Positions 1 to 64,000 of a stretch of DNA of 64,000 nucleotides are shown piece by piece. The stretch is from positions 2,108,001-2,172,000 of the forward strand of contig NZ_CP119787.1 of assembly GCF_029338255.1 (NCBI RefSeq), written 5' to 3'. Source of the stretch: Haloarcula halobia (lineage in GTDB: Archaea > Halobacteriota > Halobacteria > Halobacteriales > Haloarculaceae). Within the stretch, counting starts at the first letter, position 1, and every line of letters starts with the position of its first letter. The notes below the pieces were generated by a model. That model saw nothing but the letters and a program-made list of their open reading frames with translations, made no database searches and was not told where the DNA came from. Both the position numbers and the translations under genes were made by a program.

Positions 1-2
1 CC

Positions 3-1124
3 TCGCTGGTCAACGTGCGACTGCTCGACGACCTGCTCGTCCAGTCGACGCTGCTTGTGCTGGGTTCTTTTGCCGTCGTCAGGTTCGTCTACGTCCGTCG
101 GGTCGCCCGCATCGAGCAGGTGACGCCGGAACTGTTAGAGCGCCTGGCGAGCCTCAACGAGGCGGGCATGACCGTCGTCGAGAGCATCCGCCGCGTCCGG
201 GGCAACGACGTCGGCGTCCTCACGTCCGAAGTGAAACGCATCTGGGCGGACATCCGGATGGGCGCAAACGTCGACGACGCGCTAATCCGGTTCGGGCGCC
301 GCATCAAGACGACGGCGATCATCCGGGTCGTGACGCTCCTGATACATTCGATGCGGGCCTCCGGGGAGTTGGGGCCGGTCCTCCGTATCGCCGCGACCCA
401 GGCACGCTCGGAACTGCAGCTGCGGAGGCGCCGCCGGCAGCAGATGCTGACCTACCTCGTCGTCATCTACATCTCCTTCGTCGTCTTCCTGGTCATCATC
501 GTCGCCGTCCAGGAGGTGCTCGTGCCGGCGCTCCCGTCAAACGTCCCGACGCCGACGGGGTCGGCCAACCGCCTGGGCGTCGGCGTCGACCAGTTCGCCC
601 GCTTCGGACGGGTCGACAAGGCGGCCTACACGCTGGTCTTCTTCCACACGGCGCTCATCCAGGCCGTCCTGACCGGGTTCATCGGCGGCCAGCTCGGCGA
701 GGGGACGCTCAAAGACGGTGCAAAACATGCCGCCGTCCTGCTGGGGGTGGCCTACGTCGCCTTCCTGCTCCTGTCCTCGCCGGTGGCCTCGGTGACCGTC
801 GCCGACCAGCCCGTCGACGGGGGCGAACTGACCGTCGGGTCAGCGTCGCTCTCTGACGGCGGGTTCGTCGTGGTCCACGAGCGAGACGCCGATGGCCCGG
901 TCGTCGGTACCTCCGGCTACCTCCAGGCGGGGACCCACCAGAACCTCCGGATATCGCTCGACAGGTCGGTGAGCTCGGGCACGCCGCTGGTCCTGGTGGT
1001 CCACCAGGACACCAACGGGAACCAGGCCCTGGACTACGACTTCGAGGGCGCGGGTGGTCCAGACCAGCCCTACGCCGCGACCGGCAACGAGGAGTTCGTG
1101 ACAGTCGAACTGACGGTCGAGTGA
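3..1124 (+). CDS. Type IV pilus/archaellum assembly membrane protein (TadC/GspF type), C-terminal part, with DUF7282-like tail
   Basis: The reading frame is open to the left edge, so the gene begins outside the window. The visible part has the basic cytoplasmic loop and GxxxxxAL...R segments of type II/IV secretion TadC/GspF proteins, then four hydrophobic segments (counting from the GTG at 15: about residues 8-26, 146-168, 205-228 and 236-254). Family members form the membrane platform on which a secretion ATPase drives pilin assembly. From about residue 258 to the end there is a hydrophilic beta-rich domain containing DTNGNQALDYDFEG, which resembles the DUF7282 domain seen on haloarchaeal surface proteins; being behind the last helix, it may face outside. 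The ATPase partner gene is presumably upstream, outside the window. Function of the tail is unknown. Confidence 0.8.
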   Translation, partial: SLVNVRLLDDLLVQSTLLVLGSFAVVRFVYVRRVARIEQVTPELLERLASLNEAGMTVVESIRRVRGNDVGVLTSEVKRIWADIRMGANVDDALIRFGRRIKTTAIIRVVTLLIHSMRASGELGPVLRIAATQARSELQLRRRRRQQMLTYLVVIYISFVVFLVIIVAVQEVLVPALPSNVPTPTGSANRLGVGVDQFARFGRVDKAAYTLVFFHTALIQAVLTGFIGGQLGEGTLKDGAKHAAVLLGVAYVAFLLLSSPVASVTVADQPVDGGELTVGSASLSDGGFVVVHERDADGPVVGTSGYLQAGTHQNLRISLDRSVSSGTPLVLVVHQDTNGNQALDYDFEGAGGPDQPYAATGNEEFVTVELTVE

Positions 1125-1162
1125 CGCTGGGTTTACGGTCGTCAGCGGGGAAGACGGGGTAG

Positions 1163-2821
1163 ATGGAGTTCGCCGCCTTCGCCGATGCCGCCGCCGCCAT
1201 CGGGGCCGAGAGCACAGACACCGCCGTCGTCGCGGCGGTGACCGACCTGCTGGCCGACGCCGACGACGACCTGGCCCACCTCGCGCGCTTCGTCCAGGGC
1301 CGGGTGTTCCCGGCCCACGACTCCCGCACGCTCGACATCGGGCCACAGCTCTGCTACGAGGCCATCGCCCGCGCGGCCGGACAGAACGTCTCCGCCGGAG
1401 ACGTCGAGGACCGCCTGGCCGAGGTCGGCGAGATCGGGGCCGTGGCCGCCGAGTACGACTTCGGCGGGCAGCAGGGTCTCGCGGCGTTCGGGGCCGGTGG
1501 GCGCGAACAGCTGACCGTGGCCGAGGTGACCAGCGAACTCGTGGACCTGGCGGCCGTCGACGGCGACGGGAGCCAGTCGACGAAAGTCGAGATGCTCTTT
1601 GGCCTGTTCAACCGCTGTTCGCCGACGGAGGCCCGGTACCTGGCGCGACTCGTCCTCTCGGAGATGCGCATCGGCGTCGGGACGGGCACCGTCCGTGACG
1701 CCGTGGCCGCGGCGTTCGACGTCCCCGTCGCGGCCGTCGAGCGGGCACTCCAGGTTTCGAACGACTACGGGTACGTGGCGACAGTGGCCCGCGACGAGGG
1801 CGTCGACGGCCTCGACGACATCGACCTCGAGGTCGGCCGGCCGGTCCAGGCGATGCTCGCACAGGCCGGGACCGTCACCGGCGCGCTCGAGGACTGGGAG
1901 ACGGTCGCCGTCGAGTGGAAGTACGACGGCGCCCGGGTCCAGGTCCACTTCGACGGCGAGTCCGCCCGCCTGTTCTCGCGCAACATGGAGGAGGTGACCG
2001 ACCCCCTCCCGGAGGTGGTCGAGACCGTCGAGTCGACGCTCTCGGTGCCGGCGATTCTCGACGGTGAGGTGGTCGCCGTCGACGACGGCGGCGACCCGTT
2101 GCCCTTCCAGGAGGTGTTGCGGCGATTCCGCCGCAAGCACGACATCGCCGCCACGCGGGCGGACGTCGCCGTCCGCCTGCACGCATTCGACTGTCTCCAC
2201 GCTGACGGCGAGGACCTGCTCGACGTTCCGCTGCGAGAGCGCCACGCACGCCTGCAGTCGCTGTTCCCGGACGGCAGCGAGGCGGTCTCGACGCTCGCGC
2301 TCCGGTCCGAGGCCGACGCTATCGGCGACATCGAACGCGAGGCCCTGGCGGCCGGCCAGGAGGGCATCATGCTCAAGGACCCGCGTGCCGCCTACACACC
2401 CGGCAAGCGGGGCAAGCGCTGGCGCAAACGGAAACCCGACGTCGAGACGGTCGATTGCGTCGTCACCGGGGCCGAGTGGGGCGAGGGGCGCCGGGCGAAC
2501 GTGTTCGGCACCTTCGAACTGTCCGTGCGGACCGACGACGGGTTCGGGACGGTCGGCAACGTCGCGACGGGCATCACCGACGAGCAACTCGAGGCGCTCA
2601 CCGACCGCCTGGAGCCCCTGACTACGGCGGCGTCCGGTCAGCAGGTCCGGCTGGACCCGACCGTCGTCTTCGAGGTGGGGTACGAGGAGATACAGTCCTC
2701 CTCGAACTACGACTCGGGCTACGCGCTCCGGTTCCCCCGGTTCGTCGCCGTGCGGGAGGACAAAGCGCCCGGCGAGGCGGACTCCCTCGAGCGTCTCGAG
2801 GGGCTCGCCGGGGAGCAGTGA
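1163..2821 (+). CDS. lig: ATP-dependent DNA ligase
   Basis: Seals nicks in duplex DNA using ATP; the main replicative and repair ligase of Archaea. The 552-residue protein has an N-terminal DNA-binding domain (about 1-220), the nucleotidyltransferase domain with the adenylation motif EWKYDGARVQ (nucleophile Lys253), motif IV-like EGIMLKD and motif V WRKRKPD, followed by a C-terminal OB-fold. Length fits archaeal/eukaryotic type ligases. The ATG at 1163 follows a TTTACGG box about 28 bases upstream, consistent with a near-leaderless message. Nothing is truncated. Confidence 0.96.
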   Translation: MEFAAFADAAAAIGAESTDTAVVAAVTDLLADADDDLAHLARFVQGRVFPAHDSRTLDIGPQLCYEAIARAAGQNVSAGDVEDRLAEVGEIGAVAAEYDFGGQQGLAAFGAGGREQLTVAEVTSELVDLAAVDGDGSQSTKVEMLFGLFNRCSPTEARYLARLVLSEMRIGVGTGTVRDAVAAAFDVPVAAVERALQVSNDYGYVATVARDEGVDGLDDIDLEVGRPVQAMLAQAGTVTGALEDWETVAVEWKYDGARVQVHFDGESARLFSRNMEEVTDPLPEVVETVESTLSVPAILDGEVVAVDDGGDPLPFQEVLRRFRRKHDIAATRADVAVRLHAFDCLHADGEDLLDVPLRERHARLQSLFPDGSEAVSTLALRSEADAIGDIEREALAAGQEGIMLKDPRAAYTPGKRGKRWRKRKPDVETVDCVVTGAEWGEGRRANVFGTFELSVRTDDGFGTVGNVATGITDEQLEALTDRLEPLTTAASGQQVRLDPTVVFEVGYEEIQSSSNYDSGYALRFPRFVAVREDKAPGEADSLERLEGLAGEQ

Positions 2822-2869
2822 GCTGCCGGGACCGACATCTGTTTCAGACTGGTGCGCGTACCGACACAC

Positions 2870-3613
2870 ATGACAGTCAGACACGACAACGTCACCGCCG
2901 AGTGGCTCGGGTACGCGACGCTCAGACTCGAGGCCGACGACACCGTCGTCTACTTCGACCCGGGCCGATACGGCGTCCTCACAGGCGAGTGGGAACCTGA
3001 CGACCCCAACGCGGGCCACCCGGAACCTCAGGACTACGACGCCCGCGACGGCGACGTCGTCTGTGTCACGCACATCCACCACTACGACCCGGACGGCATC
3101 CGCCGCGTCGCAGGGCCCGACGCCACGGTCGTCGCCTTCGAGGGCATCGACGTCCACCAGTCCGACCGCGACCTCGAACGGCTCGCCGACCTGGACTACG
3201 AGGTCCGCGAGGTGTCGATGGAGGACGAACTGCTCGTCGACGGCACGCCCATCTGGACGGTCCCGGCCTACAATCACGAGGACGGCCCGAACGTCAAGCC
3301 CGACGGGTCGCCCATCCACCCGAAGGGCATCGGCTGTGGGTTCCTGGTCTCCCTCGAGGGTACGCGCGTGTTCTGGACGGGCGACTCGGACGTCCTCGAC
3401 GGGCACGACGAACTCGACGTGTCGCTGTTCGTCCCCTCCATCGCGTCCAGCTTCACGATGGACCGCCACGGGGCCGCCGACCTGGCCGAGGCGATGGATC
3501 CGGACCTCGTCCTCCCGATGCACTACAACACGTTCGACTCGCTGGCGGCCGACGACGAGGCCTTCGCGGCCGACGTCGCCAGTCGGGGCGTGCCGGTCGT
3601 CCTCGACCGGTAG
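2870..3613 (+). CDS. Metallo-beta-lactamase-fold hydrolase (UlaG-like)
   Basis: A 247-residue MBL-fold protein. The zinc-binding motif appears as THIHHYDPDG rather than the common HxHxDH, and later metal-site elements are WTGDSDV and LPMHYNTFDS, as in the UlaG/UPF0173 branch. Substrate cannot be predicted. I chose the ATG at 2870; a GTG at 2852 in the same frame would add six residues but lies outside the conserved start of the fold. It follows the ligase gene on the same strand by 48 bases. A second member of the same branch is at 45684-46394. Confidence 0.8.
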   Translation: MTVRHDNVTAEWLGYATLRLEADDTVVYFDPGRYGVLTGEWEPDDPNAGHPEPQDYDARDGDVVCVTHIHHYDPDGIRRVAGPDATVVAFEGIDVHQSDRDLERLADLDYEVREVSMEDELLVDGTPIWTVPAYNHEDGPNVKPDGSPIHPKGIGCGFLVSLEGTRVFWTGDSDVLDGHDELDVSLFVPSIASSFTMDRHGAADLAEAMDPDLVLPMHYNTFDSLAADDEAFAADVASRGVPVVLDR

Positions 3614-3640
3614 TCACCGGTTCGGTTCGACCCACCCCGC

Positions 3641-4243
3641 CTACCGGGCGATATCGGGATACGACTGGCGACCGCCGCTGGACTTGCGTGCGACCAGCTG
3701 TGCCGTCGCGGACCGGCCGCCCTCTGGCCTGGTGCTCGTCCGCTCGTCGTAGTGCAGGACGGTCAACCCCAGGCCGGTCCGTAGCAGTTCGTTCGCGGCG
3801 AACCGGTAGCGGTCCGTCGACGGTCCGACGTCGGCGTCGTCCGTCGTCCGGAGGTGGTGCTGGACGAAGAGACACCCGCCGTCTGCGAGGGCCTCCACGA
3901 CGTCGGGGAACCGGTCGACGACGCGGTAGAAGCTGACGGTGACCACGTCGTACGTCGACTCGGGGAACCCGTACCTAGGAACGTCGGCCTGGATCCACTC
4001 GATTCGGTCCGCGACGGCTGCCTCCGTCGCGTTCTCCCGTGCGATCCGGAGGCCGGCGCGTGACTGGTCGATTGCGTCGACGTCGTAGCCTGCCTCGGCC
4101 AGCGGGATCGCGTTGCGACCGGTCCCCGTCGCGATATCGAGCGCCCGCCCCTCGGGAAAGGTCGGCAGGTACTGTTCGAGCACCGGATGCGGGTCGGGAT
4201 GTCGCGGGTACGACCCGCTCCGGAACCGTTCGTCCCAGTCCAT
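3641..4243 (-). CDS. Class I SAM-dependent methyltransferase
   Basis: A 200-residue protein with the Rossmann-type methyltransferase motif I ALDIATGTGRNAIPLA (about residues 35-50), an acidic residue at the end of strand 2 (VDAID), and motif IV-like YDVVTVSFYRVVDRF. The compact size and the N-terminal WDERFRSGSYP segment resemble the TehB/thiopurine methyltransferase-like group. Substrate is unknown. It converges on the hydrolase gene at 2870-3613 with a 27-base gap. Confidence 0.8.
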   Translation of the reverse strand: MDWDERFRSGSYPRHPDPHPVLEQYLPTFPEGRALDIATGTGRNAIPLAEAGYDVDAIDQSRAGLRIARENATEAAVADRIEWIQADVPRYGFPESTYDVVTVSFYRVVDRFPDVVEALADGGCLFVQHHLRTTDDADVGPSTDRYRFAANELLRTGLGLTVLHYDERTSTRPEGGRSATAQLVARKSSGGRQSYPDIAR

Positions 4244-4338
4244 ACGACAGGGTGAGGGCCGGCGGGGGGATGAATCCTCTGCCCGCGGCGGTCACTGGGA
4301 CTGTCGAGTCACGCAGCGAGAACCGCCCGCGTGACACC

Positions 4339-5445
4339 TCAGAGGACGCCCATATCGGTCAGTCGCTCGGGCAGGTACGTGTCGGTCACGAAGTCGAGGC
4401 CGCGGGAGGCGAGCGCCTGCTGTTCGGCCTTCTTCCCGATGTCGAGCTGGAGTTCGATCTGCTCCGTCCAGAACTCAGTCTGGAACCGGGGGTCCTCGAG
4501 CTCGGACTCGAGGGCGTTGACGTCCGAGTCCGACAGCGGGTCCGTCGGAAGTTCGTACTCGACGATGTCGGCCGGCCGGATGCCGATGAACTCCGCCTCG
4601 GGGGTGGCGAGGTACTCCGAGAGGTGGGCCGACTTGATAGAGCCGTAGGCGACAGAGCCGTAGATGCGGTACGACCACGGGTCGCCGTCGGTGAACACGG
4701 TGACCGGGAGGTCGAGTTCGTCGTGGAGGCGCTTGGTGATGCGGCGGGTGGCCCGGGCCGGCTGGCCCTTGAGGTGGACGACGATGACGTTGTACTCCTC
4801 GTCGAAGCCGTTCTCGACCAGCCGGTCGCGCATGCCACCGGTCTCGACACAGAGCACGAAGTCGGCGTCGTTCTCCAGGAACTCGATGGTGTCGGGGTTG
4901 TTGGGAATCTGGTAGCCGCCCTCGCCGACGTCTTTCTGACAGTGAATCTCGCGCTCGCCTCGCCGGGTCTGCTCGCGCAGCTTCAGCGGGCCCATGATGG
5001 TCGCGCCGGACTCCTCCGGCCGCATGTGGAAGTCCTCGCGGGTGACCTCCGAGACGATCTCCAGGTCCTCGACGAGCTGGTTGGACTCGTCCTGGTCGTT
5101 GAACTGCGCGTCCTCCATGTCCCAGGATTCGGAGAGGTAGTACAGTTCACGCAGGGTCGACGAGCGGTCCTCCTCGAGTTGCGTCGAGAGGAAGTCGATG
5201 GTGTAGATGGCCTTCAGGAGCTTCTGGGCCCCGGAGACGGACTTGGCCGACCGGGTGGAGTGGCGGTCGCCGTAGACCCAGACCTTCTTTTCCTCGTCGT
5301 ACTCGATGTTGGACTTCGTCCGCGTGGGGATGCGCATCGACGGCACCTCGCCGCCGGCGAACTGGTCGTAGAACTCCGCCGCGAGGTCGATGAGTCGCTC
5401 GCGGGCCGTCTCCGATTGCTGTGGGATGTCTGAATCTGAGCTCAT
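4339..5445 (-). CDS. top6A: DNA topoisomerase VI subunit A
   Basis: Catalytic subunit of the A2B2 type IIB topoisomerase that relaxes and decatenates DNA; Spo11 homologue. The 368-residue protein has the winged-helix CAP-like domain with RELYYLSES, where Tyr102/Tyr103 are candidates for the DNA-attacking tyrosine (Tyr103 by comparison with the studied archaeal enzyme), and a Toprim domain with [15 protein letters not shown] for magnesium binding. It begins one base after the stop codon of top6B, so the two subunits are co-transcribed and probably translationally coupled. Confidence 0.97.
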
Positions 5446-5446
5446 A

Positions 5447-7834
5447 TCAGGCGTTCACCGTCAGTTTCTCGTCTTCGATACCGTCGACCGAGACGGTGAA
5501 CTCGGCCTCGTCTGTCACGCTGTACTCCAGGACGGCACGCTCGCCGGCCCCGACCGTCGGGGACCACTTGACGAACCATTCGCCGTCCATCTCGACGACC
5601 GTCGCCCCGTTCGTGTCCCGTGGCTCGGCGGTCACGATGTCGGTCAGTTCGACGTCGGCGTTCCGGTCGTCGTTGTTCTCGACTATCAGCCGGACCCGCC
5701 CGTCCTCGATCTCTCGCTCGACGAGGACGTTGTTCATGATGCGGGCCAGCGAGTCGTCGATATCGAGCTCCTCGTTCCCGGTGACCTCGGTGAGTTTCCG
5801 TGCCATCTCCGGGAGGATGGTGGCGAGCTTGTTCTGTTTCTTCCGGCGTTGCTGCATCGACCGGCGCTTGTTGAGGTAGCTCTTGAGCTCGCGTGCGGCC
5901 TCCCGGATGGCGAGCTCTATCTCGTCTTCCATCTCGGGGATGTTCGCGATGGCGTCCTTGGACTCGCTGGTAAACGGGACGTTCGTCGAGGCGACGTGGA
6001 CCATCACGACCGCCGGGCCGTTGGGGATGCCCGAGCCGCCGGGCTGGTCTAAGTTGTAGTTGCGCCAGTTGATGGTCTTGATGACGTCGGTGGTGGCACA
6101 CGCGCCCCGCTGGTAGACCAGCGGGACGCGGTTGGCAAAGCGCATCACGTCGACGGCGCCCTCTGCCGGCAGGTCGCCGCCGTATGCGATGCCGGCCTCC
6201 ACGACGAACGGGTCGCCGCCGTGGACTGCGGCGTCGCGGGTCGACGCCGCGTAGAAGTCGGCGTCGAACTCCTTCCGGAGCCCCTCCTCGACGAGCTCTG
6301 CGGTGATGGGCGAGAGGCAGTCCGTCGGCGGAGCGATGATGTCCGTCTGGCGCATCGCCGTCAGGAGGTCGCTCGCGGTGTCCCGGTCGTCGGCGACGGC
6401 AGAGACGTTCGGCGGGTCGTCGGGCACGGGAACGGCGGCCGTCCAGAGCGCATTCACGATGTTCCCGCGGGCCGTCTCGCCGAAGGTGGCGCCGTCGTGG
6501 TCCTCGGTCATGTCGGCGGCCCGGTCGACGTAGTCCCGGAGGGTCTCGCGCGTGACCCGATGGCGGCCGTCACCGAACTTGTCCACGAGGCGGCCCGAGA
6601 TGCCTTCGACGGCAGCGTCGTCCTTGCGGGTCGAGGTCGCGTCGTCGACCAGTCCGTAGAGGTCGCTCCGGCGCTCGGCGACGACGGCCGTCCAGGCGGC
6701 CTCGACGGCGTTCCCGGTGACCGTCGCGCCGAACGTGGTGTCGTACTCGGCCTCGATGTCCTCGGCGACCTCGTCGACGATGGCCACGATCTCGTGGTAT
6801 GCGACCCGGTCGCCGTCGTGGACGGCGTCGGCGACGGCCTCGGCGAACGCCGCGGTCGCGTCGGCGCCCTTGTTCGCGACCGCGTCCTCGACGGCCGTCC
6901 GGACGTCCTCGTCCTCGTGGGCCTGGGGTGGTCGCCAGGCCATCCCCCGGCCGTAGTGGTAGTCGTTGAAGTTCGCGATGACCTTGTCGGCCGTCTTCGC
7001 GCCGACCCGGGTGAACTCGCCCTGCAGGAACCCCGAGATGGAGTACGAGTCCGTCTCGGCGAGCATCTTCAGCAGCGTCCCGAGTTCGACGCCGTGGGGA
7101 TGGGGGCGTATCTCCGAGGTCTCGGCCGGCAGCTCGGCGCCCTCGACGCGTTCGAACTTGAGCGGTTCCTCGAGCCCCGGTTCGTCGAACTCGATGCGTG
7201 CGTGGGGATTGACGACGGCCGTATCCTGGATGTAATCGTGGAGGCTGGATCGGGCACGCATGTTCGCCTCCATCTCGAGTTCGATGCGCGTCCCGTGGGG
7301 GCGCTCCCAGGTCGTCGTCTCGTCGGCGCTTATCTCCGGTTCGTTCGTGTCCGTGTCGATGATGAGTTCGAAGTACTGCGCCTCGGACTGACCCTTGGGT
7401 CTGGAGGTGATCTTCGCGGGCTTCCCCGAGGTCAGCTGCGAGTAGAGGACGGCGGCGGAGATGCCGATGCCCTGCTGTCCGCGGTTCTGTTCGCGGGCGT
7501 GGAACCGCGAGCCATAGAGGAGCTTCCCGAATATCTTCGGGAGCTGTTCCTTGGTGATGCCGGGTCCGTTGTCCTCGACGACGAGGCGGTAGTAATCGCC
7601 GGCCTCCTGTATCTCGACGTAGATGTCGGGGAGGATGCCGGCCTCCTCGCAGGCGTCGAGCGCGTTGTCGACGGCCTCCTTGACGGCCGTGACCAGCGCC
7701 CGGGCCTCCGAGTCGAACCCGAGCATGTGCTTGTTCTTCTCGAAGAACTCGGCGATGGAGATGGCCCGCTGTGTCTGGGCCAGCTCCTCGGCGATTCCCT
7801 CGCCCTCACCGAGTTGGGACTGAAACGAGGTCAT
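5447..7834 (-). CDS. top6B: DNA topoisomerase VI subunit B
   Basis: ATPase subunit of topoisomerase VI. The 795-residue protein carries the GHKL ATP-binding site in order: [14 protein letters not shown] (Bergerat N box), VEDNGPGI (G1) and [11 protein letters not shown] (G2), followed by a helix-two-turn-helix/insert region, a transducer domain, and a C-terminal beta domain ending in [14 protein letters not shown] chose the ATG at 7834 ([13 protein letters not shown]), since the open frame upstream has no similarity to the family and a TTTTAAA box lies about 30 bases before this ATG. Divergent from gyrB; this pairing puts both type II topoisomerases of the cell under one shared intergenic region. 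Confidence 0.97.
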
Positions 7835-7895
7835 TGACGTGGGGGAAGGTACTAACGTCGAGTTTAAAAGGTGTTCGCCAGGGGAGTGAAAGTGA

Positions 7896-12466
<4,571 letters not shown>

Positions 12467-12479
12467 GTGACGCGTTTCG

Positions 12480-13262
12480 ATGGCTACCCTCCCGACGACC
12501 ATCGCGCATCGAGGGTTCACCGGCTGTCTCCCCGAGAACACGGTCGCCGCAGTCCGGGGCGCCGTCGACCATGGCGCCGACGTCGTCGAGGTCGACGTGA
12601 TGCCGACGGGGGACGGCGACGTCGTCGTCTTTCACGACGACCACCTCGGGGACGCCGGCGAAAGCAGGGGCATCACCGACCGCGAGGGTCTGGTCTGGGA
12701 GCGGCCGACAGACGTCGTCACCGCGGCCCGGGTCCTCGGCACCGACCAGCGAGTCCCGACGCTCGCCGACGTCGTGGCGGCGCTCCCCCCGGACGTCGCC
12801 CTCAACGTCGAGCTGAAGAACCCCGGTACGGCGGCCATCCGACCGTTCGAGGCCCTGTCTGGACGGGACCGTGACCGGGCCCGCGAGCGGTGGACCCCGT
12901 TCGTCGACCGGGTGCTGTCCGTGACCGAGGAGTGCACCTTGGAGGTACTGTTCTCGTCGTTCTGCGAGGGGGCGCTCGCGACAGTCCGGGCACATCGGCC
13001 CGACGCGCGTCTCGCCGCGCTGTTCGGGCGGCGTGACTGGGGGGCCGGGGCGACGGTCGCCCGGCGCTACGACGTCGACGCGCTCCACGTGCCACTCGAG
13101 CAGGCCGACCACCCGAACCTGGCGGACCTGAGTGCGGCGCTCGGAGCGGCCGTCAACGTCTGGACGGTCCGTGACTGGCAGGACGCCCGCCGGGCGCTCG
13201 CGGCGGGCGCCGACGGAATTATCGCGGACTATCCCGGCCTCCACCGCTGCGTGTCCGATTAA
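12480..13262 (+). CDS. Glycerophosphodiester phosphodiesterase family protein
   Basis: Hydrolyses glycerophosphodiesters to sn-glycerol-3-phosphate and an alcohol. The 260-residue TIM-barrel protein shows the family hallmarks: IAHRGFTGCLPENT near the N-terminus (catalytic His and Arg), VEVDVMPTGDGDVVVFHDDHL (metal-binding Glu/Asp and second catalytic His), and ALNVELKNPG. No signal peptide, so it should act in the cytoplasm, possibly on lipid breakdown products. It lies 13 bases after gyrA and its stop overlaps the stop of the convergent arginase gene. Confidence 0.88.
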   Translation: MATLPTTIAHRGFTGCLPENTVAAVRGAVDHGADVVEVDVMPTGDGDVVVFHDDHLGDAGESRGITDREGLVWERPTDVVTAARVLGTDQRVPTLADVVAALPPDVALNVELKNPGTAAIRPFEALSGRDRDRARERWTPFVDRVLSVTEECTLEVLFSSFCEGALATVRAHRPDARLAALFGRRDWGAGATVARRYDVDALHVPLEQADHPNLADLSAALGAAVNVWTVRDWQDARRALAAGADGIIADYPGLHRCVSD

Positions 13263-14173
13263 AGCGTCCGCTTGCCGAACGCACTGGCGACCAGCTCACA
13301 GGCCAGCTCGGCGGTGCGGTTGTGGTCGTCGAGGATGGGGTTGACCTCGACCAGTTCCATCGAGCGCAGCGCCTCGCGCCGTTCGGCGACGGACTCCATG
13401 GCGACGTGGGCCTCGCGGTAGGAGACGCCGCCCCGGACCGGCGTCCCCACGCCCGGTGCCTCCGTTGGGTCCAGCCAGTCCATGTCCAGCGAGACGTGGA
13501 TGGCGTCGGTACCCTCGGTCGCGACGTCGAGCGCCTCCTCGACGACGGCGGGGGCGCTCCGGGTGTCGATGTCCGACATGGTGTAGGCGGTGACCTCGCT
13601 CTCGTTGATGAGGCGGCGTTCCCCGTCGTCGACGTCACGGAGGCCGACGAGGACGACGTTCTCCGCTCGGATTTCGGGCGTGTGTGCCCAGTCGTGGTCG
13701 GCGAACTCGCCGTACCCCAGGATTGCCGCGAGCGCCATCCCGTGGGTGTTCCCGCTGGGCGAGGTGGCGGGCGTGTTGAAATCGCCGTGCGCGTCGAACC
13801 AGACGACGCCGACGTCCTCGTCGGGGCCCGCCGCCCCGGCGACGGTGCCGATGGCGATAGAGTGGTCGCCGCCCAGCACCAGCGGGAACTCGCCGTCCGC
13901 GACGGTGGCTTCCACGGCCGTCCTGACGTCGGCACAGACGTCGCGTGTCTCTTCGAAGTACTTCGCCCGGCCGCGTTCGAAGACCCCCGAGTCCGGGTCG
14001 CGCTCCTCGGGGTTGGGGACAGCGAGGTCGCCGCCGTCGACGCAGTCGTACCCCAGGCGCTCGAGCTGGCCGGCGAGCCCGCCGTACCGGATGGCAGACG
14101 GCCCCATGTCGACGCCACGGCGGTCGGCACCGAGGTCCATCGGCACACCCAGGATACGGACGTTCGACTGCAT
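13259..14173 (-). CDS. rocF: Arginase/agmatinase family ureohydrolase, probably arginase
   Basis: Binuclear manganese hydrolase releasing urea, most likely from arginine to give ornithine. The 304-residue protein begins MQSNVRILGVPMDLGADRRG and contains the three metal motifs LGGDHSIAIG, WFDAHGDFNTP and SLDMDWLDP. The active-site region NTHGMAL after DFNTP is typical of arginase rather than agmatinase, but activity assignment within this family from sequence alone is only moderately safe. The ATG at 14173 matches the family start; longer in-frame upstream sequence lies in the gap before the epimerase gene. Confidence 0.85.
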   Translation of the reverse strand: MQSNVRILGVPMDLGADRRGVDMGPSAIRYGGLAGQLERLGYDCVDGGDLAVPNPEERDPDSGVFERGRAKYFEETRDVCADVRTAVEATVADGEFPLVLGGDHSIAIGTVAGAAGPDEDVGVVWFDAHGDFNTPATSPSGNTHGMALAAILGYGEFADHDWAHTPEIRAENVVLVGLRDVDDGERRLINESEVTAYTMSDIDTRSAPAVVEEALDVATEGTDAIHVSLDMDWLDPTEAPGVGTPVRGGVSYREAHVAMESVAERREALRSMELVEVNPILDDHNRTAELACELVASAFGKRTL

Positions 14174-14228
14174 ACGCGGAATTCTCGGGGCGACGAGAAA
14201 AAGCCCGGTGCCCGTTCGTCCCGGGGGG

Positions 14229-15146
14229 TCAGGTGTACTGCTCGCAGACGCGCTCGATGCCTTCCTCGAACGGGATCCGGGGCTCCCACCCGGTCGCGGC
14301 CCGCATCTTCGAGGCGTCGGCACAGGTGTCGTGGACGTAGACGTCCTCGGGGATGGGGTTCTCGACGAACTCGGGTTCCACGTCGGTGCCCAGTTCGTCG
14401 TTCAGCATCTCGACGACGGTGAGGAAGTCGTAGGCCTCGCCGGTCCCGAGGTTGTAGATGCCGTCCAGCTCGTGTTCGGCCGCCTGCACCAGTCCGCGGA
14501 CGATGTCGTCGACGTGAGTGAAGTCCCGGGTCTGCGTTCCGTCGCCGTACAGCACCGGCGATTCGCCGTTCGCGATGTCGTCTGCGAACTGGGCGATGAC
14601 GTTGGCGTACTCACCCTTGTGTTCCTCGGCCCCGCCGTACCCCTGGTAGACCGAGAAAAAGCGCATGCCAGCAAGCGAGAGGTCGTAGTGGTTGTGGAAG
14701 TACTCGGCGTAGGTCTCGCGGGCCATCTTCGACGCCTCGTAACCCGTGTTGACAGTGACGTCCATCGACTCCGGGGACGGCTCGGTCCGACTGCCGTAGA
14801 TGGACGACGTCGACGCGTAGACGACCGTCTCACACCCGTCATCGCGGGCCTGTTCGACGGTGTTGACGAACCCCTCGACGTTGACTCGGGCCCCGCGGGT
14901 CGGGTCGTCCTCGTGCATCGCGTACGAGGACAGCGCCGCGAGGTGGAAGACGACGTCGACGTCGGTCGGGAGGTCGTCGCCGACCACGCTCCCCTCGACG
15001 TACTCGACGTTCTCGTCGAGGTTCCCCGGCGTCCCGAGGTAGCCGTCGTCGAGCGCGACGACCGCGTTGTCTTCGGCCAGCGCGTTGGCCAGATTCGACC
15101 CGATGAACCCGCCGCCGCCAGTCACCAGCACTCGATTGCCGTTCAT
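14229..15146 (-). CDS. NAD-dependent sugar epimerase/dehydratase
   Basis: Extended short-chain dehydrogenase of 305 residues with the NAD-binding VTGGGGFIGSNLA at the N-terminus, VVFHLAALSS, and the catalytic STSSIYG...GYEASKMARE (Tyr and Lys of YxxxK, with upstream Ser). The family interconverts nucleotide-activated sugars, for example UDP-glucose 4-epimerase; exact substrate cannot be assigned. It is followed 55 bases downstream by arginase on the same strand, with no obvious functional link. Possibly supplies sugars for protein glycosylation or exopolysaccharide. Confidence 0.85.
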   Translation of the reverse strand: MNGNRVLVTGGGGFIGSNLANALAEDNAVVALDDGYLGTPGNLDENVEYVEGSVVGDDLPTDVDVVFHLAALSSYAMHEDDPTRGARVNVEGFVNTVEQARDDGCETVVYASTSSIYGSRTEPSPESMDVTVNTGYEASKMARETYAEYFHNHYDLSLAGMRFFSVYQGYGGAEEHKGEYANVIAQFADDIANGESPVLYGDGTQTRDFTHVDDIVRGLVQAAEHELDGIYNLGTGEAYDFLTVVEMLNDELGTDVEPEFVENPIPEDVYVHDTCADASKMRAATGWEPRIPFEEGIERVCEQYT

Positions 15147-15239
15147 GGGTAGTCACCCACGAGCAGGCGTGATAGTGGTGTCGTTTTCCGCACGAAAGCG
15201 CCCGGACAGCGGCGATTGTTGATGATGTTCACCGCCGGG

Positions 15240-15245
15240 TTTAAG
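15240..15245 (+). promoter_or_regulatory. TATA box of winged-helix regulator gene
   Basis: TTTAAG about 27 bases before the ATG at 15270, spacing that fits a leaderless transcript. Confidence 0.55.
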
Positions 15246-15269
15246 GACAGCTACACCGAACGAGAGAAT

Positions 15270-15803
15270 ATGTCATCAATCGAATTGACTCCGAGTCAGA
15301 AGAACATCCTCCAGGAACTGGTGAACCTGTACCGGGAGAGCGAGTCCGCCGTCAAGGGCGAGGACATCGCCGCCGAGGTCGACCGCAATCCCGGAACGAT
15401 TCGAAACCAGATGCAGAGCCTCAAAGCCCTCCAGCTCGTCGAGGGCGTCCCGGGTCCGAAGGGCGGCTACAAGCCGACCGCGACGGCCTACGACGCCCTG
15501 CAGATCCAGGACATGGAACAGGCCGCAGAGGTCCCCCTCCGACACAACGGCGACCTCGTCGAGCACTCGAACGTCGAGGAGATCGACCTGACCAGCGTCC
15601 ACCACCCCGAGGAGTGTCGCGCCGAGATCCAGCTGCAGGGGTCTATCTCGGGGTTCCACGAGGGCGACTCCGTCACGGTGGGCCCGACCCCGCTGTCGAA
15701 ACTCCAGATAATCGGTACCGTCGAAGGAAAGGACGACACCAACAACAAGCTCATCCTGACCATCGACGACATGCGAGCACCGGCGGGCGAACCCGAGCAC
15801 TAG
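15270..15803 (+). CDS. Winged-helix transcriptional regulator with C-terminal beta domain
   Basis: A 177-residue protein conserved in haloarchaea. Residues 1-80 form a winged helix-turn-helix: LTPSQKNILQELVNLY, then EDIAAEVDRNPGTIRNQMQSLKALQLVEGVPGPKGGYKPT, where DRNPGTIRNQM is the recognition helix. The C-terminal half (HHPEECRAEIQLQGSISGFHEGDSVTVGPTPLSKLQIIGTVEGK) looks like a small beta-barrel that may sense a ligand or partner. The ATG at 15270 is preferred over earlier in-frame starts because of the TATA box at 15240. Targets are unknown; the next gene encodes an NADH dehydrogenase-like enzyme. Confidence 0.78.
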   Translation: MSSIELTPSQKNILQELVNLYRESESAVKGEDIAAEVDRNPGTIRNQMQSLKALQLVEGVPGPKGGYKPTATAYDALQIQDMEQAAEVPLRHNGDLVEHSNVEEIDLTSVHHPEECRAEIQLQGSISGFHEGDSVTVGPTPLSKLQIIGTVEGKDDTNNKLILTIDDMRAPAGEPEH

Positions 15804-15955
15804 TCCGGTCGCGATTTCTCTCTGCGGTCTCTCTGTGGCGCCCCACTCTCCAGTCCCGATTCCGACCGACATCCCACATGATTATTATCGCGGGAAGACG
15901 GCGCGCTCGCAGACGTTTCAAAGCCTTTGTATCACCCCACTCCTCAACGTGAGAT

Positions 15956-17119
15956 ATGACTGATAAGGTCGTCGTGCTCGGTGCTGGCTACGCCGGTGCA
16001 GGCGCCGTCAAGAGTTTCGAAGACGAGTTGAACGGTGATGCAGATCTGACGTGGATCTCGGATACGGACTATCACCTCGTCCTCCACGAATCCCACCGCT
16101 GCATCCGCGATCCGTCCGTCCAGGACAAGATCACGATCCCGGTCAACGAGATAAAGGAACCGACGACGTCGTTCATCCAAGACGAGGTCGTCGACATCGA
16201 CACCGACGAGCGCGTCGTCGAACTCGCCGACAACGACGGCGTCGACTACGACTATCTCCTGGTCTGTCTTGGCTCCCAGACGGCGTTTTTCGGCATCGAG
16301 GGCCTCGAGACGCACGCCCACACGCTCAAGAGTCTCGACGACGCGCTGGGCATCCACGAGGCCATCCAGGACGCCGCACGCGAGGCCACGCAGAGCGACC
16401 CCGCACAGGTCGTCGTCGGTGGCGCGGGCCTCTCTGGTATCCAGACCGCTGGCGAGGTCGCGGAGTTCCGTGACAGGCACAACGCCCCCATCGAGATTCA
16501 TCTCGTCGAGGGCCTCGACGAGATCTTCCCGGGCAACGACCCTGAACTCCAGGGCTCGCTCCGCAAGCGTCTCGTCGAGCGCGACGTCGAGATAATGTGT
16601 GGCGAGTTCATCGGCGAGGTCGACGAAGAGACCGTCTACATCGGCGACGACGAGGAACTCGACTACGACGTCCTCGTCTGGACCGGCGGCATCACCGGTC
16701 GCGACGCCGTCCGTGACGTCGACCTCGACAAGGACGAGCGCAACCACCGAATCCACACGGAGAGCGACTTCCAGACCGACGACGAGCGCGTCTTCGCTAT
16801 CGGCGACTGTGCCCTCATCGACCAGCCGGGCGAACAGCCGGCGCCGCCGACGGCCCAGGCCGCCTGGCAGGCCGCCGAGGTCGCCGGCGAGAACCTCGCT
16901 CGCGCCGTCCGCGGTCAGCCCCTGACCACCTGGACCCACAAGGACAAGGGGACGGTCATCTCCGTCGGCGAGAAGGCCGTCGCCCACGACGTGATGGGCC
17001 TGCCCATCTCGACCTTCGGCGGCCTCCCGGCGAAGATCCTCAAGAAGGGCATCGCCGCCCGCTGGATCGCCGACGTCACCGGCATCGGTCGCGCCGCGAA
17101 GGCGTGGCCGGACATGTAG
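15956..17119 (+). CDS. NAD(P)/FAD-dependent oxidoreductase, type II NADH dehydrogenase-like
   Basis: A 387-residue pyridine nucleotide-disulfide oxidoreductase. It has an FAD-binding VVVLGAGYAGAG at the N-terminus, a second dinucleotide fold VVVGGAGLSGIQTAGE at about residues 150-165, and the FAD-contacting VFAIGDCALI near residue 280. The C-terminal region VISVGEKAVAHDVMGLPISTFGG...WIADVTG is typical of NDH-2, which passes electrons from NADH to quinone without proton pumping at the inner face of the membrane. A TTTGTATC box at about 15926 lies 28 bases before the ATG. Sulfide:quinone oxidoreductase is less likely, as the expected cysteine pair is absent. Confidence 0.88.
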   Translation: MTDKVVVLGAGYAGAGAVKSFEDELNGDADLTWISDTDYHLVLHESHRCIRDPSVQDKITIPVNEIKEPTTSFIQDEVVDIDTDERVVELADNDGVDYDYLLVCLGSQTAFFGIEGLETHAHTLKSLDDALGIHEAIQDAAREATQSDPAQVVVGGAGLSGIQTAGEVAEFRDRHNAPIEIHLVEGLDEIFPGNDPELQGSLRKRLVERDVEIMCGEFIGEVDEETVYIGDDEELDYDVLVWTGGITGRDAVRDVDLDKDERNHRIHTESDFQTDDERVFAIGDCALIDQPGEQPAPPTAQAAWQAAEVAGENLARAVRGQPLTTWTHKDKGTVISVGEKAVAHDVMGLPISTFGGLPAKILKKGIAARWIADVTGIGRAAKAWPDM

Positions 17120-17301
17120 TACCTTTTTACTTCGTCGGGTGTCCTCGCGTCGCCGAAGGCGACGCTGCGGGCACCACTCCTCGCAAAAATCTACGCTAAA
17201 AACGTCCTTCACGCCCCCCTCGCTCCGCTCGGTCGCGTGAAGTGAAACCGCGCCTCACGTCGTTCGGCGCGGTATGCACTGAGGCGGTCGGGAACCCTCT
17301 G
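17120..17301. other. Convergent intergenic region with two inverted repeats
   Basis: A perfect 8-base hairpin GCGTCGCC-GAA-GGCGACGC lies at 17147-17165, and CTTCACGC at 17207-17214 pairs with GCGTGAAG at 17235-17242. The sequence between them contains A-rich stretches. Both flanking genes end here, so these are candidate terminators for one or both; no coding region is seen. Confidence 0.45.
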
Positions 17302-18126
17302 TTATCGGTCTATCGAGAGGCCAGCGTGCCAGCCGTCGCTGTCGCTCGCCTCGACGGTCGCGTCCATCCGTTCGAGATACGTCACTGCGAGACTCGCACA
17401 CTTCGCGGCCTTGCGTTCGCCCTCGGTCCGGAACTCCCCGGTCACGCGGTTGGCATAGACGGTACAGACCGCGCCCGCCCGGAGGCCGTAGATGCTGGCG
17501 AGCGTGAGGATGCTCGCGGCCTCCATCTCGAAGTTGAGGACGCCGGCCTGGCGGAGTTCCTCGAGGCGCTCCTGGCTCCCGCGGGCCTCGAAGTCATCGA
17601 AGCCGGGGCGTGACTGGCCGGCGTAGAAGCTGTCCGTCGAGCAGGTGACGCCGAGGTGGTAGTCGTAGCCCAGTTCCTCGGCGGCGGCGACCAGCGCCGA
17701 GACGACGCGGTGGTCCGCGCTCGCCGGGTAGTCCTCGCGGACGTACTCCTTGCTCGTCCCCTCCTGGCGGACCGCCCCCGTCGTGATTATCAGGTCGCCG
17801 ACGCCGGCCTCCTCGCGGATGGCCCCACAGGACCCGACCCTGAGGAGCGTGTCCGCGCCGACGCGGGCCAGTTCCTCGACGGCGATTGCCGCCGAGGGCG
17901 ACCCGATGCCGGTGGAGGTAACCGAGATTGGCGTCCCCTCGTGCGTACCAGTCGCCGTGCGGTACTCGCGGTGGTCGCCGACGACGTCGTGGCCGTCCCA
18001 GTCGTCGACCACCTTCGCCACGCGCTCGGGGTTCCCCGGGAGGAGCACGCTGTCGGCGACGTCGCCGGGGCCCACCTCGAGGTGGTACTGGACCTCGTCG
18101 CTCGGGTCCTCGCTGTCGCCGGTCAT
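17302..18126 (-). CDS. udp: Uridine phosphorylase / nucleoside phosphorylase
   Basis: Phosphorolyses uridine (or a related nucleoside) to the base and ribose-1-phosphate. The 274-residue protein has the NP-I family pattern: VLLPGNPERVAKV (phosphate site Gly and Arg), STGIGSPSAAI, LLRVGSCGAI and the ribose/base site VLNFEMEAASILTLASI. It starts within the stop codon of cdd (4-base overlap), so the two are coupled: deaminated cytidine feeds directly into this step. Base specificity is inferred from the cdd link. Confidence 0.9.
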   Translation of the reverse strand: MTGDSEDPSDEVQYHLEVGPGDVADSVLLPGNPERVAKVVDDWDGHDVVGDHREYRTATGTHEGTPISVTSTGIGSPSAAIAVEELARVGADTLLRVGSCGAIREEAGVGDLIITTGAVRQEGTSKEYVREDYPASADHRVVSALVAAAEELGYDYHLGVTCSTDSFYAGQSRPGFDDFEARGSQERLEELRQAGVLNFEMEAASILTLASIYGLRAGAVCTVYANRVTGEFRTEGERKAAKCASLAVTYLERMDATVEASDSDGWHAGLSIDR

Positions 18127-18509
18127 TTGCCAAGGTGGGCGGGCGAGATGGTCTCCGGCAGGAGCTCCCCCAGCGTGTACTCCGTCCTGTCCTCGCCGTC
18201 CGTGACGACGGGCAGCGACTCGTCACAGAACTCCGCGAGCGTCTGGCGACACATCCCACAGGGCGTCACGCCGTCCCGAGCGGCCGAGGAGACGGCCAGC
18301 CGCGAGAACTCGCGATGGCCGTCCCGGACCGCCGCCCCGACGGCCAGCTCCTCGGCGTGGAGGCTGTTGCTGTAGTTCGCGTTCTCGACGTTACAGCCCG
18401 TGTAGACGATGCCATCGGCCGTCTCGATGGCAGCGCCGACCCGGTACTCGGAGTAGGGCGCGTACGACGCGTCGATGGCGTCCCGTGCGGCCTGCATGAG
18501 GTCGTCCAT
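18123..18509 (-). CDS. cdd: Cytidine deaminase
   Basis: Zinc enzyme converting (deoxy)cytidine to (deoxy)uridine. The 128-residue protein has the zinc/catalytic pair HAEE (His51, Glu53) and PCGMC (Cys84, Cys87), and the substrate motif CNVENANYSN, so the active site is complete. I chose the ATG at 18509; a GTG two codons earlier is possible. Small homotetrameric class by length. It overlaps udp and lies downstream of a phosphomutase gene, forming a nucleoside-catabolism cluster. Confidence 0.95.
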   Translation of the reverse strand: MDDLMQAARDAIDASYAPYSEYRVGAAIETADGIVYTGCNVENANYSNSLHAEELAVGAAVRDGHREFSRLAVSSAARDGVTPCGMCRQTLAEFCDESLPVVTDGEDRTEYTLGELLPETISPAHLGK

Positions 18510-18572
18510 GGTCACGGGTGGACTGGCCGGGTGAAATAGCCACCGCCGGGGCCCACGGAGCGGTCTCTCGCC

Positions 18573-19928
18573 TCAGCTCGCGTCGTCGACGGCGGCCCGG
18601 ACCAGTGATTCCACGCGGCCGACCAGGTCGTCGACGGACTCGCTCTCGGCGTAGACGCGGACGTACGGCTCCGTGCCGCTGGGGCGGACGAGTGTCCAGG
18701 CCCCGTCGTCGAACGACAACCGGGCGCCGTGGTCGGTCGATATCGAGGCATCCGGGAAGGCCGCGGGCAGCGTCTCGGCGAGCGTCTCCATCGCGCCAGC
18801 CTTGGCCGCCTCCGGACAGGGGACGCTCACCTTCCGGTAGGGCCGTTCGTCGACGACGGCCCGTCGCTCCGCGAGCGGTGTCGCCGCGAAGAGCCGGGCC
18901 AGGACGGCCGCGCTGGCGACGGCGTCTATCCAGCCGCCGAAGCCGGGGTGGACGTGCTTCCACGGTTCGGCGGCGAAGGCAACCTCGGTGTCCGAGCCGG
19001 CGTCGGCGCGAACTGCAGCGATGCCCTCGTGGAGCGCGCCAAGACGGACACGTTCGACACGCCCCCCGGCGTCCTCGACGCGCCGGTCGATGCGACCCGA
19101 CGCGTTCGGCGTGGTGACGACGACCGGGTCAGCAGCGCTCGACCGGGCGGTGTACTCCTCGGCCAGCATCGCGACCACCGTGTCCTCGTGGACAACCTCG
19201 CCCTCGCCGTCGACGAGCACGAGTCTGTCGCCGTCGCCGTCGTGGCCGATGCCCAGGTCGGCGTCGGTGTCTCGCACGAACGCCCGGAGGGCGGCGAGGG
19301 ACTCGGCCGTCGGTTTGCTCTCGCGGGCGGGGAAGTGCCCGTCGACGTTCGCTTCCGTGGCGACGACGTCCGTGCCCAGATCCCGGAGGACCTGCGGTGT
19401 CGCGACCCCCGCCGTTCCGTTCCCGCAGTCGACGGCGACGGTCAGAGCCGACGGGCGACCGCCGAACGAGCGGGCGTACTCGGCCACCGCCGCCCGGTAG
19501 GCCGGCAGGACGTCCTCGCGTTCGGACGCGCCCCACTGGTTCCACGACGCCGGGGCCGCGTCGGCACCGACGCGCGCTTCGAGTCGGCGTTCGGCGTCGC
19601 TGTGGTACTCGACGCCGTCGACGAACAGTTTGAGGCCGTTGTCCGTCGGGGGGTTGTGACTCGCGGTCACCATGACGCCGCGCCGGCCCCGCGAGGCGTA
19701 GGCGAGCGCCGGCGTCGGCACTCGACCGAGCTCGACCACCTGTGCGCCGGCGCTCTCGAGCCCGGCAGCCACCGCGTCGGCGAGCGCCGGGGAGGTGACA
19801 CGGCCGTCGTACCCCACCACGAACGTCCCGCCGTCTCGGCCGGCGGCCCGGCCGACCGCCAGTGCCCGGTCTGGCGTGACGTCGGCGTCGACGGGGCCTC
19901 GGATGCCGGCCGTCCCGAACAGGTCCAT
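18573..19928 (-). CDS. Alpha-D-phosphohexomutase family enzyme, possible phosphopentomutase
   Basis: A 451-residue four-domain mutase. Visible motifs are the phosphoserine loop VMVTASHNPPTDNG, the metal loop GHDGDGDRLVLVDG, and the phosphate-binding loop LVRPSGTEPYVRVYAES. The sugar-specificity loop, usually GGExSGH in phosphomannomutase/phosphoglucosamine mutase, reads FAAEPWKH (residues 318-325) here. Given its place 63 bases upstream of cdd-udp, I infer it may convert ribose-1-phosphate to ribose-5-phosphate; a Thermococcus member of this family is known to be a phosphopentomutase. Phosphoglucosamine or phosphomannose mutation remains possible. The start MDLFGTAGIRG matches the family. Confidence 0.85.
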   Translation of the reverse strand: MDLFGTAGIRGPVDADVTPDRALAVGRAAGRDGGTFVVGYDGRVTSPALADAVAAGLESAGAQVVELGRVPTPALAYASRGRRGVMVTASHNPPTDNGLKLFVDGVEYHSDAERRLEARVGADAAPASWNQWGASEREDVLPAYRAAVAEYARSFGGRPSALTVAVDCGNGTAGVATPQVLRDLGTDVVATEANVDGHFPARESKPTAESLAALRAFVRDTDADLGIGHDGDGDRLVLVDGEGEVVHEDTVVAMLAEEYTARSSAADPVVVTTPNASGRIDRRVEDAGGRVERVRLGALHEGIAAVRADAGSDTEVAFAAEPWKHVHPGFGGWIDAVASAAVLARLFAATPLAERRAVVDERPYRKVSVPCPEAAKAGAMETLAETLPAAFPDASISTDHGARLSFDDGAWTLVRPSGTEPYVRVYAESESVDDLVGRVESLVRAAVDDAS

Positions 19929-19975
19929 AGGTTGCGTTCCGTGAGGGCGCGGTTTAATTCTCCCGTTCTCACGAG

Positions 19976-20197
19976 TCAGGACTCGCCGGTCCGGTTCGGG
20001 ACCCTCCAGTCGTACTCACTCCGGTTCGGCACGACTACCGGCCCGTCCATCCGACTGTGGCCGGCCGCGCACGCCGACTCGACGAACGTCCCGATCCGCT
20101 CGGCGAAGGTCCAGCGGGCCGCGGGGATGGTGCCGTCGTCGGCGCTGAGGACGGCGCCGCCGGTGTCGCGGGCGGCACGGGGAGCACACGCGTCGGA
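19976..20197 (-). other. 73-codon open stretch in frame directly behind the malQ stop codon
   Basis: After the TAG stop of malQ (20198-20200) the same frame stays open to a TGA at 19976-19978. The 73 codons have the G/C-rich third positions of real haloarchaeal genes, but there is no ATG until about residue 50 (HSRMDGP), so it has no plausible start of its own. I do not recognise the peptide, which ends NRSEYDWRVPNRTGES. It may be a gene remnant, a former C-terminal extension of MalQ, or chance. Confidence 0.3.
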
Positions 20198-21688
20198 CTA
20201 CCGGATGGTCCGGTCGGTCACCTGGCGCAGCCGCTCGGCGACGTCCTCGTCGAACCCGTCTTCGGTGACGCGCCACTGCCAGTTGCCGGTGGCGCTCCCG
20301 GGGAGGTTGAACCGGGCGTCGCTGTCCAGTCCAAGCAGGTCCTGCATCGTCGTCATGGCGACGACGGCGTTGGAGTTCCAGACCGCCTCGATCATGTCCC
20401 AGTTGATCTCGCTGCCGTCGGTGCCGAGGTTGTAGTGCAGGCAGTCGCGCTGGTGGTCGTCGAGCTGGCGGTAGTACCCGACGATGGTGTCGGTGTCGTG
20501 GGTCGAGGTGTAGCCGACGGCGTTCTCCGGGAAGTGCATCGGCTGGTACATGTGGCCCTCCTGGCACCAGTCGGCGTACTGCGGCACGCGCATCCCGGGG
20601 AACTCGAAGCGGTCGCGAAGCGACATCACGCTCTCGTCGACGAACCCGAGGTCCTCGGCGAAAAAGGGGAGGTCGCCGAGTTCGGCCTCGACCGTCTCGA
20701 AGAAGTCGGCACCGGGTCCGTCGCGCCACTCGCCGTCGGCGGGGTCGTCCGAGTCGGCGGGGATAGCCCAGTACTCGTCGAACCCCTTGAAGTGGTCGAG
20801 ACGCGTGATGTCGACCAGCTCGAACAGTCGCTCCAGGCGGTCGATCCACCAGTCGTAGTCGTTCTCGGCCAACGTCCCCCAGTCGTAGAGGGGGTTCCCC
20901 CAGCGCTGGCCGCTGTCGTCGGGGTTGGGCGGGACGCCGGCGACGACGGCGGGGTCGTTGTCCTCGGTCAGCTGGAACGCCTCGGGGGCCGCCCAGACGT
21001 CCGCCGAGTCGAGCGCGACGTAGATGGGCAGGTCGCCGACCAGTTGCACGCCGGCGTCGCTGGCGTACTCGTAGAGGGCCTGCCACTGCTCGTCGAACAC
21101 CCACTGGACGAACTCGTGGTAGCCCACTTCGTCGGCCAGCTCCACGCGGTAGTCTTCGAGCGCCTCGGACTGGCGAGTCTTGACCTCGTCGGGCCAGTCT
21201 GTCCAGATCTGGCCGTCGAACTCCGCCTTCAGCGCCATGAACAGCGCGTACCCGTCGAGCCACCCCGCCTCACGCTCGCGGAACGCCTCGAAGGCCTCCC
21301 GGTCGGCCTCGCTCGCGTCGTCGTCGAAGCGCTCGTAGGCGATGCGGAGGCGGTCTCGCTTGAACTCGCTAACCGTCCCGTAGTTCACCGAGCGGGCGGC
21401 GACGCCCTCGGGCGGGTCGAGCTCGTCGTCGGTCAGGTAGCCACGGTCCCCGAGGTCACGCAGGTCCACCAGCAGCGGGTTCCCGGCGAACGCCGAGAAC
21501 GACTGGTACGGCGAGTTCCCCAGCTCGGCCGAGGTTGGGCCGAGCGGACAGAACTGCCAGAGCGACTGGTCGGCCCGTTCGAGGAAGTCGACGAACCGGC
21601 GAGCGCCGGCCCCGAGGTCCCCGATGCCGTGCGGGCTCGGCAGCGACGTGTGGTGGAGAAAGAGTCCACTCTGTCGTTCGAATCGCAT
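20198..21688 (-). CDS. malQ: 4-alpha-glucanotransferase (amylomaltase, GH77)
   Basis: Transfers alpha-1,4-glucan segments between maltodextrins in the cytoplasm. The 496-residue length matches the compact Thermus-type amylomaltase. Catalytic elements are TRLDHFKGFDEYW (nucleophile Asp), PFFAEDLGFV (acid/base Glu) and GYTSTHDTDTIVGYY (transition-state Asp). The N-terminal RQSGLFLHHTSLPSPHGIGDLG and NSPYQSFSAFAGNPLLVDL are family signatures. I chose the ATG at 21688 (MRFERQSG). Divergent from a glycosyltransferase gene and 1.6 kb from a giant GH15 enzyme, so it belongs to an alpha-glucan use or storage block. Confidence 0.95.
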   Translation of the reverse strand: MRFERQSGLFLHHTSLPSPHGIGDLGAGARRFVDFLERADQSLWQFCPLGPTSAELGNSPYQSFSAFAGNPLLVDLRDLGDRGYLTDDELDPPEGVAARSVNYGTVSEFKRDRLRIAYERFDDDASEADREAFEAFREREAGWLDGYALFMALKAEFDGQIWTDWPDEVKTRQSEALEDYRVELADEVGYHEFVQWVFDEQWQALYEYASDAGVQLVGDLPIYVALDSADVWAAPEAFQLTEDNDPAVVAGVPPNPDDSGQRWGNPLYDWGTLAENDYDWWIDRLERLFELVDITRLDHFKGFDEYWAIPADSDDPADGEWRDGPGADFFETVEAELGDLPFFAEDLGFVDESVMSLRDRFEFPGMRVPQYADWCQEGHMYQPMHFPENAVGYTSTHDTDTIVGYYRQLDDHQRDCLHYNLGTDGSEINWDMIEAVWNSNAVVAMTTMQDLLGLDSDARFNLPGSATGNWQWRVTEDGFDEDVAERLRQVTDRTIR

Positions 21689-21825
21689 GGGAAGGTGTTC
21701 ATCCGACACCCCCTTCAACGGTCCGATACTTTCCGAGGGGGCTGCTGAAGGGGGCTGTGGGCCCCGTCGGACGGCCGTGCCCAAAGGTACATAACCGCAT
21801 CGGCCATCCACTCGGGTATCCGAAC

Positions 21826-22887
21826 ATGCCACCGAAAGTGCTGATGCTTGGCTGGGGGTTCCCACCGAACATCACCGGCGGCCTGGATACGGCCATCGGG
21901 GAACTGTTCGAGGTGATGCAGCCCCGCGACGACGTCCAGTTCGAGCTGGTGTTGCCCGAGGAGTACGCACCGGCGGGGCGTGAGAACATCCACGGCGTCC
22001 CGACGGGGAAAGGTGACATCATCACCCGCATCGGCCGGCTGGCGGGCGCCTTCGCCGACCACGCCGAGGACGCGGACATCATCCACACGAACGACTGGTT
22101 CGGCTACAACCCGGGCTCGCGAGCCAAGTCCGCCCACGACGTCGAGTGGATAACGACCTTCCACTCCCTGTCGTCCGACCGGAACGTCAACCCGCCCGAA
22201 CGGGAGGTCGAGACCGAACAGCGCGTCGCCGACCGGTCCGACCACCTCGTCGCCGTCAGCGAGTTCACCGCCGGGAAGATACAGGCGGAGTACGGCGCCG
22301 ACTCGACGGTCATCTACAACGGCTTTTCTTCCGTCGAGGCCACGGGCCGGGACGTCAAGGCCGAACTCGACATCGACGGGAAGATGCTCTTTTTCGTCGG
22401 TCGCCACACCGACCAGAAGGGTATCTCCTATCTCCTCTATGCCCTCCCGAAGCTCGACCGCGACGACGTCACGCTCGTGCTCGGGGGCTCGGGCCACCTC
22501 ACCGAGCAGCTCGAGCGGTTCGCCGAGCTGCTCGGCGTAGAGGACCGGGTCCGGTTCCCGGGGTACATTCCCCAGGCGGAACTGGGCGATTACTACGCCA
22601 GCGCGGACCTGTTCGTCTCCCCGTCGCTGGCCGAACCGTTCGGCATCACCTACGTCGAGGCGCTCTCGGTCGGGACGCGCGTGCTCGCCTGCGAGAACGG
22701 CGCCGGCGAGATCCTTCCGGACGACTGCGTCATCGAGGTGGACCCGAACTCCGACTCGATCGCCGAGGGCATCGAGTACGCCCTAGACATCGACTCGCCC
22801 ATCGAGTACGAGGAGCGGACCTGGGAGGAGGTCGGCGACGAACACGTCGAGTTCTACCACGAGGTCCTCGAGGACGCCGACAGTTAG
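21826..22887 (+). CDS. GT4 family glycosyltransferase, possibly glucan/glycogen synthase-like
   Basis: A 353-residue GT-B fold glycosyltransferase. The N-terminal MLGWGFPPNITGGLDTAIGEL carries the glycine-rich acceptor loop of GT4 and glycogen-synthase-like enzymes; the C-terminal half has FFVGRHTDQKGISYLL, and the nucleotide-sugar site SLAEPFGITYVEALSVGT (the E-x7-E pattern). No transmembrane segment. The surrounding malQ and GH15 genes suggest it builds an alpha-glucan, but transfer to another acceptor cannot be excluded. The ATG at 21826 has a TACATAA element about 33 bases upstream. Confidence 0.85.
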   Translation: MPPKVLMLGWGFPPNITGGLDTAIGELFEVMQPRDDVQFELVLPEEYAPAGRENIHGVPTGKGDIITRIGRLAGAFADHAEDADIIHTNDWFGYNPGSRAKSAHDVEWITTFHSLSSDRNVNPPEREVETEQRVADRSDHLVAVSEFTAGKIQAEYGADSTVIYNGFSSVEATGRDVKAELDIDGKMLFFVGRHTDQKGISYLLYALPKLDRDDVTLVLGGSGHLTEQLERFAELLGVEDRVRFPGYIPQAELGDYYASADLFVSPSLAEPFGITYVEALSVGTRVLACENGAGEILPDDCVIEVDPNSDSIAEGIEYALDIDSPIEYEERTWEEVGDEHVEFYHEVLEDADS

Positions 22888-23237
22888 CGGAGGAACCGGA
22901 CGTCAGTCACCGGTTCCGGGTGCTGTATGATGTACCCGTCGGCGGTCGGTTCCAGGCCCGTGACGGAGGTGGCGTCGGGGTGAGAGTCGTAGGGACTGTC
23001 GCCGCTCCCGCTCTGTGACTGGTACGGGCTGTCGTAGGGCGTCTGTCGGCCCTCAGTCGCCGACCGGTCGAAGTCCTCCGGGGGCAGGTATATCTTCTCG
23101 CCCGACGCCGAGACGACGACGACGGCGGTGTCGCGGTCCCCCGAGACGACGATACGTGTCTCGCCGTCCACGATGTCCATCTCGAAAGAGACGGTCTCGT
23201 CCTCGGTCGCCTCCGTGGTGTCTGCCGGGTCGTCCAT
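22884..23237 (-). CDS. Conserved haloarchaeal protein of unknown function
   Basis: A 117-residue acidic protein. The first half is predicted beta (ETVSFEMDIVDGETRIVVSGDRDTAVVVVSASGEKIYLPPEDF), the middle is a Ser/Gly/Tyr-rich linker with a repeated SPYxS pattern (YDSPYQSQ, DSPYDSHP), and the end is again beta-like. No catalytic motif is apparent. It overlaps the 3' end of the convergent glycosyltransferase gene by four bases and its start lies about 93 bases from the divergent GH15 gene. The name of a defined domain family cannot be given with confidence. Confidence 0.7.
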   Translation of the reverse strand: MDDPADTTEATEDETVSFEMDIVDGETRIVVSGDRDTAVVVVSASGEKIYLPPEDFDRSATEGRQTPYDSPYQSQSGSGDSPYDSHPDATSVTGLEPTADGYIIQHPEPVTDVRFLR

Positions 23238-23330
23238 ACGCCGACTCGGTGGGTGAACCCCTTAGGTATTCTCCCGTCGCGACCCGAAATCACCCAATTT
23301 ACTATACACGACGCGATGTAGGGGTGGGAT

Positions 23331-26300
23331 ATGCGGCTGCGCACGGCGCTCAACAACTACAAGCGCGACCGGTCTGACCCCGACAGGTACGCCGGGGAGC
23401 GGCGGACCACGGAGGGAGCCTTCTCCGGTCACGGCGACCGGCTGGTGCACGTCGACGCCGACGGCTATCTCCGTGACTTCTCGGCGCCGCTGTCTGAACT
23501 GTACGGCATCGACCGCTCGCAGCTCGGCATCAGGACCGGGACGGAAACCTACTGGTTTGCCGACTTAGACACGATTCGCCAGCACTACTACCGCGAGACG
23601 AACCTCGTCGAGACCGAGTACGACGTGGGGGAGTTCACCGTCCACCAGTACGACCTGACGCTGGGGCGGGCCCACGTCACCCACGTCGAACTGCGCGGTG
23701 CCGTCCCGTCACAGGCCCACCTGGTCGCGTTCATGACGCTCGCGCCGGAGGGGCGGGAGACCCGCGTGGGCCGCCTCATCCACGAGGACGGCGGGCCCGA
23801 CGGGAGCAAGGCCGTCGAGGTGTTCCACCACCACGAACACGACTACGTGACTGCCTCGACCGGCCTCGACGAGGTCCACGGCCAGGTCCCCGAGCGGTTC
23901 GACGAACTATTGGGCGAGGAGCCTGTCTCTTTCCCCCGAGACGTCGCCGCCCGGCGCTACGAGGACACCCACCTGAGCGGCGACATCCTGGTGACCGCGC
24001 CGCTGGAACAGACCGGTCGCGCGGCGCGGACCTCGCTCGTGACACAGCTGTCCGACCACGACGCGATCTCCCGCGAGGAGGCCCTCGCGGACCTCAGACA
24101 CTGCGTCAGCACGCACGAGACGTCCGACGACCTGCGTGCGGCGGCCCGCGAACGGACGTCGGTGACGGTCCCCGAGGAGTCCCCTCGCCCCTCGGTGGTC
24201 CGGACCGACCTCCGCGTCCTCGACCTCCTGCTCGCGCCGACGGGGGCCCACGTCTCGGCCCCCGACTTCGACCCCTTCTTCGTCAACTCGGGAGGCTACG
24301 GCTACTGCTGGTTCGGTGAGGATGCCACCGTCGCGAAGAACTTGCTCGCCGTCGACGACAGCGTCGGCCTCGGCGTCGCCGACCGCCTCGCCGATAAGGC
24401 CGCCTTCTACTGTGCTGGCCAGCTCGAGGACGGGACCTGGCCCCACCGCGTCTGGGCGTCGGACGGGGACCTGGCCCCGGGGTGGGCCAACGCGCGAGTC
24501 GAGAACGACGACACCTCCGGCGAGTTCCAGGCCCACCAGTCGGCTCAGGTGACCGCGTTCCTCGCCCGGTTCCTCCGAACCCGGGGTGACGACATCGACG
24601 ACGTCCTGGCGGGGGAGATACGGAAGACACTGGCCGACGCCGTCGACGCCATGGACGGCTCGCTGGACCAGAACGGGCTGCCAGAACTGTGTCAGAACGT
24701 CTGGGAGGACACGATGGGGCAGTTCGCCCACACGGCCGCCTGCTACATCGAGGCCTACGTGGCGGTCGCCAGAGCGCCGGTCGGACCGGCGGTGGAGGCC
24801 GCCGCGACCGACAGCGCCCACCGTGTCTACGAGGCACTGGACGAGCTGTGGGGCGACGACGCGGGGACGTTCGCCCAGCGACTCGACGGCAACGGCATCC
24901 CGGACCGGCGCCTCGACGCCTCGACGTTCGCGCTGGTCGACGCGTTCCGGGCCTACGCCTCGCTGGAGTCGGTCACGCTCTCGGAGACGGACCTGGACCG
25001 GCTGTCGAGTCACGTCGGTGCCCTGCTCAACGGCCTGTACCGGAACCCGCCCGGCAACCCCGTCGGCGGCCTCGTACGGTTCGAGGGGGACCGCTGGCGG
25101 ACTATGGACCAGGCAGACGAGAAGATCTGGCCGCTCGCGACGGCGATGGGGGCCGCGGCCGCCGCCACCCTCGGCGAACTGCTGGAGGGCTACGGCCGCA
25201 GCGGCGAGGCGTTCCTCAAGCGCGGGAGCGACCTGTACAACCTCCTGCGGGAGGAGGGGCCGCTGACCAGCGACGTGGGGTACCTCCCGGCGCAGGTCTT
25301 CGACGACGGGACACTCGACGGGGCGACCCCGCTGGGCGCCGCCCACGCCCTCAGACTGCGGGCCACGACCGTGCTCGGCGAGCAAAACGCCCTGCCGACG
25401 GCGCCCGCCCCGACCGGGCCCGAAGAGCGGCTGCGGTGGACGACCGGGGAGAAGTACGGCGTCAGTACCGTCGCTGACCACGGCAGTCAGGACCCCTCCC
25501 GGGTGTGGTTCACGCTCACCGAAGGGGCGCTGACGGAGGCCCGGTTCCCGCGCATCGACCTGATGAACCTCCGGACGCTGGATTTCCTCGTACGCTGCCG
25601 GGACGAGCAGTACGTCGTCCGGACACACAAGGAAAACCGGCGGCGCAGCGCCACCGACACCGTCGACAGGCGCGTCGAACCGGCGGCCGACGACGCCCTC
25701 CTGTTCCGGCACGTCATCACCGAACAGAGCGACGGCCACGGCCACGCGTGGTCCCTGACCGTCGAGTACGCCGCCGACCCGGACCACGACGCCGTCGTCG
25801 CCGACGTCACGTTCGAGGCCCGCGACGGGAAGACCTACGACGTCTTCGCCGTCGCCGACACCGCTCTGAGCACGACGGGCGAGACGGAACGGGGCCTTCG
25901 CCTCTCGGGGTCGACCGGTCACCACCTGGTCGCTCGCGACGCGGAGGCCTACACGCAGTCGGCCACCCCGCCGCTGCTGGTCGACGAGGACGGCGAGGGC
26001 TACTCGGTGGCGCTCGCGCTGGCCGCCGAGGGCCGCTTCGACTGGGCGACGGTCGGCGTCGCCGGCGACCGGCACCTCCAGACGCTCTTCTCCGAGGAGG
26101 AGCTGCCGGCCGGACGCGACAGCGTCGAGAGCGACCACGTCGTCCTCGTGGGTCGCATCGGGAGCGGCGCGGAGACGGACACCCGCATCGCGCTGGGGTT
26201 CGCGGGCAAGGCCGACACCGCGGCGGCACTCGGCGAGGCCGAGGGTGCGCTGGCGGCCGGGTACGAGTCCATCCGCGACGGCTACCGGGACAGCTGGCAG

Positions 26301-27881
26301 TGCTTCCTCGCGGACAAACCGCTGCCGGACTCCGTCGCCGGCGACCCGGACCTGGCCGCCCAGTACCGGAGCGCGCTGATGACGCTGCTCGCCGTCGAGG
26401 ACAAGACCTTCGACGGGGCGTCGGTCGCGTCGCCGTCGGTGCCCTGGGGCGAGGTGGTCACCGCCTCGAAGGCCCAGGGGGTCGGGTACAACTTCGTCTG
26501 GTCGCGGGACCTCTACCAGGTCTTTACCGTCTTCGACGCCGTCGACGGCCTGGACCGGGCCATCGACCACCTGGAGTTCGTCTACGAACACCAGCAGCAA
26601 CCGGACGGGTTCGTGCCACAGAACACCTACGTCAACGGCGAGACGCGCTGGGTGGGCGAGCAGATGGACAACATCTCGTTCCCGCAGGTGATGGCCTACC
26701 ACCTCTGGGAGCGCGGTGTCGACTTCGAGGACGTGGCCTACGACTTCGGGAACCTGCGGCGGTCGGCCGACTACGTCGCCCGGAACGGGCCAGCGACCTC
26801 ACAGGAGCGCTGGGAGGAGGAGGCGGGCTACTCCCCCTCGACCATCGCCGCCGAGATCGCCGGCCTCGTCTGTGCCGGGAAGGTGGCGATGGACACCGGC
26901 CGGGACGCCGACGCCCTCTCGTGGTTCGCGCTGGCCGACCAGTGGACCAACGTCGTCGAGTCCTGGACCGCGACGGAGACGGGCACCGAGAAGCACGACC
27001 GGACGCCGTACTACGTCAGGGTGACCCGCGAGGGCGAACCGGAGTCGGGGGTCAAGCGGACGCTCGCGAACGGCGGGCCGACCCTCGACGAGCGGGACAT
27101 CGTCGACGCCGGGTTCCTCGAACTGGTCCGTCTCGGCATCAAACCCTGGGACGACGCGGTCGTCCGCAACTCGGTGGCCGAGGTCGACAAGACCATCCGC
27201 GTCGACCTGGACGGCAAGCCGGCCTTCTACCGCTACAACGGCGACGGCTACGGCGAGCGCGAGCGAGGCGACCAGGGGGGGCCCTGGTCCGTCGAACACA
27301 ACGGTAAAGGACGGCTCTGGCCGCTCCTGACCGGCGAGCGCGGCGAGTACGAGCTCCTCACGGAGGGCGAGGCAGCGAGCGACGACCCCCAGGATCTCCT
27401 CGACGCGATGGCGGCCTTCGCCAACTCCGGGCGGATGCTCGCCGAACAGGTCTGGGACCGCCAGTACACCACCGACTACGACTGGGAACCAGGCGAGGGG
27501 ACGGGTGCGGCGACGCCGCTGGCCTGGGCGATGGCCCAGTTCGTCCGACTGGCCCACGGCATCGACGCCGGCGAGCCGGTCGAGACGCCCGAATTCGTCC
27601 GCCAGCGCTACCTTGAGAGGGAGGTTCACGAACACGACCGGGGGCCGGCACTCAGCGTCGACACCCGGTTCCAGGGCGAGCGCATCGTCTTCAACGGCAA
27701 GACCACGGGCGCGCTCGTGGCGGTGAAGACGCCCGTGGACTCGGCGCTGGTCGAACCCGAGGACGGCACGTTCGAGGTCGGCCTCGAGATGGAGTACGGC
27801 GAGAACACCTGCATCGTCGCCGCCGCGTCGGGGACGGACCTGGAGCGGGCCGGGACGACGGTCTCGCGCTTTACGCTCTGA
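23331..27881 (+). CDS. Giant glycoside hydrolase family 15 protein with two GH15-like modules
   Basis: A 1516-residue protein for hydrolysis of alpha-glucans to glucose. Residues about 280-690 form one GH15-like (alpha/alpha)6 module (YGYCWFGEDATVAKN near 325, NVWEDTMGQFAHTAACYIEA near 448, DEKIWPLATAMG near 596). Residues about 700-1010 resemble the glucodextranase/glucoamylase N-terminal beta-sandwich. Residues about 1020-1450 form a second catalytic module with FVWSRDLYQVF (1053), RWEEEAGYSPSTIAAEIAGL (acid Glu near 1160) and RLWPLLTGERGEYEL (base Glu near 1330). The base-containing GERG motif is missing from the first module. No signal peptide, so cytoplasmic. A TTACTATA box about 27 bases before the ATG suggests a leaderless message. 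Confidence 0.88.
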   Translation: MRLRTALNNYKRDRSDPDRYAGERRTTEGAFSGHGDRLVHVDADGYLRDFSAPLSELYGIDRSQLGIRTGTETYWFADLDTIRQHYYRETNLVETEYDVGEFTVHQYDLTLGRAHVTHVELRGAVPSQAHLVAFMTLAPEGRETRVGRLIHEDGGPDGSKAVEVFHHHEHDYVTASTGLDEVHGQVPERFDELLGEEPVSFPRDVAARRYEDTHLSGDILVTAPLEQTGRAARTSLVTQLSDHDAISREEALADLRHCVSTHETSDDLRAAARERTSVTVPEESPRPSVVRTDLRVLDLLLAPTGAHVSAPDFDPFFVNSGGYGYCWFGEDATVAKNLLAVDDSVGLGVADRLADKAAFYCAGQLEDGTWPHRVWASDGDLAPGWANARVENDDTSGEFQAHQSAQVTAFLARFLRTRGDDIDDVLAGEIRKTLADAVDAMDGSLDQNGLPELCQNVWEDTMGQFAHTAACYIEAYVAVARAPVGPAVEAAATDSAHRVYEALDELWGDDAGTFAQRLDGNGIPDRRLDASTFALVDAFRAYASLESVTLSETDLDRLSSHVGALLNGLYRNPPGNPVGGLVRFEGDRWRTMDQADEKIWPLATAMGAAAAATLGELLEGYGRSGEAFLKRGSDLYNLLREEGPLTSDVGYLPAQVFDDGTLDGATPLGAAHALRLRATTVLGEQNALPTAPAPTGPEERLRWTTGEKYGVSTVADHGSQDPSRVWFTLTEGALTEARFPRIDLMNLRTLDFLVRCRDEQYVVRTHKENRRRSATDTVDRRVEPAADDALLFRHVITEQSDGHGHAWSLTVEYAADPDHDAVVADVTFEARDGKTYDVFAVADTALSTTGETERGLRLSGSTGHHLVARDAEAYTQSATPPLLVDEDGEGYSVALALAAEGRFDWATVGVAGDRHLQTLFSEEELPAGRDSVESDHVVLVGRIGSGAETDTRIALGFAGKADTAAALGEAEGALAAGYESIRDGYRDSWQCFLADKPLPDSVAGDPDLAAQYRSALMTLLAVEDKTFDGASVASPSVPWGEVVTASKAQGVGYNFVWSRDLYQVFTVFDAVDGLDRAIDHLEFVYEHQQQPDGFVPQNTYVNGETRWVGEQMDNISFPQVMAYHLWERGVDFEDVAYDFGNLRRSADYVARNGPATSQERWEEEAGYSPSTIAAEIAGLVCAGKVAMDTGRDADALSWFALADQWTNVVESWTATETGTEKHDRTPYYVRVTREGEPESGVKRTLANGGPTLDERDIVDAGFLELVRLGIKPWDDAVVRNSVAEVDKTIRVDLDGKPAFYRYNGDGYGERERGDQGGPWSVEHNGKGRLWPLLTGERGEYELLTEGEAASDDPQDLLDAMAAFANSGRMLAEQVWDRQYTTDYDWEPGEGTGAATPLAWAMAQFVRLAHGIDAGEPVETPEFVRQRYLEREVHEHDRGPALSVDTRFQGERIVFNGKTTGALVAVKTPVDSALVEPEDGTFEVGLEMEYGENTCIVAAASGTDLERAGTTVSRFTL

Positions 27882-27892
27882 GAGGGTCACTC

Positions 27893-27972
27893 ATACTGCC
27901 GGCTGTAACATGTAGAAAATACTCGGCTCCCCGGGGTGCCGAGAATTGGTACGAACGTACAGCCGGCAGTAT
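27893..27972. repeat. 80-base element with perfect 15-base inverted ends and an inner hairpin
   Basis: ATACTGCCGGCTGTA at 27893-27907 is the exact reverse complement of TACAGCCGGCAGTAT at 27958-27972. Inside, CTCGGC (27922-27927) pairs with GCCGAG (27938-27943) around the palindromic core CCCCGGGG. It fills the gap between two convergent genes; its last base is the first base of the protease stop codon. It could be a two-way terminator or a MITE-like repeat. Confidence 0.6.
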
Positions 27973-28796
27973 CAGAACACCAGCGCCGCCTCGGGCAGCC
28001 CCTCGCCGTACTCGATGGCGACGTACAGCAGGGTAAACAGCGTCGCGTTGTAGACGCCGTGGATGAGCGACGGGACGACGATGTTGTCCGTGAACTCGTA
28101 GGCCAGGCCGAAGACGAGGGAGGGGCCGACCAGCACGCCGAGGACGACGAGGTTCCCGGTGGTGGACCCGCCGCTGAGTGCGAACCAGTGGAGGGCGGCG
28201 AAGATGACGCTGGCGAGGACCACCGCCACCTGCCACCCGAACACCTCCTTGAGTCGGCCCTGGACCACGCCCCGGAAGAGCAGTTCCTCGCCGGGGCCAA
28301 TGAGGAGGATGGACGCCGGGATGAGCAACAACAGCACCTCGGGGTTCTCCATCCCGACCTCCGCGGCGGCGTTCTGGCCGGTCTGGACGTTCAGCGACGA
28401 TACGACGAGGCCCCCGACCATGGCGGCACCGATGGCGGCGACGTACCCGACGCCGACGATGAGGACCTGTCCGACCGTGGGCACCGCCGCCGGCAGCGAG
28501 AGCGAGGAGACGCCGCCGGACAGACCCAGCACGGACCGAACCTTCGGCGCGAGTCGCGGGCGATACTTGCGATAGGTCAGCGCGACGCCGGCTGCCCCGA
28601 TCCCCTGGACGAATATCAGGCTGATGACGATAAAGCGAACCGGCGTCATCTCGATGCCGACGCCGGCCGAGAGGACGAACCCGGCGAGGAGGGCCAACAC
28701 AAATCCCAGGAAGAGGCCGCCGCCGCCGAGGCCGACGGCCGCGACGAGGGCGACGGCCGACCGGACGACGGGGCGCTCTCGGGCGACTGTTTCCAT
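27972..28796 (-). CDS. CPBP family intramembrane metalloprotease
   Basis: An integral membrane protein of 274 residues with about eight hydrophobic segments. The Abi/CAAX-protease (CPBP) motifs are present: GPGEELLFRGVVQGRL (the EExxxR motif), ALHWFAL and VPSLIHGVYNATLF, giving the Glu/Glu and two His metal site of the Rce1-like glutamyl protease fold. Substrates of haloarchaeal members are unknown; roles in prenylated-protein processing or bacteriocin-type immunity are known for relatives. Its promoter side faces the DUF1684 gene. Confidence 0.85.
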   Translation of the reverse strand: METVARERPVVRSAVALVAAVGLGGGGLFLGFVLALLAGFVLSAGVGIEMTPVRFIVISLIFVQGIGAAGVALTYRKYRPRLAPKVRSVLGLSGGVSSLSLPAAVPTVGQVLIVGVGYVAAIGAAMVGGLVVSSLNVQTGQNAAAEVGMENPEVLLLLIPASILLIGPGEELLFRGVVQGRLKEVFGWQVAVVLASVIFAALHWFALSGGSTTGNLVVLGVLVGPSLVFGLAYEFTDNIVVPSLIHGVYNATLFTLLYVAIEYGEGLPEAALVF

Positions 28797-28867
28797 ACGT
28801 CATGTAGCGTCGGTACGACGAAAAATGTTCGTTCTTCGGGTGGGGTTTCCGGGACCCGTAGAGACGG

Positions 28868-29416
28868 CTACCGATCGCGCTCGCCGGCCTCGACGGTGGT
28901 CTCGAGCCAGTTCTCCTCGGGCGGGACCGGGCAGTCGAACGCCTCGCTGTATGCACAGAACGGGGCGTACGCGAGGTTGAAGTCGACCGTGAAGGTGTCG
29001 CCGTCCTCGAGTTCCCGGTCGGCCTCCAGTTCGAGGTACCGACCCTCGTGGTAGGTCTCCTGTCCGGTCGTCTTGTCGCGGAACGGGACGAACAGCGACG
29101 TCGGGTCGTCGCCCGCCTGGCGGTAGCCGTGGAGTTCGACCCGGTCGCCGTCGAGGTCGAACGACAGCGTCGCGACGCGCAGGTAGCGCACCGTGCGGCC
29201 GGCCGTGGTGTCCATCTCAACGGGCTCTGGGTCCTCGTGGACCGTCACCGTCGCCTCGACACGGTAGGCCGGGTCCGGGTCGTAGTAGTGCAGTCCCTCG
29301 AAGGAGTCGCGCTCGTCGGGCGGGATGGGCGACTGGTCGTGTTCGGCGAGGAACCGGTCTTTCTCGGCGCGGTTGGCGCGCAGTCGCTCTGCCCAGTCCT
29401 CGGTGGCGTCGGTCAT
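28868..29416 (-). CDS. DUF1684 domain protein
   Basis: A 182-residue soluble protein matching the DUF1684 family: N-terminal WAERLRANRAEKDRFLAEHDQSPIP, the middle DSFEGLHYYDPDPAYRVEA, and the conserved C-terminal FNLAYAPFCAYSEAFDCPVPPEENWL. The cysteines in APFCAYS and FDCPVPP are family hallmarks. Biochemical role is not known. I chose the ATG at 29416 (MTDATEDWAERL) since upstream in-frame sequence is not conserved-looking. Divergent from hisD with a 99-base gap. Confidence 0.85.
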   Translation of the reverse strand: MTDATEDWAERLRANRAEKDRFLAEHDQSPIPPDERDSFEGLHYYDPDPAYRVEATVTVHEDPEPVEMDTTAGRTVRYLRVATLSFDLDGDRVELHGYRQAGDDPTSLFVPFRDKTTGQETYHEGRYLELEADRELEDGDTFTVDFNLAYAPFCAYSEAFDCPVPPEENWLETTVEAGERDR

Positions 29417-29515
29417 ACGCAGCTGTTCTCGGCCAGCAGTTTGGGTCTGTTGGGACGCGCCGACCGGGCCCGTCGAAAGGGAAACCCGTTTTTCCACGCG
29501 TCACGAACGCCGCCT

Positions 29516-30787
29516 ATGAACGTACGTACGGTTGCCGACCTCGCACCAGACGAGCGGGCAGCGCTGTTCGACCGCGACGCCGGGGTCGAGGCGGTGCGCG
29601 ACGACGTCCGGGACATCGTCGACCAGGTGCGCGAGGAGGGCGACGTGGCGCTGCGGCGCTTCGCCAGCGAGTTCGACGGCGTCGAAGTGGGGAACGTCGA
29701 CATCACCGACGCCGCCGAACGCGCCGCGAACGAGGTAGACGACGAGGTGCTCGCCGCCATCGAGACGGCCGCCGAGAACGTCCGCGAGTTCCACGAACGG
29801 CAGGTGCCCGACGACTGGCGCGAGGACTTCGACGGCCGGGAACTCGGGCGTCGTTTTCGCCCCCTGGAGAGCGCCGGCGTCTACGCGCCCGGCGGCACCG
29901 CGGCCTACCCCTCCAGCGCGCTGATGGGCGTCATCCCGGCGAAGGTCGCCGGCGTCGACCACGTCGCCGTCGCGACGCCGCCGGCCGACCCGGTCAACCC
30001 CGTCACGCTCGCGGCCATCCACGTCGCCGGCGCGGACGCCGTCTACCAGGTGGGCGGGGCACAGGCCATCGCCGCGCTGGCCTACGGCACTGAGACGGTC
30101 AGCGGGACGGACATCGTCGTCGGCCCCGGGAACCGCTGGGTCACCGCCGCGAAGGCCACGGTCCGGGGCGACGTCGCCATCGACTTCCTCGCCGGCCCCT
30201 CCGAGATCATGGTCGTCGCCGACGAGACGGCCGACCCCGCGTTCGTGGCCGCGGACATGGTCGCCCAGGCCGAACACGACGAGAACGCCTCCGTGGTGAC
30301 CGTGACCGACGACGAGGCCCTCGCCGAGGCGGTCGTAGACGAGATCGAGGCCCAGGTCGACGGGCGACAGCGCCAGGCGGTCATCGAAGCGGCCCTCGAG
30401 AACGACGCCTCGGGCGTGTTCCTGGCGCGCTCGATGAGCGAGGCGGTCCTGTTCGCCGAGGAGTACGCCGCCGAACACCTCTCGATACAGGCGGCAAACG
30501 ACGAGGACCTCCTGGAGCGCATCCCCTCGGCCGGGTCGGTGTTCCTGGGCTCTTACAGCCCGGTCGCCGCGGGCGACTACGCCGCCGGGACGAACCACGT
30601 CCTCCCGACGGGCGGTGCCGCGCGCGTCACCGGCGGCCTCTCCGTGGACACGTTCGTCCGCTCGACGACTGTCCAGCGACTCTCGGCCGACGCTCTCAGC
30701 GACCTCTCGGGGACTATCACGACGCTCGCCGAGGCCGAGGGCCTGGAAGCCCACGCCGAGAGTGTCCGCAGGCGCTCGGAGGAGTAG
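29516..30787 (+). CDS. hisD: Histidinol dehydrogenase
   Basis: Last enzyme of histidine biosynthesis: two NAD-dependent oxidations of histidinol to histidine in the cytoplasm. The 423-residue protein has family elements VYAPGGTAAYPSSALMGVIPAKVAGV, VGGAQAIAALAYGTE, VGPGNRWVTAAK, FLAGPSEIMVVAD (zinc/substrate site) and the catalytic-His segment QAEHDENASVV. The ATG at 29516 (MNVRTVADLAPDE) matches the family start. No other his gene is nearby, in keeping with scattered his genes in haloarchaea. Confidence 0.96.
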   Translation: MNVRTVADLAPDERAALFDRDAGVEAVRDDVRDIVDQVREEGDVALRRFASEFDGVEVGNVDITDAAERAANEVDDEVLAAIETAAENVREFHERQVPDDWREDFDGRELGRRFRPLESAGVYAPGGTAAYPSSALMGVIPAKVAGVDHVAVATPPADPVNPVTLAAIHVAGADAVYQVGGAQAIAALAYGTETVSGTDIVVGPGNRWVTAAKATVRGDVAIDFLAGPSEIMVVADETADPAFVAADMVAQAEHDENASVVTVTDDEALAEAVVDEIEAQVDGRQRQAVIEAALENDASGVFLARSMSEAVLFAEEYAAEHLSIQAANDEDLLERIPSAGSVFLGSYSPVAAGDYAAGTNHVLPTGGAARVTGGLSVDTFVRSTTVQRLSADALSDLSGTITTLAEAEGLEAHAESVRRRSEE

Positions 30788-30829
30788 GTCGGCGTCACTG
30801 TTAACCCGTTCCGGAACGCACGTTCTCCC

Positions 30830-31204
30830 ATGAGTAGCACCGCCGACGACGCCAAACCGGAACCGGGCGGGACGAACGTGGCCGTCAGCGAAGAGGCGGC
30901 AGCCCAGGCGCGCGAGCTCATGGAGAGCGAGGGGATGGACCTCGAGGCGGCGGGCCTGCGTCTGTACGTCCAGCAGGGCGGGTGTGCCGGCCTCTCGTAC
31001 GGGATGCGCTTCGAGCACGAACCGGAGGCCGAGGACAACGTCTTCGAGCGCAACGGCCTGCGGGTGTTCGTCGACGGCGCGAGCATCGACTACATCGAGG
31101 GGTCGGTGTTAGACTACGAGGGCGGCCTCCAGGGAGCGGGCTTCCACGTCGAGAATCCGAACGTCGTCAGCGAGTGTGGCTGTGGCGAATCGTTCCGGAC
31201 CTGA
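30830..31204 (+). CDS. HesB/IscA-type iron-sulfur cluster carrier
   Basis: A-type scaffold/carrier protein of 124 residues that receives and delivers Fe-S clusters. After a 20-residue haloarchaeal acidic extension it shows AVSEEAAAQARELM, QQGGCAGLSYGMRF (first Cys) and the C-terminal ECGCGESF (two Cys), so all three ligand cysteines are present. It follows hisD by 42 bases with its own TTAA-containing box about 28 bases upstream of the ATG, so separate transcription is likely. Confidence 0.93.
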   Translation: MSSTADDAKPEPGGTNVAVSEEAAAQARELMESEGMDLEAAGLRLYVQQGGCAGLSYGMRFEHEPEAEDNVFERNGLRVFVDGASIDYIEGSVLDYEGGLQGAGFHVENPNVVSECGCGESFRT

Positions 31205-31682
31205 CCGGCCGACACGTTCTCGCCGTGCGGTCCTGTCCGCGCTGGGCTCGCTCGCCGGACTGGCTGGCTGTAACACGGTGAGCGACAGCCGCCGGGAGAC
31301 TGTCACTCCGGTACCGGTTCCGTCACCGGACGCGACGACGCCCGGTCCCGCCGACGGCGAGCTGGCTCCGTTCGAGGAGGGGGCGTCACTGCGACTCCGA
31401 AACGAGCGGGCCTCCCGCCGGAGTCTCGTTGTCCAGGTCACACTGGACGGGACGGTCCTGTTCGAGGCCAGCGAGACGGTACTCGGCGGTCGGGGGGTCA
31501 CCTACGAGGGTGTCCTCCCCCGGACCTACGGTCTCACGAGCGACAGTCCCCTGACTGTCGTGCTCTCGACCCTCGACGGTCGACTCCGCTTCGAACGGGA
31601 CATCGCCGTGACCGGTTCCACGCGCTTGCTCGTCGCCGGACTCGTCCGCGACGGGGTCGAGTGGACTCGACTCGACGGCTGA
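31176..31682 (+). CDS. Tat-exported lipoprotein of unknown function
   Basis: A 168-residue protein starting at a GTG inside the end of the hesB gene (29-base overlap, different frame). It has a twin-arginine signal (SRRAVLSALGSLAGLAGC; Arg16-Arg17) ending in a lipobox with Cys32, so it is expected to be exported folded and lipid-anchored outside. A Pro/Thr/Ser-rich spacer follows, then a beta-rich domain (LRLRNERASRRSLVVQVTLDG...). A start at the second GTG (31182) is also possible. No function can be assigned. Confidence 0.75.
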   Translation: MAVANRSGPDRPTRSRRAVLSALGSLAGLAGCNTVSDSRRETVTPVPVPSPDATTPGPADGELAPFEEGASLRLRNERASRRSLVVQVTLDGTVLFEASETVLGGRGVTYEGVLPRTYGLTSDSPLTVVLSTLDGRLRFERDIAVTGSTRLLVAGLVRDGVEWTRLDG

Positions 31683-31883
31683 TCACTCCTCGAGCTCGAA
31701 GGCGACGACGACTTCGGCCTGGTACTCGCGACCCTCGACGCTGGCGATCTCGACGCCCAGCTCCTCCACCTCGACCCACTTCAGGTTGTCGAGCGTCTGC
31801 TCGGCGCGCTCGATGGCGTCGTCGGCGGCAGCGTCGAAGCTCTCGGGACTGGTACCGATTAGTGTAATCTTCTTGAACACCAT
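31683..31883 (-). CDS. Dodecin, flavin-storage protein
   Basis: A 66-residue protein forming dodecameric shells that bind riboflavin/lumichrome in pairs. The sequence [19 protein letters not shown]...[14 protein letters not shown]...[14 protein letters not shown] matches the family end to end. Trp36 and Gln55 fall exactly at the flavin-stacking and hydrogen-bonding positions known from the Halobacterium protein. Its stop codon directly abuts that of the convergent lipoprotein gene, leaving no intergenic base. Confidence 0.95.
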
Positions 31884-31918
31884 GGCGTGGTGTCGAGTCG
31901 TCCGGTGACGACATAAAA

Positions 31919-32587
31919 CTACGGCCGGAGGCCGGTGCGGGACTCCAGCAACTCCTCGACGTAGCCCACGGCGTCTGTGAGGTGGGCCGTCCCCCAGACG
32001 GCGACGATGATGGCGCCGATAGTGTTGAACACCAGGTCGAGCATCGTGTCACGGAGGCCGTACTGGGTGAGGATCGTCTGGTTCCCCGTCGCCTCGGCGA
32101 GAAGCGAGACAGAGAACTCGATGACCTCCCAGATGACGCCGAAGGCCATCACGAACAGGAGGAGGAACACGAACATGAACCGGGGCGGGAGGTAGAGCCC
32201 CTCGGAGTGCCTGTCGAGGGCCCGAACCGTCGTGTAGCCGACGGCGGCGACCACGGACGACGAGAGCGCATGTGTCACGTTATCCCACAGGGGGACCGTA
32301 GCGTAGAAGTTCTGCTCGGCGCCGGGGAGACCGACGACCCCCAGCGCGTGGAGGAAGACGGCCGAGGTGATCCACAGCGTCAGGGCGGGGTCGAGCGCGA
32401 TACCGTAGTCGCGTTCGAGCAGCGACGGCAACTGCGTGACCAGCAGGCCGATGCCCGTGTTGACCATGATGCCCAGGTTGCCACGCTCCAGGCCGATGGC
32501 GAAGATGCCGACGAGACAGAGCGTCAGGAACCGCGATATCTGGCGCTGTCGTCGGCGACCGACGCCGATGCGGTCGCGCAGCCTCAT
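31919..32587 (-). CDS. Six-helix membrane protein, DUF2238/YjdF-like
   Basis: A 222-residue integral membrane protein with about six transmembrane segments. The motif [18 protein letters not shown] and [15 protein letters not shown] resemble the DUF2238 (YjdF) family, which has conserved Asp/His/Glu residues within the membrane and no known function. I chose the ATG at 32587, which overlaps the stop of the upstream membrane-protein gene by four bases (ATGA), showing that the two are translated as a coupled pair and may act together. Confidence 0.72.
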
Positions 32588-33204
32588 GGCTCCGGTTGCA
32601 CCTCCGGCGGTATCCGACGTGTCCCCAGCTGGCGGCGGACGTAGAACGCGAAGACGAGGCCGGCCCCGACCCCGGCGATGGTGGAGGCCACGAACTCCCA
32701 CATCAGCGCCTCCTCGATCTGGTGTTCGGTCAGCGCCGGGTCGAGGACGAACGTCGTCCCCAGCAGGACGTCGGCCCCCCACCGGAGCACGGCCCACCCG
32801 CCGGCCGCGGCCATCGTCGCGATGGCGACGAACACGACGGCAAAGCGGGGCGTCATCCGGACCGGCGTGAACACGTGGAGCTCCACGGCGATGATGAGCG
32901 CGATGGCCGCCACCGAGAGGTAACTGGCCAGGTTCCCGGTGACCGGCACCGTCGCGAACAGGCGGCCGACCACGGGGAGGGACGCCAGCAGGAGTATCTC
33001 CCACGGCAACATCGCGTAGCGGTTGACGAGCATGACTGGCGGTAACACCGCCAGCACCCCCACCGTCGCGGCGAACACCGTCCAAAGGTGGTTCCCCCCG
33101 AGGAGACTCGTCGCGGCCACGGCGAAAAGGACGGCCACGATGGTCCACCCGACCAACGCGTTCAGTTGCTTGTCGCGCAGGAGGTCGGTGACGTCCCGGT
33201 TCAT
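32584..33204 (-). CDS. Six-helix membrane protein of unknown function
   Basis: A 206-residue integral membrane protein with about six hydrophobic segments and a motif EHQIEEALMWEFVASTIAGV before the last helix. It lacks a recognisable enzyme or transporter signature. Its coupling to the DUF2238-like gene by a 4-base overlap is the main clue to function; the acidic/His residues in TEHQIEEALMWEF echo the intramembrane WEVIEF of the partner. I chose the ATG at 33204 (MNRDVTDLLRDKQ) because the upstream in-frame region is not hydrophobic or conserved in style. Confidence 0.65.
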   Translation of the reverse strand: MNRDVTDLLRDKQLNALVGWTIVAVLFAVAATSLLGGNHLWTVFAATVGVLAVLPPVMLVNRYAMLPWEILLLASLPVVGRLFATVPVTGNLASYLSVAAIALIIAVELHVFTPVRMTPRFAVVFVAIATMAAAGGWAVLRWGADVLLGTTFVLDPALTEHQIEEALMWEFVASTIAGVGAGLVFAFYVRRQLGTRRIPPEVQPEP

Positions 33205-33301
33205 ACTCTCTGCAAACCACCCGACCCCGAAAATGCTATCGGCTACGGGCCGATCGACCTGTTCAACGAGCACACACGTTCCCGTCTCGCCCGACAGCCG
33301 G

Positions 33302-34216
33302 TCAGAGCAGGCCGTATGCAAGCGTGTACGCCACGGCCGCGATGGTGATGGCGGCGAGTCCCGTCACGAGCGCCTGGAGCCAGTCGACACCCTCGCTGAA
33401 CGACCGGACGGGCGTCCCGACCGCACCGAGGGCGAGCACGCTGAACACGAAGTGGGCCGACTGGTCGAGTGTCGGGGCGGGGAGGACGAACACGGCGACG
33501 GCGTAGCCGACGCCGAGCGAGGCCCGGGGGTAGACCAGCGCCGTGAGCGTGTACCCGTTGAGTCGCGCGTAGGTCCAGACGGCCAGCCAGACTGTCGCCA
33601 GTTCGACGGCGAACGCCGCCAGGAGGTGTCCAGTCGGGTCGGGGTGCAGGAGGACACGCTCTGCGAACAGCGTGACCTCGAACGGGTAGAGCATCGGCGG
33701 CGGCGATCCGGTGAAGAGGTCGCCGAAGGGGTGCGAGAGGAGGCCGACGAGTGCGACGGCCAGCGCCTGGCGCGGGGCCACGTCGAACCGCTCGGTCAGG
33801 AGCGCCACCGCGAGGCCGCCCAGCCCGTAGACGAGGACCACGAGGCCGCCCACCCCGCCGCTGAACAGCGTCGCGACGGCGGCGAGTCCGCCCACCACGC
33901 CGATCGAGAGCACCCGCGCCGGGTTACGGCCGGACACCCACAGCGCGACGGCGACGGCCAGGACCGTCCCCATCACGAGCGAGTGAGTCGGTCCCCGGTG
34001 GATGACGTTGGCCGTCTCCCAGAACACGTCCGGGCCCAGCGAGTTGACCGACCGCAGCAGGAGGCCCACCGGCGCGTAGACGACGTCGACGTCGGGCACG
34101 GTGGCAAAGAGCGCGGCCAGCACACCGAGCGTCAGCGCACGTGCTCGCGGGAGCCCCCACCGGTCCGCGGCGAGGGCCACGAGCGAGAACGCCAACAGGC
34201 CGTGTCCGACGAACAT
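33302..34216 (-). CDS. Membrane-bound metal-dependent hydrolase (YdjM/DUF457 type)
   Basis: A 304-residue polytopic membrane protein. It shows the YdjM/DUF457 pattern: N-terminal FVGHGLLAFSL, FATVPDVDVVYAP, HRGPTHSLVMG and VGLLSHPFGDLFTGSP, i.e. conserved His and Asp residues at membrane edges. The family is called inner-membrane hydrolase by similarity (related to LexA-regulated YdjM), but the reaction is unproven. It lies 97 bases upstream of the six-helix pair on the same strand and may be co-transcribed with it. Confidence 0.8.
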   Translation of the reverse strand: MFVGHGLLAFSLVALAADRWGLPRARALTLGVLAALFATVPDVDVVYAPVGLLLRSVNSLGPDVFWETANVIHRGPTHSLVMGTVLAVAVALWVSGRNPARVLSIGVVGGLAAVATLFSGGVGGLVVLVYGLGGLAVALLTERFDVAPRQALAVALVGLLSHPFGDLFTGSPPPMLYPFEVTLFAERVLLHPDPTGHLLAAFAVELATVWLAVWTYARLNGYTLTALVYPRASLGVGYAVAVFVLPAPTLDQSAHFVFSVLALGAVGTPVRSFSEGVDWLQALVTGLAAITIAAVAYTLAYGLL

Positions 34217-34256
34217 AGGGTTACCTTTGTGGTCAGGACTCTTAACTACCCCTGTG

Positions 34257-34787
34257 CTACGTGCTGGCGTTCTTCGTCCACTGCTTCTCGATGTCCGCGT
34301 TGGCTCTGACGACGGTGTCGCCGTCCACCAGGAACCGGGTCTTCCGGAGTTCGATGGCGACGACTTCGCCCGTGACGCCGCCGGCCGTGACGTGGTCCCC
34401 GGGGTTGAAGTCGGGGTCCCGGAGGAGGTAGACGCCGGCGACGGCGTCGGCGATCATCCCCGACAGGGCGTAGGAGACCCCCAGTGCGAGGAACCCGGTC
34501 GCCGTGCCCAGCGACGCAGCGATAGCGGTGAGCCCGACGATAGAGAGAAAGGAGAGCACGACCGCGAACCACAGGAACACCAGCACCAGGACGGCGATGA
34601 ACTGGCGGTAGACCGTCGATTCGCCTGGAAAGGCGTTCTTCAGGACCGCCCTGACGACGACCATGACGAGTTTGATGAGCACCGCGGCTACCGCGAGGAA
34701 GACGATGCCGGTGATTATGTCTGGCAGCGCGTCGGTGACGTTGGTTACGATCTGCTCGAACGCGCGGTTGAGGACGTCGACTTGCAC
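34257..34787 (-). CDS. Small MscS-like mechanosensitive channel protein
   Basis: A 176-residue protein with three hydrophobic segments (about 20-45, 62-85 and 90-115) and a short MscS beta domain (DPDFNPGDHVTAGGVTGEVVAIELRKTRFLVDGDTVVRANADI). The pore-lining helix ATGFLALGVSYALSGMIADAVAGVYLL is Gly/Ala-rich like MscS TM3. The C-terminal vestibule domain is almost entirely absent, making it a minimal channel. Likely protects against osmotic downshift. It is separated by 24 bases from the DUF7116-like gene upstream. Confidence 0.8.
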   Translation of the reverse strand: MQVDVLNRAFEQIVTNVTDALPDIITGIVFLAVAAVLIKLVMVVVRAVLKNAFPGESTVYRQFIAVLVLVFLWFAVVLSFLSIVGLTAIAASLGTATGFLALGVSYALSGMIADAVAGVYLLRDPDFNPGDHVTAGGVTGEVVAIELRKTRFLVDGDTVVRANADIEKQWTKNAST

Positions 34788-34811
34788 GCCGGCGAATCGA
34801 GCGTCGCGGGC

Positions 34812-35126
34812 TTAAAATGTGGGCGTGGTGTCGGCGGGGAACACCTCGTACTCCCCGTCGTCCCGGACGCCGATGAGCGCCCACTCGTAGGACAGGTCCA
34901 TCCCCCGCAACCGGTTATAGAGACGGCCGACGTCACCGTCCCGTGTGACGAAACACCTGAGTTCGCCGGTGTCCGGTGGCGTCTCGTCCGGTTCGAGTAC
35001 GGACACGGTGACAGTGCGCCACTTGTACTCCGCGTGGATTTCTGAGCCAGTACGCGACACGGTGTAGCCGAGTTCGTCGAATATCGACCGAGCCTGCTCG
35101 CCTAGCGATGTGGTAACGGCCCCCAT
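34812..35126 (-). CDS. DUF7116-like small haloarchaeal protein
   Basis: A 104-residue soluble protein with an alternating helix/strand pattern: EQARSIFDELGYTVSRTGSEIHAEYKWRTVTVSVL, then LRCFVTRDGDVGRLYNRLRGMDLSYEWALIGVRDDGEYEVF. It resembles a small haloarchaeal family I know as DUF7116; function unknown. It starts at the ATG at 35126 and lies upstream of the small MscS gene on the same strand. Confidence 0.7.
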   Translation of the reverse strand: MGAVTTSLGEQARSIFDELGYTVSRTGSEIHAEYKWRTVTVSVLEPDETPPDTGELRCFVTRDGDVGRLYNRLRGMDLSYEWALIGVRDDGEYEVFPADTTPTF

Positions 35127-35198
35127 CTGCCACTCAGTACCAATGGGGGGGACATAAACGTTCCTACTGACAGGAATCCACGTACAGTCAGGTAGCGG

Positions 35199-35459
35199 TC
35201 ACTCGTGTGCAGCGTCCCACTCGTCGGGTTTCCGGAGGTTGCTACACTCGTTACAGCGGATACGCCCCATGGAGTCCATGGCGTTGTCGAACGTCTCGCA
35301 GTTACTGCAGAAGTAGCCCCACCGTCGCGTGCCCGCTGTGTCGGTATACGCGACGTAGAACGGTCCCTTGGTCCCGATGTCGCCGTCGGTGGTATCGACG
35401 TACAGCGTCGTCCCCGTCGGCCCGTCGTAGGCGTCCATACGTTCCCGGAGGGCGGCCAC
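35199..35459 (-). CDS. DUF5816-like zinc-ribbon protein
   Basis: An 86-residue protein (or 79 if the Met at residue 8 is used). The C-terminal half has the four-cysteine zinc ribbon FCSNC...IRCNEC ending NLRKPDEWDAAHE, and the N-terminal half is a beta domain (TLYVDTTDGDIGTKGPFYVAYTD). This matches a haloarchaeal family I know as DUF5816; function unknown. It is divergent from the universal stress gene with a 107-base shared promoter region. Confidence 0.78.
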   Translation of the reverse strand: MAALRERMDAYDGPTGTTLYVDTTDGDIGTKGPFYVAYTDTAGTRRWGYFCSNCETFDNAMDSMGRIRCNECSNLRKPDEWDAAHE

Positions 35460-35537
35460 GGGCTAAGGTGCTGCGACTCCGGCGTCCCGGACGGTGGCTC
35501 CGGTCATACAGCAGACAGACGTCTCCGTCGCTAGGAA

Positions 35538-35543
35538 TATAAA
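35538..35543 (+). promoter_or_regulatory. TATA box of universal stress protein gene
   Basis: TATAAA 29 bases before the ATG at 35567, predicting a leaderless message. The same 107-base gap must also drive the divergent zinc-ribbon gene. Confidence 0.7.
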
Positions 35544-35566
35544 CACCCGGAGCCAATCATCACTCG

Positions 35567-36010
35567 ATGCAACAGGTCGTCGTCCCGGTCCGGTATCCGC
35601 TCTCGGAGAACTCGCGAGCGACGCTCGGGGAGGCCATCACGGTCGCAGAGGAGCGGGACGCCGACCTGACCGTGCTCCACGTGAACCTCTATCAGAACGG
35701 GACGCGAGTGACCCGCAGCGACCTCAAGCGGGCCGTCGAAAAGGCGTTCGGCCACCTCCCGCGGACACGATACGTCGTCCGGACGGGCCTGCTCGTCGAG
35801 GAGACCATCTTGGACGAGGTGGCCGCTCAGGACGCGGACGTCGTCGTCATCGGGAGCAAGCAGGTCAGTCGGTGGCGAAAGATGGTCCGCAGACTCGTCG
35901 ACGACCCCGACATCGACCACTTCCTCCGGGAGGAACTCGACTGTGACGTCGTGACGGTCAGCCCGGACGCTCAGCCGTCGCGCGCCTCGTCGAGATCCTC
36001 CGGGCCCTGA
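35567..36010 (+). CDS. Universal stress protein (UspA family)
   Basis: A 147-residue single-domain Usp protein: VVVPVRYPLSENSRATLGEAI at the N-terminus, ADLTVLHVNLY, and ADVVVIGSKQVSRWRKMVRRLV. The usual ATP-binding pattern GxxGx9G(S/T) is not clearly present, so it may be of the non-nucleotide-binding type. Its last 40 bases overlap the 3' end of the convergent MscS gene, so the two genes could influence each other by antisense transcription. Confidence 0.82.
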   Translation: MQQVVVPVRYPLSENSRATLGEAITVAEERDADLTVLHVNLYQNGTRVTRSDLKRAVEKAFGHLPRTRYVVRTGLLVEETILDEVAAQDADVVVIGSKQVSRWRKMVRRLVDDPDIDHFLREELDCDVVTVSPDAQPSRASSRSSGP

Positions 36011-36975
36011 CTGTCACCGGCGACCGGCGCCTCGTCGGCCAGCGAGACCTGCATCTCGCCGCTGGTCTCGTCGAAGTGCAGGTGCGAGTGGGGGTAGGCG
36101 ATCTCCACGTCGGCGTCGTCCAGTTCGTCCAAGACGACCGTCTGGATCCGCGAGCGGACGCGAAGCAGCTTGTACGGCTCTGTCGCCCAGTACCGGAGTG
36201 TCAGCAAGACCCCGTGGTCGGCGAAATCGTCGATGTAGACCGTCGGCGACGCCGGGTAGCGAGCGGCGCCGATTCGGATGTCGGGCCCGCCCTCGATGAC
36301 GTCGTCACACCGCTGTGCGGCACGCTCGATGAGGTTCCGGGCCGCCGGGATGTCGCTCTCGTAGGTGACCAGGAACTGCTGGGAGAGGCGAGTCCGGGGG
36401 TCCTCGGCGGAGTAGTTGATCACGTCCCGCTGGCGTATCTCGCCGTTGGGAATCACCAGGAACGTGTTGTCCAGCGTGAAGATCTTCGTGTGCCGGAGCG
36501 TGATGTCTTCGACGAACCCCTGCTGGCTCCGGTCGGCCAGTTCGATCATGTCACCGATCTCGTAGGGCTGGTCCGCGAGCAGGAACATCCCCGAGATGAT
36601 GCTCCCGACGATGGGGGCGAGGATGACACCGATGACCGCCGAGAACACGGTAACGGAAAGCGCGATGTCGGCCAGCTGGAGGCCGTAGATGTTCATCACC
36701 GTCAAGAGCGCGAAGATGAACACGAAGGCGCGGATGCTCCGTAACGCCGTCCGGGTGAGGCTCGGGCGGCGGAACCGCTGGGCGATGCGGCGGCCGAGCA
36801 GGCGGACGAGGAGCCGGGAGATGACGAAGGCGACGGCCATCACCAACAGCGCTGTGGCCAGGCGCGTGACCCAGAGCGGGATGGCGACCGGGAGCAACCC
36901 GCCGAGGTCGGTCGCGGCCTCGGTCGGCGTCGGCGTCTGTGTCGCCTGTAACAGCCAGACGGAACCGGTACGCAT
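35971..36975 (-). CDS. MscS-type mechanosensitive channel
   Basis: A 334-residue channel with an N-terminal exported segment, three to four transmembrane helices (about residues 30-130), the TM3 region FSAVIGVILAPIVGSIISGMFLLADQPYEIGDMIEL, the middle beta domain (FVEDITLRHTKIFTLDNTFLVIPNGEIRQRDVINYS) and a full C-terminal alpha/beta vestibule domain. It should open on membrane tension to release solutes on osmotic downshock. The acidic C-terminal tail is typical of halophiles. It is much longer than the neighbouring minimal MscS protein at 34257-34787. Confidence 0.93.
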   Translation of the reverse strand: MRTGSVWLLQATQTPTPTEAATDLGGLLPVAIPLWVTRLATALLVMAVAFVISRLLVRLLGRRIAQRFRRPSLTRTALRSIRAFVFIFALLTVMNIYGLQLADIALSVTVFSAVIGVILAPIVGSIISGMFLLADQPYEIGDMIELADRSQQGFVEDITLRHTKIFTLDNTFLVIPNGEIRQRDVINYSAEDPRTRLSQQFLVTYESDIPAARNLIERAAQRCDDVIEGGPDIRIGAARYPASPTVYIDDFADHGVLLTLRYWATEPYKLLRVRSRIQTVVLDELDDADVEIAYPHSHLHFDETSGEMQVSLADEAPVAGDSQGPEDLDEARDG

Positions 36976-37151
36976 AGGCCACCATCCACGTGCCCCCGAG
37001 AAAAGGATTCCCCTCCGGAAACAGCGGGCCCGACCCCCGGAATCGCCCCCGCCCGCACCGGCACACCGGTGGAGTTATCAAATTTGCAGTAAATAACAAA
37101 ACCACCAGACGTGAGCGGTCTGTCGTGAACAATCAAACAGTTGCCCGACAC

Positions 37152-37157
37152 TTATAT
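37152..37157 (+). promoter_or_regulatory. TATA box of small zinc-ribbon gene, in an AT-rich gap
   Basis: TTATAT lies 32 bases before the ATG at 37184. The 208-base gap 36976-37183 also has an AT-rich stretch at about 37072-37105 (ATCAAATTTGCAGTAAATAAC), out of keeping with the GC-rich surroundings, which may be an upstream activator site. Confidence 0.6.
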
Positions 37158-37183
37158 CCGTGTTCGTCACCTTCGTCTACGTG

Positions 37184-37378
37184 ATGACCTCCACCGAGCC
37201 GTTCACTGTGGGCGGCGTCGACGATTTCTCGCCCCCCGACGAGCGACGCAAAGCCGTCCTGTTTTGCCCCGACTGCGGTCACGAGATCGACCTGCGAGAC
37301 GACTGGGAGCCCGTCGAGGGTGGCGACTGCGATCAGCTCCGCTGTCCGGTCTGCTGGACCGTCGTCGACACCGACTGA
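37184..37378 (+). CDS. 64-residue zinc-ribbon protein
   Basis: A very small protein with two CxxC pairs, FCPDCGHEIDL and RCPVCWTVVD, forming a rubredoxin-like zinc ribbon preceded by an acidic N-terminus (DDFSPPDERRKAV). I chose the ATG at 37184 rather than an earlier in-frame ATG at 37160 since the TATA box at 37152 fits the later start. Such proteins are very common in haloarchaea and mostly without known function; nucleic-acid or protein binding is possible. Confidence 0.72.
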   Translation: MTSTEPFTVGGVDDFSPPDERRKAVLFCPDCGHEIDLRDDWEPVEGGDCDQLRCPVCWTVVDTD

Positions 37379-37426
37379 CACCCCCAGAACAGATTTTCGC
37401 CGCTACGGCCGACGAGACGACACCCG

Positions 37427-38278
37427 TCAGTAGTCGTAGACCTGGTCGTCCGTCACCACGCTGTCGAGCAGCTCTGTCGGCGTCGCGTCGTAGGCCGGGT
37501 TCGCGAGCTCGAACCCCTCGGCCGGTTCGCGCATCACCTCGGCCACGGGGCGGAACTCGTTTTTGAAGGCGAACCCGCCCTCCACGAGTTTCGCGCCGGC
37601 GCCGACGACAGTTATCGGGACACCGGCGTCGACGGCCACCGTCGAGATCTGGTAGGTGCCGACCCGGTTGTAGTACGTATCTCCGACGATACACGTCATC
37701 CCCAGCAGGACGCGGTCACACTCGCTGACGTAGTAGCCCGCGGCGCTGTCGACGATGAGCGTCACGTCGATGCCCTCCCGCTGGGCGAGCTGGCGGGCCG
37801 CCTTCCGGCCCAGCATCCGGGGCCGGGACTCCGTGACGTATATCTCGAACGTGGCGCCGTCGGCCAGCGCCTCGTCCAGCGCGGCCATGACAGTCGAGGA
37901 GAAGTCGTGTAACAAGAGGACGTCGTCGTCGGCGATGAACTCGGCCGCCCGTTCGGCGGCCCGGTCTTTCGCGCCCTCGACGTCGGTGACCACGTCGTCG
38001 ATAGCCGCGAGCGTGACGGCCTTCGCGGCCTCGACGTCGTCAGGGTCCCCGTCGCGGACGCGCTGGACGATTTCCTCCTGGGTGGTGTGGAGCGACGCGT
38101 GAGACGGGTTCGCCCGCTGGAGGGCGTGGCTGTTCCGTTCGAGGGTCCGGAGGTACGCCTCCACGGTCGGATAGTCCCGTTCGGTCAGCGTCCGGAGTGC
38201 CTTGGCCGCTTTCACGGCGACGACAGAAGAACTGTGGGTCTGCATCTCCTCGATCTGCTTGACCGTCTCGTCTATCAT
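37427..38278 (-). CDS. eIF2B-like protein, probable ribose-1,5-bisphosphate isomerase
   Basis: A 283-residue member of the eIF2B alpha/MtnA/R15P-isomerase family. It starts MIDETVKQIEEMQTHSSSVVAVKAAKAL, typical of the archaeal e2b2 group, and has DDVLLLHDFSSTVMAALDEA, TLIVDSAAGYYVSECDRVLLG and NRVGTYQISTVAVDAGVPITVVGAGAKL. In Archaea this group includes ribose-1,5-bisphosphate isomerases of the pentose bisphosphate pathway for nucleoside breakdown. The ATG at 38278 is preferred; another at 38305 would add nine residues. Divergent from a pilin-like gene. Confidence 0.82.
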   Translation of the reverse strand: MIDETVKQIEEMQTHSSSVVAVKAAKALRTLTERDYPTVEAYLRTLERNSHALQRANPSHASLHTTQEEIVQRVRDGDPDDVEAAKAVTLAAIDDVVTDVEGAKDRAAERAAEFIADDDVLLLHDFSSTVMAALDEALADGATFEIYVTESRPRMLGRKAARQLAQREGIDVTLIVDSAAGYYVSECDRVLLGMTCIVGDTYYNRVGTYQISTVAVDAGVPITVVGAGAKLVEGGFAFKNEFRPVAEVMREPAEGFELANPAYDATPTELLDSVVTDDQVYDY

Positions 38279-38333
38279 ACCAACTGCTGTGGCCCGGACC
38301 GTCATGTGTCTTCCCCCACGAGACCCGAATGAC

Positions 38334-38340
38334 CTATACC
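38334..38340 (+). promoter_or_regulatory. TATA box of pilin-like gene
   Basis: CTATACC about 30 bases before the ATG at 38367. Confidence 0.55.
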
Positions 38341-38366
38341 GCTGGTCACCCTTCCGTCGGAACGAG

Positions 38367-38804
38367 ATGCGTGGGCGACGACTGCGCACCGACACGCTCG
38401 GGATGTCTGAGGCCATCGGCGTAGCGGTGCTCATCGGCCTGACGATAACCGTGACGGCGATGGTCGGCATGAACGTCCTCGTCCTCTCCGGCGAGGACGA
38501 CGGCGGCGTCCCGCAGGCCAACTTCACCTACGACTACATCGAGGGGAACAGTGCCCTCATCGTGACGCACGCCCGCGGTGACGAGATCCAGGCTGGAAAC
38601 ATCGAGTTCCACGGGCCGGGGAACAACGTCACCTGGGCGCAACTGGCCAACCGGAACGAGACGGCCACGGTCGGCCCGGGCGACATCACCCAGCTCGGAT
38701 CCGGGAACGCCTACGGGCAGAGCGTCCAGCGCGGCGACCGCATAGAGATATATCTCAACCGGAGCGGCAACCGGACCAAACTGAGCGAGTGGGGCGGGGG
38801 CTGA
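38367..38804 (+). CDS. Type IV pilin-like exported protein
   Basis: A 145-residue protein with the archaeal class III signal: a short basic N-terminus (MRGRRLRTDTLG) followed by SEAIGVAVLIGLTITVTAMVGM. Prepilin peptidase would cleave near Gly12, leaving the hydrophobic helix as the assembly domain. The rest is a beta-rich domain with several N-x-S/T sites (NFTYDY, NNVTWAQL, NRSGNRTK) suggesting N-glycosylation. It could form adhesive pili or a surface filament. Its start is chosen by the TATA box at 38334. No pilus assembly gene is adjacent. Confidence 0.82.
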   Translation: MRGRRLRTDTLGMSEAIGVAVLIGLTITVTAMVGMNVLVLSGEDDGGVPQANFTYDYIEGNSALIVTHARGDEIQAGNIEFHGPGNNVTWAQLANRNETATVGPGDITQLGSGNAYGQSVQRGDRIEIYLNRSGNRTKLSEWGGG

Positions 38805-38818
38805 CAGTCCCAGACGGG

Positions 38819-40279
38819 TCAGCCCTTGATGTTACAGACGGGGAAGGTTCGAGCCACCTTGTCGCCGATACCCAGGGCGTCGGAGACGCGGACCACCTCG
38901 TCGACGTCCTTGTAGACGCCGGGGGCCTCCTCTGCGACCGTGGCACCCGACTGGGCCTTGACGTAGACGTGCTCGTGTTCGCGGAGGTCGTCCCTGACGT
39001 CCTCGCCCCAGTACTCCTGTTTGGCCTGGGTGCGCGACATCAGCCGGCCGGCACCGTGGGCCGTCGAGCCGAACGACTCCGTCATCGACTCGGCCCCGCC
39101 ACGGAGCACGTAACTCCCGGCGCCCATACTCCCGGGGATGATGATGGGCTGGCCGACGTCGGCGTAGGCCGGCGGCAGTTCCGGCCGACCGGCCGGGAAC
39201 GCGCGCGTCGCCCCTTTCCGGTGGACGAACAGCTCCCGCTTTTCCCCGTCGACGTCGTGGACCTCGCGTTTCGCGATGTTGTGGGCGACGTCGTACAGCA
39301 GGTACATCCCCATGTCCGCCCACGAGCGGTCGAAGACGTCCTCGAAGACCGTCCGGGTCCGGTGCATCACGAGCTGGCGGTTCACCCAGGCGAAGTTGAT
39401 TGCCGCACACATCGCCGCGTAGTAGTCCTCGGCCAGTTGCGACCCCGCGGGGGCGGCGGCCAGCTCCTTGTCGGGCAGCTGCTCGAGCAGCCCCTGGTGG
39501 GCCTGCTCGATCTTCCGGAGGTAGTCCGTACAGACCTGGTGGCCGAGTCCGCGGGAGCCACAGTGGATGAGAACGACGATCTGGTCGGTCGACAGGCCGA
39601 AGTCGGCCGCGACGTCAGCCCGGAACACGTCGGTGACGCGCTGGACCTCCAGGAAGTGGTTGCCGGACCCGAGCGACCCCACCTGGTCGCGCCCGCGATT
39701 CTTGGCCTTCTCGGAGACCTTCGACGCGTCCGCCTCTGGTCGGTAACCCTCGTCCTCGCAGTGGGCCAGGTCTTCCTCGACGGCGTAGCCGTGTTCGAGC
39801 GCCCAGTCCACCCCGCGTTCGAGAATCGCCTCGACGTCCTCGACGGTGCCCTCGTGAACACCGCCACCGCCCAGCCCCGACGGGATGGCATCGAACAGCG
39901 CGTCGACGAGGGCCGCCTCGTGACCCTGCACGTCGTCGTAGGTCAGGTTCGTCTTCAGCATCCGGACGCCACAGTTGATGTCGTATCCCACCGCGCCGGG
40001 CGAGATACAGCCCTCCTCGGCGTCGATACCGGCGACGCCGCCGACCGGGAAGCCATAGCCCTGGTGCCCGTCGGGCATACAGAGCGTGTACTTCCGGACG
40101 CCAGGGAGGTGCGCGGAGTTTCGCAGCTGCTCGAGCGTCTTGTCGTCGCTGATCTCGTCGAGCAGCGCCTCGCTGGCCAGCACGCGCGCCGGCACGCGCA
40201 TCCCGTCTTGCTCGGGAATCTCCCAGACGTAGTCCCGGACCTTCTCGAGCGTGACGTCCCCGGCCTCGTAGGTAGTCAT
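38819..40279 (-). CDS. rtcB: RtcB RNA-splicing ligase
   Basis: GTP-dependent ligase that joins 2',3'-cyclic phosphate and 5'-OH ends of tRNA halves after intron removal. The 486-residue protein, without an intein, has the metal-site motifs GAVGYDINCGVRM, GSGNHFLEV and LIHCGSRGLGHQV, and the guanylylated-His region FGSTAHGAGRLMSR. The start MTTYEAGDVTLEKVRDYVWEIP at 40279 matches the family. It converges on the pilin-like gene with a 14-base gap. Confidence 0.96.
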   Translation of the reverse strand: MTTYEAGDVTLEKVRDYVWEIPEQDGMRVPARVLASEALLDEISDDKTLEQLRNSAHLPGVRKYTLCMPDGHQGYGFPVGGVAGIDAEEGCISPGAVGYDINCGVRMLKTNLTYDDVQGHEAALVDALFDAIPSGLGGGGVHEGTVEDVEAILERGVDWALEHGYAVEEDLAHCEDEGYRPEADASKVSEKAKNRGRDQVGSLGSGNHFLEVQRVTDVFRADVAADFGLSTDQIVVLIHCGSRGLGHQVCTDYLRKIEQAHQGLLEQLPDKELAAAPAGSQLAEDYYAAMCAAINFAWVNRQLVMHRTRTVFEDVFDRSWADMGMYLLYDVAHNIAKREVHDVDGEKRELFVHRKGATRAFPAGRPELPPAYADVGQPIIIPGSMGAGSYVLRGGAESMTESFGSTAHGAGRLMSRTQAKQEYWGEDVRDDLREHEHVYVKAQSGATVAEEAPGVYKDVDEVVRVSDALGIGDKVARTFPVCNIKG

Positions 40280-40332
40280 GGGAGACACTCCGGTCCCCAG
40301 GCTAAAAATGTCACCCGTGAAACGGCAGGGGG

Positions 40333-41427
40333 TCAGTCGGCGGCAGCGGGCGAGTCCCCGTCGGCGACGGCCGGGCGGCCGATCCAGTGGTCGATAGAGA
40401 GCGGACCGGCCCCGAGCGTGAACAGCGCCGAGACCAGGCCGTAGAGCGTGACGTGGACGAGGACCGGGTCGTCCGGCAGGCCAAAGAGCGTCGTCGTGAA
40501 CAGCAGGAACGAGACGGCGGCGGCCCCGCGGGTGAACAGACCGACGACGAATGCGAGGCCGACGGCGACTTCGGTCAGGCCCGCGCCGAGCACCCACAGA
40601 CCGGGGTCGACCGGGACGAATGCGGTCAGGTCGTACTTCTCGACGACGAGCAGGGCGCTCCCGGGGGTCGCGAGCTTCTGGAACAGACCGAGGTAGACGA
40701 ACGTCGCCCCGACGCCGACCCTGAGTACGACCGGGACGTACCGGCGGTACGGGGCCGTCACCTCGTCGAAAAAGCCATCGAGGAGGTGGAACGGGTCGAA
40801 GCGGCCGTAGATGGTCCCCTCGGTGCTCGCGACCTCCTTGAGCATCTGGTCGGCGCTCGGCCGGCCGCCACCGAGAATCAGCAGCGCGAGGAACGCGGGC
40901 ACGAACTCCATGGCGATGACGGCGGCGGGGTCGACGGTCAGCGTCCAGGCGTAGGTCGCCAGGCCGACCGCGCTGGCGATGCGGACCGCCAGCCCGAACA
41001 GGAGGACGAACCCGAGGCCGATCAACAGCACCCGGAGGCCGGGGTTTGCCGTCGTCGAGAAGGCGACGGTCGGCGCGAAGCGGTACCCCTGGAAGCCGGC
41101 GCCGACCAGTGGGAGACCGACGCTCAGGCGAATCATCCACGGGACGAGGTCGGCGTAGCCGGCGAGCGTGTTCCGGAGGACGACGATGTCGGGTATCGTC
41201 GGCCGGACCCAGAGATAGCCCGCGGTCCCGGCGACGGTGAGCAGGCCGACGGCGGCAAACAGCGCCGCGTTGAACGGGTTCGACAGCACCGCGAGTGCGA
41301 ACTCGACCGCGTCGATGGCCTCCCCCGGCCCGTCGGTGACGTAATCGACGTGGCCGGCGACCGGACGACTGTACGCGAGCACCATCAGGACCGCGACGAG
41401 CGGGCGAAGGCTCCGACGAACGGACAT
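40333..41427 (-). CDS. DoxX-like polytopic membrane protein
   Basis: A 364-residue membrane protein with about eight to nine helices. The C-terminal half (VLRVGVGATFVYLGLFQKL...WVLGAGLTEVAVGLAFVVGLFTRGAAAVSFLLFTTTLFGLPDDPVLVH) is typical of the DoxX/DoxD family, which in Acidianus is part of a thiosulfate:quinone oxidoreductase but elsewhere is of uncertain role. The N-terminus has a hydrophobic leader. The start at the ATG at 41427 fits best. It lies 53 bases upstream of rtcB. Confidence 0.75.
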   Translation of the reverse strand: MSVRRSLRPLVAVLMVLAYSRPVAGHVDYVTDGPGEAIDAVEFALAVLSNPFNAALFAAVGLLTVAGTAGYLWVRPTIPDIVVLRNTLAGYADLVPWMIRLSVGLPLVGAGFQGYRFAPTVAFSTTANPGLRVLLIGLGFVLLFGLAVRIASAVGLATYAWTLTVDPAAVIAMEFVPAFLALLILGGGRPSADQMLKEVASTEGTIYGRFDPFHLLDGFFDEVTAPYRRYVPVVLRVGVGATFVYLGLFQKLATPGSALLVVEKYDLTAFVPVDPGLWVLGAGLTEVAVGLAFVVGLFTRGAAAVSFLLFTTTLFGLPDDPVLVHVTLYGLVSALFTLGAGPLSIDHWIGRPAVADGDSPAAAD

Positions 41428-41561
41428 GCGAGAGATTACGGGCAGAGACACCTAATCCTGTCCTTGTGTGCCGGAGTGCCACAGTCGGTCTGTGGTCGGA
41501 CCGCCCAGTAGCACCGTCAGGGCGGTGGAATTATGTTCGTGCCGCTGGAAACTTGCAGTCA

Positions 41562-42041
41562 GTGAGCGTCAACGTCGAAACGCGCATCGTGGAGCGGGGT
41601 AGCGACGACTACGTCGACGCTGCCTGGCGGCTCAAAGAGGACATCCGTCAATCGGAGGGGGTCCTGCGCCAGCGACACGGGTTCTTCCGCAACGCGTACC
41701 GCCGGTCGACGGTGTATCTCTACGTCGACCGTTCGCACGACCGCCTGGTCGGATTCGCGGCGGTCCGTCGTGACGGGTACATCCTCTTTCTGGCCGTCGA
41801 CGACGAGTACCGCGGCCACGGCTTCGGCAAGCGCCTCGTCGCCCGCGTCGCCGAGGACTACGGCACCGTGACATGCCACGCCCGAACGACAAACGAGGAG
41901 GCGCTGGGTTTCTACAAGCACGTCGGCTTCCAGATTCGGCGCCGCATCGACAACTACTACGAGGACGGCGGCGACGCCTACTACCTCCGACTGGGCGAGG
42001 AGACGATTCGGGACAAACTGTCGAAGTTGCTACGCGGCTAG
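41562..42041 (+). CDS. GNAT family N-acetyltransferase
   Basis: A 159-residue acetyltransferase. The acetyl-CoA binding motif A is FLAVDDEYRGHGFGKRLVARV (the R-x-x-G-x-G/A signature RGHGFG), followed by TTNEEALGFYKHVGFQIRRRI (motif B). This arrangement resembles RimI-like and small-molecule acetyltransferases; substrate is unknown. The best start is the GTG at 41562 (MSVNVETRIVERG); no ATG fits. It lies 39 bases upstream of priS. Confidence 0.82.
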   Translation: MSVNVETRIVERGSDDYVDAAWRLKEDIRQSEGVLRQRHGFFRNAYRRSTVYLYVDRSHDRLVGFAAVRRDGYILFLAVDDEYRGHGFGKRLVARVAEDYGTVTCHARTTNEEALGFYKHVGFQIRRRIDNYYEDGGDAYYLRLGEETIRDKLSKLLRG

Positions 42042-42080
42042 GAGAACGCTTTTGAGTGGAACCGACGAACGGAGTAGCCG

Positions 42081-43259
42081 ATGGAAGAGCGGACGCTCTC
42101 GTACCTGCGTGGCCGCTTCGGGGACCACTACCGGCGGGCCTCGATCACCCCGCCGCCGGCCGCGAACGAACGCGAGTGGGGGTTCGTCCCCTGGACCGAG
42201 GGCCCGGGCGAGACGATGGTCCGCCACCGCTCGCTGCTCGACCTGGGCGAGCTGACCGAGTTTCTCGGCCGCAAGAAACCCAGACACGTCTACTTCTCCG
42301 CGGGTCGCTACGACGACCCCAGCGCGTCGACGATGAGCGACAAGGGGTGGCGCTCGTCGGACCTCGTCTTCGACCTCGACGCCGACCACCTCCCCTCGGT
42401 GGTGCTGGGCGAGGACACGTACGGGGAGATGCTCGAAAAGTGCAAGCACGCCCTGCTGCGCCTGCTGGACTTCCTCGAGGAGGACTTCGACTTCGAGGAC
42501 ATGACCGTCGTCTTCTCGGGCGGCCGGGGCTACCACGTCCACGTCCGCGACGAGAGCGTCCGCGGCCTGAGCCGGGAGGCGCGCCGCGAAATCGTCGACT
42601 ACGTGCGGGGCATCGGCCTGGAGTTCGAGGAACTCGTCAGCGAACAGGCCGTCTCCGGGACGGCCGGCCGGTCCAGTCCCGCACAGAAGCGGACGCTCGT
42701 GACCGAGGGCGGGTGGGGCGAGCGTACCCACCGCCACATCATGGCCGAGGTCGATTCGCTGCTGGAGATGGACGAGCAGGCGGCGCTCGAACGCCTGCAG
42801 GAGTACGACGGCATCGGCGAGGGGAAGGCGACGGCCGCGCTGAACGCCGCGGGGAACAACTACGACCAGCTCGTGGCCGGCAACATCGACGTCCACCCAG
42901 CGTTCTTCCAGATTGCGCGGGTGCTCCACCACGAGGCAGTCGCGAACGACAACGCCCCCATCGACGAACCGGTGACGACGGACACGAACCGCCTCATCCG
43001 GTTGCCGGGCTCGCTCCACGGGGGGAGCGGCCTCGAGGTCCAGCGCATCGACCGCGACGACATCGCGGCCTTCGACCCGCTGGTCGACCCCGTCCCCGAG
43101 ACGTTCCGGGGGCACGAGATCACCGTCGACGTCACCGACCCCGGCCTGGTCGAGCTCGGGGGCGATAGTTTTACAGTCGAGGCGGGTATCCAATCAGTAC
43201 CAGAGCACGTGGGTATCTTCCTGATGGCCCGCGGGCGCGCGGAGAAGGGCAAGGAATGA
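42081..43259 (+). CDS. priS: DNA primase small (catalytic) subunit
   Basis: Archaeal-eukaryotic primase catalytic subunit, 392 residues, which synthesises primers for replication with PriL. Catalytic carboxylates lie in LVFDLDADHLP (DxD), the nucleotide-binding motif is VFSGGRGYHVHV (SGxRGxH), and IRLPGSLHGGSGLEV holds the third motif region. A segment QEYDGIGEGKATAALNAA resembles an inserted helix-hairpin. The stop overlaps the start of the GINS gene by four bases, coupling primase to the helicase-associated GINS complex. Confidence 0.95.
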   Translation: MEERTLSYLRGRFGDHYRRASITPPPAANEREWGFVPWTEGPGETMVRHRSLLDLGELTEFLGRKKPRHVYFSAGRYDDPSASTMSDKGWRSSDLVFDLDADHLPSVVLGEDTYGEMLEKCKHALLRLLDFLEEDFDFEDMTVVFSGGRGYHVHVRDESVRGLSREARREIVDYVRGIGLEFEELVSEQAVSGTAGRSSPAQKRTLVTEGGWGERTHRHIMAEVDSLLEMDEQAALERLQEYDGIGEGKATAALNAAGNNYDQLVAGNIDVHPAFFQIARVLHHEAVANDNAPIDEPVTTDTNRLIRLPGSLHGGSGLEVQRIDRDDIAAFDPLVDPVPETFRGHEITVDVTDPGLVELGGDSFTVEAGIQSVPEHVGIFLMARGRAEKGKE

Positions 43260-44137
43260 ATCTCGACGAACTCCAGTCCGTGCAATCCCGGGAGCGCCAG
43301 ACCGACCAGCTCCAGCAGCTGCGCGCGACCTTCTACGAGGAGGCGGGGGAGTTCATCGCCCAGCTGCGCGAGGAGCGCTCGCGGGCGGCCGAGCGGGCCG
43401 ACGACCCCTTCGACGCCCCGGAGGTGAACCACCTCACCGACGACATCAACACGGCCGAACAGACCATCGAAGCCATCTACGAGCGCCGCGTCGGAAAGAT
43501 CGTCAAGATGGCCTCGCTGGCCGCCGCCGACATGCCGATGGAGGACGACGGCCTCACACAGGAGGAACGGACCCTCTTCGAGACGATGGTCCAGGCCATC
43601 AAGGACAACCGAAACCACGTCCTCGACGTCGTCTCCGGTGAGACGAGCGGCGCCCCCGTCGAAGCCGGCACGACGGCCGAAGCCGGCGCCGAGTCCCGGA
43701 CCTCCCCGGCGACAGACGACGCGGTCGGTGCGAGCGAGACCGGCCGGTCGGGGGTCGACGCGGCGGACGTGATGGGCGCGTCGGGGTCCGAATCCCCGGA
43801 GCAGTCACCGCCAGTCCCCGACGACGTCGGCGGGGACCGGCCTCCGGACGAGGCCGGTATCGCGACGGGCCCGGACGATTCGCCACCTGACGCGACCGAC
43901 GGGGACGCGCCCACGAACGCATCCGAAGACGAAGCCAGCGGTCCGTCGGCGAACGGCGGCGACGCCGGCGGCAGGGACGACGTGGCCCGTCGAACCGTCC
44001 GCATCACCGACGACGTTGGCGAGATCTTCGGGGTCGACGAGCGCGAGTACGACCTCTCGCGGGACGACGTCGTCACCCTCCCCAGCGACAACGCGGACCC
44101 GCTGGTCGAACAGGACGCCGCCGAACCACTGGAGTGA
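43256..44137 (+). CDS. GINS complex subunit (Gins51/Sld5-like)
   Basis: A 293-residue replication protein coupled to priS by an ATGA overlap, the classic archaeal primase-GINS pair. The helical A domain occupies about residues 1-125 (MNLDELQSVQSRERQTDQLQQL, then RRVGKIVKMASLAAADMP, and LTQEERTLFETMVQAIKDNR). A long disordered acidic Gly/Ser/Pro/Asp linker (about 125-240) follows, then a small C-terminal B domain (RRTVRITDDVGEIFGVDEREYDLSRDDVVTLP). This A-linker-B order is that of Gins51. GINS links MCM helicase to primase and polymerase at the fork. Confidence 0.85.
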   Translation: MNLDELQSVQSRERQTDQLQQLRATFYEEAGEFIAQLREERSRAAERADDPFDAPEVNHLTDDINTAEQTIEAIYERRVGKIVKMASLAAADMPMEDDGLTQEERTLFETMVQAIKDNRNHVLDVVSGETSGAPVEAGTTAEAGAESRTSPATDDAVGASETGRSGVDAADVMGASGSESPEQSPPVPDDVGGDRPPDEAGIATGPDDSPPDATDGDAPTNASEDEASGPSANGGDAGGRDDVARRTVRITDDVGEIFGVDEREYDLSRDDVVTLPSDNADPLVEQDAAEPLE

Positions 44138-44184
44138 GTCCCCGGGAGCGACGGCGACGAGTCGTTCGGTGGCGGCGCTATCTC

Positions 44185-45282
44185 TCAGGGCTCGGGCCGT
44201 TCGCCGAGCGTCAGGTCGACGGTCTGCTCGCGTCCGTCGCGCTGGACGGTGACGGCGATGGTGTCGCCGGGACTGGTCTCGAGGGCGAGGTACGTCGCCA
44301 GCGCCTGCCGTGTCGCTGTCGATGTCCCGTCGAGGCGCCGCACCACGTCGCCGCCGGTCGGCACCTCCGTGCCGGAGACGACCCGCGATCCGTCGCTCCC
44401 CCGGAGAACGCCCTCGGCGGGCCCACCCTCGACTGTGTCGTCGATGTAGACGCCGCTCGCCGTCTCCAGGCCGTTCGCTTGCGCGACCAGCGGGGAGACG
44501 CTCCGTAACAACACCCCCATGTAGGAGTGGTCGTAGGCCCCGCGACTGATGAGCGCGGGCGCGACCCGCCGGGTCAGCTGAGCGGAGATGGCGAAGCCGA
44601 CGTTGTCGCCCCCGCCGGAGTTGATGACGCCGAGGACGGTCCCCTCGAGGTCGACCAGCGGGCCGCCGCTGTTGCCCGGATTGACCGCTGCGTCGGTCTG
44701 GATGGCATCCGCGATGGAGAAGTTGTTCGCGCTCCTGAGCGTCCGATCGACCCCGCTGACGATGCCGGCCGAGACGGACCCCGAGAGGCCGAAGGGATTG
44801 CCGATGGCGACGACCTCCGTCCCGATGGCGGGGTCCCGCTCGGCGAGTGTCAGCGGGGTCGCGGCGGCCGACGGTTCGGCGACCTCGAGTACCGCCAGGT
44901 CGCTGTAGACGTCCGCCCCGACGAGGGTCGCCTCGCGCCAGCCGGTGTCGGCAAAGCGCACGTAGTACGCGTCACCGCCGGTGACGACGTGCTCGTTGGT
45001 GACGATGTGGCTGTCGTCGACGACGAACCCACTGCCCTGTGACCCGCGACTGGCGTCGGTGACGACGCGTATCGACACCACCGACCCGGCGACCTGCTGG
45101 TAGACGTCAGCGTATCTGCTCCCGTCGGTCTCGACCCCGACGGCCTCCCGAGCAGGGGTCGACGTCGACTGGGACTGGTCCCGCGACTGGCCGGCCTGTC
45201 CGGGCGACTGACAGCCTGCTGCCCCAGCAATGGCGACGCCGACCGAACCGAGAAACCGGCGTCGCGACAGGGAACTATCCAT
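44185..45282 (-). CDS. HtrA/DegP-like serine protease, Tat lipoprotein
   Basis: A 365-residue exported protease. The N-terminus has a twin-arginine motif (SRRRFLG) and a lipobox ending at Cys24, so it is likely exported folded and lipid-anchored. The trypsin-like triad is His98 (TNEHV), Asp128 (YSDLAVL) and Ser205 (GNSGGP), with LGSGFVVDD-type N-terminal strands, followed by a PDZ domain (about 270-360). It should degrade or refold damaged cell-surface proteins. Convergent with the GINS gene and divergent from a small membrane-protein gene. Confidence 0.9.
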
Positions 45283-45360
45283 GTCCGTACGTCGGGACCG
45301 AGTCCGATGAATCCCACGGTCGGCCGAAGACTCAATACCGTCGACCGCCCACCGCCACTC

Positions 45361-45624
45361 ATGGGAAAGAACGCATCCGGGTCCGAGACCCCCTCACCGG
45401 GGTTCGTCCTCCCCGGACTCAGAGCGGGCGTCGAGATGGCACTCGTCGGCATCATCGTCGCGCTCATCGGCCTGCCGGCACGGGAACCGCTGGTCCTGGG
45501 GGTCGTCTTGCTCGCGGCTCTGCTCGCGATGACGGTGGTCCTCTTCTGGGCGATGAACCGGCACATGCGAAAGTGGATCCGCTACGCGCAGGGCAAGCCC
45601 ACACGGACGAGCCTGTTCGACTGA
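45361..45624 (+). CDS. Small two-helix membrane protein
   Basis: An 87-residue protein (start [14 protein letters not shown] at 45361) with two hydrophobic segments (about residues 24-38 and 42-62) and a basic C-terminal tail [21 protein letters not shown]. An upstream in-frame ATG at 45307 would add 18 residues that look non-coding. No known domain. Divergent from the HtrA gene and 59 bases upstream of the hydrolase gene. Confidence 0.65.
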
Positions 45625-45683
45625 CGGGGACCTGCCAGCCCACTGTACAGTTAAGTGCGAGCCCCGTGTACCGTCGGGCGCTT

Positions 45684-46394
45684 ATGGAGCTAACCTGGCA
45701 CGGCCACTCGACGTGGCACGTCTCCGTCGACGGAACCGACCTGCTCATCGACCCGTTCTTCGACAACCCGGTAACCGACACCGATCCCGAGGAACTCCAC
45801 CCGGACTACGTCCTGCTCACACACGGGCACGCCGACCACATCGCGGACGTCGACCGCTATCGGGGCAGCACCGTCGTCGGGACGCCCGAGGTCGTCGAGT
45901 ACTGCGAGGACAACTACGGCGTCTCCGACACCATCGGGATGAACATCGGCGGCACCGTCGAGGTCGGTGACGCCTTCGCCACGATGCACCGCGCCGACCA
46001 CACCAACGGGATGGACACCTCTTACGGGGCCACCGGCGGCATGCCCGCGGGATACATCATCTCGGACACCAAGCCCACACAGGTCAGCGACGCCGACTCG
46101 ACGACCTTCTACCACGCCGGCGACACCGGCCTGATGACCGAGATGCGCGAGGTCATCGGCCCGTACCTGGAACCGGACGCCGCCGCGCTGCCGGTCGGCG
46201 ACCACTTCACCATGGGCCCGATGCAGGCCGCCATCGCCGTCGACTGGCTCGACGTCGACCACGCGTTCCCCATGCACTACGACACGTTCCCGCCTATCGA
46301 GATCGAGGTCGACGACTTCGCCCGCGAGGTGAAAGCGACCGGCAGCGACACCGAAGTGCACGTCCTCGACGGTGACGAGACGTTCACGCTCTAG
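45684..46394 (+). CDS. UPF0173-type metal-dependent hydrolase (MBL fold)
   Basis: A 236-residue metallo-beta-lactamase-fold protein of the UPF0173/UlaG-like group: [25 protein letters not shown], the zinc motif [11 protein letters not shown] (HxHxDH complete), [17 protein letters not shown], and [11 protein letters not shown]. Typical of uncharacterised housekeeping hydrolases. The ATG at 45684 lies about 33 bases after a TTAAGT box and fits the conserved family N-terminus. Confidence 0.87.
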
Positions 46395-46454
46395 TCGCGG
46401 ACCCGCAACCCGATACCTCGAACCGGGTGCCGCCCTCGGCGCTCCCGGTAACTG

Positions 46455-46668
46455 CTATTCCAGTCGCTGTCGGCGGCGATTCCCCTGGTACTGTCGAGCT
46501 CGGACCGCCGTGTCCGCAGTATCGGAGTACTCGACCTCGAAGACGCGGTTTGGGGTGTCGACGAAGACGCCCGGCGCGTTGTCCCCGAGGGGGTAGCCGT
46601 CCGGCCTCACCCCGCGGGGTGACGAAGTCCTCGCCCGCGTGGGCTTGCACCGGGTCGCCCAGCAACAC
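46455..46668 (-). pseudogene. Small haloarchaeal gene apparently split by a +1 frameshift
   Basis: From a GTG at 46668 the minus strand encodes a protein-like start (LLGDPVQAHAGEDFVTPRG), after which this frame degenerates into Arg/Pro-rich sequence. The next frame takes over at GVRPDGYPLGDNAPGVFV and continues DTPNRVFEVEYSDTADTAVRA to a stop at 46455-46457. Dropping one base near the CGGGG at about 46607-46612 joins them into a 70-residue protein. I do not recognise a named family. The rest of the 306-base gap 46395-46700 shows nothing else. It could be a sequencing error, a decaying gene, or a shorter gene starting at the internal GTG. Confidence 0.45.
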
Positions 46669-46700
46669 TTACCACGCCGGGCCGAGACTGGCCGAACGCA

Positions 46701-47096
46701 ATGACAGACATCGAAGTCACCAGCACGTGCGAGGAAGGGTACACGGTCGAGAGCGTCATCGACGGCGAGTGGGAGCTCGTCGTGGACGCGCTCAGCGAGG
46801 ACGGCCCGTCGGCGAACCAGGTCCTGGCAGCGGACTACGCCTCCTGTTACATCCCGGCGTTCCGCGTCGCCGCGAACAAGACCGGCTACGACGACATCGG
46901 GACGGTCACCATCGACGTCGAGGCCGACCTGGACGAGGACGACGACCTCGAGGCCATCCGCTGGCACATCGAGGTCGAACGGAACCTCGGCGACGACGAG
47001 GCGGACATCGTCGAGCTGGGCGAGGAGATCTGTCACGTCCACTCGGCGCTCCGCGAGCCGCTCCACGCCGACATTACCATCGAGTCCGGCGTCTGA
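46701..47096 (+). CDS. OsmC family protein
   Basis: A 131-residue protein of the OsmC/Ohr fold, members of which reduce organic hydroperoxides through a Cys pair or are inactive relatives. The sequence has GPSANQVLAADYASCYIPAFRVAANKTG, with the peroxidatic-type Cys in ASCYI; the second Cys appears in EEICHVHSAL, so a reactive pair is possible. The strongly acidic middle section is typical of halophiles. Start MTDIEVTSTCEEG at 46701. Confidence 0.82.
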   Translation: MTDIEVTSTCEEGYTVESVIDGEWELVVDALSEDGPSANQVLAADYASCYIPAFRVAANKTGYDDIGTVTIDVEADLDEDDDLEAIRWHIEVERNLGDDEADIVELGEEICHVHSALREPLHADITIESGV

Positions 47097-47167
47097 GTGG
47101 CCGCCGACCACCACTGCGGCGGCGGTCCCGGGAAACGCTCATACGCACGGCCCCCCAAGAACGGGCC

Positions 47168-47605
47168 ATGAGCGATTCATCCTGGACCGACCGCATCGCG
47201 GCCGAGCGGATGTCCGTCGACCAACAGTTCAACGAACACGTCGAGGCCTCGTCGTTCTCGAGCCAGCAGTGGGGCCTCGTGATGACCGCCGTCGAGTTCG
47301 AGATAGAGAACCCACAGAACCCCGACGAGGCCCGCGTGGTGGCCAACACCTCCAAGCTCGCGAGCGTCATGCCCGAGATGGACCGCATCGAACAGCAGTC
47401 CCCGATGGGTGCCGGCGGCGGGTCGGGCGGGTCCAGCGGCGGCATCTTCTCGGGCGTCAAGGCCGCACTGGGCCTCGGTGGGGGTGGGAGCCAGAGTGCA
47501 CGGGAGGATGAGGCGGCGCAACTGGCACAACAGTACGCCGAGAAGCTCCAAGAGGAACTGGAATCCAAGGGGCGCTGGAAGGCGATCTGCGAGATAGCGG
47601 CCTGA
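47168..47605 (+). CDS. DUF5799-like haloarchaeal protein
   Basis: A 145-residue soluble protein. Residues 1-80 (WTDRIAAERMSVDQQFNEHVEASSFSSQQWGLVMTAVEFEI...DEARVVANTSKL) match a haloarchaeal family I know as DUF5799. A Gly/Ser-rich linker (about 85-115) follows, then a C-terminal helix (AREDEAAQLAQQYAEKLQEELESKGRW). Function unknown. It follows osmC by 71 bases on the same strand. Confidence 0.75.
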   Translation: MSDSSWTDRIAAERMSVDQQFNEHVEASSFSSQQWGLVMTAVEFEIENPQNPDEARVVANTSKLASVMPEMDRIEQQSPMGAGGGSGGSSGGIFSGVKAALGLGGGGSQSAREDEAAQLAQQYAEKLQEELESKGRWKAICEIAA

Positions 47606-47825
47606 TCCGACCGCGACGAACGCGAGGTGGTCAGACGGAGCCTGCACGTTCGATACGAAACGTACACAATCGAAAACGGTTAGTGCGTATTCCCGGAACG
47701 TCCCATCGTATGCGAGACGTTAGCGCCGGTCCGCCCCCACGGACCGACGTCGGGAGGCACAGCGACGACGCCCGGGCCACACGTGTAGAGTCCAGCAGTG
47801 AACGCGTCGGAGGACGGTGCCTGCG

Positions 47826-48959
47826 ATGACCGTCGACGACGACACGCGCGCGGCGGTCGAGAGGGCCCTCGAACAGTTCCCCGAGGCGACCGCTCTCCCG
47901 GCGGCCATCGACCGCGGGACTGTCGTCTTCGGTTTCGACGGGTACGTGGACCGCGTCCGCGAGCTGGTCGCCGACCGGTCGGACCCGGAGACGTTCGACC
48001 GTCTGGCGACGCTGGCCTCGCTGGGCGAGCGGATCGAGCGGTCGGTGGCCGCCGACAGCTCGCTCTCGTTCGAGTGGCTCCAGCACGGCACCCGGACGGG
48101 CGGCCACACCTGCCACCTCTCCCGAGCCTTCGGCACCTGGACGTTCGACCCGGTGATGGTCGGGATGTACGGGGACCCCGTCTCCGAACCGTTCGAACGG
48201 GAGTTCGGCGACTACGAGATGCACTCGCTGGGCGAGAACGGCGTCACCGACGCCGTCGAGTTCGACGACGGGAAGCTCATGCTGACCGAAGTCGGCGACA
48301 CGATGGACCTAGACTGGGCGACGCTGGACGAGGCGGTCGGCCACGACACGCTCGTGGATCGCCTCGACGGCGCTCGCCTGCTCGGGACCGGCTACTGGTC
48401 GGAGACGCCCGACCTGCCGGCCGTCCTCGACGGACTCCGCGACCGCTGGGGCGACGTCGAGAATCCGCCGAGTCACGTGCTCGTCGACCCCGGCGACGTC
48501 CGCAAACTCGACGACGGCCGGCTCCGGGCCGGCAGCGAGGCCATCGCTCGCTTAGACGAGGTGACGAACGTCGTCGTCTCGTCGAACCGGGCCGAGACGA
48601 GCGTCCTGGCCGACGCCTACGCGGGCGCTGCCGACCGCTCGTTCGAGGGCGACGTCCGGGCGGCCTTCGACGCGCTCGACCCGACCTGGTTCGTGGGCCA
48701 CGGCCTCGAGCGCTCGGCCGTGGCGACACCGGACGGTGTCTTCAGTGTCAGTAACCCGACGGTCGATGAACCCGAGATGACGACCAGTTCCGGCGACCAC
48801 TTCAACGCCGGCCTGGGCCTGGGCCTGGTGGCCGGCCTCGACGCGGCGCCGGCCCTGGTGCTCGGGAACGCAGTCGCCGGCTACTTCGTCCGCACGGCCG
48901 ACCAGCCGTCGCTGACGGAGGTCCGGACCTTCGTAGAGGAGTACCTCGCGAAGTTCTGA
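47826..48959 (+). CDS. PfkB/ribokinase-family sugar kinase of unknown substrate
   Basis: A 377-residue ribokinase-fold kinase. N-terminal TVVFGFDGYVDRVRELV replaces the usual GGxxxN start, RTGGHTCHLSRAFGTWTF matches the second family segment, and the anion-hole/catalytic motif is SSGDHFNAGLGLGLVAG (Asp as base). The substrate is not obvious; ADP-dependent and ATP-dependent members cannot be separated from sequence alone. It converges on the 1-phosphofructokinase gene, whose operon encodes GlpR. The ATG at 47826 is chosen over one at 47817. A candidate operator CGATACGA lies upstream at 47651-47658. Confidence 0.75.
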   Translation: MTVDDDTRAAVERALEQFPEATALPAAIDRGTVVFGFDGYVDRVRELVADRSDPETFDRLATLASLGERIERSVAADSSLSFEWLQHGTRTGGHTCHLSRAFGTWTFDPVMVGMYGDPVSEPFEREFGDYEMHSLGENGVTDAVEFDDGKLMLTEVGDTMDLDWATLDEAVGHDTLVDRLDGARLLGTGYWSETPDLPAVLDGLRDRWGDVENPPSHVLVDPGDVRKLDDGRLRAGSEAIARLDEVTNVVVSSNRAETSVLADAYAGAADRSFEGDVRAAFDALDPTWFVGHGLERSAVATPDGVFSVSNPTVDEPEMTTSSGDHFNAGLGLGLVAGLDAAPALVLGNAVAGYFVRTADQPSLTEVRTFVEEYLAKF

Positions 48960-48980
48960 GTTGTGGCTGTCGCGGGGCGC

Positions 48981-49895
48981 TCACTCGTCGAGTCGACGGA
49001 CGGAGACCCGGTCGCGCACGCCGTCGAGGCCGTCGAAGGCCGGGACGGAGGTCCCTGCCTGCTGGACCACTCGCGAGGAGACGGCCACGCCCGTCCTGAG
49101 CGCCGTCAGGTCGTCCGCGCCGTCGTCCCAGGCACCGACGAACCCCGAGAGGAGCGCGTCACCGGCCCCGACCGTATCGACCACGTCGACGTCGAGGGCA
49201 TCGGCGTGGTACAGTGCCGATTGCGTCGCGAGCACGGCCCCGTCGCCACCCATCGACGCGAGGACGCGGTCGAAGCCCCGACTCCGGAACCGGTCTGCCG
49301 CGCGGGCACACCCGGCGACGGTCGAGACGTCGGCACCCGTGGCCTCGCCCAGTTCCTCCCGGTTGGGCTTACAGAGCGCGTAGGACGACTCGAGCTGGGT
49401 GAGGTACGCGCCGCCCATGTCGACGAGCGTCTCCCAGTCGCCGGCGTCGGCGATGCGGTCGACGTCCGCCGTCGAGACGCCCGGCGGGAGGCTCCCCGCG
49501 ACGACCACGCGTTCCGGGTCCGCGGACCGGACCGCCTCGACCAGGTCCTCGACGGACTGGTCGGCCACCGGCGCGCTGTCGTGGTTGAGCTTGTACTCCT
49601 CGCCGGCCGCGATGGCCGTCGTGTTCAACCGGGTCGGCCCGTCGACGTGGACGAAGTCCGCCTCGACGCCGGCTTCGCGCAGCTCGTCACGGACGAACTG
49701 TCCGGTGAACCCGCCGACGACACCGGTCGCGAGGCACGGACGACCCATCGCCGCGAGTATCTGCGCCACGTTGATGCCCTTGCCGCCGGCGTCGAACCTC
49801 GCCTCGGTGGCCCGGAGGACGGTGTCCGGTTCGATGGGTTCGTCGAACTGTATCGTCTGGTCCACTGCTGGGTTGTAGGTGACTGTGACAATCAT
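48981..49895 (-). CDS. pfkB: 1-phosphofructokinase, PfkB family
   Basis: A 304-residue kinase that phosphorylates fructose-1-phosphate to fructose-1,6-bisphosphate. It starts MIVTVTYNPAVDQTIQF, typical of FruK/LacC, and has FDAGGKGINVAQILAAMG and the catalytic DTVGAGDALLSGFVG. Its start overlaps the glpR stop by four bases. In haloarchaea fructose use via fructose-1-phosphate feeds this enzyme, and GlpR is a known repressor of such a gene in Haloferax. No fructose uptake genes are in the window. Confidence 0.93.
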   Translation of the reverse strand: MIVTVTYNPAVDQTIQFDEPIEPDTVLRATEARFDAGGKGINVAQILAAMGRPCLATGVVGGFTGQFVRDELREAGVEADFVHVDGPTRLNTTAIAAGEEYKLNHDSAPVADQSVEDLVEAVRSADPERVVVAGSLPPGVSTADVDRIADAGDWETLVDMGGAYLTQLESSYALCKPNREELGEATGADVSTVAGCARAADRFRSRGFDRVLASMGGDGAVLATQSALYHADALDVDVVDTVGAGDALLSGFVGAWDDGADDLTALRTGVAVSSRVVQQAGTSVPAFDGLDGVRDRVSVRRLDE

Positions 49896-50653
49896 GGGCT
49901 GACACTCTCTACGAGTACGTCGGCTTCGTCGAGCGCGGCCGCGAGAGTCGCCGGCGGGTCGGCGTCCGTCACGAGCACGTCGACCTGGTCCAGGTCGGCG
50001 AAGGTGACGAAACTCCGCTCCTCGAACTTCGAACCGTCGGCGACGAGGACGACCCGCCCGGCGCGCTCGACCATCCGCGCTTTCACCTCCGCCTCCTCCT
50101 CGTTTGGCGTCGAGAGCCCCGCAGCCGCGTCGATGCCGTTCGTCCCGAGAAACAGGAGGTCGAAGTTCGTCCGGTCGAGGAAGGCCGTCGCCGTCGGGCC
50201 GACCAGCGCCCGCGTCCGGGAGCGAAGCGTCCCGCCGGTGAGCTTGACGTCGACGCCACGCTCCGAGAGCTCGGTCGCCAGCCTCGGCATGTTCGTCGCC
50301 GCAACGTACCCGCTGTCGGGCAGCGCGCGAGCCACCTCGATTGTCGTCGTGCCGGCGTCGAAGAACACCACCTGTCCGTCCCGGACCTCCGCTTTCGCGT
50401 GGTCGGCGATGGCCTGCTTGGCCGACAGTCGCTCCACCTCACGCTGGTCGTACGGTCGCTCGGTCCCGACCGAGGACGTCGGCACGGCGCCACCGTGAGA
50501 GCGCTCGATTCGGCCCTCCGCTTCGAGGTCACGGAGGTCACGGCGGATGGTCGCCTTCGAGAAGCCGAGTTCGTCGGCCAGCCGTGCGACCGAACAGCCG
50601 TCCCGTTCCGTCACCAGTTCCACGATAGTCCGTTTTCGCTCGGCCGGGAGCAT
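49892..50653 (-). CDS. glpR: GlpR-like DeoR-family transcriptional repressor
   Basis: A 253-residue DeoR-family repressor: N-terminal winged helix (LPAERKRTIVELV...CSVARLADELGFSKATIRRDLRDLEAEGRIERSHGGAVP) and a C-terminal sugar-phosphate isomerase-like sensor domain with FFDAGTTTIEVARAL, LVGPTATAFL and LLFLGTNGID. It should sense a phosphosugar and repress the coupled pfkB. In Haloferax the homologue represses glycerol and fructose genes. An element TCGTATCG lies about 45 bases upstream of the start (50697-50704). Confidence 0.92.
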   Translation of the reverse strand: MLPAERKRTIVELVTERDGCSVARLADELGFSKATIRRDLRDLEAEGRIERSHGGAVPTSSVGTERPYDQREVERLSAKQAIADHAKAEVRDGQVVFFDAGTTTIEVARALPDSGYVAATNMPRLATELSERGVDVKLTGGTLRSRTRALVGPTATAFLDRTNFDLLFLGTNGIDAAAGLSTPNEEEAEVKARMVERAGRVVLVADGSKFEERSFVTFADLDQVDVLVTDADPPATLAAALDEADVLVESVSP

Positions 50654-50733
50654 CGTCGCTCGGGAGGTTTGCCCCGGACCGATTTACCACTTTCTATCGT
50701 ATCGTTTCGTTTCTGCGCGCTTCGGTCGGGAGC

Positions 50734-51717
50734 TTACAGCTCTGCCAGCACGGCGTCGGTGACGTCGCGGGTGGCGGCGTCACCGCCCAGGTCGGGCGTC
50801 CGCGGACCGCTCTCCAGGACCGTCTCCACGGCCGTTCGCACCCGGTCACCCTCGTCGTCGTAGCCGAGGTGGTCCAGCAGCATCGCCGCCGAGAGGATCA
50901 TCGCCGACGGGTTGGCGACGCCCTCGCCGGCGATATCGGGGGCGGAGCCGTGGACCGGTTCGAACAGCGCGTTGTCCTCGCCGACGTTCGCCGACGGGAG
51001 GAGTCCGAGGCCGCCGACCAGGCCGGCCGCGAGGTCCGAGAGCATGTCCCCGGCGAGGTTCGGGCAGATGACGACGCCGTAGTCCTCGGGATACATGACC
51101 AGATGTGTCGCCAGCGCGTCCATCAGCGCCGTGTCGTAGTCGGCGCCGCGCTCGTCGCCGACGGCCTCGGCCGTCTCCAGGAACAGCCCGTCCGTCTGGC
51201 GCATGACGTTCGCCTTGTGTGCGATCGTCACGTCGTCGTAGCCGTTCTGCTTCGCGTACTGGAACCCGAACTCCGCGATGTCGCGGGACGCCTCCTCGGT
51301 GATGACGCGCGTGCAGGTCGTGACGCCGTCGGTTATCTCGCTCTCGATGCCCTTGTAGACGCCCTCGGTGTTCTCGCGGATGAACACGAGGTCGGTGTCC
51401 GGCTGGACGGCGTCGAGGGCCGGGTAGGAGACGGCCGGCCGCACGTTGGCGAAGGAATCGACGACCTGCCGGAGCGGGAGGATGACGTCGGCGGCCGTCT
51501 CGCCGGCGGCGCCAAACAGCGTCGCGTCGGCGTCGGCCGCCAGGTCCCGCGTCGCCTGTGGGAGTGCCTCGCCGGTCTCGGCCTTCACGGCGTCGCCGGC
51601 CTCGCCCTCGACGAACTCGAAGTCGACGGATTCGATGGCCTCCAGTACCTCGACGGCGGCGGGCGTGACCTCCTGCCCGATGCCGTCCCCGGGGATGACT
51701 GCGATCTCGTGTGTCAT
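50734..51717 (-). CDS. leuB: 3-isopropylmalate dehydrogenase
   Basis: Oxidatively decarboxylates 3-isopropylmalate with NAD in leucine synthesis; relatives also act on methylmalate. The 327-residue protein has [87 protein letters not shown] and [18 protein letters not shown]. The ATG at 51717 ([12 protein letters not shown]) matches the family. Last gene of the leu cluster here, separated by a small membrane-protein gene from leuD. Confidence 0.94.
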
Positions 51718-51832
51718 GGACGTACTTCCGCCGGTGGCCGAAAAGAGGGTGTCGATATCCGAGACGGTGCCCGGTCCCCGCGGATGTGACTGGCACGACG
51801 GCGAACCTTTGTGCCTCCGACGCGTTCGACTG

Positions 51833-52201
51833 TCAGAGTCGCTCGTAGAGGTAGCCACCGACCAGGACGAGCATCAGCGCGAACGTCCAGCTGAAGATCT
51901 GTACGGTGACGTCCGGCGGCGACATGCCGACCGCGATTATCGGGACGACGATGCTGCCGACCGCGACGTTCCGGGCGACGAAGTACTTCGACCCCGGTCT
52001 CCCGAGTCGATCGTGGCGGAGCCGCAGATACAGAAGCGTCAGCGGAAAGAGCGGGTACGTCAGCACGAGCACCGACACCCACTTGCCGGGCCACTCGACG
52101 CCACGCGTCGCGGCGTCGAAGGCGACCCAGACGACGGCCGAACCGACCGTGACCGGGACGATGAACCCGAACAGCAGCGCGAGGAGCAGCCAGTGGTTCA
52201 C
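51833..52201 (-). CDS. Small membrane protein between leuD and leuB
   Basis: A 122-residue protein with four hydrophobic segments (about residues 3-27, 43-62, 75-93 and 100-119) and a short basic loop [17 protein letters not shown]. The N-terminus has the look of a small permease or regulator, but I recognise no family. It sits between leuD and leuB on the same strand with gaps of 92 and 115 bases, so it may or may not be co-transcribed with them. Confidence 0.65.
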
Positions 52202-52293
52202 GACAGTGCTACCGGGTGAGAGACCGATAAACTACACGATTCCGACGGTCAGCGAACCGGACGCTCGCGAAGCGGTGATAACATACCGCTCGG

Positions 52294-52992
52294 TCAGTCG
52301 TCCGCTTCGAGGTCCGACCGCGTCTGGTCCAGATACGGCAACTGCGCGGCCGTCTCCTCGATGGCGTTGCGGTTGGCCTTCATCAGCGCCGTCGTGTCCC
52401 AGATGCCCTCGACGAGGGCCTGTCGCTGGGCGTCGTCGACGCTGACCGAGATCTCGTTGCCGAGCGCAGAACTCTCCGAGTTCTGCTCGGCTCCGGAATC
52501 GTCCGATTCCGGAACGCCGTAGCGGACCGTCTCTGCCGCCACGTCGACCTCGATCTTCCCGTCGGGGTTGTCGTCGACCCACTGCTGGAGCGCGTTGATG
52601 GTCTCGTGGTCGGCCGTGACCGTCGGGATGCCCAGCGCGAGGCAGTTCCCGGCGAAGATCTCGGCGAAGCCCTCGCCGATGATGGCGTCGATGCCCCAGC
52701 GCATGAGCGCCTGCGGGGCGTGCTCGCGGGAGGAGCCACAGCCGAAGTTGTTGTTGACCACCATGACGTTGGCGTCCTGGAACCGCTCCTCGTTCATCGG
52801 GTGGTCCTTCTCGTTGTCCTCGTCGTCGAACCGCAGGTCGAAGAAGGCAAACTCCCCGAGGCCGTCGAAGGTGACGACCTTCATGAACCGCGCGGGGATG
52901 ATCTGGTCGGTGTCGATGTCGTTCCCGCGGATGGGGACGCCGGTGCCCTCGACGTAGTCGACCTCGGGAATCTCCTCGGTCGGGTCGGTCAT
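52294..52992 (-). CDS. leuD: 3-isopropylmalate dehydratase small subunit
   Basis: Small, substrate-recognition subunit of isopropylmalate isomerase. The 232-residue protein has RGNDIDTDQIIPARFM, VMVVNNNFGCGSSREHAPQAL and IIGEGFAEIFAGNCLALGIPTV, the aconitase-swivel signatures, and a long acidic segment (GVPESDDSGAEQNSESSALG) inserted before the C-terminal helix. Its start lies 100 bases after the leuC stop across a gap with two hairpins. Confidence 0.95.
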   Translation of the reverse strand: MTDPTEEIPEVDYVEGTGVPIRGNDIDTDQIIPARFMKVVTFDGLGEFAFFDLRFDDEDNEKDHPMNEERFQDANVMVVNNNFGCGSSREHAPQALMRWGIDAIIGEGFAEIFAGNCLALGIPTVTADHETINALQQWVDDNPDGKIEVDVAAETVRYGVPESDDSGAEQNSESSALGNEISVSVDDAQRQALVEGIWDTTALMKANRNAIEETAAQLPYLDQTRSDLEADD

Positions 52993-53092
52993 GCGACCAC
53001 CCCCAGGACTTCGTCCTGGCGCGGTCGCTTCGGACGCTCACGGGTCGCTTCGCTCCCCGTTCGCGTATTCGAGACGCGTCGCGTCTCGCTTG
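52993..53092. other. leuC-leuD gap with two perfect hairpins
   Basis: CCAGGAC-TTC-GTCCTGG (53003-53019) and GAGACGC-GTC-GCGTCTC (53071-53087) are perfect 7-base stems with 3-base loops, both close to gene borders. An internal repeat of GGTCGCTTCG (at 53033 and 53043) is also present. The gap breaks an otherwise tight cluster and may stop, process or slow the transcript between leuC and leuD. No coding region is seen. Confidence 0.5.
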
Positions 53093-54514
53093 TCATGCTA
53101 ACGACACCTCCTTCAGGTCGCGCACGTCGGAGACCTGCCCGTTGATGGCCGCGGCGGCGACCATCCTGGGATTCATCAGGACCGTGCGCCCGTCCTTGGA
53201 GCCCTGGCGGCCGACGAAGTTCCGGTTCGAGGACGAGGCACACGCCTCGTCGCCCTCCAGCTGGTCCTCGTTCATGCCCAGACACATCGAACAGCCGGCG
53301 TTGCGCCACTCGAAGCCGGCCTCCTCGAAGATGTCTTTCAGTCCCTCCTCCTCGGCGGCGCGCTGGACGCGCTGGCTGCCGGGGACGACGAACGCACGCA
53401 CGCTGTCGTCGACCTGCCGGCCCTTGACGATGCGGGCGGCGCGTCGCAGGTCGGGCAGGCGGGCGTTAGTACAGGAACCCAGGAAGGCGACGTCGACGTC
53501 GTAGCCCTCCATTGTCTGGCCGGGCTCGACGCGCATGTGCTTCTGGGCGCGCCGGGCCGTGTCCTGCTTGTCCTCTGGGAGGTCCTCGGGGGCCGGGATC
53601 GGGTCGTCGATGCCGATGCCCTGGCCGGGCGTGGTCCCCCAGGTGACGACGGGGTCCAAGTCGCCGGCGTCGATCTCCACGACGTCGTCGTACTCGGCGT
53701 CCGCGTCACTGCGGATGGACTCCCAGTAGGGCTTCAGCTCCTCGAACTTCCCGGGGTGCTCCTGGAAGTAGTCCGTCTCTTTCATCCACTCGTAGGTGGT
53801 CTCGTCGGGGTTGACGTAGCCCGCGCGAGCGCCGCCCTCGATGGACATGTTACAGATGGACATCCGGCCCTCCATGTCGAGGTTCTCGATGGTCTCGCCG
53901 GCGTACTCGTAGACGTAGCCGACGCCGCCCTCGGTGCCCAGGCGACGGATGATCTCTAAGATGATATCCTTGGCCTCGACGCCCTCGTCGAGTTCGCCGT
54001 TGACCTCGATCTTGCGGACCTTTTGCTTCTCCATCGCGATGGTCTGGGTCGCCAGCACGTCGCGGATCTGGCTGGTCCCGATACCGAAGGCGAGCGCGCC
54101 GAACGCGCCGTGAGTCGAGGTGTGGCTGTCGCCACAGACGATGGTCTTGCCGGGCTGGGTGATGCCCTGCTCCGGACCGATGACGTGGACGATGCCCTGG
54201 TCGCCGGTCGTCGGGTCGGAGAACTCGATGCCCGCGTCCCGGACGTTCTGTTCGAGTTCGGCCATCATGGTCTCGGCCGCGTCGTCGCTGTAGGGCCGGT
54301 CCTGGTTGGCCGTCGGGACGATGTGGTCGACCGTCGCGTGGGTCAGGTCCGGGCGCGCGACCTCGAGGCCGCGCTCCTGGAGCATGCCGAACGCCTGTGG
54401 ACTCGTGACCTCGTGGATGAGGTGGAGGCCCACGAACAGCTGGTCCTGCCCGTTGGGCAGCGTCGTGACCTTGTGGCGGTCCCAGACCTTGTCGTAGAGC
54501 GTGCCTCGACTCAT
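53093..54514 (-). CDS. leuC: 3-isopropylmalate dehydratase large subunit
   Basis: Iron-sulfur subunit of isopropylmalate isomerase, 473 residues. The 4Fe-4S cysteines are in [27 protein letters not shown] and [13 protein letters not shown], and the start [16 protein letters not shown] is that of the family. The active-site Arg segment [12 protein letters not shown] is intact. Its first bases overlap the stop of the 99-residue acidic gene upstream. Confidence 0.96.
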
Positions 54515-54810
54515 ACTGACTCGTCTCGTCCCTCTGTCCCGCGCTCGTAGGCACGGGAGACGCCGTCACCGGGGGTCTCGTGGTCGACGTCCTCCATCGT
54601 TTCGTCGGCCTCGGCGGTCGCCTCACCGTCCGGGTCGACCGCGTCCCGCTCGCCGCCGTCGGCGGCCACTGTGGGGCCGCGGACGAACGCCGCGCCGAAC
54701 GTCTCGTTCGTGTGTGGATGCGTGTGGTCCACGTCTCGCATGGTGTCTGTGCCTCGCTCACCGCGGTGGCCGTTCGCGTTCTCCGAGAAATCGCGTTTCT
54801 CGCTAGTCAT
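54511..54810 (-). CDS. 99-residue acidic protein with a duplicated motif, inside the ilvC-leuC junction
   Basis: A hydrophilic, probably disordered protein of unknown function. It overlaps the end of ilvC by eight bases and the start of leuC by four, so it is translated as part of the chain. Two similar units are visible: [10 protein letters not shown]...FVRG at residues 23-45 and [10 protein letters not shown]...YERG at residues 71-91, separated by an Asp/Glu-rich linker. His residues (H29, H31, H33, H77) could bind metal. I recognise no named family. The ATG at 54810 is the only suitable start. Confidence 0.72.
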
Positions 54811-55834
54811 CTGCTGGTGCTTCCTGTGTCTCTTGCTCGGCGTCCTCGCTCCACGAGAACAGCTCGCGGAGTCGGGCGCCGACCTCCTCGATCTGGTGGT
54901 TCTGCTCGGCATCGCGGTACTGCTTGTAGGCCGGCCGGTGGGCCTGGTTCTCCGAAATCCACTCGCGAGCGAACTCGCCGTTCTGGACCTCCTCGAGCAG
55001 TTTGTCCATCCCCTCGCGGTTGATGACTTCCTCGCCCCGCGTGAGGCCGCCGTACTCGGCCGTGTCGGAAACGGAGTTCCACATGCCCATGTGCCCGCCC
55101 TCGTACATCAGGTCGACGATGAGCTTGGGCTCGTTGAGACACTCGAAGTAGGCCATCTCCGGCGCGTAGCCCGCGTCGACGAGCGTCTCGAAGCCGGCTT
55201 TCACCATCTCGGTGACGCCGCCACAGAGGACGGCCTGCTCGCCGAAGAGGTCGGTCTCGACCTCCTCCTGGAACGTCGTCTCGATGACGCCCGCGCGGGT
55301 GCAACCGATGGCCTTCGAGTACGCCAGGGACTCCTCCTTGGCCGACCCAGTCGCGTCCTGGTAGATGGCGATGAGGCCCGGCGTCCCCTCGCCGCGCTCG
55401 TAGGTCCGGCGCACGAGGTGTCCGGGGGACTTCGGCGCCGACATCGTCACGTCGACGTCCTCGGACGGGCGGATCTGCCCGTAGTGGATGTTGAAGCCGT
55501 GGGCGAACTGGAGCGTGTCGCCGGCTTCGAGGCCGTCCTCGATGGCCTCGTAGACGGCCGGCTGGACGGTGTCCGGGACCAGCATGACCACGCGGTCGGC
55601 CTCCGCTGCGGCGACGTCGGGCGTCTCGACGCGGAGCCCTTCGGCTTCGGCGGCCTCGCGCGACGAGGAGTCCTCGCGCAGGCCGACGACGACGTCCATG
55701 CCCGAGTCCTTGAGGTTCAGCGCGTGGGCGTGGCCCTGGGATCCGTAGCCCAGGACGGCGATTGTCTCGTCTTCGATGAGCGATACGTCTGCGTCCTCGT
55801 CGTGGTAGACCGTGGTGGTGAATTCTTCAGTCAT
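54803..55834 (-). CDS. ilvC: Ketol-acid reductoisomerase
   Basis: Second step of valine, leucine and isoleucine synthesis: isomerises and reduces acetohydroxy acids with NAD(P)H. The 343-residue class I enzyme has the cofactor loop [19 protein letters not shown]...[46 protein letters not shown] and [19 protein letters not shown] (metal/substrate residues). The true start is the ATG at 55834 ([15 protein letters not shown]), overlapping the ilvN stop by eight bases. Confidence 0.96.
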
Positions 55835-56426
55835 GTTTCTCCAGTGTGTCTGCGCCCCGTTCCAGTGCTGCTGCACCGGTGCGGACGACTTCCTGCACGT
55901 CGAACTGCTTGAACGCCTCGACGGCGGCGTCTATCTTCGGCTTGCTTCCCGTGACCTCGACGGTCACCGAGTCCGTGGCGGCGTCGACGGCCTGGCCGCC
56001 GTACATCTCCGCGACGGCGTTGACGTCGTCGGGTTTCTCCCCGCCGACCTTGATGAGCGCCAGCTCGCGGCGGACCGCCTCGGGTTCGAGTTCGGTGACC
56101 GAGATGACCGGAACCAGCTTCTGCAGTTGCTTTTTGGCCTGGTCGATTCCGGGTTCCGGTTCCTCGATGAGGATGGTCATTCGGGCTGTATCCTCGTCGA
56201 CCGTCGGCCCGACAGTGAGGCTTTCGATGTTGAACTGCCGGCGGCTAAAGAGGCCCGAGATCTCGGCCAGTACGCCGGGCCGGTGTTTGACCAGCGCCGA
56301 GAGCACGGCCTGTCGGGGTTCGTGGGTCACTTCGGCCTCGGGGTCGACGCGGATCCCCTGCGAGTTGCGTCGACCCTCGGGGCGCATCCGTTCGTCCGGT
56401 GCTGGACCTGGCATTCCTCCAGTCAT
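55827..56426 (-). CDS. ilvN: Acetolactate synthase small (regulatory) subunit
   Basis: Regulatory partner of IlvB, 199 residues, with an N-terminal ACT domain ([32 protein letters not shown]) that binds branched-chain amino acids for feedback inhibition and a C-terminal ACT-like domain ([13 protein letters not shown]...). It lies two bases after ilvB and overlaps ilvC by eight, so all three are coupled. Feedback through the ACT domain would act alongside any transcript-level control of the operon. Confidence 0.95.
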
Positions 56427-56428
56427 TG

Positions 56429-58189
56429 TTAGAGCATCTCCAGATGGGATTCTTCGAGCGCGAACAGCCCGTTGTCACCGCCGCTGGGGACCATCGGGAA
56501 GACGTTCTCCGCCGGGTCGATGATGGCGTCGATGACCGCGGGGCCGTCGTACTCGCGCGCTGCCTGGATGGTGTCCTCGACGTCGGCTTCGTCCTCGAGG
56601 CGGAACCCGCGGGCGCCGAAGGCCTCGGCGAGCTTGTCGAACTGCGGAATCCACGGGTACTCGGAGGCCATCCGCCGCCCCTCGTAGAAGCCGTCCTGCC
56701 ACTGGCGGACCATCCCGACCGCCTCGTTGTTGAGGACGACGTAGGTGATGTCGAGTTGCTCGCGGACCGCGACGATCAGTTCCTGGACGGTCATCAGGAA
56801 CGAGCCGTCGCCGTCGAAGCAGACCACCTCCTGGTCGGGCGCCGCGAGCTTCGCGCCGATGGCCGCGGGGGCGCCGTAGCCCATCGTCCCCAGGCCGTGC
56901 GAGGAGACCCAGGTCCGGGGCTCGGTGAACTCCCAGAACTGCGAGGCCCACATCTGGTGTTGGCCGACGCCGGTACAGACGATGGTGTCGTCGTCCGTGA
57001 CCTCCGAGAACGTCTCGACGATGTACTGCGGTTTCAGGGGTTCGTCGTCGGGCATCTCGTAGGTCATCGGGTACTCCGATTTCCAGTCCTGACACCGCTC
57101 GCGCCACTCGTCGGCGTCGGGCGCACGCGGCATCGCGTCGTAGAGCTGGCGCAGGACCATCTTGGCGTCGCCGATGAGCGGGTAGTCCGCGTAGATGTTC
57201 TTGCTGATCTCGGCCGGGTCGATGTCGACGTGGATGATCTCGGCGTCGGGCGCGAACGAGTCGACGCCGCCGGTCAGGCGGTCGTCGAACCGCGTCCCGA
57301 TGGCGAGCATGCAGTCGGTGTTCGTGATGGCGAGGTTGGCGTACCCGGTGCCGTGCATCCCGGCCCACTCCAGCGAGAGCTCGTGGTCCTCGGGGAACGA
57401 GCCGATGCCGGGCATCGTCGTGATGACCGGAATCTCGTACTCCGTGGCGAACTCCCGGAGGGCCGGCGAGGCGTCAGCCTTGATCACGCCGCCGCCGGCG
57501 AGGATGACCGGGCGCTCGGCGTCGGCGAGCGCCTCGACTGCCTCCTGGACGTCGGTGTCGTCGGCTTCCTCGGGGACGTCGTAGGTGTCGGGCGTCGTCG
57601 GCGCCATCGGCTCCCGGTCGGTCTCGCCCTGCGTGACGTCTTTCGGGAGGTCGACCAGCGTCGGTCCCTGTCGGCCCGACGCCGCGAGGGCGAACGCCTC
57701 GCTGACGTTGTCGCCGACGGTGTCCGAGTCGCCCGCGAAGTAGCTCTCCTTGGTGATGGGCTGGGTGATGCCGACGGTGTCGGTCTCCTGGAAGGCGTCG
57801 TTGCCGACGAAGTCGGTCGGGACCTGACCCGTGAGCGCGATCATCGGGTCGGAGTCCATGCTGGCGTCGGCGATGCCGGTCACCAGGTTCGTCGCGCCGG
57901 GCCCGGACGTCGCAAAGCAGACGCCGGGGTCGCCGGTCACGACGCCGTAGGCGTCGGCGGCGTGTGAGGCCCCCTGTTCGTGGGCCATCGTCACGTGGGT
58001 GATGTCGGAGTCGTACAGCGCGTCGTAGACGGGCATGATGGCCCCGCCCTGGACGCCGAAGACGTAGTCCGTCCCGGCGTTCTCGAGCGCCCGGATGACC
58101 GACTGGGCCCCCGTGGTTATCGGCTCTCGGTCGTCGTCCTGTTCGGTCTCCGTCTGGTCCTCTTTCGGGACCGATGCGCGTTCACTCAT
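56429..58189 (-). CDS. ilvB: Acetolactate synthase large (catalytic) subunit
   Basis: Thiamine-diphosphate enzyme that makes acetolactate or acetohydroxybutyrate. The 586-residue protein has the catalytic Glu region VTMAHEQGASHAADAYG, FATSGPGATNLVTGIADA, LTGQVPTDFVGNDAFQETD and the cofactor motif CFDGDGSFLMTVQEL...VVLNNEAVGMVRQWQ. After an acidic N-terminal extension the core starts at about residue 25. It is preceded by an AGGAGG ribosome site, unlike the leaderless genes around it, and by a 345-base leader with a candidate regulatory peptide. Confidence 0.96.
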   Translation of the reverse strand: MSERASVPKEDQTETEQDDDREPITTGAQSVIRALENAGTDYVFGVQGGAIMPVYDALYDSDITHVTMAHEQGASHAADAYGVVTGDPGVCFATSGPGATNLVTGIADASMDSDPMIALTGQVPTDFVGNDAFQETDTVGITQPITKESYFAGDSDTVGDNVSEAFALAASGRQGPTLVDLPKDVTQGETDREPMAPTTPDTYDVPEEADDTDVQEAVEALADAERPVILAGGGVIKADASPALREFATEYEIPVITTMPGIGSFPEDHELSLEWAGMHGTGYANLAITNTDCMLAIGTRFDDRLTGGVDSFAPDAEIIHVDIDPAEISKNIYADYPLIGDAKMVLRQLYDAMPRAPDADEWRERCQDWKSEYPMTYEMPDDEPLKPQYIVETFSEVTDDDTIVCTGVGQHQMWASQFWEFTEPRTWVSSHGLGTMGYGAPAAIGAKLAAPDQEVVCFDGDGSFLMTVQELIVAVREQLDITYVVLNNEAVGMVRQWQDGFYEGRRMASEYPWIPQFDKLAEAFGARGFRLEDEADVEDTIQAAREYDGPAVIDAIIDPAENVFPMVPSGGDNGLFALEESHLEML

Positions 58190-58194
58190 AGCTG

Positions 58195-58200
58195 CCTCCT
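58195..58200 (-). promoter_or_regulatory. Shine-Dalgarno site of ilvB
   Basis: AGGAGG five bases before the ilvB ATG. Strong sites like this are unusual in haloarchaea and show that ilvB is translated from an internal position on a leadered transcript. Confidence 0.75.
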
Positions 58201-58288
58201 GTGGGTCGCATCGTCGTGGGTGTGTGCATGGCTGTGTAGTTGGGTGGTAGCGAGTCGGTACGAGCGGCGTCGGATGTGAAGATGTGTG

Positions 58289-58304
58289 GGGGCTAGAAGG
58301 CCCC
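58289..58304 (-). promoter_or_regulatory. Hairpin over the leader-peptide stop codon
   Basis: GGGGC at 58300-58304 (reading as GGGGC on the minus strand) can pair with GCCCC at 58289-58293 around a 6-base loop CTTCTA that contains part of the TAG stop. A ribosome stalled at the upstream Val/Leu/Ile codons would affect its folding. No U-run follows, so it is not a typical intrinsic terminator. Confidence 0.35.
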
Positions 58305-58382
58305 TACGATACCCTCGCCGAGAAGTACGGACGCGCGGCTGGTCGACGGTCGGTCGCGGTGTCCAGCGCGCGCAGTCGTCAC
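58293..58382 (-). CDS. Candidate ilvB leader peptide (29 residues)
   Basis: A GTG at 58382 opens a 30-codon frame that starts MTTARAGHRDR and ends SVLLGEGIVGAF, stop TAG at 58293-58295. The TATA box at 58403-58411 predicts a transcript beginning at or beside this GTG, so it could be translated as a leaderless start. The last dozen codons hold Val, Leu, Leu, then Ile, Val, encoded as GTA CTT CTC and ATC GTA; GTA and CTT are rare in the other genes here. The pattern mimics bacterial amino-acid attenuator leader peptides. Not proven to be translated. Confidence 0.45.
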   Translation of the reverse strand: MTTARAGHRDRPSTSRASVLLGEGIVGAF

Positions 58383-58402
58383 GTACGGAACCAAACCGCC
58401 CC

Positions 58403-58411
58403 GGATAATAA
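58403..58411 (-). promoter_or_regulatory. TATA-like box of the ilvB transcript
   Basis: TTATTATCC on the minus strand, about 25 bases before the GTG at 58382. Confidence 0.5.
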
Positions 58412-58534
58412 GCGTTCTGTGAGAGGATTTGCCGCACGTGGCGGCCCGTGCCGGCCGCTCGGGGGCCGAACCGGTGCCCCGAGACCACGCGTCGCTCGCG
58501 GGGACGAACTGCGACCGGAGACGGGGTCATGGGC

Positions 58535-59756
58535 CTACGCCCGGACCTCCTCTTGCTCCTCGTCGACGCCGAGCTCCTTGGCGAACCGCTCCAGCTCGGT
58601 CATCGTGACCTGCTGTTTCTCCGCGCCGTAGTCTTTGACGCGGCGGGTCACCTCGCGGACCTCGGCATCGGTGGGGGCGTAGCCGGCGTCCTGCAGCCGT
58701 TCGCGCACCGAGTGGGTCCCGGTGTGCTTCCCGAGCACCAGTTCGCGCTCGGAACCCACCATCTCGGGGGTCATCACGCCCGGCTCGAACGTGTCGGAGT
58801 TCTCGATGACGCCGGCGGCGTGGATGCCGCTCTCGTGGGAGAACGCGTTCGAGCCCACGATGGGCTTGTTGGCCGGCACCGGGATGTTGGACTTCTCCTC
58901 GACCATCCGTGACAGCTCGGTGATGCGGGTCGTGTCGATGCCGGTGTCGACGTCGTAGAGTGACTCCAGTGCCATCACGACCTCCTCGTAGGCCGCGTTA
59001 CCGGCCCGTTCGCCGATGCCGTTGACCGACACCTGGGCCTGGCTCGCGCCGGCCTCGAAGCCGGAGATGGCGTTGGCCGACGCGAAGCCGAAGTCGTCGT
59101 GCGTGTGCACGTCGATGCGGGCGTCCGTGTGTGCGTCGACGATCTCGATGAGGTCGTAGAACCGCCGGGGCGTCGCCACGCCGACGGTGTCCGGGATGTT
59201 GATCCAGTCTGCACCCGCCGCGGACGTCTCCTCGATGACCTCGATGAGGAACTCCTCAGAGGTCCGGGTGGCGTCCATCGGCGAGAACATGCACTCGACG
59301 CCGGCCTCCGTGACGCGCTCGATGCACTCGATGGCAGCGTCGAGCGCCTCCTGCCGGGTGGCGTGCATGGAGTCTTGCAACTGTACGTCCGACGTCGAGA
59401 CGAACGTGTGGACCATGTCGACGCCGGAGTCCAGCGCCGCCTCGATGTCTTTCTCGACAACACGTGCCAGTCCGCAGGTCGTCCCCCGGGTGGACTCGGC
59501 GATGTCGCGCACTGCCTCGAACTCCGCGTCGGAGTTGACGGGGAACCCGGCCTCGATGACGTGGGTACCCATCTCGTCCAGCAGCGCGGCTATCTCGCGT
59601 TTGTCCTCGTAGTTGAACGACGTGCGTGGCGACTGTTCACCGTCGCGCAGCGTGGTGTCGAAAATGCGTGCGTCTGTTATCTCAGACGTGGAATCCAGTG
59701 TGCCCTGGAAGAACTCGATCCGCCGGAGAATCCGACGTGCCCTCGTTGTTGGACAT
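58535..59756 (-). CDS. leuA: 2-isopropylmalate synthase (or citramalate synthase) with an apparent +1 frameshift near the N-terminus
   Basis: Claisen-type condensing enzyme that commits carbon to leucine (or isoleucine via citramalate). From the ATG at 59756 the frame reads MSNNEGTSDSP and then hits a stop after about 24 codons. The rest, RIEFFQGTLDSTSEITDARIFDTTLRDGEQSPRTSF through MGTHVIEAGFPVNSD to the end, lies in the next frame, including the catalytic DTTLRDGEQSP and HTHDDFGFA. The shift occurs near 59720-59732 (CCGGCGG on the minus strand); one base fewer gives a 406-residue protein. A downstream ATG at 59572 would omit the catalytic motif. No C-terminal regulatory domain is present, as expected for this archaeal group. 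Confidence 0.9.
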
Positions 59757-59784
59757 AATCACTTCTACCTGGACGCTTCCGGTA

Positions 59785-59791
59785 CTTATAG
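59785..59791 (-). promoter_or_regulatory. TATA box of leuA
   Basis: CTATAAG on the minus strand, about 30 bases before the ATG at 59756, which supports that ATG as the real start of the frameshifted leuA. Confidence 0.65.
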
Positions 59792-59919
59792 TTGTCCGTT
59801 GCGGCCCCCGCCGTCTGACACCGGCGTAGCCGGCGCCCGTCGGTCGGATTCGCACACGTACCCCACGACTACCGACGGGGAGAAGAACTACTTAGTGGCA
59901 CCACGGAGTCGTCCCACCA

Positions 59920-61734
59920 ATGAGCGATATCGACAGGACTGACAGCGACGAATCGCTGCGCGAGGCCGTCGAGCGGTCCCGGAGCGGCGCACCCGCCGTC
60001 GGCAGCGTCGTCAGGGACCGGTTCTCCTCGGACGAGGTCTTCCAGCGCATCGTCGCCGCGGCGGACGAGGAGATAACGTCGGGCTCTCGGGAGCTGTTCT
60101 TCAGTGCCCTCGCGGCCGGGTTCGCCATCACCATCACCTTCATGCTCTACGTCTCGATGAAGACCTCGACCGGATCGGACCCGGTCCTGAGCGCGATGCT
60201 GTACCCGCTGGGGTTCATCTACATCATCATCGGCGGCTACCAGCTGTACACGGAGAACACGCTGCCGCCCGTGGCGCTGACGCTCGAGCGCCTGGCCAGC
60301 GTTCCGGCGCTCCTGCGCAACTGGGTCGTCGTCCTGACGGGGAACTTCACCGGCGGCGCGATGGGGGCCGCCGCGCTCGCGTTCGGCGGCGTCCTCTCCC
60401 CGGAGGCCGCGACGGTCGCGGCCGCCATCGCACGCGAGGGGGTCGACACCGCCTGGTGGAGCCTGTTCAGCAAGGCCGCCTTCGCCGGGCTCATCGTCGC
60501 CGGCGTCGTCTGGGTGGAGTACGCCGCCCGGGACACCATTTCACGCCTCGTGGTGGTCTACCTGGCCTTCCTCGCGATTCCGCTAGGGGGGCTGTACCAC
60601 TCGGTCGTCTCCTTCACCGAGATGATCTACCTGGTGTTGCACGGCGACATCGCGCTCGGAGTGGGCCTCGCGGAGTTCGTCCTCCCGGTGTTGCTCGGCA
60701 ACACCGTCGGCGGCGTCGTGCTCGTGACCGTGGTCAACTACTTCCAGACGACCGAGGAGCGCCTCGCGTCGGCCCGGTTCGAGGGTGCGGAACGACAGCT
60801 CTCGATACCGGAGTGGACGCTCGGGAGCCTCGCCGGGCGTTCCTACGTGCCGCTGCTCGACGAGGAGGATGCCCCGGCCGTGGCCGACGACGACGGGTAC
60901 CGGATTCTCGTCCCCATCCTGAACCCGCGGACCGAAGGCGACCTGGTCCGGTTGGCCTGTCTGCTGGGGAGCGACCGGCCGGACGCGGTCGTCTCCCCGG
61001 TCCACATCGTCCAGACGCCCACCGGTCGGCGGGGATACGGCTCGTCGGAGCGCAAGCAGATCGTCGACGAGTCGAACAGGCTGATGGCGGACCTGGCTGA
61101 CGTCGCCGCCGACTACGACGTCGACTACGAGAGCGCCACGGTCGTCTCCCAGCGCTCGTTCGAGGCACTCTTCGAAGTCGCCCGCCGGAACCAGGCTGAC
61201 CTGGTCGTGATGCAGTGGGACGACGACCGGGTGTGGGGTGCCGCGAGGGCCTCCCGGTCGCTCAGCGACCTGACTCGCGAACTCCCCTGTGACTTCCTCG
61301 TCCTCAAGAACCGCGGGTTCGACCCCTCGCGCATCCTGCTGCCGATCGAAGCCGGGCGAAACTGCGAGCTGAGCGCGCAAGTCGGGCGCACGCTCCGGTC
61401 GGTGGCCGGCGCCGACCTCTCGCTGTTGCACGTCGTCGACGGTCCCGACGAACGCGAGGCGGGGGAGGCGTTCCTCGAACGCTGGGCGCGCGAGCATGAC
61501 ATCGAGGACGCGACGCGAACGGTCGACGACTCGGGCGACGTGGAGACGGCCATCGCCCGCGAGGCCCGCTCGCGCTCGCTCGTCATCGTCGGGGCGACCG
61601 AGCGGGGGCTCCTCACGCGTCTCGTCCACGATTCGCTGAACCTCTCGGTCGTCGACGACCTCGAGTGTTCGGTGTTGCTCACCGAGCGGGCGACGCCCCG
61701 GTCGCTCACCGAGCGGCTGTTCGGCCGGCGCTGA
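59920..61734 (+). CDS. Formate/nitrite transporter-like channel fused to two universal stress domains
   Basis: A 604-residue fusion. Residues about 55-285 form an FNT-type membrane domain with six helices (LFFSALAAGFAITITFMLYVSM, NWVVVLTGNFTGGAMGAAAL, LPVLLGNTVGGVVLVTVVNYF), including the GNFTGG and GNTVGG half-helix motifs that line the FNT pore. Residues about 326-455 and 467-595 are two Usp domains (YRILVPILNP, DPSRILLPIEAG, LVIVGATERGLLTRLVHD). The soluble domains may gate a small-anion channel in response to nucleotides or stress. An acidic N-terminal region (SDIDRTDSDESLREAV) precedes the first helix. Divergent from leuA. Confidence 0.88.
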   Translation: MSDIDRTDSDESLREAVERSRSGAPAVGSVVRDRFSSDEVFQRIVAAADEEITSGSRELFFSALAAGFAITITFMLYVSMKTSTGSDPVLSAMLYPLGFIYIIIGGYQLYTENTLPPVALTLERLASVPALLRNWVVVLTGNFTGGAMGAAALAFGGVLSPEAATVAAAIAREGVDTAWWSLFSKAAFAGLIVAGVVWVEYAARDTISRLVVVYLAFLAIPLGGLYHSVVSFTEMIYLVLHGDIALGVGLAEFVLPVLLGNTVGGVVLVTVVNYFQTTEERLASARFEGAERQLSIPEWTLGSLAGRSYVPLLDEEDAPAVADDDGYRILVPILNPRTEGDLVRLACLLGSDRPDAVVSPVHIVQTPTGRRGYGSSERKQIVDESNRLMADLADVAADYDVDYESATVVSQRSFEALFEVARRNQADLVVMQWDDDRVWGAARASRSLSDLTRELPCDFLVLKNRGFDPSRILLPIEAGRNCELSAQVGRTLRSVAGADLSLLHVVDGPDEREAGEAFLERWAREHDIEDATRTVDDSGDVETAIAREARSRSLVIVGATERGLLTRLVHDSLNLSVVDDLECSVLLTERATPRSLTERLFGRR

Positions 61735-61823
61735 CGGGTCGGGGGGGACGGCCCACCCGCCGACGGCGACGGGCCGACCCGCGCTGCGGTGGATTTTTGC
61801 TGGTGCCACGTCTGCTCCCGTGC

Positions 61824-62126
61824 ATGAGTGATTTCGAGGGGCTCGACCTGCAGGCCGTCGAGGACCAGATGGACGTCGACGCCGACGCCAGCGGGAGCAA
61901 CCGCGTGGTCCTGGGCGTCCTCGACGGGCGGACGGACGACCAGGAGTGGATCGACGCCGTCGACGGCGGGGCCGTCCTCGTCTTGAACGTCGAGGGGGAC
62001 CTGAACGAGCTCGCGTCGGGGTTCGCCCGTCCGATAACCGAGGCCGGGGGCGAACTCATGCACTTTCGCGGGTTCCTCGTCGTCACGCCCCCCGGCGTCA
62101 GCATCGACACCGACCGCCTGAACTGA
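61824..62126 (+). CDS. DUF5779-like haloarchaeal protein
   Basis: A 100-residue protein matching a haloarchaeal family I know as DUF5779: MSDFEGLDLQAVEDQMDVD, NRVVLGVLDGRTDDQEWIDAVDGGAVLVLNVEGDLNELASGFARPI, and MHFRGFLVVTPPGVSIDTDRL. An alpha/beta fold is likely; function unknown. The start at 61824 follows an ATTTTTG element at some distance. It ends three bases before the convergent VOC gene. Confidence 0.78.
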   Translation: MSDFEGLDLQAVEDQMDVDADASGSNRVVLGVLDGRTDDQEWIDAVDGGAVLVLNVEGDLNELASGFARPITEAGGELMHFRGFLVVTPPGVSIDTDRLN

Positions 62127-62129
62127 GGT

Positions 62130-62816
62130 CTACTCGTCGACCAGCGTCAGGTAGTGGCCGTCCCGGTCGCGTATCCGGACGCCCTCGTCGACGGTCGTCA
62201 CCGCGAGCGCCTCGTCGGCGACCGCCCGCGCCGTCGACTCCGGGTCCTCGGCGACCACGCCGAAGTCGACGTGGACGCCCCCGCGGGCATCGGCGATACC
62301 CAGTCGCGGCGCCCACAGTTCCAGGTCCAGGTCGCCGGTGGTGCACCTGACCCGCCCGGACTCCCGGTCGTCGTCGACCACGTCGAAGCCCAGTGCGGTG
62401 TAGAACTCGACGGCGGCCGGGAGCTGTTCGACCTCGAGGACGAGTTCGAACAACCCGGTGACGCCACGTCCCTCGTGGGCGCGCTCGCCGAGTTCGACGC
62501 AGTTGCCCTCGGGGTCGTAGAAGTACAGCGAGCGGTCGTCGCCGAACGTCTCCTCGACCAGGTCGAACTGTCCGTCGAGGCGCTCGTACCAGTCGTCGTA
62601 CTCGCTGTCGGGCACGGTCAGCGCGTAGTGGGTGTGCAGGCCGCCACGGGGGACCGCTCCCGGGGCACGGAGCCGGAGGTCGGTGTCACCCGCCGCGAGG
62701 ACGGCCTCGGACTCGGACGCCTCGCGGACGTCGAGTTCGAGGAAGGCGTCGTAGAACGCCGCCGCGCGGTCGGCGTCCTTCACCTCGAGGGTCAGCCAGG
62801 CCGGGGCAGAGAGCAT
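62130..62816 (-). CDS. VOC family protein (two glyoxalase/dioxygenase-like modules)
   Basis: A 228-residue protein with two vicinal-oxygen-chelate halves: LTLEVKDADRAAAFYDAFLELDVRE at about 8-32 and LFELVLEVEQLPAAVEFYTALGFDVVDDD at about 120-148. Metal-ligand positions include HTHYAL, YFYDPEGNCVELGE and GGVHVDFGVV, so a metal site of the catechol 2,3-dioxygenase/glyoxalase type is possible. Substrate unknown. I chose the ATG at 62816 (MLSAPAWLTLEV). Divergent from the next gene. Confidence 0.82.
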   Translation of the reverse strand: MLSAPAWLTLEVKDADRAAAFYDAFLELDVREASESEAVLAAGDTDLRLRAPGAVPRGGLHTHYALTVPDSEYDDWYERLDGQFDLVEETFGDDRSLYFYDPEGNCVELGERAHEGRGVTGLFELVLEVEQLPAAVEFYTALGFDVVDDDRESGRVRCTTGDLDLELWAPRLGIADARGGVHVDFGVVAEDPESTARAVADEALAVTTVDEGVRIRDRDGHYLTLVDE

Positions 62817-62904
62817 GGCGGACGTACGCCGCCCAGCCCCAAAGGTCCAGGGACCTAACCCAGTGGATGGCCCCTTTATCTGCCCGAGGGTCGTAGACCC
62901 ACCC

Positions 62905-63585
62905 ATGTCACTGAAAGCAAGCGGCCCCGCGACAGACTGGACGGCGGTCAACCGCTGGGACCGCGGCGCCAGCTGGATTGCGTACCCCGAGGAACCGATG
63001 CAGCGCGCGAGTCACGTGCTCTCGACGGACGCGGGCGTGTTCGTCGTCGACCCGGTGGACGCCGAGGGCGTCGACGACCTGTTGGCCGAGTTCGGCGACG
63101 TCGTCGGGGTCGTCCTCCTGCTGGACCGGCACAAGCGCGACTGTGCCGCCGTCGCCACCCGGTTCGACGTTCCCGTCTACGTCCCCGACTGGATGAGCGG
63201 CGTCGAGGACGACCTCGCGGCGCCCGTCGAGCGCGTCCATCGGCAGCTCCCGGACACGGACTACGGCGTCCACAAGGTCGTCAAGAACCCGCTCTGGCAG
63301 GAGGCGGCGCTCTACGGGGACGACGACGATACGCTGGTCGTCGCGGAGGCCGTCGGCACGGCTGACTTCTTCCTCGCGGGGTCGGAGCGGCTGGGCGTCC
63401 ATCCGGCACTCCGGCTGACGCCGCCGACGAAACTCGGCCGGCTGTCCCCAGAGCGGATTCTGGTCGGCCACGGGCGCGGCGTGATGGACGACCCGGCGGC
63501 GGCGCTGACAGACGCACTCAAGGGCTCGCGCTCCCGGGCCCCGGGCCTGTTCGCGAAGACCGTCAAGTCGCTGGTCATGGGGTAG
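62905..63585 (+). CDS. Haloarchaeal MBL-like protein without a complete metal motif
   Basis: A 226-residue protein with an alpha/beta pattern like the start of the metallo-beta-lactamase fold (ASHVLSTDAGVFVVDPVDAEGVDDLLAEFGDVVGVVLLLDRHKRDCAAVATRF), in which LLLDRHKRDC replaces the usual HxHxDH. The end has LGRLSPERILVGHGRGVMDDPAAAL, a remnant of the last metal-binding His. It is therefore probably a degenerate or altered-metal hydrolase. The ATG at 62905 lies about 30 bases after a TTTATC box. Confidence 0.65.
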   Translation: MSLKASGPATDWTAVNRWDRGASWIAYPEEPMQRASHVLSTDAGVFVVDPVDAEGVDDLLAEFGDVVGVVLLLDRHKRDCAAVATRFDVPVYVPDWMSGVEDDLAAPVERVHRQLPDTDYGVHKVVKNPLWQEAALYGDDDDTLVVAEAVGTADFFLAGSERLGVHPALRLTPPTKLGRLSPERILVGHGRGVMDDPAAALTDALKGSRSRAPGLFAKTVKSLVMG

Positions 63586-63628
63586 GAGGCGCCGACGGGA
63601 CTTTACCCTCACCGCGCTAACGTAGGGT

Positions 63629-64000
63629 GTGGTTTACATCACCCGCGGCCTCGTCGATACCCTGTTGCGCCTGGCACACGAGGCGGAACCGTCCGACGTG
63701 ACCATCTCGCTGGCGGTGACCCCCGCCGGCGAGTTACCGGAGACGGGGCTGCCCGACGAGGCGCCGGTGTTCACCGACTTCTACCTCCCGTCGGCCGGAG
63801 GGTCGGTCAACGCCGTCTTCGGGATGGACCTCGGGATGCCCGCCGGGCAGACCCAGGGGCGGTTCGTCTCCCACCCGAAGGGCAACCTGAGCATCAGCGA
63901 GGCCGACGACCTACACGAGGTGGTCTTCGTCGCGATACCGCCGTGGGACCACGGGTCGTTCGCGGCGTTCGACCGGGCCGGTCGCGAGCAGGACGTCAGG
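63629..64000 (+). CDS. Conserved haloarchaeal protein, partial at the right edge
   Basis: From a GTG at 63629 the frame is open to the end of the window (124 codons). It starts MVYITRGLVDTLLRLAHEAEPSDVTISL and contains FTDFYLPSAGGSVNAVF and GRFVSHPKGNLSISEADDLHEVVFVAIPPW. The layout recalls JAB/MPN metalloprotease-like proteins, but the HxHP metal motif is replaced by VSHPKG, so catalytic activity is doubtful. A TTTACC box lies about 25 bases upstream. The C-terminus is outside the window. Confidence 0.65.
   Translation, partial: MVYITRGLVDTLLRLAHEAEPSDVTISLAVTPAGELPETGLPDEAPVFTDFYLPSAGGSVNAVFGMDLGMPAGQTQGRFVSHPKGNLSISEADDLHEVVFVAIPPWDHGSFAAFDRAGREQDVR

Follow-up and report, generated by a model that had tools for sequence, protein, structure and literature searches.

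What does the short segment between leuA and ilvB do in Haloarcula halobia, and might it let the ilvBNC-leuCDB operon respond to the amino acids that it makes? An earlier note on the window (the whole 64,000-nucleotide stretch analyzed here) had proposed that the ilvB transcript opens with an amino-acid-sensing leader peptide. All of the features concerned lie on the minus strand. Downstream of ilvB the gene order is ilvN, ilvC, leuC, leuD, leuB; Pfam was run for ilvB, ilvN, and ilvC, and leuC, leuD, and leuB were named from their translations.

58535..59722, minus strand: leuA, the upstream gene, proposed to be coupled to orfX
58186..58530, minus strand: orfX, a relay frame from the leuA stop codon to the ATGA over the ilvB start (frame conservation across loci)
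58405..58411, minus strand: TATA box TTATTAT of an internal promoter (logo over 168 loci)
58293..58382, minus strand: uORF1, the leader peptide frame, with a GTG start and 29 codons (frame conserved in 168 loci and 77 named genomes)
58305..58310, minus strand: ATC (Ile) and GTA (Val), the proposed regulatory codons, adjoining the hairpin (GTA in 168/168 loci, Ile codon in 163/168)
58289..58304, minus strand: hairpin GGGGC-CTTCTA-GCCCC, which holds the uORF1 stop codon (stem of 5 to 11 bp in 168/168 loci)
58272..58288, minus strand: G-poor pyrimidine tract 3′ of the hairpin, a candidate termination region (base composition over 168 loci)
58195..58200, minus strand: Shine-Dalgarno-like AGGAGG of ilvB (read from the sequence; not kept in all relatives)
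56429..58189, minus strand: ilvB, acetolactate synthase large subunit, with its ATG at 58189, proposed as the first controlled gene (Pfam)
56426-55827, minus strand: ilvN, downstream of ilvB (Pfam)

The internal promoter, uORF1 (in a different frame), and the hairpin all lie inside orfX. The TATA box (58411-58405) is 29 nt upstream of the uORF1 GTG (58382-58380), and uORF1 ends V-L-L-G-E-G-I-V-G-A-F before a TAG at 58295-58293. In the hairpin, GGGGC (58304-58300) pairs with GCCCC (58293-58289) around the loop CTTCTA.

We located ilvB in 146 genomes from within the family and in 194 from the class and read the upstream DNA for a broad sample; the first-round set comprised 168 analyzable ilvB loci from the class Halobacteria, with L052 and L061 excluded. 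The leader was present in all 168 loci, in 16 of 18 further, more divergent genomes, and in all 77 loci with enough flank in a second collection of named organisms, among them species of Haloferax, Halorubrum, Natrinema, Halobellus, Haloquadratum, and Halalkalicoccus. Comparison thus shows conservation of both frames, the terminal codons, the hairpin, the promoter, and the pyrimidine tract. Of the two divergent genomes without a leader, one (L189) does not have ilvB closely behind leuA, and the other (L200, genome G164) is small and has leuA overlapping ilvB directly by ATGA, possibly an older layout that preceded insertion of the leader. Outside the class, the motif occurred at chance level only, with 2 matching genomes outside the order among about 220 in a phylum search, versus 7 with control matches. 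A search of positions 58000-60000 against Rfam (ilvB motifs, T-box, and riboswitches) returned no match up to E = 1.

Across the 168 loci, uORF1 is 18 to 42 codons long, with a TATA box some 32 nt ahead of its start, and a logo places TTAT at −32 to −29 (TATA at −32 to −27) and a BRE-like AA at −37/−36. When the start codon nearest to TATA+32 was chosen regardless of frame, it was in frame with the conserved Val codon in 168/168 loci, compared with one-third expected, and the frame is therefore not random. The start codon is ATG at 163 loci and GTG at 5, including the window's own; the ATG of relatives sits one codon downstream of the window GTG, at a codon that is ACG here. Given this TATA spacing and the finding that 72% of Haloferax volcanii transcripts are leaderless (PMC4983044), we infer that translation of uORF1 would begin at or near the first base of its transcript. 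The conserved frame, start codon, and promoter spacing support uORF1 as a translated frame, translation itself being inferred. The peptide preceding the last codons varies among loci, and the 60 nt of uORF1 that precede GTA gave no significant signal in a coding test (z of 0.3 to 0.6), which suggests that only the last codons and the frame of uORF1 are under selection. Some Natrialbaceae-like loci lack a stop codon in the loop, and their uORF1 ends four codons later. Two second copies of ilvB (L063 and L065), which are not behind leuA, keep uORF1 and the hairpin without a relay frame across the leader; this variant ends V-F-V-G-A-A-stop, with Phe replacing Ile, and has its hairpin.

The conserved end of the peptide reads I-V-G-[A/V]-(x)-stop, with I-V-G-[A/V] as the sole invariant peptide part. 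Its Val codon is GTA without exception, and the codon before it is Ile in 163 of the 168 loci, written ATT (132) or ATC (31), so that only T or C stands at the wobble position. The codon after GTA is GGG in 166/168 loci, followed by GCN in 153 (with all four wobble bases) or GTN in 14, and the uORF1 stop remains a stop whichever codon is used (TAG in 148, TAA in 15, and TGA in 5). GTA is invariant although its GT is unpaired in most stems, which favors selection on the codon and disfavors a nascent-peptide sensor. In six genes of the window, 5 of 228 Val codons are GTA (2.2%), Leu is never encoded by CTT (0 of 176), and 7.9% of Ile codons are ATT. I/L/V account for 37.5% of the ten codons ahead of the leader GTA, versus 21.5% in window genes, Leu codons being enriched but not fixed, though the operon also makes leucine. 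One feature expected of a bacterial-type attenuator, codons for end products at the control point, is met by the Ile-Val pair at the hairpin in those 163 loci. Several claims of the earlier note can be judged here. The 29-codon frame opened by GTG and the rarity of GTA and CTT, checked in the six window genes, both held. The claim that the terminal residues V, L, and I are exactly the products of the operon held in part: the I-V-G-A-(x)-stop ending and GTA are conserved, leucine is only enriched, and neither V-L-L nor the CTT of the window leader is conserved in relatives. The note had also proposed comparing the frame, the V/L/I codons, and the hairpin across haloarchaea. That comparison was passed throughout the class for the frame, the Ile/Val codons, GTA, the hairpin, and the leaderless promoter spacing.

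A GC stem spanning the stop codon at 58289-58304, also claimed previously, was confirmed, and its counterparts begin at or just after the GTA codon at the end of uORF1 in all 168 loci. Both arms have changed in variants such as GGGCC/GGCCC, CGGGCC/GGCCCG, and GGGGT/ACCCC, yet the stem still pairs. The hairpin is placed where a halted ribosome would block RNA folding, a second feature expected of a bacterial-type attenuator. In the tract 3′ of the stem, G is mostly at 0 to 4% over the first 14 nt and T is enriched at +12 to +14, reaching 55 to 61% at +12/+13 (168 loci). A run of three or more T residues occurs there in 89/168 loci, compared with 7 and 2 in control segments from the 5′ part of uORF1 and from before ilvB, respectively; some genomes, including those of Haloferax, have only a weak U tract. 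Termination sites in H. volcanii have T stretches that end at a C, and many of these sites are preceded by hairpins; for one hairpin, 59% termination was measured in vivo (PMC7237163). The leader hairpin and tract are similar to such sites, from which termination is inferred. Clade foldings revealed no mutually exclusive or conserved alternative pairing that could act as an antiterminator, only a separate upstream stem, and we therefore do not file the leader as a classical two-state attenuator. Sequestration of the ribosome binding site was also considered and was rejected, as the clade foldings showed no conserved structure over the ilvB start. As a separate observation, aligned clades share a second stem within uORF1 (58316-58382), upstream of the Ile-Val codons, the 5′ arm of which includes the start codon region in some clades.

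The earlier note missed orfX, the overlapping frame that bridges the leuA-ilvB junction. Between the uORF1 stop and the ilvB start lie anywhere from 67 to 205 nt, but the length of this spacer is 1 modulo 3 in 146/168 loci, and the orfX frame, one base off uORF1 in a fixed phase, ends over the ilvB start in 160/168 (ATGA in 144, +8 in 14, and +1 in 2). The other two spacer frames stop earlier in 97 and 56 loci, and stop codons are 6 to 10 times rarer in the orfX frame than in these frames. Among phase-0 loci, the second ilvB codon is AGT in 14/20, restoring a stop at +8, versus 11/146 among phase-1 loci; in six other loci (L053, L054, L113, L123, L146, and L156), the frame stops at or beside an inner ATG. 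The phase is kept in 21 of 23 representatives of dissimilar sequence. At its other end, orfX begins with an ATG placed between −4 and +9 nt relative to the leuA stop; this holds for most of the 166 loci with leuA upstream and for 75/77 named loci. Having this start of its own accounts for the fixed phase of orfX. Amino acid conservation of orfX was not significant in a column-permutation test (z of 0.4 to 1.7 on larger samples), and orfX had no Pfam match. Comparison thus shows a frame kept open across variable lengths rather than a conserved protein. The simplest reading, inferred from sequence alone, is that orfX keeps ribosomes moving from leuA to ilvB. The claim that ilvB needs an internal AGGAGG held only in part, since AGGAGG is present here but many relatives have no Shine-Dalgarno sequence before ilvB, and the stops of orfX and of a second mini-ORF, uORF2, overlap the ilvB start. 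This uORF2 is MHTPTTMRPTGGSYE here (58229-58182); most relatives have one, beginning 53 to 150 nt beyond the stop codon of uORF1, and the peptides contain many H/T/R/P residues but few I/L/V.

Our best reading, to which we assign a probability of roughly 0.6, is that the leader is an Ile/Val-sensing, translation-coupled attenuator of ilvBNC-leuCDB whose output is early transcription termination; translation, sensing, regulation, and termination are all inferred. The internal promoter would yield a leaderless transcript beginning at the leader start codon, and ribosomes would translate uORF1 as far as its end, where Ile (ATT/ATC) and the rare Val codon GTA adjoin the hairpin. Were charged Ile- or Val-tRNA scarce, the ribosome would halt with the 5′ arm covered, the hairpin would be kept open, and RNA polymerase would proceed into ilvBNC-leuCDB. 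Were they plentiful, the ribosome would reach the stop codon within the hairpin and leave, and the hairpin would close before the G-poor, U-rich tract, ending transcription early, probably with FttA/aCPSF1, whose involvement is likewise inferred. A ribosome with the Ile or Val codon in its A site would cover the 5′ arm, so the invariant codons are placed where halting would matter. We consider early termination the likely output because a pyrimidine tract follows the hairpin, because no structure reaches the ilvB start, and because loss of ribosome coupling is the proposed trigger for archaeal FttA/aCPSF1 (PMC8116511, PMC11616081). Transcripts reading through from leuA would bypass the attenuator, since ribosomes coming off leuA would cross this region in the orfX frame instead of that of uORF1 and would stop translating at the start codon of ilvB. 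The suggestion in the earlier note that ribosomes on the leader control access to ilvB or transcription past the leader fits this anatomy, and nothing contradicts it, with sensing and regulation remaining inferences.

A bolder reading, which we would as readily doubt as defend, is that the leader is the first archaeal attenuator of the amino-acid-sensing leader-peptide kind and was inherited from an ancestor of nearly all Halobacteria. It would act on a leaderless transcript with factor-dependent termination and be nested in an overlapping relay frame through which ribosomes from leuA can override it. If so, one stretch of RNA would be read in two frames with opposite regulatory meanings, set by the promoter from which the transcript came.

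The main rival, which remains possible, retains the same sensing leader but makes translation or mRNA stability its output, without early termination of transcription. The position of the ribosome at the hairpin would decide access to uORF2 and ilvB, or the naked RNA would be cleaved. In its favor, the stops of uORF2 and orfX over the ilvB start mean that translational coupling is built in, and a strong U run is absent in some genomes. Against it, there is no conserved structure that would sequester the ilvB start, the length of the spacer ranges from 67 to 205 nt, and a pyrimidine tract directly follows the hairpin.

The remaining alternatives fare much worse. An arrest peptide, in which a nascent chain ending I-V-G-A would sense free amino acids in the ribosome tunnel, could draw on I-V-G-[A/V] being the only invariant peptide part; it is very unlikely, since the invariance of GTA is at the codon level, which an arrest peptide does not require, and the preceding peptide is variable. 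A programmed frameshift (−1 or +2) from uORF1 into the orfX frame at hungry Ile/Val codons, reaching ilvB, was favored early, as the −1 frame is open to the ilvB start after the hairpin and its phase to uORF1 is fixed. It ceased to be our main reading once that frame proved to have a start codon of its own at the leuA stop, as it does in nearly all genomes, and no canonical slippery site was found; we now regard it as highly improbable. It is also very improbable that uORF1 is a by-product, with selection only on orfX (motif YCRGxxAP) and the hairpin. Since uORF1 and orfX overlap and share phase, some of the multiples-of-three spacing does follow from orfX alone. However, orfX lacks amino acid conservation or a Pfam match, L063 and L065 keep uORF1 and the hairpin with neither leuA nor orfX across the leader, and stop-codon interchange and wobble track the uORF1 frame. 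Finally, the palindrome GTAGGGGC-N6-GCCCCTAC lies downstream of a promoter as a repressor's DNA operator might, but this was rejected as very unlikely, given that the window copy is the genome's best match with no better second copy, that other near-matches fall below a reversed-pattern control, and that an operator leaves the in-frame stop (TAG, TAA, or TGA) and codon wobble conservation unexplained.

The attenuator reading has its closest likeness in the ilvBNC attenuator of Corynebacterium (the uORF of the ilvB-II motif). There, too, a short uORF rich in Ile/Leu/Val codons, whose length varies in multiples of three, sits some 150 nt ahead of ilvB and adjoins hairpins (PMC10272879). That system differs in being bacterial, with an intrinsic terminator carrying a U run and an antiterminator, of which none was found in the haloarchaeal leader, and it lacks any counterpart of orfX, the overlapping relay frame that leads in from the gene upstream. 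In Escherichia coli, ilvB is preceded by IvbL, a leader peptide with many branched-chain residues. There the regulatory codons form a run and the terminator is Rho-independent, whereas the haloarchaeal leader has two key codons and leaderless initiation. The Staphylococcus aureus attenuator peptide likewise belongs to a leader controlling an ilv-leu operon, but it is bacterial and Leu-rich, with a classical terminator (PMC5794164). For Archaea, no transcription attenuation or antitermination was known according to a 2021 study (PMC8448881), and no later archaeal leader peptide was found in the open literature searched, subscription papers being outside our scope; the earlier note knew of no established archaeal ilv leader peptide. 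Factor-dependent termination by FttA/aCPSF1, hypothesized to be excluded by a coupled ribosome (PMC8116511, PMC11616081), is the output step proposed here, and those papers describe no leader-controlled case. The element is class-wide and present in genetically tractable Haloferax species, and it makes testable both a regulatory use of archaeal ribosome-RNA polymerase coupling and the action of FttA/aCPSF1 upon coupling loss. A further unusual device is orfX, a frame apparently kept open for passage and not for its product.

A separate observation concerns the 5′ end of leuA (59682-59756, minus strand; also L201-L280), where there may be a start-codon anomaly. The leuA start codon has been described as an open problem for which slippage may be needed, with speculation about leucine dependence (PMC8305020). 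In 48 of 78 named genomes, the LeuA frame has no ATG, GTG, or TTG between the conserved N-terminus and the first upstream stop. An ATG lies 31 to 43 nt upstream in a displaced frame in all 78, always with an offset of 1 and with spacing that varies by threes. This ATG opens a short peptide (MSNNEGTSDSPADRVLPGHTGFHV here), and where its frame overlaps leuA, nearly all of the genomes share the same 11-nt block, TCGAGTTCTTC. The arrangement resembles a +1 programmed frameshift, perhaps from CUU to UUC at the rare Leu codon at 59711-59709, a possibility that we infer from sequence.
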